Shown in pieces: positions 1 through 52,492 of a stretch of 52,492 bases of DNA (within the stretch, counting starts at the first letter, position 1; each line of letters opens with the position of its first letter). The stretch comes from an uncultured Ignavibacteriota bacterium (GTDB lineage: Bacteria > Bacteroidota > Ignavibacteria > Palsa-1295). Position numbers and translations under genes: made by a program. The notes under the pieces were generated by a model. It had not been told where the DNA came from and ran no database searches. It saw only the letters and a program-made list of their open reading frames with translations. The stretch is from the NCBI GenBank assembly GCA_903900335.1, contig CAIUMP010000039.1, forward strand, positions 1 through 52,492, written 5' to 3'.

Positions 1-1152
1 CCCAGCAGTCCCCAAAAGCCCCCACGCATTTGCAGCACCGTCTGCACCCGTAGCGCCCTTTGAGCCAGTTGCGCCCGTCGAACCTGTTGCGCCCGTTGAA
101 CCCGTTGCGCCCGTTGCGCCAACTGCACCCGTTGCGCCAACTGCACCCGTTGCGCCAACTGCACCCGTTGCGCCAACTGCGCCCGTTGCACCAACTGCGC
201 CCGTTGCACCAACTGCACCCGTTGCGCCAACTGCTCCCGTTGCACCAACTGCTCCCGTTGCACCAACTGCTCCCGTTGCACCAACTGCTCCCGTTGCGCC
301 AACTGCACCCGTTGCACCAGTTGCACCGACGGCACCACCATTAGCGTAAAAGTATGCTTTCGTGACCGCGTCCTGGTCGGACGTCGGATCCGCAACGTTG
401 TGAATAGGATTACCATACATGCTGAGGCCGCCTGAGCCGCGCATCTCCGTGTTTCCATTGACTTGCAGGTTACCCGAAATGATCGTCGTGCCCGTTTGCG
501 CGTTTGCACCTTTGACATGCGAGACACCCTCCACCACTCCCGTTGTGCTCTTGAGCATCAGCGTGTTCGTGCCAGGGTCCACCGTCGCCTGAATACCGTC
601 CGTCACGATGTTGATATTGCTACCCTTTGCAGAGACCTTCTCTCCATTGACCGAGAGTGATCCAACATACTCAGTCCCCATCTTCGAAGCCGTCACAGCG
701 TTGTCGGCAAGCTTGTTCGTGGTGATCGCATTGTTGGCAACAGTCAGAGCATACGGCGATGCGGTGAACTGCGAGAGTGGAAGCTCTTCACTTCCATTAA
801 TGCGCAGCCCAAGCCAGACAGCACCCACGGACGAAATATCTGGAAACGGTATCGCCCCAGAACCAAGCATGAGATTGACTACGCCACGCTCCACCTGCAC
901 GCGGTAGTTATCATGCCAAATAGCATGAGCACCGTTCTCTGTATAGAGTGCGGCACCGATCACATAATTGCCGTCGGGTAACGGTTTGCCGTTGGCATCC
1001 GCAAGCGCAGCCTGGTAGCTGATGACACGCGGAACATCCGCCGTGGCCGCCGATGAGGGTTGCGTTGATTGTGCGATCGCTCCGCAGGGAGCAAGAAATA
1101 TGGACGCAAGAGCGACAGCTCCGGCGCATAGCGTCAGCACGGTCTTGTTCAT
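1..1152 (-). CDS. Secreted collagen-like surface protein (3' end beyond window)
   Basis: The reading frame is open from the ATG at 1152 to the window edge, so the C-terminus is missing. It starts with a signal peptide ([20 protein letters not shown]..., cut near AIAQ). An N-terminal domain of about 180 residues follows (ISYQAALAD, then [14 protein letters not shown] and SPYALTV), shared with the proteins at 1773-4514 and 6144-8546. After that comes a Gly-X-Y stretch with the unit GAVGAT, encoded by 18-bp tandem repeats. Such N-domains precede tail-fibre-like or adhesin-like modules in related bacteria, so a cell-surface role is inferred; the exact function is unknown. DNA around 610-700 is nearly identical to 8040-8110, which suggests recent duplication or gene conversion. 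A TATATTTA sequence at 1359-1366 could be a weak promoter, far upstream. Confidence 0.85.
60..325 (-). repeat. 18-bp tandem repeat coding for collagen-like Gly-X-Y
   Basis: About a dozen copies of an 18-bp unit (plus strand gcgccaactgcacccgtt and variants) lie in frame and encode GAVGAT on the minus strand. Copies differ mainly at third positions. Length change by slippage in 18-bp steps would keep the frame, so the repeat number may vary between strains. Confidence 0.85.
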
Positions 1153-1247
1153 GGGAAGGTAGAAGGGATCTGCACGCAAAACATTTCGCGAGCAGAGGAA
1201 ACAGGTAACAGGTAGCTGCATGTCAAACGGGCGATCCGCCGACATGC

Positions 1248-1290
1248 CTATCATTGGTGGGAAGGGGACATTCCCCTACCAATGATGAGG
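1248..1290. repeat. Imperfect palindrome
   Basis: Arms atcattggtgggaagggga and tcccctaccaatgat can pair to form a long hairpin. It has no T-tract, so it looks like a dispersed palindromic element rather than a simple terminator. Confidence 0.6.
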
Positions 1291-1507
1291 GTTATCCCTG
1301 TGGCGACACTGACCATCCTTCGCCGGGTGCGAAGAGGGACTTTTAGTGGTTCACGCCATAAATATAACACATTAATTTTTACCCACACCCAAAAGCACTG
1401 CCTTGCGTCGAAGAATGAAATTCACAACCGGTGATATCACTCAATTAATGAGACGAACAGCATCTCCAATGAATCACGCATCGATCATCATCCCAACTCG
1501 TCATACC

Positions 1508-1581
1508 GTCATTCCGAGCCTGCGAGGAATCCCGTGGGGAGAAGCACCACCCCACTCGATTCCTCCCAAGCTCGGAATGAC
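1508..1581. repeat. GTCATTCCGAGC-type palindromic repeat
   Basis: Arms gtcattccgagc (1508-1519) and gctcggaatgac (1570-1581) are perfectly complementary, and pairing continues imperfectly inward. The GTCATT ends are shared with the palindromes at 28605-28685 and 37843-37931. Confidence 0.75.
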
Positions 1582-1666
1582 AATTGAATTGCTCTTGCTG
1601 GCCAGCAATCCATTAATGCTCAGTCCGGCAAACGGACTTATAACTAGGCGACTTCGAACGACCAGC

Positions 1667-1697
1667 AAAAAAAGGGAGCGGTTGCCCGCCCCCCTTT
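1667..1697 (-). terminator. Rho-independent terminator of the 1773-4514 gene
   Basis: On the minus strand a GC-rich stem (ggggcgg / ccgctccc, loop gcaa) is followed by seven T. It lies about 75 bp past the stop codon of the collagen/LVIVD protein. Confidence 0.75.
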
Positions 1698-1772
1698 GAA
1701 ACACTCTCGAATCAATGATAAAAGTTATGCGTGAGGTATGAAAGACACCGTCAAATAGACGGGCTTGCTATC

Positions 1773-4514
1773 CTACTTCCCATAGCCGATCACATACCAG
1801 CCACTCGATGTTCCGAGTAACGTCACCGTAGGCACAGAAGCGGTGGCAAAACTTAACGACGATGCCGAGCCAGCAGAAGTGATGATGTTATGACCATTAC
1901 CCGAGAGCGTCGCGGTCTTGCTTTCGTCGATGATGACAATTTGCCTTCCAATCGTTATTGTCGATGGAAGGGTGATCGTTGAACTGCTCATTGTTTCAAT
2001 GATACAATAATCGTCTGCACCGAGCGTATAGGCCCCGCTCTTCGACTGGACATTTCCGATTGCGACACCGCCGCCAACAGAAAGCCCACTGCTGAACTTA
2101 CCGGTCGAAGCGGAAATGCCACCTTTGGTAACAATCTCACCGCCAGCAACCACATCGTTATGCACTTGAAGTTGGCCGGTCTCTTCGCTGCCCGTCTCCA
2201 GAGACTGCGTGTAAACGCCACCAAGATCAATGGTGCGAATGGCACCATTACTGTTCACAGTATAGGCATAGCGTCCCTCCACAAAAAGACCGAGTGGATC
2301 GGCACCAAGTGAAACAGAACCCAACTCGGTCGGCGAGGCAGGATTGGAGATGTCAACAACCGTCAGTCTACCGTTGTCATTCGCAGTGTAGGCATACCGT
2401 CCACTAACAAAAACGCTATGTGGACCAGCACTTAGGCTTAGGACCACTTCCCCAACTCTCGTCGGCGTTGTCGGGTCCGAGACATCGAATACGTCGAACT
2501 TATTACTTAACTGGCTTACCGTGTAGGCATACCTCCCGCTGACATACACACTAAGCGCTCGATCACTGGTACTGCCTGTGGTGGAATTCCCAACGATCGT
2601 CGGGTTGCTCGGATCGGATACATCGATGACCGACAGAGAAACCCCATAATAATTCGCTGTGTATGCATAGCGGCCACTGACAAAAATGCCCCAGGGAATC
2701 GTTTGGGGGCTCGGCGGAAAACTCACCGCTCCAACTTCTACAGGACCGCTCGGGTTTGAGATGTCGAGGATCTTCACTGCCTGATTGCCATACGCTGCGA
2801 GATAAGCATACTTGCCACTCACATAGACGCTAGGCGTAATGCCCGGAATCGAAACCCCCGCAACTTTCGTAGGACTCGTAGGGTCTGATATATCGAACAC
2901 ATCAAGATAACTTCCCGGATAATTTACGAAGGTCGTGACATAGGCATACTTGCCACTGACATACACACCCGTCGGCGAGTTATCCGTTGTAACGGAAGAG
3001 ATGCTTACGGGCGAGGCAGGATTCGACACGTCGGCAATATCGAGTTTATTTCCATTGATGTCGGTGGCATACGCATATTTCCCAACCACAACAATATTTC
3101 CGAAGGTATTGCCGGACGTTGCGACGGAAACTGACCCTGCATACGAGGATGGAATATTTCCCGCGACATGGAGCTGGGTGATCGGGCTCGTGGTGCCAAT
3201 GCCCGTATTGCCACCGGAGGTGACTCGCACTTGTTCCGTGCCATTGGTCTTTAGGACAAAGTCATGAGCGTCGGTCGTGCCAATAAAATTCGTACCCGGA
3301 CTCGTTCCGGAATTACCCGTCAGTGACCAGCCTGCTCCTGGAGTTGCCCACGTTGCATCTTCACGCAAGAATTTTGCCGTGCCAGTCGTCGAACCTGGAT
3401 CCGGAACTGCACCAGCAGCATGGCTCGCTCCCGAGGCTACGAACACCGGCACATCGCCGGAGTGAATTGTACCATCGACGTAGTTCGAGCCGTTACCACG
3501 GAGGAAATGCCCTGACGCAGCCGCTCCACCGACCTGATACCCAGTTGTCGCATTAAAATTCGCCGCACTCCCTGTTCCGCTGATATTGAAATCGGCGCTC
3601 GATTGCTGTGAGGTTCGGTTCTGAATCACCGCCGTTGGATCGATTGAACCGGTCGCCCCTGTTGCGCCAGTTGCACCAGTCGCACCCGTTGGGCCTTCGG
3701 CTCCGGTGGCACCTGTTGCGCCTGTCGGGCCAGGGTGCGAGGCCAGATAACTAAGCGTGACTGGATCACCGGCCGTTGTCGGGTCAGCAAGATTATGTAT
3801 CGCATTGCCCTCCATGTTCAGACCTCCCGATCCCTTGAAATCCACGTTGCCATTGACCTGCAAGTTACCGGCAATGATCGTCGTGCCCGTCTGAATATCA
3901 CTACCCTTCACATGCGAGATTGCCTCCATCGTGAGACCCTTCAGCATCAGCGTGTTCGTGCCGGGATCTACGCTCGCTTGAATGCCGTCTGTTACAATGT
4001 TGATGTTGCTGCCCTTTGCCGAGACCTTCTCTCCATTGACCGAGAGCGATCCAACGTACTCGGTTCCAAGCTTCTCTGCGGTTACGGCATTATCGGCAAG
4101 CTTATTTGTGCCGATCGCACCGTTCGGGACCGTAAGCGCATACGGCGCGGCGGCGATATCCGTGTGTGGGAGTTCTTCGCCGCCGTTAATAGCGATACCG
4201 AGCGAGAGCGCACCGGCATTCGACACATCCGGCAGCGCTGCACCGGAGCCAAGCAGCAGATTGACGACTCCGTTTGTGACCTGCTGGGTGAACGTGTCAT
4301 GCCAGAGCGGCCGGTCGCCACTATACAGGGTAGCTTCTATCGAATACTGCCCGTCGGCAACCGGCACGCCATGCATGTCGGACAGTGCGGCCTGATAGCT
4401 GATGACGCGTTTGAGTTCGGACGTCGTGGCGCGCACCGATTGCGCTCGGACGCCCGCTGAAGGCAGGCATGCAAGCATACACGCCAGCACAAGAAGATTG
4501 CGAAGTTGTTTCAT
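1773..4514 (-). CDS. Secreted collagen-like protein with seven LVIVD beta-propeller repeats
   Basis: This 913-residue protein has a signal peptide (residues 1-24, ending VRAQ) and the N-terminal domain shared with its neighbours (about 30-200). A short Gly-X-Y tract ([13 protein letters not shown]..., about 261-291) follows. Residues about 458-770 hold seven LVIVD repeats, each with a (V/I)xVSG(K/R)YAY strand and an (I/V)DISNPxxP turn. Seven copies fit one closed seven-bladed propeller. The C-terminal 100 residues form a separate domain (YCIIETMSSSTITLP...) resembling the end domains of secreted or tail-spike-like proteins. No T9SS sorting motif is obvious. LVIVD propellers are known on bacterial surface proteins; ligand binding or adhesion is inferred. 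Confidence 0.85.
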   Translation of the reverse strand: MKQLRNLLVLACMLACLPSAGVRAQSVRATTSELKRVISYQAALSDMHGVPVADGQYSIEATLYSGDRPLWHDTFTQQVTNGVVNLLLGSGAALPDVSNAGALSLGIAINGGEELPHTDIAAAPYALTVPNGAIGTNKLADNAVTAEKLGTEYVGSLSVNGEKVSAKGSNINIVTDGIQASVDPGTNTLMLKGLTMEAISHVKGSDIQTGTTIIAGNLQVNGNVDFKGSGGLNMEGNAIHNLADPTTAGDPVTLSYLASHPGPTGATGATGAEGPTGATGATGATGATGSIDPTAVIQNRTSQQSSADFNISGTGSAANFNATTGYQVGGAAASGHFLRGNGSNYVDGTIHSGDVPVFVASGASHAAGAVPDPGSTTGTAKFLREDATWATPGAGWSLTGNSGTSPGTNFIGTTDAHDFVLKTNGTEQVRVTSGGNTGIGTTSPITQLHVAGNIPSSYAGSVSVATSGNTFGNIVVVGKYAYATDINGNKLDIADVSNPASPVSISSVTTDNSPTGVYVSGKYAYVTTFVNYPGSYLDVFDISDPTSPTKVAGVSIPGITPSVYVSGKYAYLAAYGNQAVKILDISNPSGPVEVGAVSFPPSPQTIPWGIFVSGRYAYTANYYGVSLSVIDVSDPSNPTIVGNSTTGSTSDRALSVYVSGRYAYTVSQLSNKFDVFDVSDPTTPTRVGEVVLSLSAGPHSVFVSGRYAYTANDNGRLTVVDISNPASPTELGSVSLGADPLGLFVEGRYAYTVNSNGAIRTIDLGGVYTQSLETGSEETGQLQVHNDVVAGGEIVTKGGISASTGKFSSGLSVGGGVAIGNVQSKSGAYTLGADDYCIIETMSSSTITLPSTITIGRQIVIIDESKTATLSGNGHNIITSAGSASSLSFATASVPTVTLLGTSSGWYVIGYGK

Positions 4515-4778
4515 AGGTTTTTTCGATGACTATAGAAGAGAATCCTACCCGTCCAAGAGTAGCAGGACAAGGAATCGGGCTACCGCTGGTGAAGGAATTT
4601 CCCTCTGAGACATTCGGCCACCCATTCCAGACATCAAAGATACAGTCAAAATCTGGAAATCCGGTACTTGGTCAGGTACCTGGTTTTTAAAGAGCTGGAA
4701 GAAGAAGTCCCAAATGTGCAACCCCCCCGCGCGATCTCTCGCGAGTTCGTGGCGGTGGCTGTCGCAGCATAGCCGGAT

Positions 4779-5738
4779 CTATCTCCAGGAGATACTCCTC
4801 GTTGGATTGAGATATCCCAGCTGGGCGCTGTTATCTTTAACCCAACCGGTATAGGCATCCGAGAGCGCTGTGTTTGAATTTGCGGAGACTATCGCAAGGC
4901 GCGTTCCGCTCGTGAAGCCGATGGTCCCAAGGCTTTCCACGGCAATGGAATTGCCATCCGGGGACCATGCCGAGTAGGTCTCCTCGTTCGCGCCTGAGGT
5001 TACTTGCTTCAGCCCTGTTCCATCCATGTTGATGGTCCAAATGTGGCTGTTCATTTCGAAGGCAACGGTCTTCCCATTCGGGCTCACGCTTGGCAATTTG
5101 GGACGCGTCAGCCCTGAGCCGATCGGCGTGATCGTTTTGAATTGGTTATCCACTCTATACAGACCTGGTGCATACAGTGTGACATCCGAGGTGAAAAAAC
5201 CATTTGCATTGACAGTCCCTGCGACCACAAAACTACCATCCGGCGCCCAACTCGCATCCCACATGCTATCGACCCGAATGACCGGAGTCCCACTCCGTGT
5301 GTAGATCCAGGTGCCATAATACGGACTGAACGTACCCCCTTCCGAAAAATAGTTGAAAGAGATGTATTTGCCATCCGGTGACATATGCGGATGCTCGTCC
5401 ACAGTGGTGAGCCACTCCTGAAAGTTTAGGAGAAACGAGGTATTCGTACCGTCGGAATTTGAAACAAGAATTTGATTATTGCCATCGCTGCTCGTGCCTC
5501 GCGTAACAGCGTAGATGATCTGTCCTGAAGGCGTCCATGCCGGATCAAAGCCAGCGAAAAGCACCTTGCTCGTGTTGCTGCCCAGTGTGGTCATGTCCAC
5601 ATCAAATGGGTCGCCAAAAGTGATGGTCCCAGAAGCACCATTGGTCCCCGACTCCGGCGCGGTGCTACTCTTGCATCCAAATTGAGAAGATAGAAGAAGG
5701 AACAGCGTGAAAACGTAATAGTATCGATGACGAATCAT
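4779..5738 (-). CDS. TolB-like (PD40) beta-propeller lipoprotein
   Basis: The start at 5738 gives MIRHRYYYVFTLFLLLSSQFGC, a lipoprotein signal with Cys in a lipobox. A longer frame reaches 5837, but a promoter-like TATATTTG lies inside it at 5780-5773, which argues for the shorter start. The mature protein carries PD40 signatures (SPDGKYISF, SPNGKTVAF, SPDGNSIAV) and INMDGTGLKQVTSG, as in the TolB propeller. It is far from any pal/tol genes, so it is probably a surface or periplasmic propeller lipoprotein rather than TolB itself. Confidence 0.8.
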   Translation of the reverse strand: MIRHRYYYVFTLFLLLSSQFGCKSSTAPESGTNGASGTITFGDPFDVDMTTLGSNTSKVLFAGFDPAWTPSGQIIYAVTRGTSSDGNNQILVSNSDGTNTSFLLNFQEWLTTVDEHPHMSPDGKYISFNYFSEGGTFSPYYGTWIYTRSGTPVIRVDSMWDASWAPDGSFVVAGTVNANGFFTSDVTLYAPGLYRVDNQFKTITPIGSGLTRPKLPSVSPNGKTVAFEMNSHIWTINMDGTGLKQVTSGANEETYSAWSPDGNSIAVESLGTIGFTSGTRLAIVSANSNTALSDAYTGWVKDNSAQLGYLNPTRSISWR

Positions 5739-5772
5739 ACGGGTAATATGTATTAAGAAAAAGAACACGTTG

Positions 5773-5780
5773 CAAATATA
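5773..5780 (-). promoter_or_regulatory. Bacteroidota-type -7 element for the PD40 lipoprotein
   Basis: TATATTTG on the minus strand matches TAnnTTTG and sits about 35 nt upstream of the ATG at 5738. No clear -33 TTG was identified. Confidence 0.5.
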
Positions 5781-6053
5781 ATACACAAATCGAACATTTG
5801 CAACTGTCTTCTTTTTGCGTTGGTACGGAGCACGCACTGGCCATCATGAGATCAAACCAGGCCTTCACTTTAGAGGCTCCGCCTTGCAACAACCATTGGC
5901 AATCCGAATCTCCCCCGCTGGCGGTCAATGACGCTGGACCTATGGACGATCGCCCCACCTATCTCATCCGTACTTACGAGAGACCCGTCGACAAGGAGCA
6001 CCAACTCCCGCGCAAACTCAGGATGACGCCCCTACAACACTCCTGAGTTACAC
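5781..6053. other. Intergenic stretch without a supported gene
   Basis: Between the lipoprotein promoter and the terminator at 6054 I see no convincing gene, repeat or RNA. Short open frames here have no recognisable protein features. Confidence 0.5.
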
Positions 6054-6083
6054 AAAAAAATGGGCCGGATTTGCTTCCGGCCC
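6054..6083 (-). terminator. Rho-independent terminator of the 6144-8546 gene
   Basis: On the minus strand tgggccggaa and ttccggccca pair around a short loop and are followed by seven T. It lies about 60 bp past the stop codon. Confidence 0.85.
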
Positions 6084-6143
6084 ACGTGAACTCGCTCTCG
6101 CGCATGTGTTAAATTCCTACATCAAGCGCCAAATGCGTACAGC

Positions 6144-8546
6144 TTATCCCGGCACGCCCAATTGAACCCATGCGGTGCCGTTGTAGCCATAGAAATTGTG
6201 ATCAGTGGTGTTAAAGTATATATCTCCCGCGACAGGCGAGCCTGGAGCGCTCGCCGAAGTGGTAATATGAGATACGGATGGCGTCGCCCACGTATTATCA
6301 CCACGTAAGAACGTCGTGCTGCTCGCAGTGCCCGTTGCCGAAAGATTGGAAATACCAACCGCACCCGTTGCGAGCACTGTAACAAGCGAACCGCTCGTCG
6401 TTACTGCGCCGGAGAGATTACCGTTCGTGATCGCACCCGTCGTTGCGGCAGACTGCACAAGGCCGCCTGTTCCCGCAGTCCGAATCCACACACTTCCCAA
6501 CGAAGGCGAACCGAGCCGAACGCTCGTGTTCGCGTTCGCGCCGTTGCCGACCACGATGGAGTCCGCTGACTTCGTATCAATCGTTACCGTCCCACTTCCA
6601 CTTGTTCCAGAGCTTCCAATATTCGTCGAACCCGCAAGTGAGTTGTGGTTGAGGTAAATGTGTCCGGTGGATGCAGCAGGAAGATCTTCTAAGTCAATAT
6701 TTTGCGCCGTAACGTTGACGCTGCCCTTTGTACCAGTCCCAGCGCCGGTTCCACCAGTGATCGTGACATCACCGCCATTGGCATTTGTCGCGCCCGCTGA
6801 CCCACCTGTGATTGTTACAGCCCCCCCGGTTGCTCCTGCCGCGCCCGATTGACCGGTGATTGCCAGCGTGTGCCCAGTTCCGGAAGCCGCCGCCGCGTTA
6901 TAGTTGATGTTGTGCGATGCATCGCTCAACTTGACGTCCGTTCCAAGATAGAGTGTCCGCCAGTTGTGCGTGCCATCTCCCAGGTCGGTGGCATTGTCTG
7001 TCGCTGGTGTGTTGGGGCCTGCGGGGCCTGTAGCACCGGTGGCTCCGTCTGTACCGTTCGTACCCGTTGCTCCGGTTGCGCCTGTCACTCCGGTTGCCCC
7101 GGTAGCGCCCGTTGCTCCCGTTGCGCCGGTGACTCCATTCGAGCCGTCCACACCTGTTGGTCCTGCTGAACCGGTTGCTCCCGTCGGACCCGACTGCGGG
7201 CTAACCCAAGTCGGCGCGGCATTCGCGCCATTGGAACTGAGCACCTGACCCGTTGCACCCGCGCAGCCCGATGGCATTAACGCGCCGGTAAATTTAACAT
7301 TACCGCAGACATCCAACTTCTGTGCTGGTGACGTCGATCCGATCCCGATCTTTCCATCGCTCTCAATGAACAAGCGCGAGGCCAGTGAGTTACTGGAAGA
7401 GCCGGGCACCAGCGTTTGGAAATCCAGATTCGCACTGTAATTACCGTCGTCGCTGCCAACAATAGAGGCATTGGCGTTGACCGCGCTTGTCGTTGCCATG
7501 TCAATGTGTACATGGTTCGGCGTGGAGCCGTTGCTCCCGCCCCCAACCATATGGATCACCGGACCGTTGCCACCGTGCTCGCCGCCATCAAGATTCAGTG
7601 TTGACCAATGCCCAGCGCTGGTTGTACCGGAGCCATTCGTATTGCCGATGTTCAGCGTCCCACCGTTCGTTCCGCCGATCGTCCCGCTGCCACAGATATT
7701 AAAGTTCGCGCCTGCCTGCGGGGACGTGCTGTTGTGTATGTAGTTTGCTCCGGCGGCATCTACGAATGCCTTCGTCGCGCCATCTTGATCGGATGTCGGA
7801 TCGGCAAGATTGTGAATCTGATTTCCAAACATGCTGAGTCCGGAAGCGCCACGCATCTCCGTGTTACCATTGACTTGCAGGTTACCCGCTATGATCGTCG
7901 TGCCCGTTTGCGCTGTCGATCCCTTGACGGTGGAAATGCCATCGACCCCATTACCAGTCCCCTTCAGCATCAGCGTGTTCGTACCGGGATCTACGCTCGC
8001 TTGAATGCCATCCGTCACAATGTTAATGTTGCTGCCCTTTGCAGAAACCTTCTCTCCATTGACCGAGAGTGATCCAACATACTCAGTCCCCATCTTTGAA
8101 GCCGTCACGGCGTTGTCCGCGAGTTTGTTCGATGTGATCGCACCGTTCGGTACCGTCAGCGCGTAGGGCGCGGCAGTGAACTTCGATAGCGGAAGCTCTT
8201 CACTTCCGTTGATGCGGATACCAAGCGAGAGTCCGCCGTTCTGCGAAAGGTCCGGAAGCTCGATCGCGCCTGAACCAAGTGCAAGATTGACGATGCCGCC
8301 AGTTACATGCACACGGTAGTTATCATGCCAGATGGCATGAGCGCCATTCTCCGTATACAGAGCCGCGCCAATGATGTAATCGCCATCAGGAAGAGGCTTA
8401 CCAGAGGCATCCGAGAGCGCAGCTTGATAGCTGATCGTCTTCGGAACATCCGATGAAGCCGGCGATGATTGCTGCGCTCGGAGGGAGCCAAACGAAATGA
8501 GAAGGACAGCAATTAGCAATGCCCTAAATAGATGAGTTCTTTTCAT
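6144..8546 (-). CDS. Secreted collagen-like surface protein
   Basis: This 800-residue protein starts with a signal peptide ([20 protein letters not shown], cut near LRAQ). It carries the shared N-terminal domain ([17 protein letters not shown]-like APYALTV, then [16 protein letters not shown]). A tail-fibre-like middle follows with [14 protein letters not shown], and then a Gly-X-Y tract (about 447-512). The low-complexity Gly/Thr-rich part is followed by a C-terminal module ending [20 protein letters not shown], common at the ends of phage-tail-like and surface proteins. It is a close paralogue of the partial gene at 1-1152. The surface role is inferred from architecture. Confidence 0.85.
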
Positions 8547-8643
8547 ACAAAGATAGTAGTGGGGTTAAAGACAAGGCTCGAAGGACCGAGCCACACCTAC
8601 ACGAACACGACCCCCCTGGGCCGCTAAGGAAATAGTGAACGCA

Positions 8644-8651
8644 CAAATATA
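8644..8651 (-). promoter_or_regulatory. Bacteroidota-type -7 element for the 6144-8546 gene
   Basis: TATATTTG on the minus strand matches TAnnTTTG about 100 nt upstream of the start codon. The surrounding text (tattatatttg) is nearly the same as at 5773-5783. Confidence 0.5.
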
Positions 8652-8851
8652 ATAAACTTTCCCGCGATCCCAGCTAAGTTCACCAGAAATTAATCCTTCG
8701 TACAAGCTCCCGCCTTCGCGATACACTCACGAACCCATGTCATTCCGTGTCGTAGTGTAGCACCCGTAGCGCGAAAGCTCTGACCACCAGAACAAGAACC
8801 ACGAAGAATCTCTCTGCAACCAGCACGCCCCCGCCATCTCCCTTATCCCCA
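8652..8851. other. Divergent intergenic region with a half repeat
   Basis: The region 8547-8851 separates the collagen-like gene from the terminase. Apart from the promoter, it holds a degenerate GTCATTC...GAAGAATCTC repeat at about 8739-8815, resembling the one at 12767-12805. No gene is supported. Confidence 0.45.
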
Positions 8852-10366
8852 ATGCCGCATGAACCAGTTCAATCCCTCTCCCCAATCCACTTCGCAGAAA
8901 AAGTCGGTGTTCAGCTCTGGCCAAAAATGTTGGAGATCTTTCAAGCAGTGCAGGACGGCAAACGAAAGATCCTCGTCCGAAGCTGTAACGGTGCCGGCAA
9001 GACCACCGCCATTGCCGCGCTCTGTAACTGGAAGTTAACACAGTTCAACGAAGCCATCGTATTAACGACCGCCTCTTCCTGGACGCAAGTGCGCCGCACA
9101 CTCTGGGGAGAGATCCGCCGGCAAGCGCGCGTCGCGCAGCTCTATCCGAATACGCGCATCACGAAAACCAGCATTCCGCTCGATGAGAAGCTCTACGCGC
9201 TTGGCATCTCGCCATCGATCCCGGAGAACGCTCAGGGCTTTCACTCTCCACACATGCTCATCGTCGTTGATGAAGCAACAGGCGTTGACCGCGAGATCAT
9301 TGACGCATTAAGCGGCAATCTCACCGGCGAGGATGCGCAGATCATACTCATCTGCAATCCGATCAACACCAAGTCCTATCCCTACGAGGCGGAGGAGTCC
9401 GGTGATTGGCATCTGATCACGATCTCCGCGCTCGAACATCCGAATGTTACTTCCGGCAACGAGGAGATCCGAGGAGCAGTCACCCGCAAATGGATCGAAG
9501 ACCGCCTCAAAAGTTGGTCGCATGAGATCGAGGCGCCAGAAGATAGTGGAAAGCGGGTGGTAGACAATGGAGAACCTCCGGATGAATCAGTCGACTCACT
9601 TTTCCACTCCCCACATCCCACTACCTCCTCTTCTTACGCCATTGGCAATGCGCTCTATATCCACTGGCTGAACAAGTGGTTTCAGAAATCTTCCATTGTT
9701 GCGAGCCGCATCCTAGGCGAGTGGGCGGATAACGAAGCGAACGGCTACATCACAATGGATCTCGTGCAGCGTTGTATGGATTCGCATCGTGATTCCGAAT
9801 ACGTTCTTCCGAACGCGCCGAAGATCCTTGGCGTGGACATCGCCCGCTCCGGCCCCGACGCAACCGTTCTCGCACGCTTCGATGGTGCTACACAACTACC
9901 GCTCATCGAGTTCTATCATCAGGACCTCATGACCACCGCGCAGCGCATCAAGGACCAGTATGACCTCGGTTATCACATTATCGCAATCGACGATTCCGGT
10001 CTCGGTGGCGGTGTTAGCGATAGATTGAATCAGATCGGCGTCCCGCACCATGCCGTCAACTTCAATCAAAAGCCACGCGGAGTGTTGCACAATCGCAAAG
10101 AGCTGGCAAACGCGCGAGCCGAGATGTACTTCACGTTGGAAGAGGACATTCGCGAATGTGAGATACAACTACTCGACGACAAACGGCTCCATCAGGAGAT
10201 CACAGCCGTGCGCCTCACGACAGTAGCAAACTCCACCGCCTACAAACTCGAAGACAAAGAGCTCACGCGCAAACGTCTCGGTCGCTCACCCGATAAAGCC
10301 GATGCCACGGCGCTTGCAAGGTATGCGCTGAGGTTGGAAGCCTACAAGAAAGACTACCTCATCTAA
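8852..10366 (+). CDS. terL: Phage terminase large subunit
   Basis: This is the DNA-packaging motor of an HK97-type head. The ATPase domain has Walker A SCNGAGKT (residues 44-51) and Walker B LIVVDEA (about 135-141). The C-terminal RNase H-like nuclease has its first acidic motif in GVDIARSGPD (about 328), a second in DSGLGGG (about 378), and a late DKADATALARY. The length of 504 is slightly long for the family. Residues about 228-263, Ser/Asp/Pro-rich (EDSGKRVVDNGEPPDESVDS), separate WIEDRLKSW from SRILGEW. These two elements are normally close, so this stretch looks inserted. No small terminase subunit is seen upstream. It is the first phage gene of the module. Confidence 0.92.
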   Translation: MPHEPVQSLSPIHFAEKVGVQLWPKMLEIFQAVQDGKRKILVRSCNGAGKTTAIAALCNWKLTQFNEAIVLTTASSWTQVRRTLWGEIRRQARVAQLYPNTRITKTSIPLDEKLYALGISPSIPENAQGFHSPHMLIVVDEATGVDREIIDALSGNLTGEDAQIILICNPINTKSYPYEAEESGDWHLITISALEHPNVTSGNEEIRGAVTRKWIEDRLKSWSHEIEAPEDSGKRVVDNGEPPDESVDSLFHSPHPTTSSSYAIGNALYIHWLNKWFQKSSIVASRILGEWADNEANGYITMDLVQRCMDSHRDSEYVLPNAPKILGVDIARSGPDATVLARFDGATQLPLIEFYHQDLMTTAQRIKDQYDLGYHIIAIDDSGLGGGVSDRLNQIGVPHHAVNFNQKPRGVLHNRKELANARAEMYFTLEEDIRECEIQLLDDKRLHQEITAVRLTTVANSTAYKLEDKELTRKRLGRSPDKADATALARYALRLEAYKKDYLI

Positions 10367-10370
10367 GCCG

Positions 10371-10460
10371 TCATTGCGAGGACTCTTGAAGAGCGGTCCC
10401 GAAGCAGCGAGGGAAGACGTCCGATGGTGCGGAGCGACCACCTCCCCTACGCTTAGCGAG
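10371..10460. repeat. Degenerate GTCATTGCGAGG-type repeat
   Basis: The text gtcattgcgaggactctt followed by agcagcgagggaag resembles one arm of the palindrome at 37843-37931. It lies directly after the terminase stop codon. Assigned by similarity of the end sequence only. Confidence 0.45.
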
Positions 10461-10513
10461 TCTTGGCGCTTCCCCTTCCGGCACAAAACCAAATACGTCA
10501 CCGTTCAACAAGC

Positions 10514-10765
10514 ATGGATAGAAACAAAACCGTCATTGCACGTGATCCACGAGCTGCTACCGTACCTACCGGAGCGGCAGTTGCGCGTCCCCGCAAATCT
10601 CCCGTGCGGAAATTATCCCAACGTATCTCTGCATCACAACTCAACGCGATGTCCAAAGTCAAACGGAATAAGATCATGGATGAGCAGTTCGAGAGCGGAG
10701 CATCGCTATATGGAAGCGATCCAAAGTTAATCTTCGACGGCGCTGAGGATATCATTCCGTACTAA
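10514..10765 (+). CDS. Putative antitoxin of MazF-type pair
   Basis: This 83-residue protein (MDRNKTVIARDPRAATVPTG...) has a basic, Pro-rich N-terminal half and an acidic C-terminal tail (SDPKLIFDGAEDIIPY). That layout fits an antitoxin with a DNA-binding part and a toxin-binding tail. It ends exactly one base before the toxin ATG (TAA then ATG), so the two are almost certainly co-translated. I do not recognise a MazE, RHH or HTH motif, and the call rests on position and size. Confidence 0.6.
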   Translation: MDRNKTVIARDPRAATVPTGAAVARPRKSPVRKLSQRISASQLNAMSKVKRNKIMDEQFESGASLYGSDPKLIFDGAEDIIPY

Positions 10766-11125
10766 ATGCCCTCTGATCCACAACCCGGTGAGATATGGGT
10801 CATCGACTTCGAACCGAAAAGAGGCGCGGAGCAAGGTAAGAAGCGTCCGGGAGTTGTGGTGAACGTTGATCGCGCAGGGAAGCTACCACTTCGGATGATC
10901 GTTCCGATCACTCACAGTCAGAATCGCTCGGATAAACACTTTTGGTTTGTACCTATCCCTGCGAATAAAACGAATGGCCTAACGATGGACAGCGAAGCCG
11001 ACGCATTTCAGTGTAAGTCCTTTTCGCTCGAACGGTTCGTGTTCAAGGTTGGCTCCATCACTGACGATCAGCTTTTGGAAATTCGAAAGGCGGTTGTACT
11101 TTGTCTTGGATTGACAGCAGTCTAA
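10766..11125 (+). CDS. MazF/PemK-family endoribonuclease toxin
   Basis: The 119-residue protein matches the family in order: GEIWVIDFEPKRGAEQGKKRPGVVV (beta strands 1-2 with the conserved G and RP), IVPITHSQ, then a C-terminal region with ITDDQLLEIRKAV. Members cut mRNA at short sequences and are held inactive by a small upstream partner. The start directly abuts the upstream 83-residue gene. It sits between the terminase and the portal of the phage module, as cargo or an addiction module. Confidence 0.85.
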   Translation: MPSDPQPGEIWVIDFEPKRGAEQGKKRPGVVVNVDRAGKLPLRMIVPITHSQNRSDKHFWFVPIPANKTNGLTMDSEADAFQCKSFSLERFVFKVGSITDDQLLEIRKAVVLCLGLTAV

Positions 11126-11146
11126 CCGTCTTTTAATCGCACCGAG

Positions 11147-12769
11147 TCATCTGTGTGTTGGAGTGCTAAAATCCAAGTCTTTCCCAATCCTCGGGATGAT
11201 CGTCCTCACAATATCCCTATAATGCACTGACGTCGTATCTACCAACACATCCAGATCATACACTGTCTGCGGGATCGTCGCGATAGCGCGGTAGGTGCGT
11301 AGCTCCGGTTGCTGCAATAATAGTGGATATGCATGGCCGATCAGCCCATGCCCCCAGGTGATGATGTCGTGCGTCTTCAGATCGCGCGGGATGAAGAGAA
11401 TATCGGGTCGAGCCTGCGCAATGTATCGCGCGACCTGCTCGCCCGACGCGGCATGTGCGATCTCGTTCGTGTTGAGTCCGACCGGATCGAGGTGGTTCAT
11501 CCCAGCGTAGTATGGCAGAATGCCAGCATCACTCCAGCATAGCAGGATGTGCTCGCGATCTGGTATCGTACTAAAGACCTTCGCCACGCGCCGGTAACAA
11601 CTGTGCTCCTGCGTTGCGTCTTGTATGTATCCCAATGCTCCGCGTTCAATGAGCGTCATCCGCGCCGCAACAACCAGCAGCGCCACAACGACTGCAACTG
11701 TCGCCGCAACTCCCCGCATGTTGATTCGAGCAAGACCTATTGCCGCCAGCATTATCAGCATCACCTCGATCGAATACATAAACCTATCGTACTGCGGCTG
11801 TATCAATTGCGAGAAGAGATAGAACGTGCTCAGTGCAACACACCACACGATCATCGTTTTCACACCCGCGCTCTTCTTCCACTCCCTGATCGCGAACAGC
11901 GCCGGAAGCACAAGATACCAAACACCCGTGTAAAATATCCGCACCGTCCCACGACCCGGAAGGAAGACACCACTCTGCGCAACCTTAACATAGAACGAGT
12001 TCGGCAACAGATCACCAAAGTACCACCACTTCCACGCTGCATACATCACAAGCGGCGCGACGAACATCGTTGCGAAACCTGTGATAGCTGCAACGCGATG
12101 CGCTTTGTCACGCTGAGTCAGAAGTATCACGAGCAACAGTATCGGCCCAAGCAGCGCGCCCTCCGGACGTGTGAGCGTTGCAAGCGTGGCGATCCAGAAC
12201 GGTGTAATGAGAGACCAGCGCGACGGCTCGCCGCCCCGACGACGAATCTTGTCCAAACTGTGATTCAGATACCCAATTGCGAGCACGATGAACATCGTGA
12301 AGAGGCTCGTCTCCATCCCGCTATACGCGTTCATCCATGTGAACGGACTGAGATAGAACAACGCAACGGCCAAGACTCCCGCGCTTTGTAGCCCCGGCGT
12401 CCCTGCCGGCCCCCGCCCCTCACTCGCAACCCGCGATTCGTGATTCGTAATTTTCCAAATCGCTATCGCTGTGATAATAACAACGATCACATTGCGTAGC
12501 TGCGCGACGTTCACCAGGTCCGAGCCCATCCACGAGAACGGGACGAGTAGCAGCATATAGAGGAAGTTCGTATATCCCTCCGTATGCGCGCCACCCGGAT
12601 TCCACACAATGCCAAACCCATGCGCCACATTCTGCGCATACCGAAACGTGATGTACGTGTCATCGAACGGGAAGCGCGTCCGCAGCGGCAACCACGCGGC
12701 GGCGATCACTACTCCAATGAGCGCGATCAGGAGTTCAGGACGTGAATTGAGTTTCTTGCGTAACGTCAT
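11147..12769 (-). CDS. Membrane glycosyltransferase (GT-C fold, AftB-like)
   Basis: This 540-residue polytopic protein has about ten hydrophobic segments. The diagnostic first loop FPFDDTYITFRYAQN ... HTEGYTNFLY carries the catalytic-type acidic pair of GT-C enzymes that use lipid-linked sugars. The C-terminal soluble part contains ILLCWSDAGILPYYAG and HLDPVGLN, typical of this family. Residues about 103-128 (NHESRVASEGRGPAGTPG...) interrupt the region between two hydrophobic segments and are encoded by repeat DNA. The ATG at 12769 lies inside a dispersed GTCATTCTGAG repeat, so the true start may differ. The role is probably cell-envelope glycosylation. Confidence 0.8.
   Translation of the reverse strand: MTLRKKLNSRPELLIALIGVVIAAAWLPLRTRFPFDDTYITFRYAQNVAHGFGIVWNPGGAHTEGYTNFLYMLLLVPFSWMGSDLVNVAQLRNVIVVIITAIAIWKITNHESRVASEGRGPAGTPGLQSAGVLAVALFYLSPFTWMNAYSGMETSLFTMFIVLAIGYLNHSLDKIRRRGGEPSRWSLITPFWIATLATLTRPEGALLGPILLLVILLTQRDKAHRVAAITGFATMFVAPLVMYAAWKWWYFGDLLPNSFYVKVAQSGVFLPGRGTVRIFYTGVWYLVLPALFAIREWKKSAGVKTMIVWCVALSTFYLFSQLIQPQYDRFMYSIEVMLIMLAAIGLARINMRGVAATVAVVVALLVVAARMTLIERGALGYIQDATQEHSCYRRVAKVFSTIPDREHILLCWSDAGILPYYAGMNHLDPVGLNTNEIAHAASGEQVARYIAQARPDILFIPRDLKTHDIITWGHGLIGHAYPLLLQQPELRTYRAIATIPQTVYDLDVLVDTTSVHYRDIVRTIIPRIGKDLDFSTPTHR
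12394..12455. repeat. Palindromic and AT-rich repeat inside the glycosyltransferase gene
   Basis: ccggcgtccctgccgg (12394-12409) is a small palindrome. It is followed by attcgtgattcgtaatttt, which resembles the attcataattcataatt repeats at 25999-26467. It is read through in frame. Confidence 0.5.
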
Positions 12770-12805
12770 TCTGAGCCGTAGCGTAGCGGAGACGAAGAAT
12801 CGCGT
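12767..12805. repeat. Dispersed GTCATTCTGAG...GAAGAATC repeat overlapping a start codon
   Basis: The sequence gtcattctgagccgtagcg ... gaagaatcgcg is of the widespread GTCATT type. The reverse complement of its cat supplies the ATG of the glycosyltransferase. Confidence 0.5.
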
Positions 12806-12821
12806 AACAATGCCATCTCAC

Positions 12822-13049
12822 TCAAATCGCGCTCTTTCTCGCACGAGCATTGCGTCGCAATCGTAACTCAACCAGCAGGAAGACGAAGTCAATTGCAAAT
12901 GCAACAATAGCAGACGTGGTGCTGCCGTTGAACAACGCGATCACGGCCCACACAAGGAGCACGACCATAAAAAGGTAGCGCGCGCCGCGGCCATCTCCGC
13001 CCGTCCAATCTGCCACTGCCTCTACAAACAACGACAATAGATCTGTCAT
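12822..13049 (-). CDS. Small membrane protein
   Basis: This 75-residue protein has two hydrophobic segments (YLFMVVLLVWAVIALF and SAIVAFAIDFVFLLVEL) joined by a short loop, and a very basic tail (RLRRNARARK). It lies 52 bp upstream of the glycosyltransferase on the same strand, so the two may be co-transcribed. I do not recognise a family; it could assist the enzyme or be unrelated. Confidence 0.5.
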   Translation of the reverse strand: MTDLLSLFVEAVADWTGGDGRGARYLFMVVLLVWAVIALFNGSTTSAIVAFAIDFVFLLVELRLRRNARARKSAI

Positions 13050-13115
13050 AGTGGTATCTGGTTAGTGGAGAAACAACAGCCCCCGCCCGTAGTTCGTTTT
13101 TCGTATCAAACAGAT

Positions 13116-13275
13116 GTAGGGGTCAACGGCGTTGACCCGATCGCCTGTATAATCACCACACCCAGCGGGTTACGCCGTTCGCCCAAACGTCATTTGATCT
13201 TTACACCGGATAGGGTTAACGCCGACAGCCCCAAGGTTAGTCACAACCCATCGGGTTAACGCCGTTAACCCCTAC
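13116..13275. repeat. GTAGGGGTTAACGG-type palindromic repeat, composite copy
   Basis: The ends are gtaggggtcaacggcgttga and gttaacgccgttaacccctac, inverted with respect to each other; further gggttaacgcc pieces lie between them. The same family occurs at 23693-23765 and, inside dxs, at 34649-34728. This copy lies 57 bp before the portal start. Confidence 0.8.
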
Positions 13276-13332
13276 GATACGCATCATGCGCCTCGCCCTT
13301 CACAATTCATCATTCCTAATTTATCATTGCCC

Positions 13333-14631
13333 ATGAACCTCTCCCTCGGCAACTACACGCTCTCCCTCGCGCGCTCTGCTCCCGCCCCGCCCCCCAACGC
13401 CCCCGTCCTCATCAGCATGGACCAACCGCGCCAGCCCTACATCTTCAACACCGCCGACAACCCGCGACAAAACCTCTCGCTCATCCGCGAGACCGTTGCA
13501 TCCTGTATGCACGCCCGCAGCGAAGCCGTTAGTCGCGGCAGATTCCACGCTTACACCATGAGAAGCGATTTGCAAAATCGCTCTGCACAAAACTTAGTTG
13601 GTGTGGGGCGAAGTGGTACTTCGCCTCTGCCCCACGATCATCCCCTCGAACGCCTACTCCAATATCCCAACCCGCTCTTCGATCTCAGCGACCTGCTGGA
13701 GCTTTCCTGTCAGTGGCTCGATGCAACCGGCAACGCGCTGTGGCTGAAGGTGCGCGATGGCAACGGAATGCCGATAGAGCTTTGGCCTGTCGCGGCGGTG
13801 TCGTTTTACATCGAGCGCGGTACCGATCAACTTCCGAGCACGTATCGCTTCACGCAGTCCAACATCAGCATTCCCGCGAGCGACATCATCCACATTCGCC
13901 GCGCAGATATTCGCACCGCGCCGTTCTTAGGTCACGCCGTCCTCTCCGACATGCTCGACACCGCGAAGGCCGACACCGCCGTGCGCCTATTCCAATCGCG
14001 CTTCTTCGATAACGACGCAACGCCGCGCGCAGTCCTGCGCTGGCCCGCAGGTTCGATGATGACGCAAGATCAGATGGACCAACTCCGCAAAGCGTGGGAA
14101 TCGAAATACGGCTCGCCCACAAACGCGGGACGCATCGGCATACTCCCCGATGGCGGCGAAGTGCAACTGCTCAGCAACGGCGCGAAAGAACTCGACTTCT
14201 CCAAATCCAAACGCGAGCTGCGCGATGCAATTCGCGCCGCGTTCAAAGTCCCGCAGATCGTGCTAGGCGATGTCGAGCAAGTCAATCTCGCCAACGCCGA
14301 AACAAGCTATCACGTCTTCATGCGCGATGTCGTGGACTACACGTTGGCAAAGCACGCCAGAGCCTTCACGCGGGCCTTGGCACCAGAGTTCTCTGCTTCT
14401 CAACATACCCCATACCCCGCACCCCATACCCTGCTCGTAGAACACGACCCCATCATCCCCGAAAGCGAAGCCAACTTCATGTCCCGCGTCTCCGAACTCA
14501 AGCAATCCATGACAATCGACGAGCAGCGCGCGCTGGTGAATCTCCCACCGCTGCCTGGCAACAAGGGCAAGGTGTTTGTGATTGGCGGGGAGGTTGTTGG
14601 GGAGGATTGGAGGAAGATACCAACAAACTAA
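13333..14631 (+). CDS. HK97-family phage portal protein
   Basis: The portal forms the ring through which DNA enters the capsid. The ATG at 13333 is chosen over a TTG two codons earlier. Family landmarks are the N-terminal IRETVASCMHARSEAVS helix, DHPLERLLQYPNP, GNALWLKVRD, PASDIIHIRR, and the clip/stem region FKVPQIVLGDVEQVNLANAE. It ends with IDEQRALVNLPPLPG. Two stretches look inserted: residues about 77-102, coded by two palindromes, and about 354-369, coded by repeated cataccccataccccgcacc-like DNA. The frame is intact. The next phage gene is 8.4 kb away. Confidence 0.92.
   Translation: MNLSLGNYTLSLARSAPAPPPNAPVLISMDQPRQPYIFNTADNPRQNLSLIRETVASCMHARSEAVSRGRFHAYTMRSDLQNRSAQNLVGVGRSGTSPLPHDHPLERLLQYPNPLFDLSDLLELSCQWLDATGNALWLKVRDGNGMPIELWPVAAVSFYIERGTDQLPSTYRFTQSNISIPASDIIHIRRADIRTAPFLGHAVLSDMLDTAKADTAVRLFQSRFFDNDATPRAVLRWPAGSMMTQDQMDQLRKAWESKYGSPTNAGRIGILPDGGEVQLLSNGAKELDFSKSKRELRDAIRAAFKVPQIVLGDVEQVNLANAETSYHVFMRDVVDYTLAKHARAFTRALAPEFSASQHTPYPAPHTLLVEHDPIIPESEANFMSRVSELKQSMTIDEQRALVNLPPLPGNKGKVFVIGGEVVGEDWRKIPTN
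13564..13635. repeat. Two palindromes inside the portal gene
   Basis: agcgatttgcaaaatcgct (13564-13582) and gtggggcgaag ... cttcgcctctgccccac (13603-13635) can each fold on themselves. Both are translated in frame, giving RSDLQNRSAQNLVGVGRSGT. Confidence 0.6.
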
Positions 14632-14641
14632 AACAAGACAA

Positions 14642-14923
14642 CTACCACGCTGGCTGAAGCAACGCGTCGTCGGTAGCGTCGCATGTATCGTCGTATGTAG
14701 CAATGACCCGATGCTCAGCAGTAAGGGAGACGCGAAGAATTTGAGATGGGGTATCTTCTTTCGCCTTGCTCATAGCAATTGCGAGCGCATCTTCCTCTGA
14801 GCCAACCCCAGACGCTACACGGCTAACCTGCTCACCGAGACGGTGTACACTCCAACATGTGCTGTTTTGAGAAATAACATACGTCGTCGCATTTTGCATG
14901 GATGAACACAGAGCAATATTCAC
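14642..14923 (-). CDS. Small protein resembling DUF2188
   Basis: The 93 residues include TTYVISQNSTCWSVHRLGEQ, then SEEDALAIAMSKAKEDTPSQ and RVSLTAEHRVIATY. This order (viewed peptide, aromatic strand, Ala-rich helix, final strand) is like DUF2188, a small domain of unknown function. The start could be 14923 or the Met at 14899. It is read against the portal gene, 10 bp past its end, and may belong to the reverse-strand cluster up to 16609. Confidence 0.5.
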   Translation of the reverse strand: MNIALCSSMQNATTYVISQNSTCWSVHRLGEQVSRVASGVGSEEDALAIAMSKAKEDTPSQILRVSLTAEHRVIATYDDTCDATDDALLQPAW

Positions 14924-15061
14924 ACCGCGAACGTAATATTCCGAATTAATTAACAGAATGAATGATGAACGAGACAGCTAACCCGATACGGAGAAAAAAG
15001 AAACGAAGCTACAAATGAAAGAAACGCTGCTGTTTGAGGGGAAAATGAAGAAAGCAATAAT

Positions 15062-15769
15062 CTATGATAGATGACGTAAAGCGAACGACTCCCCTTCTTT
15101 GACAAGCACACCAAGCTCTCGCGTCAACCAAGCAAAAATATCAGCAGTAAGGGCGTCGGATACTAGCACGTCCTCCGGTTGATCGTGCGCAGCAAGTTTG
15201 AGTTCGGCGGTACCGTGCTTAGGGCCACCAACCCAATACCCTCTCGGGGGCGCTCCCCTGTGCGTAAAGATGTGACGACGCTCAAAGAGCTTTTTCCACA
15301 TTGGGTCATTAAAGAACAGGTCGAGAATCTCTTTAAATGGGTCACTCCCAAAACGAGCATCAACTCGCTCACGAAGGCTCCTCATTCCCATATTTGTGAC
15401 AAATCCCGGTTGAGAAAATTTATGCCCTCTGCCGGACATGAATTCTGTGACCGCTGATAGCGCAAACGCATAGCATTCAACAATAGAAACACCGGCCGCA
15501 TGAAAGGCAAAGAGCGCGTTTTCCTGAGCATACCTTTCCTCGAACGTATCATTTGCATGAAGATTCACACGGAATGATTCGTCGGCTTCCGCAAACGCAC
15601 GGTATCGCCACGGGATCGCATTCCATCCATTAGCAACGTAGCTCAGGAGCCGGTCAATTCCTGATGCGTCCATCTTCGGGGAAATGGATTGTGAGAAGGA
15701 GGTCCACTCCTCGCAAGGGAAGCCAATTGGCATTTCTAGCTTAATACACTCGCACAGTCTTGTAACCAT
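15062..15769 (-). CDS. HEPN-like hypothetical protein
   Basis: This is a 235-residue, mostly helical soluble protein. In its C-terminal half, FERRHIFTHRGAPPRG carries an R-x4-H pattern preceded by a helix, as in HEPN domains and related abortive-infection RNases. The match is only to the motif and its helical setting. It lies 28 bp downstream of a membrane protein gene (15798-16406) and in the same cluster as a DUF2158 gene. A defence or RNA-related role is possible but not shown. Confidence 0.6.
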   Translation of the reverse strand: MVTRLCECIKLEMPIGFPCEEWTSFSQSISPKMDASGIDRLLSYVANGWNAIPWRYRAFAEADESFRVNLHANDTFEERYAQENALFAFHAAGVSIVECYAFALSAVTEFMSGRGHKFSQPGFVTNMGMRSLRERVDARFGSDPFKEILDLFFNDPMWKKLFERRHIFTHRGAPPRGYWVGGPKHGTAELKLAAHDQPEDVLVSDALTADIFAWLTRELGVLVKEGESFALRHLS

Positions 15770-15797
15770 AAAGGAGGGTAGGGAGGAGTTGTTGTAA

Positions 15798-16406
15798 TTA
15801 TGACAAGGGGAAGGCCACTGGGTCGTCCACTTCTATACCCCCATCGCTCCCCGAGATCGAGGCAAAGCGGCACCGCTGATAATAACGGTTACTAAAGGTG
15901 TCTTCATACCGGAGAACAAACGACCCTTTAAGGTTTTTTGCGGTCGGACCAAGCGTCTGCCCATTCTTACGAATGGGTGTAATTTCAATATGTTCAGAAA
16001 ACAGAGCGAACGTTGGTTGCAGATTAAAGCTATAGTCGCCCCTCACATCAATAGTATCATTTCGGCCTTGAAGCATATCAACTACAACTTCAATCTTGAA
16101 TGCTTTCCCTCCTGTATTACTTAGCCTTATTGCCGCGCCGCTGTACACAAAAGCACCCCCGCGAAACCAGGGCGTTGCATCCTTCAGACGGAGAGTATGC
16201 TGTTCGTCTAAATCCAACTTCTGGGCTTTGAAAACCTCGAGTGCGGCATTCAGGCTTCTACGTGAGAGAATCGTTTGGTACGTCGTAAGGCCAAGACCGA
16301 CAATGGCAACGACGCCCAGAACAAGGGTTGAAATACCGACGATCTGCCCCAGCAAATCTTGCTGTGTGATCGTTTGGATAGGGTGGGTAATTACAACGGT
16401 ATCCAT
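15798..16406 (-). CDS. Membrane-anchored hypothetical protein
   Basis: The protein has 202 residues with one N-terminal transmembrane helix (IVGISTLVLGVVAIVGLGL) and a following charged helix. A beta-rich domain follows with YSGAAIRLSNTGGKAFKI and GSFVLRYEDTFSNRYYQRC. This resembles the common one-helix plus Ig-like layout of uncharacterised membrane sensors. Its ATG overlaps the stop codon of the DUF2158 gene by one base (TAATG), so the two are translationally coupled. Confidence 0.65.
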   Translation of the reverse strand: MDTVVITHPIQTITQQDLLGQIVGISTLVLGVVAIVGLGLTTYQTILSRRSLNAALEVFKAQKLDLDEQHTLRLKDATPWFRGGAFVYSGAAIRLSNTGGKAFKIEVVVDMLQGRNDTIDVRGDYSFNLQPTFALFSEHIEITPIRKNGQTLGPTAKNLKGSFVLRYEDTFSNRYYQRCRFASISGSDGGIEVDDPVAFPLS

Positions 16407-16609
16407 TAGATAAGAGAAATGCTAATAGGGCCAGATGGTGGTCGTGGATCCGAATCTTGAAGATCGTCCTCGTGGAATGTATGCTGTTCCAGCTTCCCGT
16501 TCGTGAACCAAGTACACTCCACGTAGCCTGATTCGGCGCTGCCGCCTGCGGTCATTTGTGGCCCCCCTGCCGTTAACCAGACTATTGTTCCTCTCTTAAA
16601 TTTTGCCAT
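16406..16609 (-). CDS. DUF2158 (YodC-like) small protein
   Basis: The start at 16609 gives MAKFKRGTIVWLTAGGPQMT followed by VECTWFTNGKLEQHTFHEDDL. This matches the DUF2158 pattern of a short SH3-like fold (GDVVxLKSGGPxMT ... CxWF ... F). The function of the family is unknown. A longer frame reaches 16654 but lacks family residues. It is the first gene of a reverse cluster with the membrane and HEPN-like proteins. Confidence 0.75.
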   Translation of the reverse strand: MAKFKRGTIVWLTAGGPQMTAGGSAESGYVECTWFTNGKLEQHTFHEDDLQDSDPRPPSGPISISLI

Positions 16610-16866
16610 CGCTTGTAGTATTGGGTATCCTTCACTCACTTTAAGAACGCCCATAGAACATTTCTATGCCCCTCTTGAATTCACGAAATTCCCAATCTCC
16701 TCTCTCATCACCCCCTCCCCTTCAATAACCTGCGGACAGAGCGACCGCGTAAGCCGCAAAACACCCCCGCTCCCCCCCACAGGGCACCGTACTCCCCCCC
16801 GCGCGGTTCCCTATCATACCACAAAACCGTTTTTTCTTGCGGTCAAAACCTTCACTACATACGACG

Positions 16867-17802
16867 ATGAAACGTAACAGCATACTCTCCTCGGTCGCGT
16901 TGATCTGCTTGCTGGTTGTTGGTATCTCCACTCAAGCCGCTGCAGCAACTTATACGGTACTCCTTACCAACACTGGTCCGAACTCAACGTATCTCTCTCT
17001 TTACGTCGGAGATGTCGTCGGCTTCACGGGCCTAAGCAATGGTAGCTTCTACGGAGGAGCCGTTACATCCGCTCCGGCTGGATCGAAGGTGAAGGTTGGT
17101 GGTAACGATCAATGGCTTGCGGGATGTCTGGAATTCGGATTCACACCGGACGTCGCGGGGACGTATAAATTTACGGTTGCTTATGGTGGTGCGATATACT
17201 CTGGCACCGCCGTCTGTGCCGTAAATCACACCTTCGGGGTAAGCTTCGGCAGCTTCGGCGTTACCCCGACATCGCTCAATGTGAAAGTCGGCGATGTTGT
17301 TTCTTTTGGTTGTGGCACGAGCGATATATGGGAATACACCGGGATCCACTGGACTTCCGATCCGAGCGGCACGTTCAATTCCATCACGGACGCAGGGCTC
17401 TTGTGTGAAACAACGCCAATCACTGTACCTCTACCGGGTACGTATAGCTATGTCCTCCGCAATGGGACCGCCACCTTTAATGGGACTATCACAGCCACCG
17501 CACCTGATGCCGCCGCCGTTCAATCCACAGCGCAAACGTCCGGTCTCTCCATGACGGTCAATCCCTCCCCAAGCAATGGAGCTGCAACCATCTTCCTCAC
17601 ATCAGACAAACCCCGCGATCTCAAGCTCGCTCTCTTCGATGCTTCCGGCAAGCAGGTTCATGCCTATGAGCATGTGAAGCTTGCGTCTGGTGAATACTCG
17701 CTGCCATTATCATCCACCTCGCTTCCGAGCGGTGACTACTTTCTTCGCGCGATCTCTGCTGGGGGAGTTGTCGCTACCGCGAAGGTGATGATCGTTCACT
17801 AA
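16867..17802 (+). CDS. Secreted cupredoxin-like protein with T9SS sorting domain
   Basis: The ATG at 16867 begins a signal peptide (MKRNSILSSVALICLLVVGI, cut near QAAAA). Two similar beta domains follow, each with (L)YVGDVVGF or VKVGDVVSF and ending GTYKFTV or GTYSYVL, like the ends of cupredoxin folds. Clear type 1 copper ligands are not seen. The C-terminal 80 residues (MTVNPSPSNGAATIFL ... GDYFLRAISAGGVVATAKVMIV) are a T9SS type A sorting domain, so the protein is exported and probably attached to the surface. Confidence 0.8.
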   Translation: MKRNSILSSVALICLLVVGISTQAAAATYTVLLTNTGPNSTYLSLYVGDVVGFTGLSNGSFYGGAVTSAPAGSKVKVGGNDQWLAGCLEFGFTPDVAGTYKFTVAYGGAIYSGTAVCAVNHTFGVSFGSFGVTPTSLNVKVGDVVSFGCGTSDIWEYTGIHWTSDPSGTFNSITDAGLLCETTPITVPLPGTYSYVLRNGTATFNGTITATAPDAAAVQSTAQTSGLSMTVNPSPSNGAATIFLTSDKPRDLKLALFDASGKQVHAYEHVKLASGEYSLPLSSTSLPSGDYFLRAISAGGVVATAKVMIVH

Positions 17803-17879
17803 GTACGGCCCTGAAACCGGAAAAACCAAGGGGCGTAAAATGGGGTTTGATAGCTGACAAAGTTTGAAAGGGAGGCAGC

Positions 17880-18083
17880 ATGAGTGAAAAGCAATTCAGG
17901 GAATACATGGCGGCGATCAAATCCGTCGGGGAGAGAATGGAGCGCGATGAGGCCTACGCGCGAAGGGTGTTCATAGAATCCGGTATTTTGGATGAGAACG
18001 GCAATTTGACTGAGCATTATCGTCCCCGCAATGTACACACATCGCCCGAACCTACTCCTCGCGTTTCATGGGTGCGACCGTGA
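17880..18083 (+). CDS. Small partner protein of ART-like gene (putative antitoxin)
   Basis: The 67 residues (MSEKQFREYMAAIKSVGERM...) are helical and charged, ending in ILDENGNLTEHYRPR. A Shine-Dalgarno-like GGGAGG stands 6 nt before the ATG. Its 3' end overlaps the start of the next gene by 53 nt in another frame, a tight coupling. I recall similar small proteins next to the same kind of partner, but I do not know a described function. The antitoxin label is an inference from layout. Confidence 0.6.
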   Translation: MSEKQFREYMAAIKSVGERMERDEAYARRVFIESGILDENGNLTEHYRPRNVHTSPEPTPRVSWVRP

Positions 18084-18639
18084 AGTACGTGATGGTCTTG
18101 TTTTAGGAAAGATTCAACCGGAAGCCAGTCAGAACGACTATGATTGGCTTGGGTGGGGCATGTACTTTTGGGAGAACAACAAGCATCGCGGTCTCGACTG
18201 GGCTAATTTGTTGACGCAACATCCTGAGCACTCAGATCGAAGAGTGAAGGAGCCTGCTGTCCTTGGTGCGGTGATATCCCTTGGCAATTGTCTCGACCTA
18301 TTGGACGGCGAGGGGATTGCGCTAGTAAGTGAAGCACATGCGGAATTCCTTCAAAGGTTTGGCACGAGAACGTCTGCGGCCCTCCCTGAGAATCGCTTAG
18401 GCCCCGATCACAGTCTCCGGTATCTCGATTGTGCGGTGATTAACTTCCTCCACAAGTATCTCGCTGAATTAGGCCAACCTCCCTTCGATTCCGTGCGCGC
18501 CATGTTCCCCGAAGGCGAGCCACTCTACGATAAAGCCGGCTTCCGCGATAGGAACCACATTCAGGTGTGCGTTCGCAACTCAGATTGCATCAAAGGCTTC
18601 TTCATTCCGCGGGATGAGAATGGGATGATCGTCGAATAG
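18031..18639 (+). CDS. ADP-ribosyltransferase-like protein (candidate toxin)
   Basis: In this 202-residue protein AFHGCDREV stands near the N-terminus, YDWLGWGMYFWENNKHRGLDWA about 35 residues later, and HIQVCVRNSDCIKGFFIPR near the C-terminus. This order mirrors PARP/DUF3990-type ADP-ribosyltransferases with an H-Y-x triad: His in FHG, Tyr in GxYFW, and a late polar residue. The third residue would be Gln, not Glu, if the alignment is right. The start must be upstream of FHGCD, hence the overlap with the 67-residue partner. It may be a two-gene toxin-antitoxin unit; the reaction is not proven. Confidence 0.65.
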   Translation: MYTHRPNLLLAFHGCDREVRDGLVLGKIQPEASQNDYDWLGWGMYFWENNKHRGLDWANLLTQHPEHSDRRVKEPAVLGAVISLGNCLDLLDGEGIALVSEAHAEFLQRFGTRTSAALPENRLGPDHSLRYLDCAVINFLHKYLAELGQPPFDSVRAMFPEGEPLYDKAGFRDRNHIQVCVRNSDCIKGFFIPRDENGMIVE

Positions 18640-18696
18640 CGCTCCAACTCATCTATACCACCCGGCACGGTCATTGCTGTCTATCCTCTCTTTGAC

Positions 18697-19086
18697 ATGC
18701 AACGAACAACACGCAGTATCCCGCGCATACATATATTTGCCGCTCTTTTCCTCGCATCTGTACTTTCCATTGGCTGCTCAAGCTCCCACTCAAAGACAGG
18801 CGGGGGCGAGTCCGTACAAGTCATCTTGGATGAGTATAAGATCAGTATGCCGACGACCTTCCCGGCTGGTCAGACAACATTTAACATTACCAACACCGGC
18901 GAACACAAACACGGCTTTAAGATCAAAGGCAATGGTATTGAACAGGAATTGACCTCTGGTCTGGCCTCGATGGAATCGGGTGAGCTTACCGCAACGCTCG
19001 TTGCAGGCACGTACGAAGTGAGCTGCCCGATGCTCGGCCATTCGCTGCTCGGAATGCACTTAACGGTCATCGCGACTCCGCGCTAG
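18697..19086 (+). CDS. Cupredoxin-domain lipoprotein
   Basis: The 129 residues start with a lipoprotein signal (LFLASVLSIGC). A single cupredoxin domain follows: FPAGQTTFNITNTGEHKHGF, then GTYEVSCPMLGHSLLGMHLTV. The ligand set is complete for a type 1 copper site: a His in EHKHGF and C-x4-H-x4-M in CPMLGHSLLGM. It is probably a small outer-envelope electron carrier or copper binder. No redox partner gene is adjacent. Confidence 0.8.
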   Translation: MQRTTRSIPRIHIFAALFLASVLSIGCSSSHSKTGGGESVQVILDEYKISMPTTFPAGQTTFNITNTGEHKHGFKIKGNGIEQELTSGLASMESGELTATLVAGTYEVSCPMLGHSLLGMHLTVIATPR

Positions 19087-19130
19087 TCGCTCAAAGCGGC
19101 TGGGAGCATTGGGTGGGAAAAGCACCTCGC

Positions 19131-19511
19131 TTAGAACCCAAACTTCCAGCTGCCATCCTCCTTGTACACCTGAAGCGTCAGCGTGGTGTCACCCGGATCT
19201 TTACCGCTGATCTTCACGTGGTATTGCACAAAGCCAACGACACCATTCTCTCGCTCGCTGAGGATCTTCACCTCTGCGTGTCGGCCATTCCAATGCTCCA
19301 TCACTCGTGGCAAAATATCGGGATGGGCCTGCAGTGATTCCGTCCGCGTTTGAGAGATGACCGCCTTATATGCCACGCTGTCACGCGCGTTGAGCGCTGC
19401 ATAGTACAGCAGCACCGCCTCCGATGGTTTTTGCGCTACCGGCGGCTCCTTCTTATGGCAGCCTGCAATAGCAACGACCGTCAGCAAGAGAAACGCACTT
19501 CGTCTGATCAT
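19131..19511 (-). CDS. NTF2-like lipoprotein
   Basis: The 126-residue protein has a lipobox (LLTVVAIAGC) and a compact domain with SEAVLLYYAALNARDSVAYKA, ending VYKEDGSWKFGF. This layout is typical of DUF4878/NTF2-like lipoproteins. Its ATG overlaps the TGA of the upstream gene (ATGA), so it is translated with the paralogue at 19508-19939. The function is unknown. Confidence 0.7.
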   Translation of the reverse strand: MIRRSAFLLLTVVAIAGCHKKEPPVAQKPSEAVLLYYAALNARDSVAYKAVISQTRTESLQAHPDILPRVMEHWNGRHAEVKILSERENGVVGFVQYHVKISGKDPGDTTLTLQVYKEDGSWKFGF

Positions 19512-19939
19512 GTAGGATTCCCACCTTTCGGATTGTACCGTTCAACCGGCGGCGAAAGACACTCCAGCACCTTCCACTCGCCATTCTCTCGCACCATTTG
19601 ACAGTCGATCATGCAGGAGTCCACAAGTCCGCCGCCGGAGCGTTGGTGCACAGCCTCGATGAAGCGGACAACCTGCATCGTGTCCGTGCCTTTTATAACG
19701 GGCGTCTCCCGCACAACGCTTACACTTGCTGGGTAGAGATAGCACATCTGAAAGTAATCCTTCGCCTGCGGACGCAGATAGACCAGCCGCTGCTTCGCCG
19801 ACAGCGCATAAGTCGCCACGGTGTCCTGCTTCGCGATCGCATCGAAATAGGCAACGAGCGTCTGGCTAGCTGTGCGAGGCTGCCGCTGGCAGGATGCAAG
19901 CATCGTGGGTATGATGAGTAAGGCGATGAGTCGTTTCAT
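19508..19939 (-). CDS. NTF2-like lipoprotein, paralogue
   Basis: The start at 19939 gives MKRLIALLIIPTMLASC, a lipoprotein signal; a longer frame to 19975 only adds an unlikely leader. The domain has SQTLVAYFDAIAKQDTVATYA and ends VRENGEWKVLECLSPP, matching the downstream 126-residue protein in fold and spacing. The two form a two-gene operon. No partner enzyme is visible. Confidence 0.7.
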   Translation of the reverse strand: MKRLIALLIIPTMLASCQRQPRTASQTLVAYFDAIAKQDTVATYALSAKQRLVYLRPQAKDYFQMCYLYPASVSVVRETPVIKGTDTMQVVRFIEAVHQRSGGGLVDSCMIDCQMVRENGEWKVLECLSPPVERYNPKGGNPT

Positions 19940-20072
19940 GATGATGATCTCCACAATTTCAATCACTCTTGACAATCGCCAGCGGCGGCACTTCGTTCCG
20001 GTAAGGGATGACCACGTCTTGGAAGGTCCGTTTGCCCCCCGTATCGTGCCGCTTTCAACAGACCGGCGAGGC

Positions 20073-20705
20073 TCAGGCGGGTCTCCACGGAGACCAGCTA
20101 TCCTGCTTTTGCAACAGAAGGAAGCCCCGCTCCGAAACCGGACATTTATCTACGACCCGCCAACCCTTGTCTTCCAAATACAGTATGGAATTCATTTCCT
20201 TCTTGCGGTTGGCGTCGTGAGCAAAGATCAGGCCTGTGCGGCTACGCGCAAGTTCGAACGAACAAAGCCTGGAGTATCGCTTGAAATAATCTCCTCCATT
20301 GGGTCCATCGACAATCGCACAATCGAACGGGCCGTCACGCAGTTCGGGCACAACGAGATCAGCCGTGACTTTATAGAGCAGCGGATGCACATCCCAGTGC
20401 TCCCGAGAGCGCTCGACGGCAAGATCATGCCACTCAGGATCATTCTCCAACGTCCACACGCTACACTCCTGCTCCAGGAATGCCCACGTAGATGAACCCG
20501 GACCAAACTCCAGAACGCTTTTGATACCGAGACTCGTAACCTTCTCGACGAGCCACTTATATTCCTCCTTGTTGAGCGTATATGGATTGGAATCCCACGC
20601 ATCAAGATATTTCCATTCGCGTTGCTGCGAACCACCCGAATGGTTCGACCTTATCGCGGCATTAAACTCGGAAGAAGTGACGGCTTCTTCATTCATAATT
20701 GCCAT
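20073..20705 (-). CDS. SAM-dependent methyltransferase-like protein
   Basis: The start at Met 20705 (or 20696) is preferred over 20744. Motif I is VLEFGPGSSTWAF, followed by the acidic strand end WTLENDPEW and motif IV-like FDCAIVDGPNGGDYF, then GLIFAHDANR. This is a class I Rossmann fold of the kind used for small-molecule or glycan-type substrates; the substrate is unknown. The last codons (WSPWRPA) are written by a small palindrome ggtctccacggagacc (20080-20095), so a repeat may have replaced the original C-terminus. Confidence 0.75.
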   Translation of the reverse strand: MAIMNEEAVTSSEFNAAIRSNHSGGSQQREWKYLDAWDSNPYTLNKEEYKWLVEKVTSLGIKSVLEFGPGSSTWAFLEQECSVWTLENDPEWHDLAVERSREHWDVHPLLYKVTADLVVPELRDGPFDCAIVDGPNGGDYFKRYSRLCSFELARSRTGLIFAHDANRKKEMNSILYLEDKGWRVVDKCPVSERGFLLLQKQDSWSPWRPA

Positions 20706-20753
20706 AGTTAATTGTGGTTGTAAAGAGCGTTGTATAGAACACAACTTCGGAGC

Positions 20754-20805
20754 GGTCTGGTGCGGGGTGTGCTCTGGTGCGGGGAGCTGTCTGGTGCGGG
20801 AGCGG
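20754..20805. repeat. Short direct repeats of tctggtgcggg
   Basis: Three copies of ctggtgcggg lie in about 50 bp, between the methyltransferase and the histidine kinase. No function is visible. Confidence 0.6.
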
Positions 20806-20931
20806 TGGAGAACCCGGTCCGCATCATCCGCCTATGACGGGGTAATTGCCAACCTTAGTTGTTTGTGCAATTGTCTAAGCACACTAGCGTCTGCGGAACA
20901 GGGCTTATAGTATCAACTTCTTGAACGGACA

Positions 20932-22920
20932 CTACCCCACCGCCACCATCGGTAACCGCACGATGAACGTGCTCCCGACGCCCTGTGCGCTGCACACCTC
21001 GATCGAACCACCCATTGCCATCACAATGCGGCTGCTGATAGCAAGTCCGAGCCCTGCGCCCTCGTATGTCCGGCTATATCCCGTGGATACTTGCTTGAAC
21101 TCCTCGAAGATCATTGCCAACGCCTCCTCTGGAATACCAACGCCCGTATCCTCAATGATGACGCGAAGCCGCTCCCCTACCGGATGCTCGCCTACGGTGT
21201 AACGCTCAAACCCCGCGACCGTCGTGACATCCTGCTGCGCCGATTCGCCCGTCTCCGTCCGAACAACAACCGTACCTTCCGGTGTGAACTTGATCGCGTT
21301 GTGTACCAACTGCGAGATCACCTTCTCGAAATATTCTCGGTCAAGTTGCGCGAAGATGTCCTGCGTCGGCATGAAGCGTAACTCCACCCCTCCGTGCGCA
21401 ACAAGCGGCTGCATCGACGCGCAAATACGTTCGATCTCCACGTTGATGTCGGTCTCCGACGGTGAGAGAACAAGCTTCTTCGACTCTAGTATTGCCAGAT
21501 CGAGTATCGAGTGCAGCGTCTCCTCCAGACGCTTCGCGCTCGTCTCGATACTCTCAGCAAATCCTCGCAAGACAGGATCGCTGATGCTCTCGGAAAGCAG
21601 TTGCGAGAAGCCAAGGATCCCTGTGAGCGGTGTGCGTATCTCGTGACTCATGTTCGCAAGGAAGTTGCTCTTGAGCCGGTTCATCTCTTCGGCGGCCATC
21701 ATCGCCGTCAGCGCATTGTTACGCTCGCGGATGACCTGCGCTTCCATCTCCTTGCGCTGCGTGATGTCCTGTACCGTGCCAGTGACGCGGATCACCTCGC
21801 CGCTCTCATCTTTGACCAGTATTCCCCGATGCCACACATAGAGATAATGACCATCTTTATGTTGGATGCGATACTCTGCATCATACCGGTCGGCGGTGCG
21901 ATAGGCGGTGTCAATTGATTCACGTATATGCTCAAAGTCATCAGCATGTATGCGGCTCGCCCACCACGAGAGCGTTAGTATCTCCGGCTCTTCTACGGGA
22001 TCGAACCCTGTGAGCAAATAGAATGAAGAGGATGCAACAAAGCGACCCGTTGGCCTATCCATCTCATACACAACCGACGTGATCGCTTCGGACGCTAAAC
22101 GAAAGCGCTCGTTCGCACGCGCAAGCTCGCGCTCGGCACGCAGCTGCTCTGTAATATCTTGCACGAGTGAGACGCGCGCTGGTCTGCCGTTGAAGGTAAC
22201 AGCATGGGAGAACAGACGCACATCGATCAACTCCCCTCGCTTCGTCCGGTGCCGCGTTTGTACCGTCGCATCACCCTCACTTGCTATGAGATGCGCGTGC
22301 TCGCGGTGAAAGTGAGGAAGGTCTTCCTCCAATCGCAAGTCCATGACCTTCTTCTGCAGAAGCTCCGCCTCGCTATATCCCAGCAGGTCGCAGATCGCAC
22401 GATTGACATGAAGGATCTGAAACGTCTCCCGATCCACTACCCAGATCGGCAACGGATTCTCATTGAACAACCGACGATGATCCTCCTCCGAATGCTCCAA
22501 GGCGAGCGCTGTCTTCCATTCCTTCGTCATATCATCCGAGGAGACGAAGACACCCAGCGTCTTCCCCGCTTCATACAGCGGGAACATGCGATACTCCAAC
22601 CAGTAGTCCCCAACTGGACTATGATACAACCGCTCCGTCTTAACATGCTCACCAGCAAGTGCCTTCTGAGTCCAGGTACGCCAGAATGCGGCGGACTCCG
22701 CGGGTAATATCTCAAACAGATTTGCGCCGATGCGGGCCGTGACACCCTTACCGGTAAACGCAGCATCGAGCGCACGATTGAACATGAGTATCTTGCCATC
22801 GGGATCAATGGCAATAACGCTGCTCTCGCTATTATCGAAAATAGATTGTAGATCGAACTGTGCCTCCGAACGCGAGGGCGACGATGTCGCGGGAAGTGGC
22901 GAAGATGTACGTGTGCTCAT
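20932..22920 (-). CDS. PAS-domain sensor histidine kinase
   Basis: The Met at 22920 (MSTRTSSPLPATSS) is used; the frame is open to 23031. Three PAS domains lie at about residues 20-130, 150-250 and 275-390, each ending in a PAC-like strand (VQDITEQ, VQDITQR). The dimerisation helix has the phosphorylated His in MSHEIRTPL (about 425), and the ATPase has LVHNAIKFTPEG (N box), EDTGVGIP (G1) and GAGLGLAIS (G2). There is no transmembrane segment, so it is probably a cytosolic sensor. No response regulator is adjacent, so its partner must be elsewhere. It is read against the phage genes. Confidence 0.9.
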   Translation of the reverse strand: MSTRTSSPLPATSSPSRSEAQFDLQSIFDNSESSVIAIDPDGKILMFNRALDAAFTGKGVTARIGANLFEILPAESAAFWRTWTQKALAGEHVKTERLYHSPVGDYWLEYRMFPLYEAGKTLGVFVSSDDMTKEWKTALALEHSEEDHRRLFNENPLPIWVVDRETFQILHVNRAICDLLGYSEAELLQKKVMDLRLEEDLPHFHREHAHLIASEGDATVQTRHRTKRGELIDVRLFSHAVTFNGRPARVSLVQDITEQLRAERELARANERFRLASEAITSVVYEMDRPTGRFVASSSFYLLTGFDPVEEPEILTLSWWASRIHADDFEHIRESIDTAYRTADRYDAEYRIQHKDGHYLYVWHRGILVKDESGEVIRVTGTVQDITQRKEMEAQVIRERNNALTAMMAAEEMNRLKSNFLANMSHEIRTPLTGILGFSQLLSESISDPVLRGFAESIETSAKRLEETLHSILDLAILESKKLVLSPSETDINVEIERICASMQPLVAHGGVELRFMPTQDIFAQLDREYFEKVISQLVHNAIKFTPEGTVVVRTETGESAQQDVTTVAGFERYTVGEHPVGERLRVIIEDTGVGIPEEALAMIFEEFKQVSTGYSRTYEGAGLGLAISSRIVMAMGGSIEVCSAQGVGSTFIVRLPMVAVG

Positions 22921-23042
22921 ACGATGATGTGTCAGCAACCACGCCGACAGTAAGAAATGCGGTGAAGATGTATAGCGACTTACATCCACGCCACAGATAA
23001 GACAGAGATTACTTTCAATTAATTCTCCCAATTCTTTAACAA

Positions 23043-23690
23043 ATGAACACTTCCAACATCATCACAAAACGAATCATCGAACCACCCAGAGAGTCCGCCG
23101 CAACACACGAACGCGCACTCCCCAATACGCAGGACTCACCACGTAGCACTCAGGACTCTCCCCGCACCCGCTGGCTCACCATGGCAACCAACGATGTCGA
23201 TAGAGCCGGGGACATCCTCGATCTCTCCGGCATGGACGCCACCAACTTCCTCAAGAACCCGCAGTTCCTCTGGCAGCACGGCAAGAGCGGAGCGCAAGTA
23301 AACACCATCGGCAAAGTGCTCCAACTCCGCGTGGTGGGTGGCACCCTTGCCACCCAATCCCTCCAAGCCTTGGTCGAATACGCCCCCGCCGACATCAACC
23401 CGCTCGCCGAGCAGATATATCAACTCGATCTCCTCGGACTCCTCCCCGCCAACTCCATCGGCTTCCGTCCCATCGAGTGGCACGCCAACGACTTCGGCGG
23501 CAACACCTTCACCAAATGGGAGCTGATCGAATGCTCCAAAGTCGAACTGCCGATGAATCCGAGCGCGGTGGATAGTGGAAAGTGTATAGAGGAAAGTGTG
23601 GAGACGAAGGGACAGTTTATCGATCCCGATCAGCGCGCACTGTTCTCCGTAGATGATGCAGCGGATTGGCTACACCAACGTCCATCGTAA
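23043..23690 (+). CDS. HK97-type prohead protease (peptidase S78)
   Basis: The enzyme trims the scaffold and capsid N-terminus during head maturation. The catalytic His is in FLWQHGKSG (about 77) and the Ser in PANSIGFRPIEW (about 138), with the family strand WELIECSKVELPMNPSA after it. Two stretches look repeat-derived: residues about 17-40 (tcaggactc-rich DNA) and about 175-190 (gatagtggaaagtg DNA, giving DSGKCIEESVE). It is immediately followed by the capsid gene after a palindrome at 23693-23765. Confidence 0.9.
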   Translation: MNTSNIITKRIIEPPRESAATHERALPNTQDSPRSTQDSPRTRWLTMATNDVDRAGDILDLSGMDATNFLKNPQFLWQHGKSGAQVNTIGKVLQLRVVGGTLATQSLQALVEYAPADINPLAEQIYQLDLLGLLPANSIGFRPIEWHANDFGGNTFTKWELIECSKVELPMNPSAVDSGKCIEESVETKGQFIDPDQRALFSVDDAADWLHQRPS

Positions 23691-23692
23691 CG

Positions 23693-23765
23693 GTAGGGGT
23701 TAACGGCGTTAACCCGCCCCGGTTTACAATGCATACCCATTCGGGTCAACGCCGTTGACCCCTAC
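23693..23765. repeat. GTAGGGGTTAACGG-type palindromic repeat
   Basis: Arms gtaggggttaacggcgtta (from 23693) and its inverse ending at 23765 are nearly perfect. The repeat lies exactly between the protease stop and the capsid start. The same family occurs at 13116-13275 and 34649-34728. Confidence 0.85.
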
Positions 23766-23812
23766 ACATACAATCCTCATCCGCATTCTTACTTCTTACT
23801 TCCCAAACAACT

Positions 23813-25111
23813 ATGATAAGCATCAACCCAGAAACCAACACCCTCACCGCCACCCGCGACGAACTCACGCAGATCATTGACAAGTCCATTGAGCGCAAGA
23901 TCAAATCGCTGCCCGACCGCAGCGCACTCTCCGCGCTTACTCGCGAGGGCACACTCTCCACAACCACCACCGACATGACCAACACACCCGGCAACACTTT
24001 CACCAAAGGCGCGAACACGCAGCTTCTCGCATCGCCTGCTATTCGTGGAAAGATCACGAAGACGTTCCGTTTCTTCAACGCCGTCTCGCGCAACGATCAT
24101 CAGGACTTGCGCTCGATCATGCAGACGTATGAGCCGGAGTACATCCGCTCGCTTGCGCCGCAGCTTGAAGCGACTGGCTCCAACGGCGGCTATCTCGTGC
24201 CGCCCGAGTTCTACGCGGACGTGCTCTTCCTGCTCAACGAGTTCGGCTTCGCGCGCAAATACTGCGCGATGATTCAGATGAACACGAACGTGATGAACGT
24301 CTCCACGCTCTCCGGCAAACCCAGCGTTGCATGGACGAGCGAGAACGGCACCATCCCGTCGTCCAAAGGCACGTTCGGACGCCTGACGCTCACTGCGCAA
24401 AAGCTCGCCGCGATCTATCCCATCTCCAACGAACTGCTCGCCGACGCGAACATTGACGTGTATAATACCATCCTCCGCATCTTCGTCGAGGTCTTCGGAC
24501 AAGAAGAGGACACGCAGGTTTTTCGCGGCACGGGTTCGCCGTTCACCGGCATTCTGAATACGAGCGGCGTTGTCACAACGTATCTCGGCGCGAGCAGCAC
24601 GTCCGGCAAAACGAAGTACACGGACATCACGCTGGATGATCTCATCAATCTCGTGCAGTCCATCGGCCCAGCACAACAGCGCGGCGCGTGCCTCTTCATC
24701 GAGCAGAACACGCTCACCGATCTGCTGAAAAAGAAGGACTCGCAGAGCCGCTACCTGTGGGACTTGGCGCAGTCCAACGATCCACAGATCGCTGGCGCGG
24801 TTGGATTCAACGGCACCGGACTGAGCTTCCGTGGCTTCCCTGTCGTCGCGCTTCCGAACGGCGTCATCATCAATGGATATGATGGGTCGTCGCACGCGAG
24901 CACGCCGTTCGCAGTCTTCGGTAATCTCAAGAACGCTGGCGCGTGGATCGGCACACACGGCGCAATGGAAATGCGCATCAGTAGCGACGCCACCGTCGAG
25001 AACGTCAACGCATTCTCCAATGATCTGCAACTCCTGCGCATGACGGAGCGCATTGCGTTCGGTGTTGGTCAGCCGGGGTATTTGGCGGTGTTGTCAACGT
25101 CAGCATCGTAA
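23813..25111 (+). CDS. HK97-fold major capsid protein
   Basis: This 432-residue protein begins with an N-terminal helical region (DELTQIIDKSIERKIKSL) to be removed by the protease. The capsid fold follows: GSNGGYLVPPEFYADVLFLL, then AAIYPISNELLADANIDV with the E-loop-like arm, and FRGTGSPFTGILNTSG. The C-terminal part has FRGFPVVALP, FAVFGNLKNAGAWIG and MRMTERIAFGV. These are all hallmarks of HK97 coat proteins. It is intact and of normal length. Confidence 0.93.
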   Translation: MISINPETNTLTATRDELTQIIDKSIERKIKSLPDRSALSALTREGTLSTTTTDMTNTPGNTFTKGANTQLLASPAIRGKITKTFRFFNAVSRNDHQDLRSIMQTYEPEYIRSLAPQLEATGSNGGYLVPPEFYADVLFLLNEFGFARKYCAMIQMNTNVMNVSTLSGKPSVAWTSENGTIPSSKGTFGRLTLTAQKLAAIYPISNELLADANIDVYNTILRIFVEVFGQEEDTQVFRGTGSPFTGILNTSGVVTTYLGASSTSGKTKYTDITLDDLINLVQSIGPAQQRGACLFIEQNTLTDLLKKKDSQSRYLWDLAQSNDPQIAGAVGFNGTGLSFRGFPVVALPNGVIINGYDGSSHASTPFAVFGNLKNAGAWIGTHGAMEMRISSDATVENVNAFSNDLQLLRMTERIAFGVGQPGYLAVLSTSAS

Positions 25112-25193
25112 GCTCTTCGCCTCGGAGAGGCAGCGTTGTGTAACACGGTCGCGGCAGCGCCGTGGCGTGAACCGAATACCAACAAAACAAAAG

Positions 25194-25294
25194 CCCCTCT
25201 CCCAGCGGGAGAGGGGTTGGGGAGAGGCAGCCCCCGCGCCAACGCGCGTTCTGCCTCATCCCCCCGGCCCCCTTCTCCCGTTGGGAGAAGGGGG
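25194..25294. repeat. Pair of GAGAGGGG palindromes
   Basis: cccctctcccagcgggagag continues to a perfect palindrome at 25194-25216. cccccttctcccgttgggag does the same at 25268-25294. The two resemble one another and lie inverted around gttggggagaggcag and gaaggggg text. They fill the gap between capsid and connector genes. Confidence 0.75.
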
Positions 25295-25401
25295 AGTTGG
25301 AAAGCTCGATGTTCCCGGCGTTCCAGCACCGGGCTACTCAACGCAACGGCTTTGCCGCGAAGGCAACCCAATCCCCTCCATTCTTAATTTCTAATTCCAA
25401 A

Positions 25402-25995
25402 TTGGCAACTTTTACATCCCCCGTCTCCCTCGCATCCTTCCAAACATATCTCCACGATACATCCACCGACACAACGCTGACCGGCTTCTATCAATCGCTG
25501 TTGGACGCCGCAACGGAATATGTCTATAACTGGCTCGACCGCGATTACACCGCGAGCGCGTCCAAGACCGACATCTTCTTCGGCGACGACACGCAGTTCT
25601 ATGCGCCGCGTCATCAGGTTGGCGCGCTTACATCGTGGCACACCATTGATTCGTCCGGCACCGACACGAACGTTGGCACAAGCGATCTCATGCTGCGGGC
25701 CAATGGCTATCTCATTCAAGCTGGCGGCACGAAGATGTTTGCGTCGCAGTATGAGCATCGTATCGTCTATACTCAGCCAAGCACGCTGACGTGTCCCGAA
25801 ACGGTAAAGCAAGTCATCACCGAACTTGCAACGACGTTCTTCGCCGCAAGCAATCAAGGCGCTGGCACGCTCGGACTCCTCACCACCTCCTCCCGCGACA
25901 CCGGCCCCGGCGGTGCGACCGACCGCGAGCGTTTCCTGGATTTAACAGATCGGCATAAGGAGATGCTGCGGCCGTATAAGCGGTATCCGGTGTAG
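25402..25995 (+). CDS. Phage head-tail connector protein (gp6-like)
   Basis: I use the TTG at 25402 (reads MATFTSPVSLASFQTYLHDT), because upstream codons are repeat DNA. The family begins exactly with a short strand and then helix LHDTSTDTTLTGFYQSLLDAATEYVYNWLDRDYT, matching phiE125 gp8-type connectors. The C-terminus has PETVKQVITELATTFFAA, a helix of the same family. The position right after the capsid gene fits. No other tail-connector gene is recognised. Confidence 0.8.
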   Translation: MATFTSPVSLASFQTYLHDTSTDTTLTGFYQSLLDAATEYVYNWLDRDYTASASKTDIFFGDDTQFYAPRHQVGALTSWHTIDSSGTDTNVGTSDLMLRANGYLIQAGGTKMFASQYEHRIVYTQPSTLTCPETVKQVITELATTFFAASNQGAGTLGLLTTSSRDTGPGGATDRERFLDLTDRHKEMLRPYKRYPV

Positions 25996-25998
25996 GGC

Positions 25999-26467
25999 AA
26001 TTATGAATTATGAATGATGAATTATGAAGGGGCTCATTTGTAATCGCGCTGGCCTTTCAGTATTGTCGTTAGAATGGCGATGAGTTCATTTGTCTCTTGC
26101 ATTAGCGGCTCAAGTCGCTCTATCGGGACGATCTCTGCTTCGCCGAGCAACTCCAACCAATAGAGGCTCTCATCGAGCTCTTGAACAGAGCCTGTTATCT
26201 TACTAATGAAATCTGCCTTGGATTTCGCGCGATACCCTTCCCGAAACTGCGCGCCAACGGATGTACCAGAACGAAGCAACTGCACACCAACCACCTCCGA
26301 CTCTTTCGAACGCGGCAGCTTGCGGTACAGCCGAATAATTCTTAACGCATAATTCTTCGTCCTCTGTCGTAGGTCGTCAGCCTTCATGATTCGTAAACAC
26401 CGCTCACCACTTCCATAATTTCCCTTTCCCCTCCCCTTTCATAATTCATCATTCATAATTCATAATT
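25999..26467. mobile_element. Candidate 469-bp element with perfect 30-bp inverted ends around a four-helix-bundle gene
   Basis: The left end (25999-26028, starting aattatgaattatgaatgat) and right end (26438-26467, starting ttcataattcatcattcata) are perfect 30-bp inverted repeats. Between them lies only the minus-strand S23-type gene. The element starts 3 bp after the connector stop and ends 4 bp before the next phage start. Related AT-rich text appears at 13298-13332 and 12430-12450. No transposase is encoded. Confidence 0.7.
26034..26387 (-). CDS. Four-helix-bundle protein of the S23/23S-rRNA IVS type
   Basis: The 117-residue all-helical protein has the family marks QRTKNYALRIIRLYRKLPRS, LLRSGTSVGAQFREGYRAKS and FISKITGSVQELDESLYWL. 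Members are often coded in intervening sequences of 23S rRNA, or free-standing between repeats. Related folds include the Avd accessory protein of diversity-generating retroelements. Here it is free-standing, on the strand opposite to the phage genes, inside inverted repeats. Its biochemical role is not known. Confidence 0.9.
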   Translation of the reverse strand: MKADDLRQRTKNYALRIIRLYRKLPRSKESEVVGVQLLRSGTSVGAQFREGYRAKSKADFISKITGSVQELDESLYWLELLGEAEIVPIERLEPLMQETNELIAILTTILKGQRDYK

Positions 26468-26471
26468 CCCG

Positions 26472-26924
26472 ATGACACGAGAGCTCCTCTTCACATCCTC
26501 CTTCGAATCCCAACTCGCAACAACAACTGGTTGGAACAACCTTGATACATCTGTTGGCACATCTCCAACGCATGCACTCGCTCCATCGGACTTCCCCGGC
26601 TTCGTCATCCTGCCTGGTGAAGCAATGTACACAGCATACGATAGCGGCGGACATCCAACTGCCGGACTGCAACACTTCACGTTGCGTGTGCTCGTCAATC
26701 ATCCGCAACTTGCGCTTAGCGCCGCGCGAACAACGCGCTCCGATTACGTCGGACTCATCGAAGCATTCTTCTCCGGCGGTTACACACCGCCTGCCATCAC
26801 CACCGGCGATCCCGTCCGCATTGATAGCATCATTCTCGAAAAGATCGACCCCGCCACGCTCAACAAGAACGACACGCGCTCGGTGATCGCGGCGCATGGT
26901 GCATACCACTTTACACTTCTCTAA
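26472..26924 (+). CDS. Small phage-like protein of unknown function
   Basis: The 150-residue protein starts at ATG 26472 directly after the repeat, with MTRELLFTSSFESQ, and ends AHGAYHFTLL. The position after the connector fits a head-closure or tail-terminator slot, but I do not recognise the family. It contains several short strands and few charged patches. Confidence 0.55.
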   Translation: MTRELLFTSSFESQLATTTGWNNLDTSVGTSPTHALAPSDFPGFVILPGEAMYTAYDSGGHPTAGLQHFTLRVLVNHPQLALSAARTTRSDYVGLIEAFFSGGYTPPAITTGDPVRIDSIILEKIDPATLNKNDTRSVIAAHGAYHFTLL

Positions 26925-27020
26925 TCTGAACCTTGATTTTAAGAGATGAAGAAGATTTTCGAGATAGGATTCTTCCCCGATCTACCTAATCTCCAACATC
27001 TCCTAAAATCATGGTTCAGA
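26925..27020. repeat. TCTGAACC-type palindrome
   Basis: Arms tctgaaccttgattttaaga (26925-) and its inverse ending ggttcaga (27020) match over about 24 bp with two changes. It starts one base after the stop of the 26472-26924 gene and ends 9 bp before the next ATG. It resembles a repeat family I recall in Bacteroidota; that is knowledge, not shown here. Confidence 0.8.
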
Positions 27021-27029
27021 CATTCCCCT

Positions 27030-27449
27030 ATGACTAACTTATACTTACACCACCGCAACTCCCCCTCCGACGCCTGGACCGCCGTCCCATCGCTCGTCAC
27101 GGTCTTCCCCAATTCACCTGTCGGTACGCTGCCGGTATCATCCGTTGTCATCGAGTCTGGCCCGCAGGCTGTGACACCGTGCGGCTGCTCTGGCGATAGC
27201 ACGGATGATTCCTATCTCATCCTCCGCGTTGAATGCGCACTGATACCGCTTGCATCGCAACCCGCCATTCTCTCCTTCCTCATCGCCTACAAAACGGCAA
27301 CATACTTCGAAGCGAAGATGACGCGCTATGGGCAAGGCGGATACATCACCGCGACGCTTTCCCAGATCAATGCCGAAGAGAAGAACGGGATGCTGCATCT
27401 TGGATTCCGTCTCGCCGCCGCGCTTGCTGACTCGTTGACCAATACATAA
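27030..27449 (+). CDS. Small phage-like protein of unknown function
   Basis: I use ATG 27030 (MTNLYLHHRNSPSDAWTAVP); the frame opens earlier, but inside the palindrome at 26925-27020. The 139-residue protein has a cysteine-containing loop (VTPCGCSGD) and ends GFRLAAALADSLTNT. It lies 15 bp before the lytic transglycosylase gene. It could be a virion or neck component, without recognised family. Confidence 0.5.
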   Translation: MTNLYLHHRNSPSDAWTAVPSLVTVFPNSPVGTLPVSSVVIESGPQAVTPCGCSGDSTDDSYLILRVECALIPLASQPAILSFLIAYKTATYFEAKMTRYGQGGYITATLSQINAEEKNGMLHLGFRLAAALADSLTNT

Positions 27450-27464
27450 TCACACTGTGCATTC

Positions 27465-28091
27465 ATGTCCACACTCATCACTCTACTACTACTTCATGCC
27501 ACTGCATCCATCCCAACTCTCCTATCCGATACTCTCGACCACACGCTGCTCGTTGATTCCCTCCGAGCGACTCGCACAGTTCTGGTGCCGTATCAAGCAG
27601 AGATCGAAGCTGCTGCTGCCAGCGCTCATCTTCCTGCCGCGTTGCTCGCTGGCGTTATTCAGGAAGAGTCTCGCTTTGAGCCGTTCGCTACTCGCGCCGA
27701 AGCACGATACATGAGAAGCAAACGTGTCCGCCGTGCGGCCGCACGATGGTGCGCTACGCATCGCACCTCTGCGAGCGTCTTCACCGAGTTGCTCGATCGA
27801 TCTCGTTCGTACGGTCTCACCCAGATCATGGGTGAGACCGCGCGGGAGCAGGGATTTGCCAACACCTATCTCGCTGAGCTCTATCTGCCGCGCAACGCGC
27901 TGGAGCATGGCGCGCTCTTGCTGCATCGGTTGCTTGTCCGTTATCACGATGACACACTCGCTGCCATCAGCGCATATAATCAGGGCACTGCACGCAAGCA
28001 TCGTGGTGTGTTCGTCAATGCACGCTATGTCTATCGTGTGACACTTGCGTGGCGTGCCTATGAGCGGCTCTTTCACGAACGCGGAGGATAG
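27465..28091 (+). CDS. Lytic transglycosylase (SLT-type)
   Basis: This 208-residue protein cuts peptidoglycan between MurNAc and GlcNAc, as in phage DNA entry or lysis. Its hydrophobic N-terminus (MSTLITLLLLHATASIPTLL) is probably a signal peptide. The SLT fold follows with LAGVIQEESRFEPFATR (catalytic Glu), SYGLTQIMGETAREQ and LAAISAYNQGTARK. It ends with a helical stretch. The neighbouring membrane protein starts 3 bp downstream, suggesting a lysis cassette. Confidence 0.85.
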   Translation: MSTLITLLLLHATASIPTLLSDTLDHTLLVDSLRATRTVLVPYQAEIEAAAASAHLPAALLAGVIQEESRFEPFATRAEARYMRSKRVRRAAARWCATHRTSASVFTELLDRSRSYGLTQIMGETAREQGFANTYLAELYLPRNALEHGALLLHRLLVRYHDDTLAAISAYNQGTARKHRGVFVNARYVYRVTLAWRAYERLFHERGG

Positions 28092-28094
28092 GCC

Positions 28095-28586
28095 ATGCGA
28101 CCGAACTGGCGCGTTGTGCTCCTCCTTGTAGTGTTGGCTTTTGCCCTGGGATATATACTTTACACTACATCCCCGCATACAACCACCGAGCACATCATAC
28201 ACGAATCCCACAGTGTTCGCAATCGCTGGGACACAGCGCGAGTCTCCGTGATAGTCACACCCACCCACATACATATCGGCGGACATAGCACACACGACAG
28301 GCGCCGTGAGCGCTTCACACTCGACACCATTTTCGTCACCGACACCACCGCCCAATACCCCGACACGCTCTCCGTCTCCTTCACTCCCCGCACCGACAGC
28401 TTCGATCTCCAACTCCGCTTCGCCGCCAGACGCCGCGACCTTCGCATTCCCTATCTTGCTCGGGACTCCCTCTACTCACGGATAGACTCTGTCATTATCA
28501 CCCGAGGTACCGAGCGGCGGTGGTATGATGACGTGTTGCTTGGTATCGCCGCTGTTGTCGCGTGGTTTGTGCTGACGAAGTTGTGA
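28095..28586 (+). CDS. Membrane protein with N- and C-terminal helices
   Basis: This 163-residue protein has a transmembrane helix at each end (VLLLVVLAFALGYILY and VLLGIAAVVAWFVLTKL) and a Ser/Thr/Arg-rich middle. It starts 3 bp after the lytic transglycosylase and may help lysis, like a spanin or holin-type partner; no lipobox or family motif is seen. The function is a guess from position. Confidence 0.5.
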   Translation: MRPNWRVVLLLVVLAFALGYILYTTSPHTTTEHIIHESHSVRNRWDTARVSVIVTPTHIHIGGHSTHDRRRERFTLDTIFVTDTTAQYPDTLSVSFTPRTDSFDLQLRFAARRRDLRIPYLARDSLYSRIDSVIITRGTERRWYDDVLLGIAAVVAWFVLTKL

Positions 28587-28604
28587 TAGCTGTGTCCTTG
28601 TGTT

Positions 28605-28685
28605 GTCATTCCCGCGAACGCGAGAATTCATCCTTCATTATAGCCGGGATGGAAGGGACTGGATTCCCGCGTTCGCGGGAATGAC
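28605..28685. repeat. GTCATTCCCGCGAACGCG palindromic repeat
   Basis: Arms gtcattcccgcgaacgcg (from 28605) and cgcgttcgcgggaatgac (to 28685) are perfect over 18 bp. It ends 29 bp before the terminator at 28714. It shares the GTCATT ends with 1508-1581 and 37843-37931. Confidence 0.85.
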
Positions 28686-28713
28686 AGTGTGGGAGCGTTG
28701 CGAGGAGCAAGCA

Positions 28714-28743
28714 CAAAAAAAACCGGGGCCCAAAGGGCCCCGG
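28714..28743 (-). terminator. Rho-independent terminator of the 28772-32950 gene
   Basis: The minus strand reads ccggggccctttgggccccgg followed by eight T. It stands about 28 bp past the stop codon and also separates the phage genes on the other strand. Confidence 0.9.
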
Positions 28744-28771
28744 CTGTGTATGAAGATACACTACAACCGAA

Positions 28772-31700
28772 TCAATTCTTTTGGACGACAAACTTCTTCA
28801 CCGCTATCATGCGGCCTACGCGTACGCGCGCGAAGTAGGTGCCTTCGGCTAAATGCTCTGTCGGTATCGGCAGCGTGTACTCGCCGTGCGCCGGGTTGGC
28901 GCTGGTGAGGGTCGAAACGGAATTGCCGTTCAAATCCAGAACATCCACCGTCACATCGCCTTCGAAATGCGTGGTGAAGTGAACATTCGCCGTGCTGCCA
29001 CCCTTCGATACCGGATTCGGAATGATCATGAACGTCTTCGACAACGAATCAAGCTGATTGTTGAAGTTGATGACGATGATCGAATCAGAACAATTCAGAA
29101 TGAGATTGTCCGTGATCGTACACGCACCCGAGACGGCCGCGATCTGACAGACCTCACTTGCCGAATCGAACTTCGGATTCGAGACCGAGATCGTGCTCAT
29201 GACTTCGGCAGCAAGTGATGCCGTCATCTTGAGTGTACCGATCACATCACCAGCCGCAGAGCCAGAGTTCGCTGCCTTCGTGAAGTTGTAGATGTAGGTC
29301 GCGTTCGGTCCGTGGATCGAAGAGTTCACTGCCGCGCCTGGTGTCCAGACTGCGCCCGCACTCTGCATCGCACTTGGTGTGAGCACGTTGTCGTTGAAGA
29401 CAAGCGGCACCTTGAGCGTCGTTACACCCGTGGTGCTTGCCACTGGATCGAGCAATACCAGCTCCAGCGTCTGCACATCGTTCGGCTTCATGGATGCCGA
29501 TGTTGCGCCACCCTGAATCCGTACGCAGACGCGCGCGCTGCCCGGAGCGCCGCTTGCCGTGCCGCTCAGCGGAATGCTGCGCGAGTACGGGATCGTCGTC
29601 GAGCTGATCGTCAGCGTAGCGTTGTCCGTCTTGTTCGCATCCTGGAAGACGACCGTGACCGTCAGCACATCGCCCTTGCTCAGGTTCGCTGTGTTGCCGG
29701 GGAGTGCCGTTCCGTTGACCTTGAGCGTCTGCGTGAATGCTGTTCCGCCACCGGCGAGCGTCGAGGTAACCGTTGTCGCATCGCTTGCAGTGACCGTGTA
29801 GTCCATGCCGAGCGGCGTGCAGTTCGCGCTCTTATAGACGCTGTCCTTCGCCATCAAGGTCACAAACGGTGCCGAGCAGGAAACGATCGGTAAGCTATAG
29901 GCAAGCGTCGTGTCCGGTCCAGCGTGAACCGTGATCGTACCCGTTAATGGGCCCGGAGCTGCCATACCGGCAGGATCCACATGCACCTTGAAGCTCAGGC
30001 TGCCACCGGTCGGGACCGTCACTGGGAAGGTCGGAGCCGGTGCGCCAAGCGAGGCATGGGTGTCCGAGAAGTCGATGCCGCTGATCGACATGTCGGAGCA
30101 TGTTCCATTATTCTGGATCGTGATCGTCGTGTCGAACGTCTCGCAGTTCTTCACGGACCTCGAAGCGATCTGGCTCAGAGTGTAGCTGCGGACCGCAGGC
30201 ACAACGACCGCGTGAATATCAACCTGATTCATCGAACCCTGTTGGTTCTCGCTCACATCACGGGTTTCGATAATGATCGAAGTGGAAGGAAGCGCTGGCG
30301 TCGCACTCGTTGGAGCGAAACGAAGCAGCACTGGAATGGAGCCACCTGCCGGAATGAGCGTATGCAATGCTGGCGATACGACCGTCCATCCTTGTCCCTC
30401 ACCCGTGATGCCATACACATGTGCTGGCGAACAAGGCGAGTTCACGATCGAGTCAACTTTCCAGATAGCACTGTCACAGCCCATGTGGAACGTACCGAAG
30501 TCGATCGTGCTGATCTGCATCGTGGTCTGCACCTGCGCGATAGGCGCACCGCTGACAAGGTATGTGCCTGTGCCTGTATCTACACCGTTGTAGTACTTGA
30601 CGATTACACTACCCGACGGTCTGGATGAGGTCCAGTCTGTATCCATAGTGGCACAATACTGCACGACCATCGTGTCGAATCCATTCGGTGGGATCGTCTC
30701 ACCAACATGCAAGCCGCCGGAGAGGATCGTGAAGGCGCCATTGGCCGGGAAGTTCTTCGGCGCAATGCTTGCCACCGTTATGGGCAAACACGCTCGATTA
30801 ATGATCGTGATCTTCTGTGTCTTACACTGACAGTTCGGCACATTCCCGAAGGAGAATGAAGTCGGCGTAGCGGTCCCAGTAAGGTTTATATCATTGAGTA
30901 TCTTATAACTTAGATCCAGCTTGTTTTGCGATGGATTTAAACTATCATGCCCAACATAGTACTGCCACGTCACGGTACCAGGATAGCTGTTCTTCTTTTG
31001 ATCCCGCAAGTGCACGAGCAATCGTACGATGCTTCCTGGAGCGAGCTTCACAGGGAAGTGGATCGGTGGTGGGCCGGAAGAATCGATGTCCATTCCGAGA
31101 TTGGTGATATTCGGACGCTCGAGCGTAACCGTGTCGCAGAGACTATTACCGAAAACAATGAACGAGTCCCTGATAGAGCAAGGATCATTGAAGGTCTTCG
31201 TAATGCTGCGATAATCCGGTGTCGCTGTCGTCGTAACGATAAGCGTCACCCACATGTGGATGATCGTGTCCGGCGCGCCTGGTGCGCTAACAGTGATATC
31301 CTCATAGAGGTCATAGGTACCAGTAGCATTCCACACCATGTGGAAATTCAGCGGCTGATCCACACCTTGCGGAAGGCTAAAGCTGAACGGTGCGACACCG
31401 TCCGTATTCTGGATCTGATTCGTTGCACCTGTGGCCGGATTGATCTTAACAGTGAGATTGCTGCAGGAGTGATTTCCAATGATCAAAGCCGTGTCAAATG
31501 GATCGCACGCCTTTCGGTAGATCACGGCGTGCTTGTTCTGCACATACAGAGATGGCTTCACGCCCGGTCCTGTCACCATGATGGTCGTATCCACAAGCCC
31601 ATTCGCATTGGTGAATTGCAAATGGATGTAGGCTGTGTCCGGAATGGCACTTGTCGGATGGTAGCGGATCGTCACAGAGGAATCGGGTCCGCAGAGGTTG

Positions 31701-32950
31701 TGAGCGCCGAGCCCTACAATGGAGAAATTGCGTTGCGTCGAGTTCGGGGGCCAGCCGATAGTGTCGCCGGTAATGCGCGGGTTCGATCCGCAAGCGATAC
31801 AACTGACCATGCGAAGAATGGTGTCGTTATCCTGACACTTCGCTTTTGAAAAATCGATGTGCGTACCCGAAATAATATGGATGATCGGGTTCGACGGACG
31901 TGGCGCGTAGCTGAGTGCCTTGCCCTGGTATTCCCAGATCTTGTTCGGCCCGACATAGAAGCGCGCGCGCATTGGCGGGCTGATCTGACCAAGCTGCATC
32001 CACACGATGCCATCATTGGTCGAATAGGCAACGCCCGTCTGGTTCGCGTTGTACGGAATGAACATCGAGCAACCGTCACCACCCATCACGCCTGTCGCGA
32101 CATTCGTGTTACCGTTGTTGACTGGCCCATTTACCGTTGCGAAATTGTAACCATTGTCATCCGAGCGGTAGAGTGCACCGTCGCAATCGCTTGTGGCATA
32201 GATAGTATTCGTGCCCGGAATAGCCAGCGCCTGCCAGGTCGAGAGATACATGTGCGAACCCTGCGGATCCGGCAAACGATGCCACGTCTTACCTCCATCG
32301 AGCGTGCGATCCCAATACGGAAGATTACCACTGAAATTGATAGGGCACATCCCGGTCGTCATGACACCGGAGTTGCCGCTAATAGCAAACCCCGTCCAAA
32401 TCGTGGCGGAGTCCTTTTCGAAGACCGTCCACGTCTGCCCACCATCGGTGGACTGCACACCGCCTTCGGCCTGAGTCGCTGCGAAGAGCGTGCCGGTGAC
32501 CTTGTTGAAATACAACCCATTGACCTCATGGGGTGCGTTCGCAAGGAGCTTCCATGTGTGGCCTGTGTCGATCGTCTTCAGGATTCCCGAGAAGGTGAAT
32601 CCACTACCGGTTCCATTACCACGGATACTCGCATATCCCACGACGGAATCACGGAAGGCGAAGTCGGTGATAAAGCCAGTGAAGATGTCGCACGAGCACG
32701 CATTCCAGGTCGCACCGCCATCGGTGGTAATGGAAATACCGCCCGTAACGCCACCAGAAAGATCTCCACCGATGAAGCCGCGCAATGGCGCGCTCTGCGC
32801 ATCGAGGAAGGTCACATCAGAAATGACGAACGGAGCCACCACGTTCTGCGTCCAGGTCTGCGCGAACGACCGGGTGGTCGTGCCGATTAGTGCGGCCAGC
32901 ACGAGGAGAACGAGGGTTGTGATTTTGGAAGGTCGTAAAACTTTACTCAT
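28772..32950 (-). CDS. Large T9SS-exported beta-propeller and Ig-like protein
   Basis: This is a 1392-residue secreted protein with a signal peptide (ITTLVLLVLAALIGTTTRSF). Residues about 30-330 form an Asp-box/BNR-type propeller (ITTDGGATWNA, STDGGQTWTV, RTLDGGKTWHR). A long array of Ig-like strands of the ASPM/SPD-2/Hydin kind follows (about 350-1100), with the pattern NxSC-ITI. A cohesin-like domain comes before the end (VCVRIQGGATSASMKPND...). The last 80 residues (PNPVSKGGSTANVHF ... GTYFARVRVGRMIAVKKFVV) are a T9SS type A sorting domain. It is probably anchored on the surface or secreted. Confidence 0.9.
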   Translation of the reverse strand: MSKVLRPSKITTLVLLVLAALIGTTTRSFAQTWTQNVVAPFVISDVTFLDAQSAPLRGFIGGDLSGGVTGGISITTDGGATWNACSCDIFTGFITDFAFRDSVVGYASIRGNGTGSGFTFSGILKTIDTGHTWKLLANAPHEVNGLYFNKVTGTLFAATQAEGGVQSTDGGQTWTVFEKDSATIWTGFAISGNSGVMTTGMCPINFSGNLPYWDRTLDGGKTWHRLPDPQGSHMYLSTWQALAIPGTNTIYATSDCDGALYRSDDNGYNFATVNGPVNNGNTNVATGVMGGDGCSMFIPYNANQTGVAYSTNDGIVWMQLGQISPPMRARFYVGPNKIWEYQGKALSYAPRPSNPIIHIISGTHIDFSKAKCQDNDTILRMVSCIACGSNPRITGDTIGWPPNSTQRNFSIVGLGAHNLCGPDSSVTIRYHPTSAIPDTAYIHLQFTNANGLVDTTIMVTGPGVKPSLYVQNKHAVIYRKACDPFDTALIIGNHSCSNLTVKINPATGATNQIQNTDGVAPFSFSLPQGVDQPLNFHMVWNATGTYDLYEDITVSAPGAPDTIIHMWVTLIVTTTATPDYRSITKTFNDPCSIRDSFIVFGNSLCDTVTLERPNITNLGMDIDSSGPPPIHFPVKLAPGSIVRLLVHLRDQKKNSYPGTVTWQYYVGHDSLNPSQNKLDLSYKILNDINLTGTATPTSFSFGNVPNCQCKTQKITIINRACLPITVASIAPKNFPANGAFTILSGGLHVGETIPPNGFDTMVVQYCATMDTDWTSSRPSGSVIVKYYNGVDTGTGTYLVSGAPIAQVQTTMQISTIDFGTFHMGCDSAIWKVDSIVNSPCSPAHVYGITGEGQGWTVVSPALHTLIPAGGSIPVLLRFAPTSATPALPSTSIIIETRDVSENQQGSMNQVDIHAVVVPAVRSYTLSQIASRSVKNCETFDTTITIQNNGTCSDMSISGIDFSDTHASLGAPAPTFPVTVPTGGSLSFKVHVDPAGMAAPGPLTGTITVHAGPDTTLAYSLPIVSCSAPFVTLMAKDSVYKSANCTPLGMDYTVTASDATTVTSTLAGGGTAFTQTLKVNGTALPGNTANLSKGDVLTVTVVFQDANKTDNATLTISSTTIPYSRSIPLSGTASGAPGSARVCVRIQGGATSASMKPNDVQTLELVLLDPVASTTGVTTLKVPLVFNDNVLTPSAMQSAGAVWTPGAAVNSSIHGPNATYIYNFTKAANSGSAAGDVIGTLKMTASLAAEVMSTISVSNPKFDSASEVCQIAAVSGACTITDNLILNCSDSIIVINFNNQLDSLSKTFMIIPNPVSKGGSTANVHFTTHFEGDVTVDVLDLNGNSVSTLTSANPAHGEYTLPIPTEHLAEGTYFARVRVGRMIAVKKFVVQKN

Positions 32951-33329
32951 GGGACGAGATAAAGATTTGTTTAAAAGGTAGAAAAATCATGACGAATGAG
33001 CGCACAACTGCACAGCGCAACGATGCCACCCCGAATGGATCAACACGCGAAGCTTGAGTCTGAACAGCCGTAATTGTAACACGTCGGGCCGTGGTAGTAT
33101 TCACCGCCCTACTACGAAGATACCACAAAAAGAAGCCGCAGGGATGAAAAAGGGGTGGGAGGGGCGAGTTTCGTCCACTTGCAAAGCCAACACTGCGAGA
33201 ATTCCCGTACGGCAATATCGGCCACAACCCCACCCCACCCAGGCTGGCCCAACCCAAAACACTTTCGCCCGGACGCGTGTTGACAGCTCAACGCGGTACT
33301 ACATCACCCCGCAATCTAGGATTATTACG
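32951..33329. other. Intergenic stretch without a supported gene
   Basis: A weak TACCTTTT on the minus strand (32980-32973) could be a -7 element of the large T9SS gene. The remainder, including a purine-rich part near 33120-33170, has no recognisable gene or hairpin. Confidence 0.4.
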
Positions 33330-33518
33330 ATGAAATACCCTAAACACACCATCACGCAAGTGCTTTCTCCTAAGCAGGCGAAGCTCGTCGATAATGCGAT
33401 CCGCAGTGGGACACCGATCGTCAATGAGCAGTATGCGCTGACGATTCAGAGGCTCGTGCATGGTACCAATGTCAAGAGCGTTGAAACCAATGCCAGAAAA
33501 CGCGAAGCAAAAGGTTAG
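33330..33518 (+). CDS. Small protein upstream of GNAT (putative antitoxin)
   Basis: The ATG at 33330 gives MKYPKHTITQVLSPKQAKLV and 62 residues, ending in a basic tail. The frame is open upstream but without protein features. It overlaps the next gene by 29 nt in another frame. A small partner overlapping a GNAT enzyme resembles known acetyltransferase toxin-antitoxin pairs, but no RHH or HTH motif is clear. Confidence 0.55.
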   Translation: MKYPKHTITQVLSPKQAKLVDNAIRSGTPIVNEQYALTIQRLVHGTNVKSVETNARKREAKG

Positions 33519-34092
33519 ATTCTCGACCGAGAATGTCGAGATCTGGAGCCCCGATCATGTCGAATATGGTCGGGGTTTTGCGTGTGAAAGAGATGAATTT
33601 GTGGAGTATTGGAATGAGAATCTGGCCAACGACGTGCGCGCCCACGTAGGAAGAGCCTGGATCATCCGGGAGGCCGGTCAATTGGCGGGCTATATTACAC
33701 TACTCACGGATGCTCTGACGAAGAAGGTCCGCGGACAACAAAAGCGATTCCTGGAAGTGGAAGGGATTGAGTATGGTGCGATCCCAGCCATCAAAATCGG
33801 AAGGCTTGCACGAAGTACGGAAGCGCTTGGTGCAGGACATTGTTTGATGGATTGGGCCTTAGTGTGCATCGCTAAAGAGTTGGCTCCCAAAGTCGGTGTT
33901 CGATTTGTGACCGTGGACGCACTCTATGACGCGGATGACCCTGACAACGAGTATGACATTTCGAAGTTCTACGAACGGTTTGGATTCCAGTTTGTGAATC
34001 CAGAAAAACTGCCAACTCCCAAAACGCGGTATCGGAGCATGTTCCTCGACATCAAAGCGCTCGTCGACGAGTTTGCAAAAGCCGGAAGGTAG
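33490..34092 (+). CDS. GNAT-family acetyltransferase (candidate toxin)
   Basis: The start at ATG 33490 (MPENAKQKVRFSTENVEIW) gives 200 residues. The motif order AIKIGRLARSTEALGAGHCLMDWAL (acetyl-CoA loop), then VRFVTVDALYDADD and ISKFYERFGFQFV is that of GNAT enzymes, notably TacT/AtaT-like toxins with a late FYxxFGF. The strict QxxGxG/A pyrophosphate loop is degenerate here, with GAGH. With the overlapping 62-residue partner it is a candidate two-gene addiction unit. Confidence 0.75.
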   Translation: MPENAKQKVRFSTENVEIWSPDHVEYGRGFACERDEFVEYWNENLANDVRAHVGRAWIIREAGQLAGYITLLTDALTKKVRGQQKRFLEVEGIEYGAIPAIKIGRLARSTEALGAGHCLMDWALVCIAKELAPKVGVRFVTVDALYDADDPDNEYDISKFYERFGFQFVNPEKLPTPKTRYRSMFLDIKALVDEFAKAGR

Positions 34093-34125
34093 AATTCCGC
34101 CTCGGCTTAGATAAATTAACCCCGT

Positions 34126-36150
34126 TCAAACCGTCACCTGCTCCTTCTTCGCCCCGACCATCTCCAAAACCCGCGCTCGAATGCCCTCGCGGGTGAGCCC
34201 AACCTCGGTCATCAGCGATTGCGGTGAGCCGTGTTCAATGAACCGATCCGGCAATCCCATGACGCTAATGTGCGGATGCACCGCAGACTTCGCGAAGTGC
34301 TCCACCACTGCGCTTCCGAACCCGCCGAGGATAGTGTTCTCTTCCAATGTGAGGATATGCTTAAAACGTGCACCCAGTCCGTCGAGCAGCGCTGTGTCCA
34401 GCGGCTTCGCAAACCGCGCGTTTGCCACAGCAACGGAGATCCCCTGACGCTCCAGATCTTCTGCGGCCTTCACGGCTTCATACAAGATCGGCCCCACACC
34501 AACGATGGCAACATCCGTCCCATCGCGCATCATCTCACCGACACCGATAGGCAGCGCGGTGAATCCTTCGGCGGCCAGAGGCACACCGATCCCTACCCCG
34601 CGTGGGTAACGAATAGCAACCGGCCCTGTAGTTATCGGTGATGATGCCGTAGGGGTTAACGGCGTTAACCCGTCCCCGAGATTCCGATCATCTGTAACGA
34701 GATTCGGGTTAATGCCATTAACCCCTACCCGATTTGTTGCTGTAAACAGCATATCCCTGAGCTCCTGCTCGTCCTTCGGCACCATGATCGTCATGTTCGG
34801 GATGAGACGCAGGTACGACAGATCAAATGCGCCGTGATGCGTCGGGCCATCCGCACCGACAAGTCCCGCGCGATCCATCGCGAAGATGACCGGCAAATTC
34901 TGAATTGCACAATCGTGGATGATCTGATCGAATGCGCGTTGAAGGAAGGTGGAGTAGATCGCACAGACTGGAGTAAAGCCTTCTGTTGCCATCCCTGCGG
35001 CGAACGTGACCGCGTGTTGCTCTGCAATTCCCACATCGAAGAATCGCTCCGGCATTTCCTTCTGGAGAATGTTGAGTCCCGTGCCATCTGGCATAGCGGC
35101 GGTAATGCCAACAACCTTTGGATTCGCTTTGCAAATCTCCACCAGTGCATTTCCGAAAACCTTTGTGTACTCCGGCGGCTGTGGCTTTGCAACTGGCTTC
35201 GCGATTGCAGCACCAGTGATCTTATCAAACGCACCACCAGCAGCATGATACCGCTGAACATGCGACTCCGCTGGTGCATATCCCTTCCCCTTTTCGGAGA
35301 TAACATGCAGCAGCAGCGGACCGCTCTGCGTCTTCAAGAACTCCAGCATCTCAACGAGTTTGACAACATTGTGTGCGTTGAACGGCCCGAAGTATTTGAA
35401 GCCTAATGCCTCGAACATCATCCCCGGCGTCATCACCGCCTTCATGCCATCAACGAGCTTGGAACCAGCGAAGCGGAGGCGGTCGTGCTTGTCGATCTTA
35501 CCCGCAACATCCCAGACGGAGTCCTTGAACTTCCGAACGGTTGGGTTGGTGATCAGTGTATTGAAATATTCATGGAGCGCCCACACATTCGGCGCAATGG
35601 ACATGCGGTTGTCATTCAAGATGACCAGCACGTCCTTCTTCAGCATCCCGCAGTTGTTCAGCGCCTCGTATGCAATGCCGCCCGTCATCGAGCCATCACC
35701 GATGACGGCCGCAACCTTGTAATCCTCGCCGTTGAAATCGCGCGCCGTCGCAATACCCAGCGCCGCGCTAATGGATGTCGAAGCGTGACCAGCGCCGAAG
35801 ACATCATACTCGCTCTCCTCGCGCTTCAGGAACGGCGCAAGTCCATCCTTCTGACGAATGGTATTCATCCGCTCCTTGCGACCCGTCAAGATCTTATGCG
35901 GATACGCCTGATGCCCCACATCCCAGATCACCTTATCGCGCGGCGTGTCCAGCGCGTAGTGCAGCGCCACCGATAACTCCACGACGCCCAAGCCCGCGCC
36001 GAAATGCCCGCCGATCTGCGAAATGGTATCAATGAGATACTCTCGCACATCCGCCGAGATCGCACGCAGATCGCTCACCGGATACTTCCGAAGGTCTTCG
36101 GGAGTATCGATGTTCTTGAGGAAGGGGTATTGGTCGAAGGATGTATTCAT
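34126..36150 (-). CDS. dxs: 1-deoxy-D-xylulose-5-phosphate synthase with repeat insertion
   Basis: The enzyme makes DXP from pyruvate and glyceraldehyde 3-phosphate, the first step of the MEP isoprenoid pathway. The thiamine-binding motif is GDGSMTGGIAYEALNN (about 145-160, ending in NDNRMSI) and the catalytic Glu is in DVGIAEQHAV (about 370). HQAYPHKILTGR and RDLVGADGPTHHG-like text (DRAGLVGADGPTHHGAFD) also fit. The total of 674 residues exceeds the usual 620-640. The excess, residues about 472-508, lies between RDMLFTATN and GPVAIRYPRG, where homologues have only a few residues, and is coded by the palindrome at 34649-34728. It is stop-free and probably tolerated as a surface loop. Confidence 0.95.
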   Translation of the reverse strand: MNTSFDQYPFLKNIDTPEDLRKYPVSDLRAISADVREYLIDTISQIGGHFGAGLGVVELSVALHYALDTPRDKVIWDVGHQAYPHKILTGRKERMNTIRQKDGLAPFLKREESEYDVFGAGHASTSISAALGIATARDFNGEDYKVAAVIGDGSMTGGIAYEALNNCGMLKKDVLVILNDNRMSIAPNVWALHEYFNTLITNPTVRKFKDSVWDVAGKIDKHDRLRFAGSKLVDGMKAVMTPGMMFEALGFKYFGPFNAHNVVKLVEMLEFLKTQSGPLLLHVISEKGKGYAPAESHVQRYHAAGGAFDKITGAAIAKPVAKPQPPEYTKVFGNALVEICKANPKVVGITAAMPDGTGLNILQKEMPERFFDVGIAEQHAVTFAAGMATEGFTPVCAIYSTFLQRAFDQIIHDCAIQNLPVIFAMDRAGLVGADGPTHHGAFDLSYLRLIPNMTIMVPKDEQELRDMLFTATNRVGVNGINPNLVTDDRNLGDGLTPLTPTASSPITTGPVAIRYPRGVGIGVPLAAEGFTALPIGVGEMMRDGTDVAIVGVGPILYEAVKAAEDLERQGISVAVANARFAKPLDTALLDGLGARFKHILTLEENTILGGFGSAVVEHFAKSAVHPHISVMGLPDRFIEHGSPQSLMTEVGLTREGIRARVLEMVGAKKEQVTV
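34649..34728. repeat. GTAGGGGTTAACGG-type palindrome inside dxs
   Basis: Arms gtaggggttaacggcgtta (from 34649) and gttaatgccattaacccctac (to 34728) belong to the family at 13116-13275 and 23693-23765. The insertion is read in frame. Confidence 0.9.
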
Positions 36151-36204
36151 GCTAGAGTGCGAAGTACGAAGCCGGTTTTGTAGTTCCGTGGAAATGGCAA
36201 AAAA

Positions 36205-37641
36205 CTAACTCCAGAGGATTAGATATAACGACAGAGGCCAATGAAAAACCCCGTTGATATATCCAAATTGATCCCAGCTCTTTGTCACTACTACGGGCTG
36301 CGCGGAATTTGGATACAGCTTGACAAATTTGTGAAGCATTTTCAGGTCCTTTGGTCCGATATTCTTCCGGTATTTCACCTCAATTGGCAAATATCGACCC
36401 GAACCGACGTGAGCAATAAAGTCTATCTTTTCTTCCCGCTCCCGAAAAAAATCAATTCCCATTAAACCTCTGCCGAGCATTTTTTGGAGAGCAAGAAAAA
36501 CCAGATTTTCAGCATAGCGGCCCAGCGTCGCAGAGTCCTGTGCCAATTCTTGGGGCGAGATTCGAAGTACCGCATTTCGCAGCGCGAGATCAACAAGGTA
36601 AAACTTCACGTTGCCCATTCGGACACTCAATCCCCCCTTCCGAAATTTCGAAACATGAAAGAGAAGATCGGTCATTTCGAGTAGAGGTAGGTACTTCTCC
36701 ACCTGTTGCTTATTAATCCCCGTAGTCTCAGATATTTCTGACAGATTCTTTTCAACACCAGGAATCTCCAGAAGTGAGAGATAAAATCTTTTCAGCAACT
36801 CGGGTTTTCGAAGTTCTACCGCAAGCACCAGATCCTCGTCGATGACCTTTCGAATTTGATTGTCGAACAAGTAGTCCAGTTTCGAGACAAGCGTTGGAAG
36901 ACTCCACACCTCCGGGAAGCCTCCTTCGTGCATATAAACGCTCAATAGCTCGTCCAGCCGATGTTGCAGTTCAATGGACACATCCGGAATGAGCACCGCA
37001 TCAGGTGCGATGGAAGGCTCGATCACTTGTTGGAGCATTTCGGTTGCCGCTCCGCTCATCGTTTGAATTTCCGCAGTCAAGCTGGAATCTCTAAGTTGAT
37101 ACAGCGCATACTCCTTAAAGGAAAAAGGAAGGAGATGATAATCCTTCACTCTCCCCAAAAGGCTCTCCCGGCTTTTTTTGAAAATCGGCGAGCTGGCTGA
37201 GCCGGAAATTACAAACCTTACCGGGTACTTGAGATCGTAGTATTTTTTGAGATAAAGCTCCCACCGATCCAACCGCTGAATCTCGTCGAGGAAGAAATAG
37301 AACGGCTCGGAGGATTGCCGAGTAAGTTGCATTGCCTCCTCAATGAAGCTGTTGATTTCCTCGTTCGTGTTCATCATCAGCGCTGGATCGTCCATCGAAT
37401 AATAGACGATGTGCCGCGGGTTCACGCCTTGCTCGATCAAATCCTGGATGAGTTGATGCAGTAACGTGGTCTTCCCAACTCGCCTGGGACCCATCAGCGA
37501 TATGATCTGCGGAAGCGATTCGATGTCCCGTTTCAGGTCATCGAATAGCGGCCGCCGGAAACCCGAGAGTTCGGCAAAACTCCTGTTTGTATCCCCCCAC
37601 CACGGATTGAACGGAGGTAAAAGTCTTTGTAAATCAAGCAC
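36205..37641 (-). CDS. AAA ATPase with C-terminal DUF4143
   Basis: This 478-residue protein starts with GTG at 37641. The P-loop is LMGPRRVGKTTLLHQL, followed by Walker B FYFFLDEIQRL and sensor-like RFVISGSAS. The C-terminal DUF4143 part, a PD-(D/E)xK-like fold, shows GIDFFREREEKIDFIA and LPIEVKYRKNIG. Family members are common, mostly uncharacterised, and often considered accessory or mobile. Twin 42-bp palindromes lie just upstream of the start. Confidence 0.9.
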   Translation of the reverse strand: MLDLQRLLPPFNPWWGDTNRSFAELSGFRRPLFDDLKRDIESLPQIISLMGPRRVGKTTLLHQLIQDLIEQGVNPRHIVYYSMDDPALMMNTNEEINSFIEEAMQLTRQSSEPFYFFLDEIQRLDRWELYLKKYYDLKYPVRFVISGSASSPIFKKSRESLLGRVKDYHLLPFSFKEYALYQLRDSSLTAEIQTMSGAATEMLQQVIEPSIAPDAVLIPDVSIELQHRLDELLSVYMHEGGFPEVWSLPTLVSKLDYLFDNQIRKVIDEDLVLAVELRKPELLKRFYLSLLEIPGVEKNLSEISETTGINKQQVEKYLPLLEMTDLLFHVSKFRKGGLSVRMGNVKFYLVDLALRNAVLRISPQELAQDSATLGRYAENLVFLALQKMLGRGLMGIDFFREREEKIDFIAHVGSGRYLPIEVKYRKNIGPKDLKMLHKFVKLYPNSAQPVVVTKSWDQFGYINGVFHWPLSLYLILWS

Positions 37642-37650
37642 TTAGATTAG

Positions 37651-37692
37651 CTTTCCAGAATATGAGTACTATAATACTCTTATTTTGGAAAG
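37651..37692. repeat. CTTTCCA...TGGAAAG palindrome, copy 1
   Basis: Arms ctttccagaatatgagta and tactcttattttggaaag surround a 6-bp centre. It begins 10 nt upstream of the ATPase start and could act as an operator or leader hairpin, or be a mobile-repeat end. Confidence 0.75.
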
Positions 37693-37788
37693 GTAGTTCC
37701 GCAGCTTGTTCCGATTTTGCTCCTGAAAACTACGATGTGGATAATTCTTGTGAATGCTAACTCTTTTAGAATCAACCAATTACGATAG

Positions 37789-37830
37789 CTTTCCAAAATA
37801 TGAGTATTACAATACTCGTATTTTGGAAAA
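37789..37830. repeat. CTTTCCA...TGGAAAA palindrome, copy 2
   Basis: ctttccaaaatatgagtatt followed by its near inverse. It is very similar to copy 1, 138 bp away in the same orientation. Confidence 0.75.
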
Positions 37831-37842
37831 ATATTGGGTCAT

Positions 37843-37931
37843 GTCATTGCGAGGAAACCCCGGAGGGGTAACGAAGCAATCCCTCAACAACGGATCGCTT
37901 CGTTACCCCTCCGGGGTTTCCTCGCGATGAC
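37843..37931. repeat. GTCATTGCGAGG palindromic repeat
   Basis: Arms from gtcattgcgaggaaacccc to its inverse ending cctcgcgatgac are complementary over about 35 bp with one change. It is of the GTCATT type also seen at 1508-1581 and 28605-28685. Confidence 0.85.
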
Positions 37932-37955
37932 GCAAAGGGATTTGCCACACGAACC

Positions 37956-38249
37956 TCAGAACAAATCCTCGCTCTCAAGAATATCATTCGCCCCGGCCGA
38001 GCTGACATTCTCCTCATGAACCGCCGCCAGCCGCTCGACCCGCAACTCCGCATCCGTAAGCACCGACTTCAGCCGCGCCGAGAGCGTCATCGCCTCTTCA
38101 TAGAGCGCGATCATCTCCCCGAGCGGCACATTCCCGCGTTCGAGTTTATCAACGATGGCGTTCAATCGCTCGAATTCTGATTCGAACGATGCAATTGCGG
38201 TTTCGGATGCGCGGGTATCCGCTGCTGGTTTTTCTTTGCGTGGTGGCAT
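37956..38249 (-). CDS. xseB: Exodeoxyribonuclease VII small subunit
   Basis: The 97-residue protein has the family core FESEFERLNAIVDKLERGNV, PLGEMIALYEEAMTLSARL and LTDAELRVERLAAV. Several copies bind one XseA to form the single-strand-specific nuclease. The acidic tail after residue 80 is a little longer than usual. XseA is encoded 12 kb away (50217-51539), not adjacent. A degraded copy of its 5' end sits at 40792-40881. Confidence 0.93.
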   Translation of the reverse strand: MPPRKEKPAADTRASETAIASFESEFERLNAIVDKLERGNVPLGEMIALYEEAMTLSARLKSVLTDAELRVERLAAVHEENVSSAGANDILESEDLF

Positions 38250-38308
38250 GGGGAGGGTAACACGTTAGGTGAGCTTAGGGATTCAGCATATTTACTCGGA
38301 CGAAGTTT

Positions 38309-40765
38309 CTATTTCACGACGATCACGGGCAGAGATGCTCGTCTCCCGCTCGACTCCACAGTACATTCGTACCTCCCCGACGGAAGCTCCGAGGCATCCC
38401 AATTAATTTCATGCGAACCGGATCCGAGTGGACCCTCGAACACTCGCGCAACGATGGCTCCTCTCACATCTTTGATCGTGACCTGAACAAGCCCCGCCCC
38501 CTTCATAGCTAATTCAATATTAGCGCGGGAGACGACAGGATTCGGCAAGCACTCTAGCGCGATGTCATCAATCGCGCTCACCTGTTCGCTTATCACTCCG
38601 CCAAACTTCTTTACCCCGTGCGCCAGGAGTGTGAGGCTGTCCCGAGGGATGGAATCACACGACAACGCGATGCGTGCAATATGGGCTAGCGTATCCGTCG
38701 CGTGAAAATGAATGGTGTCCGTCGCGTAAGCCCCGGGAAGCAGCACTGTGTCGGAAAGCCCGATCTTCCACCCAAAGCCATTGACAAGCTCCTGATGTAT
38801 GTACAAGGTATCCGCCCATGGATTCGAAAATACAATTAGTGAATCCCTCGTCGTGTTGATAGCAACATTGTGGAAGTCATAGCTCTTACCACCAATAACT
38901 ACATCGGGGAGATTGCCACCATTCTGCGTGTGAAGCACGATCCCATAATCGCCTACAATGTAGGCATTCATCGAATCGATCATCGAAACGGAGTAGAAGT
39001 CGGGAGAGATCGAGCTGTGGCCGTATCCAGGATAGTACCCCGACTGTTGCAGTTTCCACTTATTGCCTCCATCGGTCGTCCTGTACACTTGCTCGTTGCC
39101 ACCTACCGCAATTCCGTTCATCCTATCGCAAAACGAAAAGGTGTTCCCGCCTGCAACACCCTTCCATGTCCATCCCGAATCCTTGCTTAGGAATATCCCA
39201 TGGCCCTCCGAAGCAAGAACGGTTGTGTCATCCAAAGCTATGATTCGGGTAAGTGCCAGATGATTCGTTAGCTTTTCATTCCACACCTTGCCACCATCGT
39301 GTGTGACGAAGACAGCCTCACTCCCGGCGACAAGATATCCATCCATCCCGTTGGGTAAGAATGAGACATCTGTGATATTGGCCAACGTGGGAAATCGGTA
39401 CGGGTGCCACGTTCTACCGCTATCCGGAGACACCATGTAGTGCTGCGGACCCACAACATATATCCGGCCGTTGCTTTGCCGGAATTGATAGAACATTGTA
39501 TCAACCTGGAGTTCGAACCACGTCTTGCCGGCATCAAGACTTCGCGCCAACGGCCCTTTCATTGAATCCCCAAGCAGGAGAATGGTGTTGGGCCCAATAC
39601 GCAACACATCGCGAAAGCTGTGATGTGGACTATAGGTGCTCAACCAGTTCTTGCCACCATCCTCCGTGAGATACATATTCGGAGAGCCCGTCAGCAACGC
39701 GCCATGGAGCGTATCGGAAAAACTAATAGCTGTCAAATACTTCTGCACGAAGATCTCTCTGTTCTCCCACGTCCTACCACCATCGAAAGTAAATACAGTA
39801 CTCGCATAGAAGTCGATCGCGCATCCGAACCCGGAAGGCGATATCGATATGTCAGTCAGCGCATCATAATCGGTCGGCGGCTGAAGAGTCCATGTCAACC
39901 CTCGGTCGGTGGATCGGGCAAGCACTCCACGTGCACCTGTTGCGACGGCTGTTCCATTAGGCATCGCAACGATCCGATCCATCGCGCCATACGTCGAATC
40001 ATCGAAGACCGTATTCCAGGTGCTGCCACCATCCGTGGTGCGAAGAATGGGTCCCGTAATTGCATTATATCCTGCCATCAATCCAACCGAGTCATCGAAA
40101 AAGCTTATGTCGTACGGATCAACCGGAGGCCTGATCGCTTTTGACCATGTTACTCCATTGTCATGTGAAACGTGCAAACCAGTTTCTCCAGCGATCAAAC
40201 TCGTTGGCGAAATCCTGCAAACGATTGTGGGTTGATCTGCAAAAGTAGCCGGTCTCAGCGTCCACGAGATTCCACCATCGGAAGTAAGAAACAATGAGTC
40301 AAAGCCCGAACTCATGTTAACCGAAAGTACGCCATGGAGTGAATCGCAGAATGATACATCGACCGGCTTGAACCACTTGTGTACCCACGTCGCGCTCCAG
40401 GTAAGACCTGCATCGGTACTACGCAGGACCGTACCGGAATCCACTAAAGCTAAACATGCTGAACCTGTCAACCGCCGCAAGAAATATATCTTGTGGTCGA
40501 AGGGTGTCTGAATCTGTTGCCATGTCCTTGCCATGTCTTGCGTGCGATAGATCTGCCCACCCTCACCGCCAAGGATCATCACGGAGTCGTTCATCGCCAC
40601 GACTGCATTTACATATTTCGGAACCGCGCTGCGGGAAGCCAGTAGCGGACGCTCTTGCACCCAGCCATGTGGTTGAGCTGATGCGGAAGGCATGATGGAA
40701 TCGCAAACGAAAGGACTACCACTCCAACCAATCAGCAGAACAGCGATGATCACACTCAAACGCAT
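38309..40765 (-). CDS. T9SS-exported Asp-box beta-propeller protein
   Basis: In this 818-residue protein a signal peptide (MRLSVIIAVLLIGWSGSPF) is followed by many Asp-box repeats (RSTDAGLTWSAT, RTTDGGSTWNTV, ARSTDRGLTWTL, FTFDGGRTWEN). They resemble YCF48/BNR-type propellers, and two consecutive propellers are likely. An Ig-like spacer (about 620-720) precedes the C-terminal T9SS type A domain (LPNPVVSRANIELAMKGAG ... GRYECTVESSGRRASLPVIV). It is probably surface-bound. Confidence 0.88.
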   Translation of the reverse strand: MRLSVIIAVLLIGWSGSPFVCDSIMPSASAQPHGWVQERPLLASRSAVPKYVNAVVAMNDSVMILGGEGGQIYRTQDMARTWQQIQTPFDHKIYFLRRLTGSACLALVDSGTVLRSTDAGLTWSATWVHKWFKPVDVSFCDSLHGVLSVNMSSGFDSLFLTSDGGISWTLRPATFADQPTIVCRISPTSLIAGETGLHVSHDNGVTWSKAIRPPVDPYDISFFDDSVGLMAGYNAITGPILRTTDGGSTWNTVFDDSTYGAMDRIVAMPNGTAVATGARGVLARSTDRGLTWTLQPPTDYDALTDISISPSGFGCAIDFYASTVFTFDGGRTWENREIFVQKYLTAISFSDTLHGALLTGSPNMYLTEDGGKNWLSTYSPHHSFRDVLRIGPNTILLLGDSMKGPLARSLDAGKTWFELQVDTMFYQFRQSNGRIYVVGPQHYMVSPDSGRTWHPYRFPTLANITDVSFLPNGMDGYLVAGSEAVFVTHDGGKVWNEKLTNHLALTRIIALDDTTVLASEGHGIFLSKDSGWTWKGVAGGNTFSFCDRMNGIAVGGNEQVYRTTDGGNKWKLQQSGYYPGYGHSSISPDFYSVSMIDSMNAYIVGDYGIVLHTQNGGNLPDVVIGGKSYDFHNVAINTTRDSLIVFSNPWADTLYIHQELVNGFGWKIGLSDTVLLPGAYATDTIHFHATDTLAHIARIALSCDSIPRDSLTLLAHGVKKFGGVISEQVSAIDDIALECLPNPVVSRANIELAMKGAGLVQVTIKDVRGAIVARVFEGPLGSGSHEINWDASELPSGRYECTVESSGRRASLPVIVVK

Positions 40766-40791
40766 ACTGTTATTTATTATGAAATCTTCTC

Positions 40792-40881
40792 TAACGGAAT
40801 CAACAAACGCTCGAACTCTGTCTCGAACGATACAATGGTCAGTTCGGACATGCGGGTTTCAGCTGTTCGCATTGCTTTGCG
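40792..40881 (-). pseudogene. xseB 5'-fragment relic
   Basis: Translated on the minus strand, this stretch reads RKAMRTAETRMSELTIVSFE then TEFERLLIPL. It aligns with XseB residues RKEKPAADTRASETAIASFE then SEFERL, with about 16 of 26 identical. No start, and the remainder of the gene is missing. It lies just upstream of the 38309-40765 gene, whose start is 27 bp away. Confidence 0.7.
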
Positions 40882-40958
40882 GAGTAGCTTGGGGAGATTA
40901 ACAGTTGCGTTGAACAGAGGGGTTCACACCGAGCGAGGAACACCTTCGAATAATGTCG

Positions 40959-40966
40959 TATCTTTG
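40959..40966 (+). promoter_or_regulatory. Bacteroidota-type -7 element for the 41022 gene
   Basis: TATCTTTG matches TAnnTTTG and lies about 55 nt before the ATG at 41022. No clear -33 element is seen. Confidence 0.45.
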
Positions 40967-41021
40967 TTATGCTGTCTTCGCTGTTGTCGTACTGTTCATT
41001 CAACCTTATCCCTAGATCAAC

Positions 41022-41645
41022 ATGAAACATCCGTTCCTAACACGCCCCCGAACGGGCGCATCTTTCGCATGTGCTCTGCTCATCACTATCTGTTCTTCGT
41101 GCGCATCAACCACTTCGACGACCACACCTCCCGCCAACACCGGCTGCGGCACGGGCATCCTCTGCGCGACGGTCGGTGGCGCGAGCTATGTCGCCGAAAC
41201 ATATAATGCGACAGGCGACTATACGCAGGCAAAAACATCGGGCTCCTTCGCGAGTCTGAACAAGCTCACAACAAGCTTCCCCTTCGTTTGTACGGTCTAT
41301 GGACAGAAGGCACCCCACCCCCAGCAGAGCATTGAAATCAGGATCATTTCGAACTCAACGCCAACTATCGGCACGGCCTACGCGGTTGGCAATGCGATGG
41401 TCGGTCTGGAATTCGATTACTACAAGTTCGATGCGACCGATCTTGTCTTCTACGATTGGAGAGCCAGCACGAGTAACACAGGAAGCTCCGGGACGGTCAC
41501 GCTCACAAAATTCGACCAGACCGCCAATCTCATCTCCGGCACCTTCAGCTTTACAGGCGTCGAGAACGCACCGAACTCGACGCATGACAACACGACGGTT
41601 GTGGTCACCAATGGCTCGTTCACTGATTTGCCTCTGACGCAGTAA
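41022..41645 (+). CDS. Lipoprotein with DUF6252-like beta domain
   Basis: A 207-residue lipoprotein (ACALLITICSSC) carries a beta-rich domain ending in LISGTFSFTGVE and TTVVVTNGSFTDLPLTQ. The same closing pattern appears in the 45632-46114 lipoprotein. This ending fits the DUF6252 group of small Bacteroidota lipoproteins. It lies just upstream of the TIR array. The role is unknown. Confidence 0.7.
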   Translation: MKHPFLTRPRTGASFACALLITICSSCASTTSTTTPPANTGCGTGILCATVGGASYVAETYNATGDYTQAKTSGSFASLNKLTTSFPFVCTVYGQKAPHPQQSIEIRIISNSTPTIGTAYAVGNAMVGLEFDYYKFDATDLVFYDWRASTSNTGSSGTVTLTKFDQTANLISGTFSFTGVENAPNSTHDNTTVVVTNGSFTDLPLTQ

Positions 41646-41695
41646 ATTGCACGATCAACGTCAATTGCAACTTCGCATAAGACGCTGGCAAACAT

Positions 41696-41770
41696 GTAGC
41701 GAGTGACGAAAATCGAACGGGCGAGTAGCAACATTTCCCTCCCGTTACCCGTTACCCATCCACTCGCTAC
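41696..41770. repeat. GTAGCGAGTG...CACTCGCTAC repeat before TIR gene 1
   Basis: Perfect 10-bp arms (41696-41705 and 41761-41770) frame gttacccgttacccatcc text. It ends 7 nt before the ATG of the first TIR gene. A related version precedes the second TIR gene. Confidence 0.7.
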
Positions 41771-41777
41771 CGAAAAA

Positions 41778-43523
41778 ATGGCTGACATCTTCATCTCCTA
41801 TTCCCGCAAAGACTCCGAACAAGCAAATCTGCTAACAGAGCTGCTCGCCTCTGCCGGACTTTCCGTGTGGATCGACCGCTCAAGCATTGAGGCGGCGTCA
41901 AGCTGGTCGGGTGAGATCGTCGATGCGATCGATGCGTGCAAGGCGCTGATCGTGATGCTCTCGCCGAATTCGGTAGCATCGAAGAATGTCGTTCGTGAGG
42001 TTGCGCTTGCTACCGAGCGCGATAAGAAGGTGCTGCCGCTTGATCTCGAACCCGTTACACTTTCGCGCGATCTTGCGTATCATCTCGCCGGGATTCAGCG
42101 CACACCCATGACGAACATCGATTCTGTCATTCGCGCACTCGGTAAGCTGGGTTTAGAAGCAACACAGGCGCCGAGCATCACGCTCGTCAAAGAGACCGAT
42201 GCGCGGAAGTCCCTCATGATCCTCCCCTTCGAAGATCTTTCGCCGACGGGCGATAACGGCTGGTTCGCCGATGGGATCGTGAGCGAGATGATCTCCGCAC
42301 TCTCGAACATTAAAGCATTACGCGTTACGGATACGGCGACGACGAAGGACTTTAAGCGGTATCAAGGCTCATTGCCAAACTACGCGAAGGAGATGAGTAT
42401 CCGCTACTTCGTTTCCGGCGACGTCCGCAAGTTCGGCGACAACATCAAGATCACCTCCCGCCTCCTCGACATCGAAACCGGCGATCATTTGTGGCAAGAC
42501 TCCATGAAGGGCACAATGGACGACATCTTCGATATCCAGGAGAAGGTGGCGGAGAAAGTTGTAGAGGCACTGAAAGTACACCTCGCGTCCGATGAAAAGA
42601 AAAAGCTTACGACGCGCGGGACGGAAAGTGCCGAGGCCTACGAACTCCTGATGAAGGCGTACGAGTATTTTGGTCGCCAAACGAAGGAGGGCATCCAGCT
42701 TTCCGTTCAACTCATTTCCGAAGCAATCAGGCTCGATCCCAGCTTTGCGCGAGCCTATACGTTCAAGGCAAACTCGCTGACAGCACTCTACCGCATGTAC
42801 GACCGGTCACCCGCCCTTTTAGATGAAGCGGAGACACTCTGCAAAGAAGCGATTCGGCTTAAGCTTGATGGGTTGGCCATCTGCTACCCACTCTCGATCC
42901 TCTATATGCACCGTGGTCAGCTTGCAGAAGCAGAGGAAGCCCTACTGGAACAGATCCGAAAAGAACCACAAGATTTCTACAGTCATTTTGCGCTTGGCTT
43001 TTTTTATATGGAGACGGGCCAAGATCTCAAAGCGATCACTGCGTATGAGGAAGCAGCAACACTGAAGCCCGATCATGTGCCGATCTTGTTTAATCTGGTT
43101 CTCGCCTGCGACGCGGCCGCAGAACGAGAGAAATGTTCACATTGGGCGGCGGTCGCTCTTCCGCACATCGAGCGTCATTTAAAGCTCCATCCCGACGATG
43201 AAAGCCAGCGGGTCTTCCGGGCGCTCCTCCTCTATTATCAAAGTGGCAAAACCACGGCCGTCCGTGATGCGGCGATGCAGCTTACCAATTTGAGGGACGG
43301 CAGTTCGCTCTACAACACGGCCAGCCTTTTTGGCGCACTCGGCGACCCTCTCGAAGCTCTTCGAACATTTCGCAAAGCAATTGAGGCCGGATTTGGCAAT
43401 ACTCCTCTAATGAAGAAATTTATGACGAATCAAGAGGAGGGTGTTGGTTTGCTTGCGGGTACACCAGAATACGAAGAAGTACGAAGGATGGTGGAGGCCC
43501 TCGAAGTAACGAGTGATGGATAG
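41778..43523 (+). CDS. TIR - TolB-like - TPR protein, copy 1
   Basis: The ATG at 41778 (MADIFISYSRKDSEQANLL) gives 581 residues. The TIR domain (1-110) has box 1 FISYSRKD and SIEAASSWSGEI; Glu38 aligns with the catalytic Glu of NAD-cleaving TIRs by my reading. Residues about 143-280 form the TolB-N/CyaE-type domain (MILPFEDLSPTGDNGWFADG, RYFVSGDVRKFGDNIKITSR, DDIFDIQEKVAEKVVEAL). About 285-560 are TPR-like helices (RLDPSFARAYTFKANSL, TGQDLKAITAYEEAATLKPD). No signal peptide is seen, so it is cytosolic. It is a defence or signalling candidate. Confidence 0.88.
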   Translation: MADIFISYSRKDSEQANLLTELLASAGLSVWIDRSSIEAASSWSGEIVDAIDACKALIVMLSPNSVASKNVVREVALATERDKKVLPLDLEPVTLSRDLAYHLAGIQRTPMTNIDSVIRALGKLGLEATQAPSITLVKETDARKSLMILPFEDLSPTGDNGWFADGIVSEMISALSNIKALRVTDTATTKDFKRYQGSLPNYAKEMSIRYFVSGDVRKFGDNIKITSRLLDIETGDHLWQDSMKGTMDDIFDIQEKVAEKVVEALKVHLASDEKKKLTTRGTESAEAYELLMKAYEYFGRQTKEGIQLSVQLISEAIRLDPSFARAYTFKANSLTALYRMYDRSPALLDEAETLCKEAIRLKLDGLAICYPLSILYMHRGQLAEAEEALLEQIRKEPQDFYSHFALGFFYMETGQDLKAITAYEEAATLKPDHVPILFNLVLACDAAAEREKCSHWAAVALPHIERHLKLHPDDESQRVFRALLLYYQSGKTTAVRDAAMQLTNLRDGSSLYNTASLFGALGDPLEALRTFRKAIEAGFGNTPLMKKFMTNQEEGVGLLAGTPEYEEVRRMVEALEVTSDG

Positions 43524-43579
43524 CCCGTAACAGCAAGAGACATTTTCCGCTCGTTACCCGTTACTCATCCATTCGCTAC
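43506..43579. repeat. Related repeat before TIR gene 2
   Basis: gtaacgagtgatggatagcc and ctcatccattcgctac are inverted but imperfect. It overlaps the 3' end of TIR gene 1 and ends 8 nt before the ATG of TIR gene 2. Confidence 0.55.
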
Positions 43580-43586
43580 TGACTGC

Positions 43587-45350
43587 ATGTCTGACATCTT
43601 CATCTCCTATTCCCGCAAAGACTCCGAGCGCGCGTTAGAACTCGCGGAGCGGCTGCGCGCGCGTGGGGTGGATGTGTGGATCGACACCTCCGGTATCGAG
43701 GCCGCGAAATCGTGGTCGAAGGAGATCGTCCGCGCGATTGACGAGTGCAAGGCTTTCCTCGTGTTGATCTCGCAGGCCTCCCAGGAGTCGGTAAATGTCT
43801 CGCGCGAGGTCGGGATTGCCAGCGAATCGAAGAAGCCGATGCTCCCCGTCGCGCTCGAAGACATCAAGCTCTCCGACGAACTGCGCTACCATCTCTCCGG
43901 CATTCAGCGCGTAGCCTACACGCAGTTCGATGCGATCACGCAAGCCCTCGAAAGCTTCGGCATCACCCGCGAGACTGTGGTCGTAGATCGCGTAGGTCGG
44001 GCGTCCCCGCCCGACTCCCCCGACGCGCGGAAGACCTTAATGATTCTCCCCTTCGAAGATCTATCTCCAACCGGCGATAACCAATGGTTCGCCGATGGCA
44101 TCGTCAGCGAGATGATCTCCGCGCTCTCGAATGTAAAAGCATTGCGCATCTCTGATAACCAAGCCACAAAGGAATTCAAGAGCTTTAAAGGCCAGCTAAC
44201 CACCTACGCCCGCGAGATGGACATCCGCTACTTCGTGCAAGGCGATGTCCGAAAGTTCGGCGACAACATCAATATCACTTCCCGCCTGCTCGACATCGAA
44301 ACCGGCGACCACCTCTGGCAGGACTCGATGAAAGGGACGATGGAGGACATTTTTGATATTCAGGAGAAGGTGGCGGAGAAGGTTGTCGAAGGGCTGAAAG
44401 TACATCTCGCCGCTGATGAAAAGAACAAGCTCGCCGAGCGTGGGACGGAGAATTCGGAGGCGTATGAACTATACATGAAAGCAAGAGAGTATTTCTCCCG
44501 CGGTACGATGGAAGGTTATAGACTCTCCACCCAGCTATTTGCTGAAGCGATTCGTCTTGATCCAAACTTCGCTGAGGCATGTCGGTTCAAGGCGGTTGGG
44601 CTGACAGCACTTTACCGCAATTACAAGCTTGATCCCGCGCTTTTGGATGAAGCAGAAGCACTTTGCAAAGAGGCCCTCAGGTTGAAACCCGACTTATTCG
44701 CGGTCGGTAGCCCCCTTTCCCATATCTACACGCTTCGAGGGATGCACACTGAGGCGGAGGAGGTCGCAAAGGAATTCGTTGCGAAAGACCCGCAGAATTA
44801 CCACAGCCATTTCACTCTCGGCTATTTCTATGGCAGTATCGGGCAACCGGCCAAGTCAATCACTCCTTATGAGGAAGCGGTCCGTCTGAAGCCGGATGAT
44901 CTCACGATCTTAAGGAATCTTGCTTCGAACTGTGCGGCAGCGGGAGAAATGGAGAAATGCGAAAAGTGGGCGCGGGTCGCACTTCCGGCGTACGAGCGCT
45001 ATCTAAAGCTCCATCCCGATGACGAAGGCAGGCATGTGAGTCATGCGAACCTGCTCCTAATGAGTGGCAGAGCCGACGATGCTCATGCCGCCGCGGTGAA
45101 GCTTACGAATCTCAAGGATGGCAATTCGCTCTATAATACAGCATGCCTGTTCGGCAAACTTGGCGAGAGGGCGGAAGCGCTCGCGACATTCCGCAAGGCG
45201 ATCGAGGCGGGATTTAGAAATACCCGCCATCTTAAGGAATTTCTGACCGAAATAACGGAGGGCATCGTCTCACTTGTAGGTACACAGGAATATGAGGAGG
45301 TGAAGCGGATGGTGGAGGAGATAGAACAGGAGGCAAATGCAAATGCCTGA
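43587..45350 (+). CDS. TIR - TolB-like - TPR protein, copy 2
   Basis: This 587-residue protein is a paralogue of the preceding gene with the same domain order. FISYSRKDSERALEL opens the TIR domain; GIEAAKSWSKEI carries the aligned Glu38. TolB-like text (MILPFEDLSPTGDNQWFADG) follows from about 150, then TPRs. Between TIR and TolB-like parts, residues about 134-143 (DRVGRASPPDS) come from an inserted palindrome at 43996-44015; the first copy lacks it. The stop codon overlaps the start of a third TIR fragment. Confidence 0.88.
   Translation: MSDIFISYSRKDSERALELAERLRARGVDVWIDTSGIEAAKSWSKEIVRAIDECKAFLVLISQASQESVNVSREVGIASESKKPMLPVALEDIKLSDELRYHLSGIQRVAYTQFDAITQALESFGITRETVVVDRVGRASPPDSPDARKTLMILPFEDLSPTGDNQWFADGIVSEMISALSNVKALRISDNQATKEFKSFKGQLTTYAREMDIRYFVQGDVRKFGDNINITSRLLDIETGDHLWQDSMKGTMEDIFDIQEKVAEKVVEGLKVHLAADEKNKLAERGTENSEAYELYMKAREYFSRGTMEGYRLSTQLFAEAIRLDPNFAEACRFKAVGLTALYRNYKLDPALLDEAEALCKEALRLKPDLFAVGSPLSHIYTLRGMHTEAEEVAKEFVAKDPQNYHSHFTLGYFYGSIGQPAKSITPYEEAVRLKPDDLTILRNLASNCAAAGEMEKCEKWARVALPAYERYLKLHPDDEGRHVSHANLLLMSGRADDAHAAAVKLTNLKDGNSLYNTACLFGKLGERAEALATFRKAIEAGFRNTRHLKEFLTEITEGIVSLVGTQEYEEVKRMVEEIEQEANANA
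43996..44015. repeat. GTCGGGCG palindrome inside TIR gene 2
   Basis: gtcgggcgtccccgcccgac is a perfect 8-bp-stem, 4-bp-loop palindrome, translated in frame between the TIR and TolB-like domains. Confidence 0.75.
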
Positions 45351-45417
45351 CATCTTCATCTCCTATTCCCGCAAAGACCGCGAACAGGCAGATCTGCTGA
45401 CCGAACTACTCTCGTAG
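45343..45417 (+). pseudogene. Truncated third TIR gene
   Basis: The ATG at 45343 opens PDIFISYSRKDREQADLLTE and stops at TAG after 24 codons. Its DNA matches the first 24 codons of the first TIR gene more closely than the second. The first codons overlap the stop of copy 2. It looks like the remnant of a third tandem gene, lost by deletion. Confidence 0.75.
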
Positions 45418-45631
45418 AATTCGACGGTATCTCTTAGTGTCATCAAGCAAGCATCGCTCCCATCCGAAGAGTGAAGGGACATTCTTCCATTCAAACTCGT
45501 CCCCCCGCCTTCCTGGAAAGGCCATAGGTAGCCTGTCAGGTCGAACATATCTCATTCGTTAACAATACTATCCACCTTGTCAGTGCGGGGTGTGAGTCGC
45601 CACTGTCCAATAACATAGATCATTTCTAATT
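45418..45631. other. Spacer after the TIR relic
   Basis: A short reverse frame here (45363-45548) overlaps the relic and has no recognisable features. Probably what is left after a deletion. Confidence 0.35.
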
Positions 45632-46114
45632 ATGAGATCAACCAGATCCCTTCTTTTTGTTGCGCTTTTTGGAGTTAGTGTTTTCGCTGGCTGTTCGAGC
45701 ACCACATCTTCTAATGGTGGCAGCACTCCAGCCGCAACCAACGCTGCGACCATCAATGGAACAGTATGGACGCCAGACGTCCCAACCACTGCCGCCTATT
45801 TTACCGCTGGCGCCATGACGCAAGTCGGCTTGTTCGATTCCAAGAGTCAGATGCTCCAACTTGTCCTGCCCGGCGCTCCGAAGACCGGGACGTTTACCGT
45901 CGGTGCTACAACAGGTAATCCGTTTACGGGCCAGTTTGTGAAGGGCACCACAAAGACCCAGTATGTTATCACAAGTGGAACCGTGATCGTTAGCGCTGCA
46001 AGCACGACCCATATCACCGGCACCTTCAATTTCCACGCGACCAGTCTGGCTTCATCGAGCGATTCTGTCGTCGTGACCAACGGCAGCTTCGACTCCGCCG
46101 TGATCACGCAGTAA
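45632..46114 (+). CDS. Lipoprotein related to the 41022-41645 protein
   Basis: A 160-residue lipoprotein (ALFGVSVFAGC) carries a beta domain with ATINGTVWTPD and THITGTFNFHATSLAS, ending SVVVTNGSFDSAVITQ. It shares the closing NGSF-TQ pattern with the 41022 gene on the other side of the TIR array. It is followed by a terminator. The function is unknown. Confidence 0.75.
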   Translation: MRSTRSLLFVALFGVSVFAGCSSTTSSNGGSTPAATNAATINGTVWTPDVPTTAAYFTAGAMTQVGLFDSKSQMLQLVLPGAPKTGTFTVGATTGNPFTGQFVKGTTKTQYVITSGTVIVSAASTTHITGTFNFHATSLASSSDSVVVTNGSFDSAVITQ

Positions 46115-46134
46115 ACACAAACGGTCTCGCTTCA

Positions 46135-46181
46135 CCCTCGCTTCAGACCCCTCCGGGATATGGAGCGAGGGTTCTTTGTTT
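46135..46181 (+). terminator. Terminator of the 45632-46114 gene
   Basis: ccctcgc (46135-46141) pairs with gcgaggg (46165-46171), followed by ttctttgttt. The stem is short with a long loop that may pair further. Confidence 0.55.
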
Positions 46182-46213
46182 CAGAAGTAATTGCTGCGCA
46201 ATTGTAGATCCAT

Positions 46214-46327
46214 GTAGTCTGCGACCCTCCCCGTGTAGCGCAGACTTTAGTCTGCAACCCTCCCCGTGTAGCGCAGACTTTAGTCTGCAACCCCGGCACG
46301 ATGAGCAGACTAAGGTCCGCGCTACAC
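46214..46327. repeat. GTGTAGCGCAGACTTTAGTCTGC repeats
   Basis: Two direct copies of ccctccccgtgtagcgcaga followed by ctttagtctgcaa, and a third inverted copy (gagcagactaaggtccgcgc). The cagactttagtctg core is itself palindromic. The inverted copy ends just before the Kelch gene stop. Confidence 0.8.
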
Positions 46328-46345
46328 CGGGATGGCTGCGTTCGA

Positions 46346-47356
46346 TCACGGTGTAAAAACTTCGCACGCATGCAACATCCCAACGGTATCCATCCCACCA
46401 ATCACGTATATCTTGCCGTCGATCGTGCTTGACGTCCCGAACGCGCGCAGCAGAGGCGTCCCCGCAGTGGTCAAGGTGCTCCACACACCCGATGCAGGAT
46501 CGAACATCTGCGTTAGCACGCCTTTGCCTCGTGATATCCCGCCCGATGCGAATATCTTTCCATTGACAACCCCCGTCGTATGACCATAACGATTTAGCAT
46601 TGGGCCACTCCAACTCGGTACACTCCAGGCATTCGCGGAAACCTCCAACTGTTCGAGAGAATCGGCATGACCATCCATTCCACCAATTGTGTAGATCTTC
46701 CCACCAATAAGATCGCCGGTGTGAAATTCATTCGGAGAATATGTCCCACTCGTCAGGAGTGTACTCCACGTGTTTGTGGATACATCAAACACATCATTGG
46801 TCGTGAGCACTGGTCCGCTTGTCTCGCCACCGATGCAATAGATCTTGCTGCCGACCACCACTGCGACATGCCCGAAACGCGGCGTAAATGATCCCGTCGT
46901 ATTAAGCGTACTCCAAACCGACGTTGACGGATCAAACATCTGCACGGTGGTCACGACTTTCCCCATTGAGTCATCCAAGACACCGCCAATGACGTAGATC
47001 TTTCCATTGACTGCCGAAGAGGTGTGGCTTCGGCGCGCCGCGAAGTTGCCTGTCGTCACAGGTGTGCTCCAGGTGTTCGTGAGCGGATCATAGACTTCGA
47101 CGGTATTCACTTCTCGGTTAAAGTCCCCGCTTGGTGTCCCGCCAAGAGCATAGATCTTACCGCCCACCACGCACGAACTCAGCGCCGCTCGTGGCGTAAA
47201 ACCTACAGAAGAAATAGAAGACCAGACGTTCGGCGTGAGCGGCGCATTCGGCCCAGGGGACGTCGCGCTCGAACAGCCGGTGATCAATTGCAAAGCCGCT
47301 CCCAGAGAGAGCATCGCGGAAAACAGACGAAAGCGGAATTTGACTTGCTGCTTCAT
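46346..47356 (-). CDS. Kelch-repeat lipoprotein
   Basis: The start at 47356 (MKQQVKFRFRLFSAMLSLGA) gives a lipoprotein signal ending LITGC; a promoter-like TATATTTG at 47405-47398 rules against the longer frame. Six Kelch repeats of the form GGKIYALGG or NGKIYVIGG with (F/Y)DPxTxxW follow, forming one six-bladed propeller. Such lipoproteins are common on the surface of Bacteroidota; ligand unknown. Confidence 0.85.
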   Translation of the reverse strand: MKQQVKFRFRLFSAMLSLGAALQLITGCSSATSPGPNAPLTPNVWSSISSVGFTPRAALSSCVVGGKIYALGGTPSGDFNREVNTVEVYDPLTNTWSTPVTTGNFAARRSHTSSAVNGKIYVIGGVLDDSMGKVVTTVQMFDPSTSVWSTLNTTGSFTPRFGHVAVVVGSKIYCIGGETSGPVLTTNDVFDVSTNTWSTLLTSGTYSPNEFHTGDLIGGKIYTIGGMDGHADSLEQLEVSANAWSVPSWSGPMLNRYGHTTGVVNGKIFASGGISRGKGVLTQMFDPASGVWSTLTTAGTPLLRAFGTSSTIDGKIYVIGGMDTVGMLHACEVFTP

Positions 47357-47397
47357 AGAATTCGTTAGAACGTGGTTCGAATAGTTTGTATCACGCG

Positions 47398-47405
47398 CAA
47401 ATATA
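47398..47405 (-). promoter_or_regulatory. Bacteroidota-type -7 element for the Kelch lipoprotein
   Basis: TATATTTG on the minus strand matches TAnnTTTG, 42 nt upstream of the ATG at 47356. Confidence 0.5.
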
Positions 47406-47456
47406 TCGAACAGGAGCGAGCTACGTGTCACGGAAATGTAAAAGTTAATTCAGCGC

Positions 47457-48032
47457 TCAGCCCTCCAGCCAATTCTGCACCATCCTGACCCCATACTCCG
47501 TCATGTAGGACTCCGGATGAAACTGCACACCGCATACGTCAAGCACACGATGCCGCAGTGCCATCACCACGCCATCTGGTCCGCTGGCGGTGACCTCGAT
47601 CTCCTCTGGTAATGATGCGCGATCAACTGCCCACGAGTGATACAATCCTACGTATGTCCCACTCGGTACATCTCGGAACACCACGTCCTTTCGTTCAATA
47701 GTGATGGCCACGCGCTGACCATGATTCGGCCTCGGAAGATTGTATATCCTGCCGCCGAAGAACTCCGCTATCGCCTGCTGGCCCAGGCAAACACCGAGGA
47801 TGGGAATGCTCCCCGCATGTTCTCGAAGCACCTCGAACATCTCCGGGAATTCACTCGGCAGACCCGGCCCCGGAGAGAAGATGATCTTATCAAAGCCACT
47901 AATCTCCACACCCGGAATGTTGTTGTGCGCAATTACCGTGCACGCGTACCCATCCGTCTCGCGGACGATCTGTGCGAGATTGTGCGTAAACGAATCGCGA
48001 TTATCTATTATCAGTATCTGTGACGTTCTCAT
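47457..48032 (-). CDS. pabA: Aminodeoxychorismate synthase component II (glutamine amidotransferase)
   Basis: This 191-residue class I amidotransferase supplies ammonia from glutamine to PabB. The nucleophile Cys is in ILGVCLGQQAIAE (about 79), the oxyanion-binding FSPGPGLPSE is upstream, and the catalytic His-Glu pair is in GVQFHPES. Because pabB and pabC lie next door, the pab role is preferred over trpG. It is divergent from pabB, with 5' ends touching or overlapping. Confidence 0.9.
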   Translation of the reverse strand: MRTSQILIIDNRDSFTHNLAQIVRETDGYACTVIAHNNIPGVEISGFDKIIFSPGPGLPSEFPEMFEVLREHAGSIPILGVCLGQQAIAEFFGGRIYNLPRPNHGQRVAITIERKDVVFRDVPSGTYVGLYHSWAVDRASLPEEIEVTASGPDGVVMALRHRVLDVCGVQFHPESYMTEYGVRMVQNWLEG

Positions 48033-49024
48033 CCGGACTTTCGAAGTGGCGCATTGATGCGAGCGATCTCTTCGCTCGTATGAACGAATACGGCGTGGGT
48101 GGAGTCCCCTTTCTTTTCATCATAGATTACGCCATTCGCGAGCCTATCCTCATCCCGCTCTCTGAACTCAACCCCACACGGGTGCGCTTCGAGATACCAG
48201 GGAACGCTCGCGCTTCTTCCGTAGCCCCACCCGATCAGGATCTTGCTTTCACCAAATCGCCGGAGCCTTATGCCGTGTACGAATCAAAGTTCGCTCGCGC
48301 AATGGCGCACATTCAGCGTGGTGATACATACTTGCTGAACCTCACTTGCCGGACGCCGATCACGCTCAACTGCGACTTGCGCTCCCTCTTCTCGCGCACA
48401 CGCGCAACATACAAACTGCTGCTCGATAACGATCTCCTCGTATTCTCCCCGGAGTGTTTTGTCAAGATCGCGAATGGCAGCATTTCATCCTTTCCAATGA
48501 AGGGCACCATCGACGCTGCAATACCAGAGGCAGAAACACTCATCCTGACCAACCCCAAGGAGACCGCGGAACACTATACGATCGTCGATCTCATTCGCAA
48601 CGACCTGAGTCAGGTAGCAAGCTGCGTTCGAGTGGACTCCTTTCGACATGTGTTGCGGCTGCAAACAAATCAGAAGGATCTGCTGCAAGTCAGTTCGACC
48701 ATCAGCGGCACACTGCCGGCGGATTGGCCCGCACATCTCGGTGACATATTCCGCGCTCTTCTACCCGCCGGCTCTGTCACCGGCGCGCCAAAGCAGAAGA
48801 CGTGCGAGATCATTCAAGACATCGAGGGATATGATCGCGGCTACTACTCCGGCGTCTTCGGCGTCTTCGATGGTACGTCCGTTGATAGCGCGGTAATGAT
48901 CCGCTTCATCGAGCGTGATGGCAACGGGTATCTATTCAAAAGTGGCGGTGGCCTCACGATGTATAGCGATGGCCAATCCGAATATCAGGAAATGATCGAC
49001 AAGGTGTATGTCCCTTTTGTTTGA
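48020..49024 (+). CDS. pabB: Aminodeoxychorismate synthase component I
   Basis: The enzyme converts chorismate and ammonia to aminodeoxychorismate. The short 334-residue form typical of Bacteroidota has GVPFLFIIDYAIREP at the N-terminus. Family motifs are QRGDTYLLNLTCRTPI, SSFPMKGTIDA, DLIRNDLSQVA, LLPAGSVTGAPKQKT, and YYSGVFGVFDG. A GTG at 48020 gives the full N-terminal helix but overlaps pabA by 13 nt; the first ATG is at 48080. pabC overlaps its 3' end by 17 nt. Confidence 0.92.
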   Translation: MTFSSGLSKWRIDASDLFARMNEYGVGGVPFLFIIDYAIREPILIPLSELNPTRVRFEIPGNARASSVAPPDQDLAFTKSPEPYAVYESKFARAMAHIQRGDTYLLNLTCRTPITLNCDLRSLFSRTRATYKLLLDNDLLVFSPECFVKIANGSISSFPMKGTIDAAIPEAETLILTNPKETAEHYTIVDLIRNDLSQVASCVRVDSFRHVLRLQTNQKDLLQVSSTISGTLPADWPAHLGDIFRALLPAGSVTGAPKQKTCEIIQDIEGYDRGYYSGVFGVFDGTSVDSAVMIRFIERDGNGYLFKSGGGLTMYSDGQSEYQEMIDKVYVPFV

Positions 49025-49601
49025 AAGCATTCGCGTGGAGGATGGCGACTTTCGTTTGCTCGATCTTCACGAAGAGCGGATGAACGCATCTCGCAATGCC
49101 CTGCTCGGGCTCGATGATCCTATCAGCCTTAGCGGTATCGGTATTCCAGAACAGTACCGTAACGGACGTATCAGGTGCCGTGTCGAGTATGGCGCAGTGA
49201 TAGAGCGTGTTACGTTCGAAACCTACGTCGTCGCATTGCCTGAACGATTTCGTCTTATCGTGGACAACGACATCAACTACTACCACAAATATTCAGACCG
49301 AAGCCGCCTACTCGCTCTCATGGAATCCGCAAAGCCCGATGGCATTATCATCGTCCGCAACGGCTTTGTCACTGACGCCTTTCACGCGAATCTCGCCTTC
49401 TTCGATGGTGCGCGCTGGTTCACACCGGACACTCCACTTCTCAAGGGTCGTATGCGAGAGCACCTATTGAAGACTGAACAACTCTCTCTCGCGACCATCA
49501 CACCATCGGACTTAAGCCATTATACTTCGTTCAAGCTTATCAATGCGATGCTCGGGTTTGAGGAGTCGCACGAGTTTGGGATGGATAGGATTATCGCATA
49601 A
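49008..49601 (+). CDS. pabC: Aminodeoxychorismate lyase-like (class IV aminotransferase fold)
   Basis: This 197-residue PLP-fold enzyme is short for the class. Core features are the NYYHKYSDRSRL segment with the PLP-binding Lys, IIVRNGFVTDAFHANLAFFDG, RWFTPDTPLLKGRMREHLL and the C-terminal YTSFKLINAMLGFEE. It follows pabB with a 17-nt overlap, which fits translation with pabB and the release of p-aminobenzoate and pyruvate. Confidence 0.82.
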   Translation: MSLLFESIRVEDGDFRLLDLHEERMNASRNALLGLDDPISLSGIGIPEQYRNGRIRCRVEYGAVIERVTFETYVVALPERFRLIVDNDINYYHKYSDRSRLLALMESAKPDGIIIVRNGFVTDAFHANLAFFDGARWFTPDTPLLKGRMREHLLKTEQLSLATITPSDLSHYTSFKLINAMLGFEESHEFGMDRIIA

Positions 49602-49624
49602 GCGCTATTCCAATCGGAACTGCA

Positions 49625-49942
49625 TCAACAATGATGCACACTCGATTTCTCCACGCGCAGAAGCAGTTCGTAGAGAGCAGGCAATTTCAGTTTCAGTTCA
49701 GACAAGGCATTTCGTCGCACATCGAAAACAACAATCGCCATCGAGTATTTCTTGATGTTCTGTTGATACTCAAGATTTTGATCAACCGTTAGAAATGCGT
49801 CGAATCCTGACTGATTCGTCCGCCGCATCAACTCGCCATTCTTCACTCCCTTCCATCCCATGCTACTGACAGAATGGACTTCGTGACCCTCAATGTATTC
49901 CGCAAGGTCTTCGGGAATGCACTCATCAAGCAGCAACTTCAT
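49625..49942 (-). CDS. DUF5615 PIN-like protein (candidate toxin)
   Basis: In this 105-residue protein MKLLLDECIPEDLAEYI carries the first acidic residue, FDAFLTVDQNLEYQQN the second, and the last strand AIVVFDVRRN follows, a PIN-like order. DUF5615 proteins are usually paired with DUF433 proteins. Here the start overlaps the DUF433 gene's end by 17 nt. Confidence 0.8.
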   Translation of the reverse strand: MKLLLDECIPEDLAEYIEGHEVHSVSSMGWKGVKNGELMRRTNQSGFDAFLTVDQNLEYQQNIKKYSMAIVVFDVRRNALSELKLKLPALYELLLRVEKSSVHHC

Positions 49943-50162
49943 GGGACGACAGATCGAGTTCTGTTACAAGCTGTTCGGAAAGCTCCAACACACTCATTAC
50001 CTGTTCGCGGGTAACGGTTGGAAAAGAATGAAGAAATGCCTCAATCGTCTCACCGGTCTCCAGATAATCGAATAGATTCTTGATGGGCACTCGGCTTCCT
50101 CGGAAGACGGGAGTGCCGCTCATAATATCCGGGTCGGAGTTAATAACGTAGCTATTTAGCAT
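49926..50162 (-). CDS. DUF433 protein (candidate antitoxin)
   Basis: The ATG at 50162 (MLNSYVINSDPDIMSGTPVF) gives 78 residues, with RGSRVPIKNLFDYLETGETI and FLHSFPTVTREQVMSVLELS, the winged-helix DUF433 pattern. It is upstream of its DUF5615 partner and overlaps it. Such pairs are probable type II toxin-antitoxin units, with the DUF433 protein as DNA-binding antitoxin. Confidence 0.85.
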   Translation of the reverse strand: MLNSYVINSDPDIMSGTPVFRGSRVPIKNLFDYLETGETIEAFLHSFPTVTREQVMSVLELSEQLVTELDLSSHEVAA

Positions 50163-50216
50163 AGTACTCAAAACAACAATCCTGGGGTGGCAAGGTTTCC
50201 AAGCCGCTCTCATCCC

Positions 50217-51539
50217 TCAATCAAACCTCACCGTTATCCTCCCATCCGCGAACACCAATATCCCCGCCTTCTCGCCGCGCTCTAAGAGTTGATTGAGACG
50301 CGGAATGACTTCTCCTTCGGGCGTCTCCAGTGCGGTGAAACCACGCTCAAGCACGCGGTCGGGATTCATCGCGGAGAGCTTGGCGGAGTCGCGTTCGAGG
50401 AGCAGCCGTTTGCGTTCGAGATTGTGAACGACCGAGCGCGTCGCGCTGAGTATCTCCGCGTTCATACGCTCGCGCCGTGTGTCAATCGCATTCGATATTG
50501 CCGATGCAAGTGAACGTGGATCGGAGGATGACACCACGTCGCGTTGCAGTTGTCGAATCTCTTGTCGCATCAATCGCGTAATCCCTGAACGAACCGAATC
50601 GAGAACGGAGATAAGCTCCCCCGCATCCGGCGTGGCTAGCTCCGCAGCGGCAGTTGGCGTTGGTGCCCGAAGATCGGCGACGAAATCGGCAATAGTGAAA
50701 TCCACCTCGTGCCCCACCGCACTAATGACCGGTATCTTCGACGCATAGATCGCCCGTGCAACCGCTTCCTCATTGAACGCCCACAGATCTTCAAGCGAAC
50801 CACCGCCTCGCCCGACTATTAACACGTCAGGCGCTACGTTGGGCGCAAGCCCAACGTACTCCCCCACCTCGGTACGAGGAGGGGGCTGGGGGGTGGACAT
50901 CCCGACCAGATTGAACTCCCGTATCGCGCGAGCAACATCCAACTCCGCCCCCACTCCCTGCACCGCCGCCGCACGCACCACAACGCGCACAACTGGATAC
51001 CGCCTCCGAAGCACAGAGAGAATATCCTGCAACGCCGCACCATCCGCGCTGGTGACGATCCCGATCGTCTTCGGGAATCTCGGGATTGGCCGTTTGCGGC
51101 TTTCGTCGAACAACCCTTCGGCTTCCAACCGTGCATACAATTCCTCGTATGCCTGCTGCAGGTCGCCAATTCCCGAGGGCCGCATCTGGAAGACATCGAG
51201 TTGATACTTCCCCTGAGGTGGATACACGGTTATCCGTCCGCGACAGACAACTTTCATCCCGTCCTTGGGTGTAAAATTTAGCGAGCGGGACTTCCAGAAC
51301 ACCCCGCCGATCTGCGCATCCGCATCCTTCAGCGTGAAATAGCGATGCCCCGAACGATGGTTCACAAAGTTGGAAAGCTCCCCCTCCACCACAACCTCGG
51401 TAAACGCCGATTCCAGCATTGTCCGGATGGCCTTCGTTAATCCGCCAACACTCAACGTGCCAGAGTCTGCGCTTGCAGAATCTGTTCTCTGGAGTCCGGG
51501 CAGTGTGCTATGCCCTAATTTGTAGCTATTCCAGGCCAT
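50217..51539 (-). CDS. xseA: Exodeoxyribonuclease VII large subunit with repeat insertion
   Basis: This 440-residue catalytic subunit starts with an OB-fold (VVEGELSNFVNHRSGHRYFT ... VVCRGRITVYPPQGKYQL). The nuclease domain follows with PKTIGIVTSADGAALQDIL, VLIVGRGGGSLEDLW and IPVISAVGHEVDFTIADFVA, then coiled-coil helices. Residues about 213-236 (GMSTPQPPPRTEVGEYVGLA) sit just before DVLIVGRGGGS, where homologues have no such loop, and are written by palindromic repeat DNA. The start codon at 51539 reads MAWNSYKLGH. XseB is at 37956-38249. Confidence 0.94.
   Translation of the reverse strand: MAWNSYKLGHSTLPGLQRTDSASADSGTLSVGGLTKAIRTMLESAFTEVVVEGELSNFVNHRSGHRYFTLKDADAQIGGVFWKSRSLNFTPKDGMKVVCRGRITVYPPQGKYQLDVFQMRPSGIGDLQQAYEELYARLEAEGLFDESRKRPIPRFPKTIGIVTSADGAALQDILSVLRRRYPVVRVVVRAAAVQGVGAELDVARAIREFNLVGMSTPQPPPRTEVGEYVGLAPNVAPDVLIVGRGGGSLEDLWAFNEEAVARAIYASKIPVISAVGHEVDFTIADFVADLRAPTPTAAAELATPDAGELISVLDSVRSGITRLMRQEIRQLQRDVVSSSDPRSLASAISNAIDTRRERMNAEILSATRSVVHNLERKRLLLERDSAKLSAMNPDRVLERGFTALETPEGEVIPRLNQLLERGEKAGILVFADGRITVRFD
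50835..50886. repeat. Palindromes inside xseA
   Basis: tacgttgggcgcaagcccaa continues to a perfect 10-bp stem with a gcaa loop (50835-50858). A second hairpin with cccccacctc and gaggaggggg follows to 50886. Both are translated in frame. Confidence 0.8.
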
Positions 51540-51875
51540 GCAATGAAAATTGACGTAATTAATCTTTCACCAAGGGTGTAACTTTACCGGTTTTCCGAAG
51601 TTATTCCTGCAATCGGGAAAAGACCCTTCAGTTCGAGCCAAAAACGCGAGGCGTTCTGTGTCAGGGGCGCGATGTTTTATTCGTTTTACAAAGCGTGCCT
51701 CGTGCATTGCACGGAGAACAGCATCGGAGGATCGGTTGGTCACATTGAGTCAACTTTTATACAAGAGCTTGACGTTCCCATCGTGATCGATCGAGCGTTA
51801 GATTGGCTCATTCCGTCAAAGGGTATTCTCGACTTCTTTCGTTCACATCTTCTACCACATCCCATTCGCAGCACC
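51540..51875. other. Divergent intergenic region
   Basis: It separates xseA from the secreted protein at 51876. I see no convincing -7 motif, hairpin with T-tract or short gene in it. Confidence 0.4.
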
Positions 51876-52492
51876 ATGAAGTACATCATTGTAGCTATCC
51901 TACTCGTTCTTTCGATCCCGGTCGCGGCTCAGTCAAGCTCGCAAAACAATACCATCGTTCACTCTTTTACGAATGACCATCATTCCTCACCCCAACTCGG
52001 GCGAGATCTCTGGTTCACCATGATCAAAAATTATGATGATCAGGCTGGCAAGTATTACAATCTGTACGTTACTTCTCCAAACAATACTATCGCCTACGTT
52101 TCCCTTACCGGCGGTAGTTCGAAAGCGTTGACCATCCAAGCGGGTACCGTTGCAACCTTCAACATCCCTCTCGCATGGGAAATGAAGACGAGCGGCATTG
52201 TTGAGAATAAAGCGATCCATGTCTGGTCCAACGACGCGGACATTTCCGCTTACCTCATGTCGCACAACCCCTATACCTCGGACGGAATGTTCATCATCCC
52301 GACGATCGGATGGGGTTTGCAGTATGTCGTAGCAGCGTACAATGCTCTGTACGAAGGCTTCGGCACGTATGTCTATGATTTCCCATCCGAAATGGCGATC
52401 GTCGCGAATCAAAACAACACCATCTGCGCGATCACCCCATCGTGCGACCTTCGCCGCGAAGACACACCGCATAGCTGCAAAACGTGTGTCGC
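51876..52492 (+). CDS. Secreted IgGFc-binding-like protein (3' end beyond window)
   Basis: The frame is open from ATG 51876 to the edge (205 codons). A signal peptide (MKYIIVAILLVLSIPVAAQ) is followed by GRDLWFTMIKNYDDQAGKYY, LYVTSPNNTIAYVSL, IPLAWEMKTSGIVENKAIHV, SNDADISAYLMSHNPYTSDG and FIIPTIGWGLQYVVAAY. This is the beta-rich N-terminal domain of large IgGFc-binding-like exported proteins of this lineage. A C-terminal sorting domain would be expected beyond the window. Confidence 0.8.
   Translation, partial: MKYIIVAILLVLSIPVAAQSSSQNNTIVHSFTNDHHSSPQLGRDLWFTMIKNYDDQAGKYYNLYVTSPNNTIAYVSLTGGSSKALTIQAGTVATFNIPLAWEMKTSGIVENKAIHVWSNDADISAYLMSHNPYTSDGMFIIPTIGWGLQYVVAAYNALYEGFGTYVYDFPSEMAIVANQNNTICAITPSCDLRREDTPHSCKTCV

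Follow-up and report, generated by a model that had tools for sequence, protein, structure and literature searches.

The window (the whole stretch of 52,492 nucleotides analysed here) carries, in the slot between a head-tail adaptor gene and a gene for a 150-aa protein, a compact inverted-repeat unit with an S23 gene as its only ORF; the coordinates of the unit and of the features around it are collected in Table 1. The 30-nt arms are perfect inverted copies of one another and the extended arms, 37 nt each, are 95% complementary. The inverted-repeat score of the locus is 32 while none of 559 control windows of equal geometry reaches a score of at least 18, and the repeat is therefore not a product of chance. 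The initial annotation, made from the letters alone, described perfect 30-bp inverted ends (25999-26467) that enclose a single minus-strand four-helix-bundle gene, without a transposase, placed exactly between the adaptor stop codon and the next ATG; this description is exact to the base, and no transposase-family match is present in the unit. What does not stand is the idea of a fixed 30-bp terminal sequence, as the ends are tandem heptamer arrays.

Table 1. Features of the S23 unit and its surroundings, in positions of the window
Feature	Position	Strand	Description
Lone degenerate array	13299..13328	-	AATTATG type, 4 mismatches, without S23 gene
Phage-like gene cluster	23043..28091		Protease, HK97-type capsid, head-tail adaptor and lytic transglycosylase genes
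Nested inverted element	25194..25292		CCCCTCTCCCAGCGGGAGAGGGG / CCCTTCTCCCGTTGGGAGAAGGG; between capsid and connector genes; resembles DUF559 ends
Head-tail adaptor (connector) gene	25297..25995	+	phrog_442; stop codon is left border of slot
Inverted-repeat unit	25996..26470		475 bp, extended arms included
Left heptamer array	25999..26028	+	AATTATG AATTATG AATGATG AATTATG AA; five AAT/AA cores, 7-nt spacing; extended arm 25996-26032
S23 / four-helix-bundle gene	26034..26387	-	Intact, 117 aa; PF05635, TIGR02436, structure model, fold match
Right heptamer array	26438..26467	-	Perfect inverted copy of left array, variant third unit AATGATG included; extended arm 26434-26470
150-aa gene	26472..26924	+	In 9/13 genomes of the family; ATG is right border of slot
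Inverted repeat	26925..27020		44 nt (77%, 8-nt loop), TCTGAACCTTGATTTTAAGAGAT...; ends as around GxxExxY genes
Inverted repeat	28604..28686		27 nt, 93%, TGTCATTCCCGCGAACGCG / TGGATTCCCGCGTTCGCGGGAATGACA; presumably a commonly seen dispersed repeat

The encoded protein is a member of the S23 / IVP four-helix-bundle family, matching PF05635 (E 5.8e-19, 68.7 bits against a curated cut-off of 33.8) and TIGR02436 (E 1e-24, 86.9 bits against a curated cut-off of 24), with a predicted model of four helices (pLDDT 95.0). A fold search returns 2RLD as the best match, followed by 2GSC and by Avd (4DWL, 8UB7), the nearest remote fold relatives being Avd and Avd inside the ribonucleoproteins of diversity-generating retroelements (DGRs), a relation that the initial annotation also named. 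Both solved S23 structures, 2GSC and 2RLD, contain five chains each. As the protein is without a catalytic domain, the unit could move only by recruiting host replication, repair or another enzyme. An Rfam scan gives no credible match, and a search for rRNA at 24-29 kb of the window gives no match.

Relatives of the 150-aa gene downstream of the adaptor occur in every one of the seven genus genomes and in two others of the family. As the neighbouring phage-like genes have relatives throughout the genus, the site cannot simply be put down to a recent prophage, and the surrounding genes form a fixed phage-like cluster. The unit as cargo of a recent prophage was rejected on the conservation of the 150-aa gene across the genus; capsid relatives sought in viral contigs were not found. 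A type IX secretion tail domain is also encoded in the window.

Inverted heptamer-type ends are broadly associated with S23 genes

For 103 non-redundant S23 loci, drawn from 80 named genomes (found with a protein motif, blind to repeats), 11 viral-collection contigs and the family of the window, an inverted-repeat score was computed between the 300-bp flanks of the S23 gene, with a cut-off of at least 15 and with 559 control windows from the same contigs. This score is reached at 77% of the S23 loci, which represent many phyla, and in 0.7% of the control windows; period-7 arrays on both sides of the gene are found at 48% and 1.4%, respectively. Periods 8 and 9 are also enriched at S23 loci, with period 7 dominant, and periods 4-6, 10-13, 15 and 17 show no enrichment over the controls. 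In a stricter control of 123 other small ORFs, five score at least 15, of which four proved to be S23 genes as well, recognisable by their conserved motifs. Additional loci give the same picture: arrays are present at 13 of 14 further loci from the family of the window (11 of 14 scoring at least 15), 13 of 17 new loci reach the cut-off when 13 genomes are searched for all their S23 genes, and all 11 plasmid S23 loci (10 of them cyanobacterial) have inverted ends, most of them clearly. The S23 reading frame is intact at most loci, and S23 is the only gene seen between heptamer-array ends of this kind. The data show a broad association of inverted heptamer-type ends with S23 genes, and no earlier paper joining the two was found among the searchable open-licence PMC literature. 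A motif search found no S23 locus inside 23S rRNA among the loci collected by then, and the rRNA link thus rests on the literature. Several plasmid units (L350-L358) lie between genes of defence operons, including DISARM drmD, type I-D cas6/cas4 and a csx2/cas1 cluster.

Each S23 gene comes with a heptamer of its own. A family search of the 4.0-Mb window assembly yields four S23 loci, all between inverted heptamer arrays and all with different heptamers (GGGGTGT, AGTAACG, AATTATG and AGATGAA, the last surrounding an S23 pseudogene), and the S23 genes of genome G031 have AGTTCTC, GCAGTTG, CAGCTCT and AGGTCTT. A single terminal repeat common to S23 genes was therefore rejected. The initial annotation proposed a search for copies of the 30-bp end at other S23 genes; repeat ends are indeed present there, so that they are neither unique to this locus nor missing from S23 genes elsewhere, but these ends are the genes' own heptamer arrays and not copies of the window 30-mer. 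In one case the flanking repeats of a same-family relative (L025) are identical letter for letter to those of a Candidatus Kapaibacterium contig (L080). Taken with the type IX secretion tail domain in the window, this makes it most likely that the source organism belongs to the Kapabacteria.

Between unrelated sites, heptamers resemble each other when the S23 proteins are related, with a mean profile distance of 0.35 at protein distances of 0.30-0.45 and of 0.48-0.50 beyond 0.45. The correlation between heptamer and protein distance is real but modest (Mantel r 0.12, 10 of 5000 permutations), and it would equally arise if gene and ends were inherited together as a unit. On the S23 protein tree, loci of period 8 or 9 are clustered (10 changes against 14.0 expected, p 0.001). 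The commonest arm measures 29-34 nt (68/145), which corresponds to four heptamers plus about 3 nt, or to five short cores at a 7-nt pitch, and the remainders of array length modulo 7 are significant only via this 4-unit mode. Read inward, 118 arms are purine-rich and 23 purine-poor, a bias that suits recognition of one strand. The notion that the third heptamer is always a variant was dropped, as the excess of mismatches in middle units is at least partly an effect of end fitting, and concerted evolution of the arms is not claimed, since in the prs slot the resemblance of arms within a locus does not consistently exceed that between species.

Slot states and gene-less arrays

The slot between the adaptor and 150-aa genes was compared in nine genomes. 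It holds the S23 unit in G000, a gene-less hairpin in G009 whose heptamers (TAGTTGA/TAGTGGA) are those of one S23 locus of that same genome (L211), a hairpin of another heptamer in G012, decayed hairpins in G008 and G010, a GxxExxY-type hairpin in G005, and a long inverted repeat with GTCATTCTGAGCGAAGCGAAGAATC in G006 (L161; fold -73.4 kcal/mol); a short plain spacer is present in G007, and the two genes overlap in G002. At ftsY|mutL, a unit occurs in G000 only, where its array provides the stop codon of ftsY (...GEEVTSNE and stop), with a lone fragment in G006, a gene-less hairpin in G011 and several other genomes empty. At tRNA|prs, G006 and G008 have an intact S23 gene, G000 a pseudogene and G007 a remnant; from G010 the gene has been lost, leaving the arrays and a C-terminal scrap.

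A similar range of states is found in a distant phylum, in the cas6|cas4 slot of type I-D CRISPR operons on cyanobacterial plasmids. The S23 unit of Anabaena sp. 90 is replaced on the Dolichospermum UHCC 0315A plasmid (L359) by an inverted element, GTTGGGTT...AACCCAACCTAC, within flanks that are 98.8% identical between the two plasmids, while Pseudanabaena galeata has an S23 unit with another heptamer, Pseudanabaena ABRG5-3 a lone AATTACG array, and two other plasmids nothing. The slot states in the family of the window and at cas6|cas4 indicate that units are gained, lost and exchanged in intergenic slots. By comparison of sites, recurrent acquisition is shown, and at least one exchange (Anabaena/Dolichospermum), seen without direction, appears to be recent. 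No target-site duplication is visible at ftsY|mutL, in the slot of the window or at cas6|cas4, where the flanks diverge or another element fills the slot. A Calothrix plasmid pair was rejected as an example of a lone unit having moved, as a multi-gene block is common to both plasmids.

Arrays also occur dispersed and without a gene. The window genome contains about a dozen AATTATG-similar arrays without an S23 gene, as counted from patterns and sampled stretches. For Xanthomonas, approximately 185 GGGAATC arrays per genome, with 70-75 inverted pairs, have been described with no gene named (Rehm et al. 2015, PMC4692102), and 83-90% of those in X. campestris hold their position in X. axonopodis (PMC4692102), indicating that array spread is slow in these bacteria. 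The sole S23 gene of Xanthomonas vasicola has GGGAATC arrays as its ends. The doubled motif (GGGAATC x2) is counted 91, 140, 36 and 88 times in four Xanthomonadaceae and not once in 22 other genomes having S23 genes with different ends. In Rhodanobacter DHB23, GGGATTC arrays were predicted from the ends of the single S23 gene and were found, with 84 matches against 0 for GGGAATC; the other four Xanthomonadaceae have 0-17 GGGATTC matches. These 84 matches make up 57 arrays, and 16 neighbouring array pairs have the polarity of the unit (15 of them 24-98 nt apart) versus one of opposite polarity, 443 nt apart. A single S23 gene is accompanied by dozens of arrays in X. vasicola, Luteimonas salinisoli and Rhodanobacter DHB23. 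Exceptions are Luteimonas cucumeris, with 88 GGGAATC matches and yet other ends at its two S23 genes, and two relatives of the window genome (G005 and G009), which have AATKATG arrays and no matching S23 gene among the loci read. In small samples of S23-poor versus S23-rich genomes, one pair differs in the expected direction (G007/G008, 0 versus 5 strong arrays) and another (G003/G002) does not.

Two other small-gene families have ends of a comparable design in the family of the window. Inverted ends are present at all 17 testable loci of GxxExxY (TIGR04256) genes, with TCTGAACC or AACC in units of about 9-10 nt, and at 15 of 16 loci of DUF559 genes, of the CCCCTCC..GGAGGGG kind. The slots next to that of the S23 unit contain gene-less hairpins of both the GxxExxY and DUF559 types as well as a TGTCATTCCCGCG element; judged by its end sequences, the inverted repeat directly downstream of the 150-aa gene is a putative gene-less GxxExxY-type element.

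A candidate mobile unit and its relatives

Among known systems, the unit is closest in build to the intervening sequences (IVS) of rRNA, with which it shares a single S23 ORF inside stem-forming inverted repeats, a sporadic distribution and long-suspected mobility. The Coxiella 23S rRNA IVS, S23 ORF included, is 428-444 nt long and closes in a terminal stem of 28 bp, mobility having been suspected since 1993 (PMC4990558), as compared with 475 bp and a 30-37-bp stem in the window. Units of the window type differ in that they end in heptamer arrays, to which many gene-less arrays in the genome are related, and that their S23 frames are mostly intact; the window unit is moreover located outside rRNA and is thus not an rRNA IVS as defined. 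By analogy, it can be regarded as the free-standing counterpart of the 23S rRNA IVS, and the free-standing unit may be the general form of which the rRNA IVS is a special case. REPIN/RAYT systems likewise consist of a gene between inverted repeats together with dispersed gene-less pairs of the same repeat, but they have a Y1 (HUH) transposase and ends that are single palindromes. The S23 unit has no such transposase and is therefore not a member of this class; its ends are period-7 arrays, and several S23 systems with different heptamers coexist in one genome. Short length, inverted ends, internally deleted derivatives and empty sites are features in common with MITEs and insertion sequences, from which the lack of a transposase in the unit, the lack of a visible target duplication and the variable tandem-array ends set it apart. 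The known heptamer repeats, including the cyanobacterial STRR, TAACTGA (PMC4679880) and GGGNATC (PMC4692102), are arrays of the same kind as the S23 ends, and the GGGAATC of the latter study is the heptamer of the Xanthomonadaceae S23 units, but they were described without a gene partner, with inverted pairs noted and left unexplained. The mobile element might be a TAACTGA-binding protein itself, as MacGregor (2015, PMC4679880) guessed, and TAACTGA-like units are present at one S23 gene (L106).

The empty, gene-less and gene-bearing slot states, the dispersed gene-less copies and the exchange between plasmids are in keeping with the minimal non-autonomous mobile element suggested at the outset, and it is from these that we infer mobility. 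We consider it reasonably probable that gene and ends form a transposase-less, REPIN/RAYT-like mobile unit, in which the ends are the sites of an S23 pentamer and are copied in trans. The S23 protein would function as a homopentamer with the ends as its predicted cognate sites, each consisting of about five short cores in inverted arrangement, spaced 7 nt and, in some clades, 8 or 9 nt. The pentamer probably reads five cores 7 nt apart; it would bind the arrays, in the most likely case in RNA or single-stranded DNA form and with each subunit taking one core, and would thereby hold both foldback ends. New copies of the ends, or of the unit as a whole, would then be placed in intergenic slots by host replication or repair, or by another enzyme acting in trans. 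Units that lose their gene internally would remain as hairpins that may still be recognised, as REPINs relate to the RAYT gene. Five cores for five subunits is put forward as the simplest working hypothesis and would explain the change of period between clades; the binding of arrays by the pentamer, mobilisation in trans and the enzyme for cutting and copying are postulated on the same footing.

A different and rather doubtful account holds that the arrays serve a function as RNA hairpins between genes of the same direction, with S23 as an RNA-binding regulator of processing, stability or attenuation that is autoregulated via its own arrays and kept by selection rather than selfish spread. The refilling of the same slots by an S23 unit, a heptamer hairpin, a GxxExxY-type hairpin or another inverted repeat would agree with such a role, as would the stable predicted stems of the slot hairpins (-65 to -74 kcal/mol), the positional conservation and predominant transcription of the Xanthomonas arrays (PMC4692102), and the action of the fold relative Avd in an RNA complex. 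However, many slots are empty in close relatives, the heptamer is free to change, arrays can invade coding ends (ftsY, cas4), and the genes that adjoin arrays have no function in common.

It is improbable that S23 genes are passengers that have landed in or between arrays generated by slippage or by an unrelated transposase. Arrays do occur without a cognate S23 gene and the protein lacks a catalytic domain, but passenger status is hard to reconcile with an association of 77% versus 0.7% over many phyla in a fixed inverted layout, with a period that tracks the protein clade, and with the near confinement of array ends to S23 genes among the control small ORFs. The least probable route is spread via RNA, in which RNase III would cut out the S23 transcript at its stem and a resident reverse transcriptase would copy it into DNA, S23 taking the part of Avd. 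This movement is possible but unsupported: the fold matches to Avd, free and inside DGR ribonucleoproteins, and the resemblance to a 428-nt rRNA IVS that RNase III cleaves at its 28-bp terminal stem (PMC4990558) speak for it, and Avd, with the same fold (4DWL, 8UB7), works with RNA, but the S23 unit has no template/variable repeat pair, and no reverse transcriptase is found beside it among the window ORFs scanned at 20-34 kb.

A wider form of the preferred reading, a mobile gene-plus-ends unit, is offered tentatively. S23 pentamers would be sequence-specific readers of five cores at a 7-nt pitch that spread heptamer hairpins in trans, and the units of S23, GxxExxY and DUF559 genes would together represent, as three branches, an unnamed transposase-less class of one small gene plus inverted ends, accounting for much of the intergenic hairpin load of bacteria, the rRNA IVS included. 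Heptameric repeats have been reported in bacteria since about 1990, and rRNA IVS with S23 ORFs for about as long; to our knowledge, both have been without a mechanism. The link between S23 genes and arrays supplies candidate partners to both, in that the repeats acquire a gene and the S23 proteins a family of elements found genome-wide, and, as the binding site predicted for each S23 protein can be read from the ends of its own gene, a sharp test is possible. S23 proteins may bind and spread array repeats and, should the parallels with GxxExxY and DUF559 prove right, a few gene families now without functional annotation would account for many intergenic hairpins.

Follow-up and report, generated by a model that had tools for sequence, protein, structure and literature searches.

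Tandem TIR – TolB_N-fold – TPR genes in Kapabacteria-like bacteria form a modular family with exchanged TIR and TPR parts

A stretch of 52,492 nucleotides from an uncultured Ignavibacteriota bacterium (contig CAIUMP010000039.1; the window) carries two long paralogous genes in tandem, followed by a very short third reading frame that opens like they do. Which parts of the encoded proteins would sense and which would act, how does such an array change, and is it an immune locus? An earlier note, made from the letters alone, had seen here a TIR-based array that looked as if it expanded and contracted by recombination, as in defence loci, with a TolB-like middle domain as an unusual sensor.

The array, its family and its surroundings

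The two long genes match Pfam TIR_2 (E-values 2.7e-20 and 2.5e-22) and contain TPRs above the cut-off, which bears out their description as tandem TIR and TPR genes. An AlphaFold2 model of copy 2 has a pLDDT of 83.6 and a pTM of 0.57. The array comprises the following parts:

38250..47459, no strand: insert of about 9.2 kb holding the array, between xseB and pabA (comparison with genome G001)
41731..41818, forward strand: 88-nt tract around the copy 1 start, 88% shared with copy 2 (repeat comparison)
41778..43523, forward strand: copy 1, TIR – TolB_N-fold – TPR gene, 581 aa (ORF, Pfam, member of the 83-gene alignment)
41820..42194, forward strand: copy 1 exchanged TIR and linker tract, about codons 15-145 of the reference (nucleotide identity, permutations)
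41997..41999, forward strand: copy 1 Glu74 codon, candidate NADase glutamate (sequence reading, alignment)
42195..42632, forward strand: copy 1 middle module, TolB_N fold (fold modelled on copy 2)
43540..43627, forward strand: 88-nt tract around the copy 2 start, 88% shared with copy 1 (repeat comparison)
43587..45350, forward strand: copy 2, TIR – TolB_N-fold – TPR gene, 587 aa (ORF, Pfam, AlphaFold2)
43806..43808, forward strand: copy 2 Glu74 codon, candidate NADase glutamate (sequence reading, alignment)
44016..44456, forward strand: copy 2 middle module, TolB_N fold (model mde462aa21ebe, pLDDT 84.8, pTM 0.77)
44442..45221, forward strand: copy 2 TPR module, reference codons 286-545 (Pfam, structure model)
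45343..45417, forward strand: truncated third copy (stub), 24 codons then TAG (ATG overlaps the copy 2 stop)

In genome G001, xseB and pabA are adjacent and the array insert is absent between them. Rfam yielded no match anywhere in the window, and the spacer motif CGTTACCCGTTAC, with 3 window matches against 0.72 expected, was set aside as merely a local repeat.

The genes are multi-copy in relatives as well. The window's genome (G000) contains 20 TIR_2 matches and 15 full-length family members, which argues against chance, and G003 contains 25 matches. All 13 genomes of one Kapabacteria-like family have at least one TIR_2 match, and in 12 of them (the poorly complete G009 was set aside) the number ranges from 2 to 25. 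From 116 ORFs matching the family profile, 83 were kept as full length, the remaining 33 being fragments, stop-split, contig-cut or cut at a locus border (one G003:C5 gene). Family genes often lie in tandem, and 19 of 28 adjacent pairs have an overlapping stop and start.

The third reading frame was correctly described as beginning at the copy 2 stop: its ATG at 45343 overlaps the copy 2 TGA (45348-45350), and 24 codons lead to a TAG at 45415-45417. Its start is indeed nearer to copy 1, with 87% identity over 69 nt, the best value among the 83 genes. Truncated copies stand at 12 of 62 array (run) ends, in 8 genomes, so that the stub resembles a scar left by deletion.

The likeness to defence loci fared less well. 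The neighbours of the array are mostly housekeeping genes, the others being hypothetical, and its location therefore lends no support to a defence island. Of 121 neighbours listed, 120 were aligned and scanned after one of 1705 aa had been left out; their PADLOC matches, counted without a background control, are few and scattered, and fall into 22 families. No Ago was found among ten neighbours scanned with Pfam, and no ThsA among ten window neighbours or among the 22 PADLOC families. No known downstream partner came to light; a genome-wide search for a ThsA-type STALD effector gave no match, and 14 control genomes were equally silent. As to carriage by mobile elements, no match was obtained in 50,697 phage records or, using exact short patterns, in viral contigs; matches in plasmids are at best partial, with 80% cover of the query never reached.

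The TIR, middle and TPR modules

The earlier note had aligned Glu38 with the catalytic glutamate of TIR NADases. This assignment was rejected, as position 38 is variable (Glu in 32 of 83 full-length relatives), while Glu74 is Glu in 83 of 83 and aligns with the catalytic E77 of SPARTA TIR-APAZ, for which the excerpted text of PMC10474274 names E77A as the catalytic mutant. Residues 1-130 of the model superimpose on SPARTA TIR-APAZ (8qlo_A) with a Z of 17.0 and an rmsd of 2.6 over 128 residues. Both hallmarks of a TIR-domain NADase are thus present, the TIR fold (Pfam TIR_2 and the 8qlo_A match) and a conserved glutamate, Glu74, in the alpha-C region. Judged by alignment, Glu74 is the candidate NADase residue, and the family's TIRs would probably cleave NAD+; a TIR could also act as a scaffold and not as an enzyme.

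The proposal of a TolB-like middle domain stood as regards the fold, which the structure model supports, but not as regards Pfam, in which the window's middle domain has no match. Foldseek relates the middle-domain model to the TolB N-terminal-domain fold (E about 2e-7), and VIA, in which folds missing from its list do not count as excluded, agrees with a Z of 14.4 and an rmsd of 3.0 over 133 residues. By fold, the domain belongs to the TolB_N/FlgO/LpoB superfamily; kinase relatives match the TolB_N and FlgO profiles of Pfam, below cut-off only. A Walker A motif is absent from both copies, and the module thus offers no NTPase switch. The proteins harbour no transmembrane-like segment (hydropathy maximum 1.21).

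That this domain is the sensor is made less likely by where the variability lies. Of the three modules the middle one is the best conserved within the clade, and variability sits in the TPR groove, which makes the TPR the better sensor candidate. In a 20-gene clade, groove positions have an entropy of 2.52 versus 1.87 at other exposed positions (p 5e-5; label shuffle of the groove excess, p 0.005). A single-copy TPR orthologue displays the reverse pattern (1.37 versus 1.88, p 1e-5); this control came from a separate search, no suitable one being present among the loci first examined, and 2 of its 30 loci, both split genes of G006, were left out. Taken by itself, G003 shows no such groove excess (-0.01). 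The dN/dS ratios give no proof of positive selection in the groove: in 13 independent pairs sites are near saturation and the groove does not exceed exposed positions, and in six pairs of low synonymous divergence (pS), which represent only two trios, the ratios are 0.65 for the groove and 0.44 for exposed positions, all below 1.

Exchange of modules between copies and genomes

Expansion, contraction and recombination of the array, as the earlier note had envisaged, are well supported by copy number, truncated ends and module swaps. The TIR of copy 1 (codons 15-145) clusters with G000:C62:4162-5907, a gene from a different contig, and the remainder of copy 1 with copy 2. In nucleotide identity, the tract scores 0.85 to the other-contig gene versus 0.55 to copy 2, a difference reached in 0 of 20000 permutations. 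In 6 of 3403 pairs the TPR has a pS of 0.26-0.37 while TIR and middle domain have 0.64-0.81; these pairs include G000-G003 and G002-G008, which are different genera. Two further pairs have a TIR pS of 0.44 with 0.73-0.87 in the remainder. A control gene has a pS of 0.64-0.90 across all 55 genome pairs. The family is modular, and TIR and TPR parts have been swapped between copies, even between genera.

It is highly improbable that unequal rates account for the mosaic, fast TPR evolution in some lineages mimicking exchange, and that the third copy arose simply by decay of a gene. Lineage-specific rates may mislead triplet tests, the mosaic p-values are those of the best triple per gene, and the breakpoint windows tested were chosen after the breakpoints had been seen. 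Moreover, synonymous change between the copy 1 TIR tract and its donor is merely moderately lower (49/117 versus 132/238 codons, Fisher p 0.018; p 0.058 against the middle domain alone). Protein rate shifts, however, do not lower synonymous divergence, and the low-pS TPR cassettes have clear borders against saturated flanking modules. The first 12 codons were also considered as a conserved DNA element serving as recombination site. Their synonymous conservation, strong in G000 (p 0.002), does not extend to G003, G005, G007 or G008 (p 0.10-0.80), and the element was therefore dropped as a general feature.

These exchanges also bear on whether the proteins serve immunity at all. They might be ordinary one-component signalling proteins, with the TIR as a scaffold or second-messenger maker in physiology and the expansion reflecting many internal signals. 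The same TolB_N-TPR chassis occurs outside the family with other outputs: of seven relatives scanned, six carry Pkinase and one guanylate cyclase. The periplasmic sensor of CadC shares the middle fold (Z about 11), and the neighbours are housekeeping genes. Yet modules cross genera at low synonymous divergence, and steady physiology predicts conserved orthologues, not variable copy number and a hypervariable groove; we therefore regard this explanation as rather unlikely.

A proposed receptor array and its known counterparts

On balance, we favour a small array of cytosolic receptors from a lineage-specific family, each assembled from three interchangeable modules: TIR output, TolB_N-fold chassis or transducer, and TPR sensor. 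The hypervariable groove of the TPR solenoid would bind varied ligands, and the conserved TolB_N-fold domain would serve as the chassis that transmits the signal, upon which the TIRs may assemble and cleave NAD+. TIR and TPR modules are exchanged by homologous recombination among paralogues and genomes, and copy number changes through duplication and deletion; because stop codons often lie inside the next copy's start, a deletion would leave a 5' stub such as 45343-45417. A role in defence is likewise suggested, not observed. Groove diversity and gene birth and death fit any non-self recognition, including kin or strain discrimination, with polymorphic proteins of the cell itself or of its neighbours bound by the groove and mismatched cells killed by the TIR. 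Neither a delivery system nor a gene for a matched ligand turned up beside the array, and we deem this version improbable.

If the receptor array is real, bacteria can diversify their set of TIR receptors by exchanging sensor cassettes while the chassis stays the same, with neither an NTPase switch nor a hypermutation machinery. Ligands become directly searchable through the hypervariable groove positions, the exchange borders show where to cut functional modules, and the residue to mutate is corrected to Glu74 instead of Glu38.

Among known systems, SPARTA TIR-APAZ of short pAgo systems is among the closest solved TIRs in structure and sequence, with its catalytic glutamate aligned, but the proteins described here have no APAZ domain. 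Thoeris ThsB shares a TIR_2-type domain and gives weak profile matches, whereas here a single long receptor carries TPRs and ThsA is not seen adjoining. CadC/HilA regulators and the Pkinase- and cyclase-TolB_N-TPR proteins have the same middle and TPR chassis; the output is DNA-binding in the former and a kinase or cyclase, not a TIR, in the latter. CadC senses in the periplasm, unlike the present proteins, which lack a transmembrane-like segment. Diversity-generating retroelement (DGR) systems, as presented in the excerpted text of PMC10907252, diversify sensors of multicellular bacteria by targeted hypermutation of C-type lectin domains, the sensors being part of conflict proteins in which a TIR may be present; the present family exchanges modules between paralogues.

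STAND/NLR receptors (Avs, bNACHT, plant TIR-NLRs) share the order of N-terminal effector, middle module and C-terminal variable repeat sensor. The C-terminal repeats and N-terminal effector are present here as domains, the TPR presumably sensing and the TIR acting, but the central STAND NTPase is replaced by a TolB_N fold without Walker A. Plant TIR-NLRs form multicopy clusters, and plant disease-resistance genes display a similar swapping of parts among copies. According to the same excerpt, antiviral STAND proteins have TPR sensors (PMC10907252). Tentatively, and with somewhat less confidence than in the receptor array itself, the Kapabacteria-like family may thus be viewed as a counterpart, lacking the NTPase, of the TIR-NLR clusters of plants, in which interlocked arrays and TPR cassettes swapped between loci and genera would give each genome a combinatorial non-self repertoire.

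Tandem arrays, their remnants and their surroundings

The window spans the entire contig C39 of its source genome (G000; 4.0 Mb), which has Candidatus Kapaibacterium and Ignavibacteriae MAGs among its nearest named matches. It harbours the tandem TIR-TPR genes and the short third gene described in the earlier note:

41778-43523, + strand: copy 1, N-terminal TIR and C-terminal TPRs (ORF and Pfam)
43587-45350, + strand: copy 2, N-terminal TIR and C-terminal TPRs (ORF and Pfam)
45343-45417, + strand: third ORF (stub), 24 codons, then TAG at 45415-45417

The stub starts inside the end of copy 2 and is indeed closest to copy 1 (87% over 69 nt). The string ATG-N-CTGA interlocks the frames, as it holds one gene's stop and the next gene's start, and such overlaps occur in 19 of 28 neighbouring full-length pairs. 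The genes are not single-copy in relatives: TIR_2 matches are present in 13/13 family genomes and range from 1 (a genome of 67% completeness) to 25, with 20 in the source genome, these counts being lower bounds because several arrays run into contig ends. In the genome G003, about ten family genes follow each other at C5:7053-25016. Elsewhere in the source genome, an in-frame TAG after the TIR splits the family member L040 (C56:225392-227155) into TIR and TolB_N-TPR ORFs, and the TIR_2 gene L041 (C56:162172-162471; 394 aa frame) does not match the family profile.

A profile built from the first 36 nt of family genes was used to score the DNA 3' of 94 gene ends, with the cut-off for a remnant set at the 0.1% level in 4000 random windows. 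Of these ends, 27 lead into a full next copy, 4 into a copy cut by the contig or locus end and 12 into a truncated copy, of which nine are short stubs and three are longer; 50 show no score above the cut-off, and one has no sequence after it. Truncated remnants are thus found at 12/62 run ends, spread over eight genomes. On the simplest reading, deletion of the last copy would have to spare its first bases and yield a stub, because the previous gene's stop lies in them.

In G001, 92 bases separate xseB and pabA, whereas here an insert of 9.2 kb that holds the array lies between them. The insert is deduced from this one comparison, since, besides the source genome, no member of the genus but G001 has an intact match to pabB. 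Neighbours comprise dxs, an xseB-like gene (named from position and size), pab genes, xseA, a Kelch protein and lipoprotein-like genes. A second insertion in this neighbourhood is an AAA_14/DUF4143 ATPase gene (36208-37641, - strand) between dxs and xseB, which adjoin in G001. On either side of the TIR pair, at 41022-41642 and 45632-46111 (both + strand), lie two small lipoprotein-like genes whose ends are alike (VVVTNGSF); the first has a DUF6252 match.

Module exchange and variability of the TPR groove

Family genes are shuffled in a modular fashion. Inside codons 15-145, copy 1 is 0.85 identical to a gene on contig C62 versus 0.55 to copy 2; outside, the values are 0.62 and 0.69, respectively, a mosaic reached by 0/20000 permutations. 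Across five genomes, 58 genes were tested with the best triple for each, and 25 gave the same result. Of their interior borders, 22/36 fall within codons 112-161 or 240-300, near module borders, these windows having been chosen after the borders had been seen.

Synonymous divergence (pS) is a stronger test of exchange than triples. Between copy 1 and its C62 donor it amounts to 0.55 (TIR), 0.83 (middle) and 0.76 (TPR), and the codon test is moderate, with p 0.018 when the TIR is compared with all other codons and 0.058 when it is compared with only the middle. Six of 3403 pairs combine a TPR pS of 0.26-0.37 with 0.64-0.81 in TIR and middle domain, among them pairs from separate contigs of the source genome, from G000 and G003, and from different genera (G002 and G008); 2/3403 show a TIR pS of 0.44 with 0.73-0.87 in the rest. 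A single-copy control gene ranges from 0.64 to 0.90 across all 55 genome pairs. Exchange borders lie near codon 127 for the TIR, and TPR cassettes start near codons 231-261; in the G002 tandem pair the rise begins nearer codon 210. The recombination postulated earlier for the array is well supported by the copy 1 mosaic, and the TPR-only exchanges show the pattern clearly elsewhere in the family.

The concave TPR face is also unusually variable. PMC1261162 lists TPR positions 2, 5, 9, 12, 13, 33 and 34, all on this face, as most variable, and the first five define our groove set. In a 20-gene clade (middle domain sharing 60% identity or more with that of copy 2), the groove has a mean entropy of 2.52, compared with 1.87 at other exposed positions, 1.36 at buried positions and only 0.64 in the middle domain; over all 83 genes the groove reaches 3.28 versus 2.86. 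The excess persists whichever repeat is left out and also holds against a label shuffle (p 0.005), and a single-copy TPR orthologue (28 sequences, same and related genomes) shows the reverse (1.37 versus 1.88). The G003 genes alone show no groove excess. In 13 independent pairs near saturation, groove dN/dS is not above that of exposed positions; in six low-divergence pairs from two trios it is 0.65 (groove), 0.44 (exposed) and 0.36 (buried). Positive selection cannot be demonstrated by dN/dS in these pairs.

The TolB-like chassis

Pfam returns nothing for the middle domain, yet its separate model (pLDDT 84.8, pTM 0.77) resembles TolB's N-terminal domain (Foldseek 2.3e-7; Z 14.4, rmsd 3.0, 133 residues), ahead of FlgT, PelC and CadC, and supports the TolB-like fold predicted earlier. 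From residue 285 on, the model of copy 2 resembles TPR solenoids, OGT among them. Neither a Walker A motif nor a transmembrane-like stretch was found. In seven chassis relatives outside the family, the TIR is replaced by a protein kinase (6/7) or a guanylate cyclase domain (1/7). At 1e-25, a threshold that remote fusions may escape, 24 of 296 sampled genomes of the phylum match, and only three, all of the window's family, cover TIR plus middle domain. Same-strand clusters of repeated kinase-TolB_N-TPR type genes occur in other families of the class (G281:C19:63804-75754 and G254:C15:47421-55536; the one gene scanned in each set has Pkinase). Arrays may therefore be a habit of the chassis irrespective of the output domain.

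Putative mechanism and catalytic residue

Among the open-access papers listed on TIR with TolB, TPR, NADase architecture or anti-phage function, on Kapabacteria with TIR or defense systems, and on tandem arrays, recombination or module shuffling, none reports the family, nor do passages of PMC7159879, PMC10907252 and PMC13142454. The earlier note had likened the array to defence loci; in PADLOC, the 120 genes scanned around the TIR loci of the source genome gave scattered matches (mad3, mad8, AriA, PDC candidates; DndA/SspA), the last of which may be a housekeeping desulfurase. A physiological signalling role of the TIR genes is a less likely reading, though one with an appreciable chance. Most likely, a ligand would bind in the TPR groove, the chassis would transmit the signal, and the TIRs would assemble and exert a putative NAD+-cleaving activity.

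Glu38, put forward earlier as the NADase glutamate, does not hold as the catalytic residue: its column contains Glu in 32/83 full-length relatives and otherwise Asp, Gly, Ala and others, and it aligns with Asp40 of the SPARTA TIR-APAZ protein rather than Glu77. The AlphaFold2 model of copy 2 (pLDDT 83.6, pTM 0.57) matches SPARTA chain 8qlo_A over residues 1-130 (Z 17.0, rmsd 2.6, 128 residues). Glu74, conserved in 83/83 full-length relatives, is the candidate catalytic residue in place of Glu38, as judged from sequence alignment, where it falls on Glu77 of TIR-APAZ; in PMC10474274, E77A serves as the catalytic mutant of that protein.
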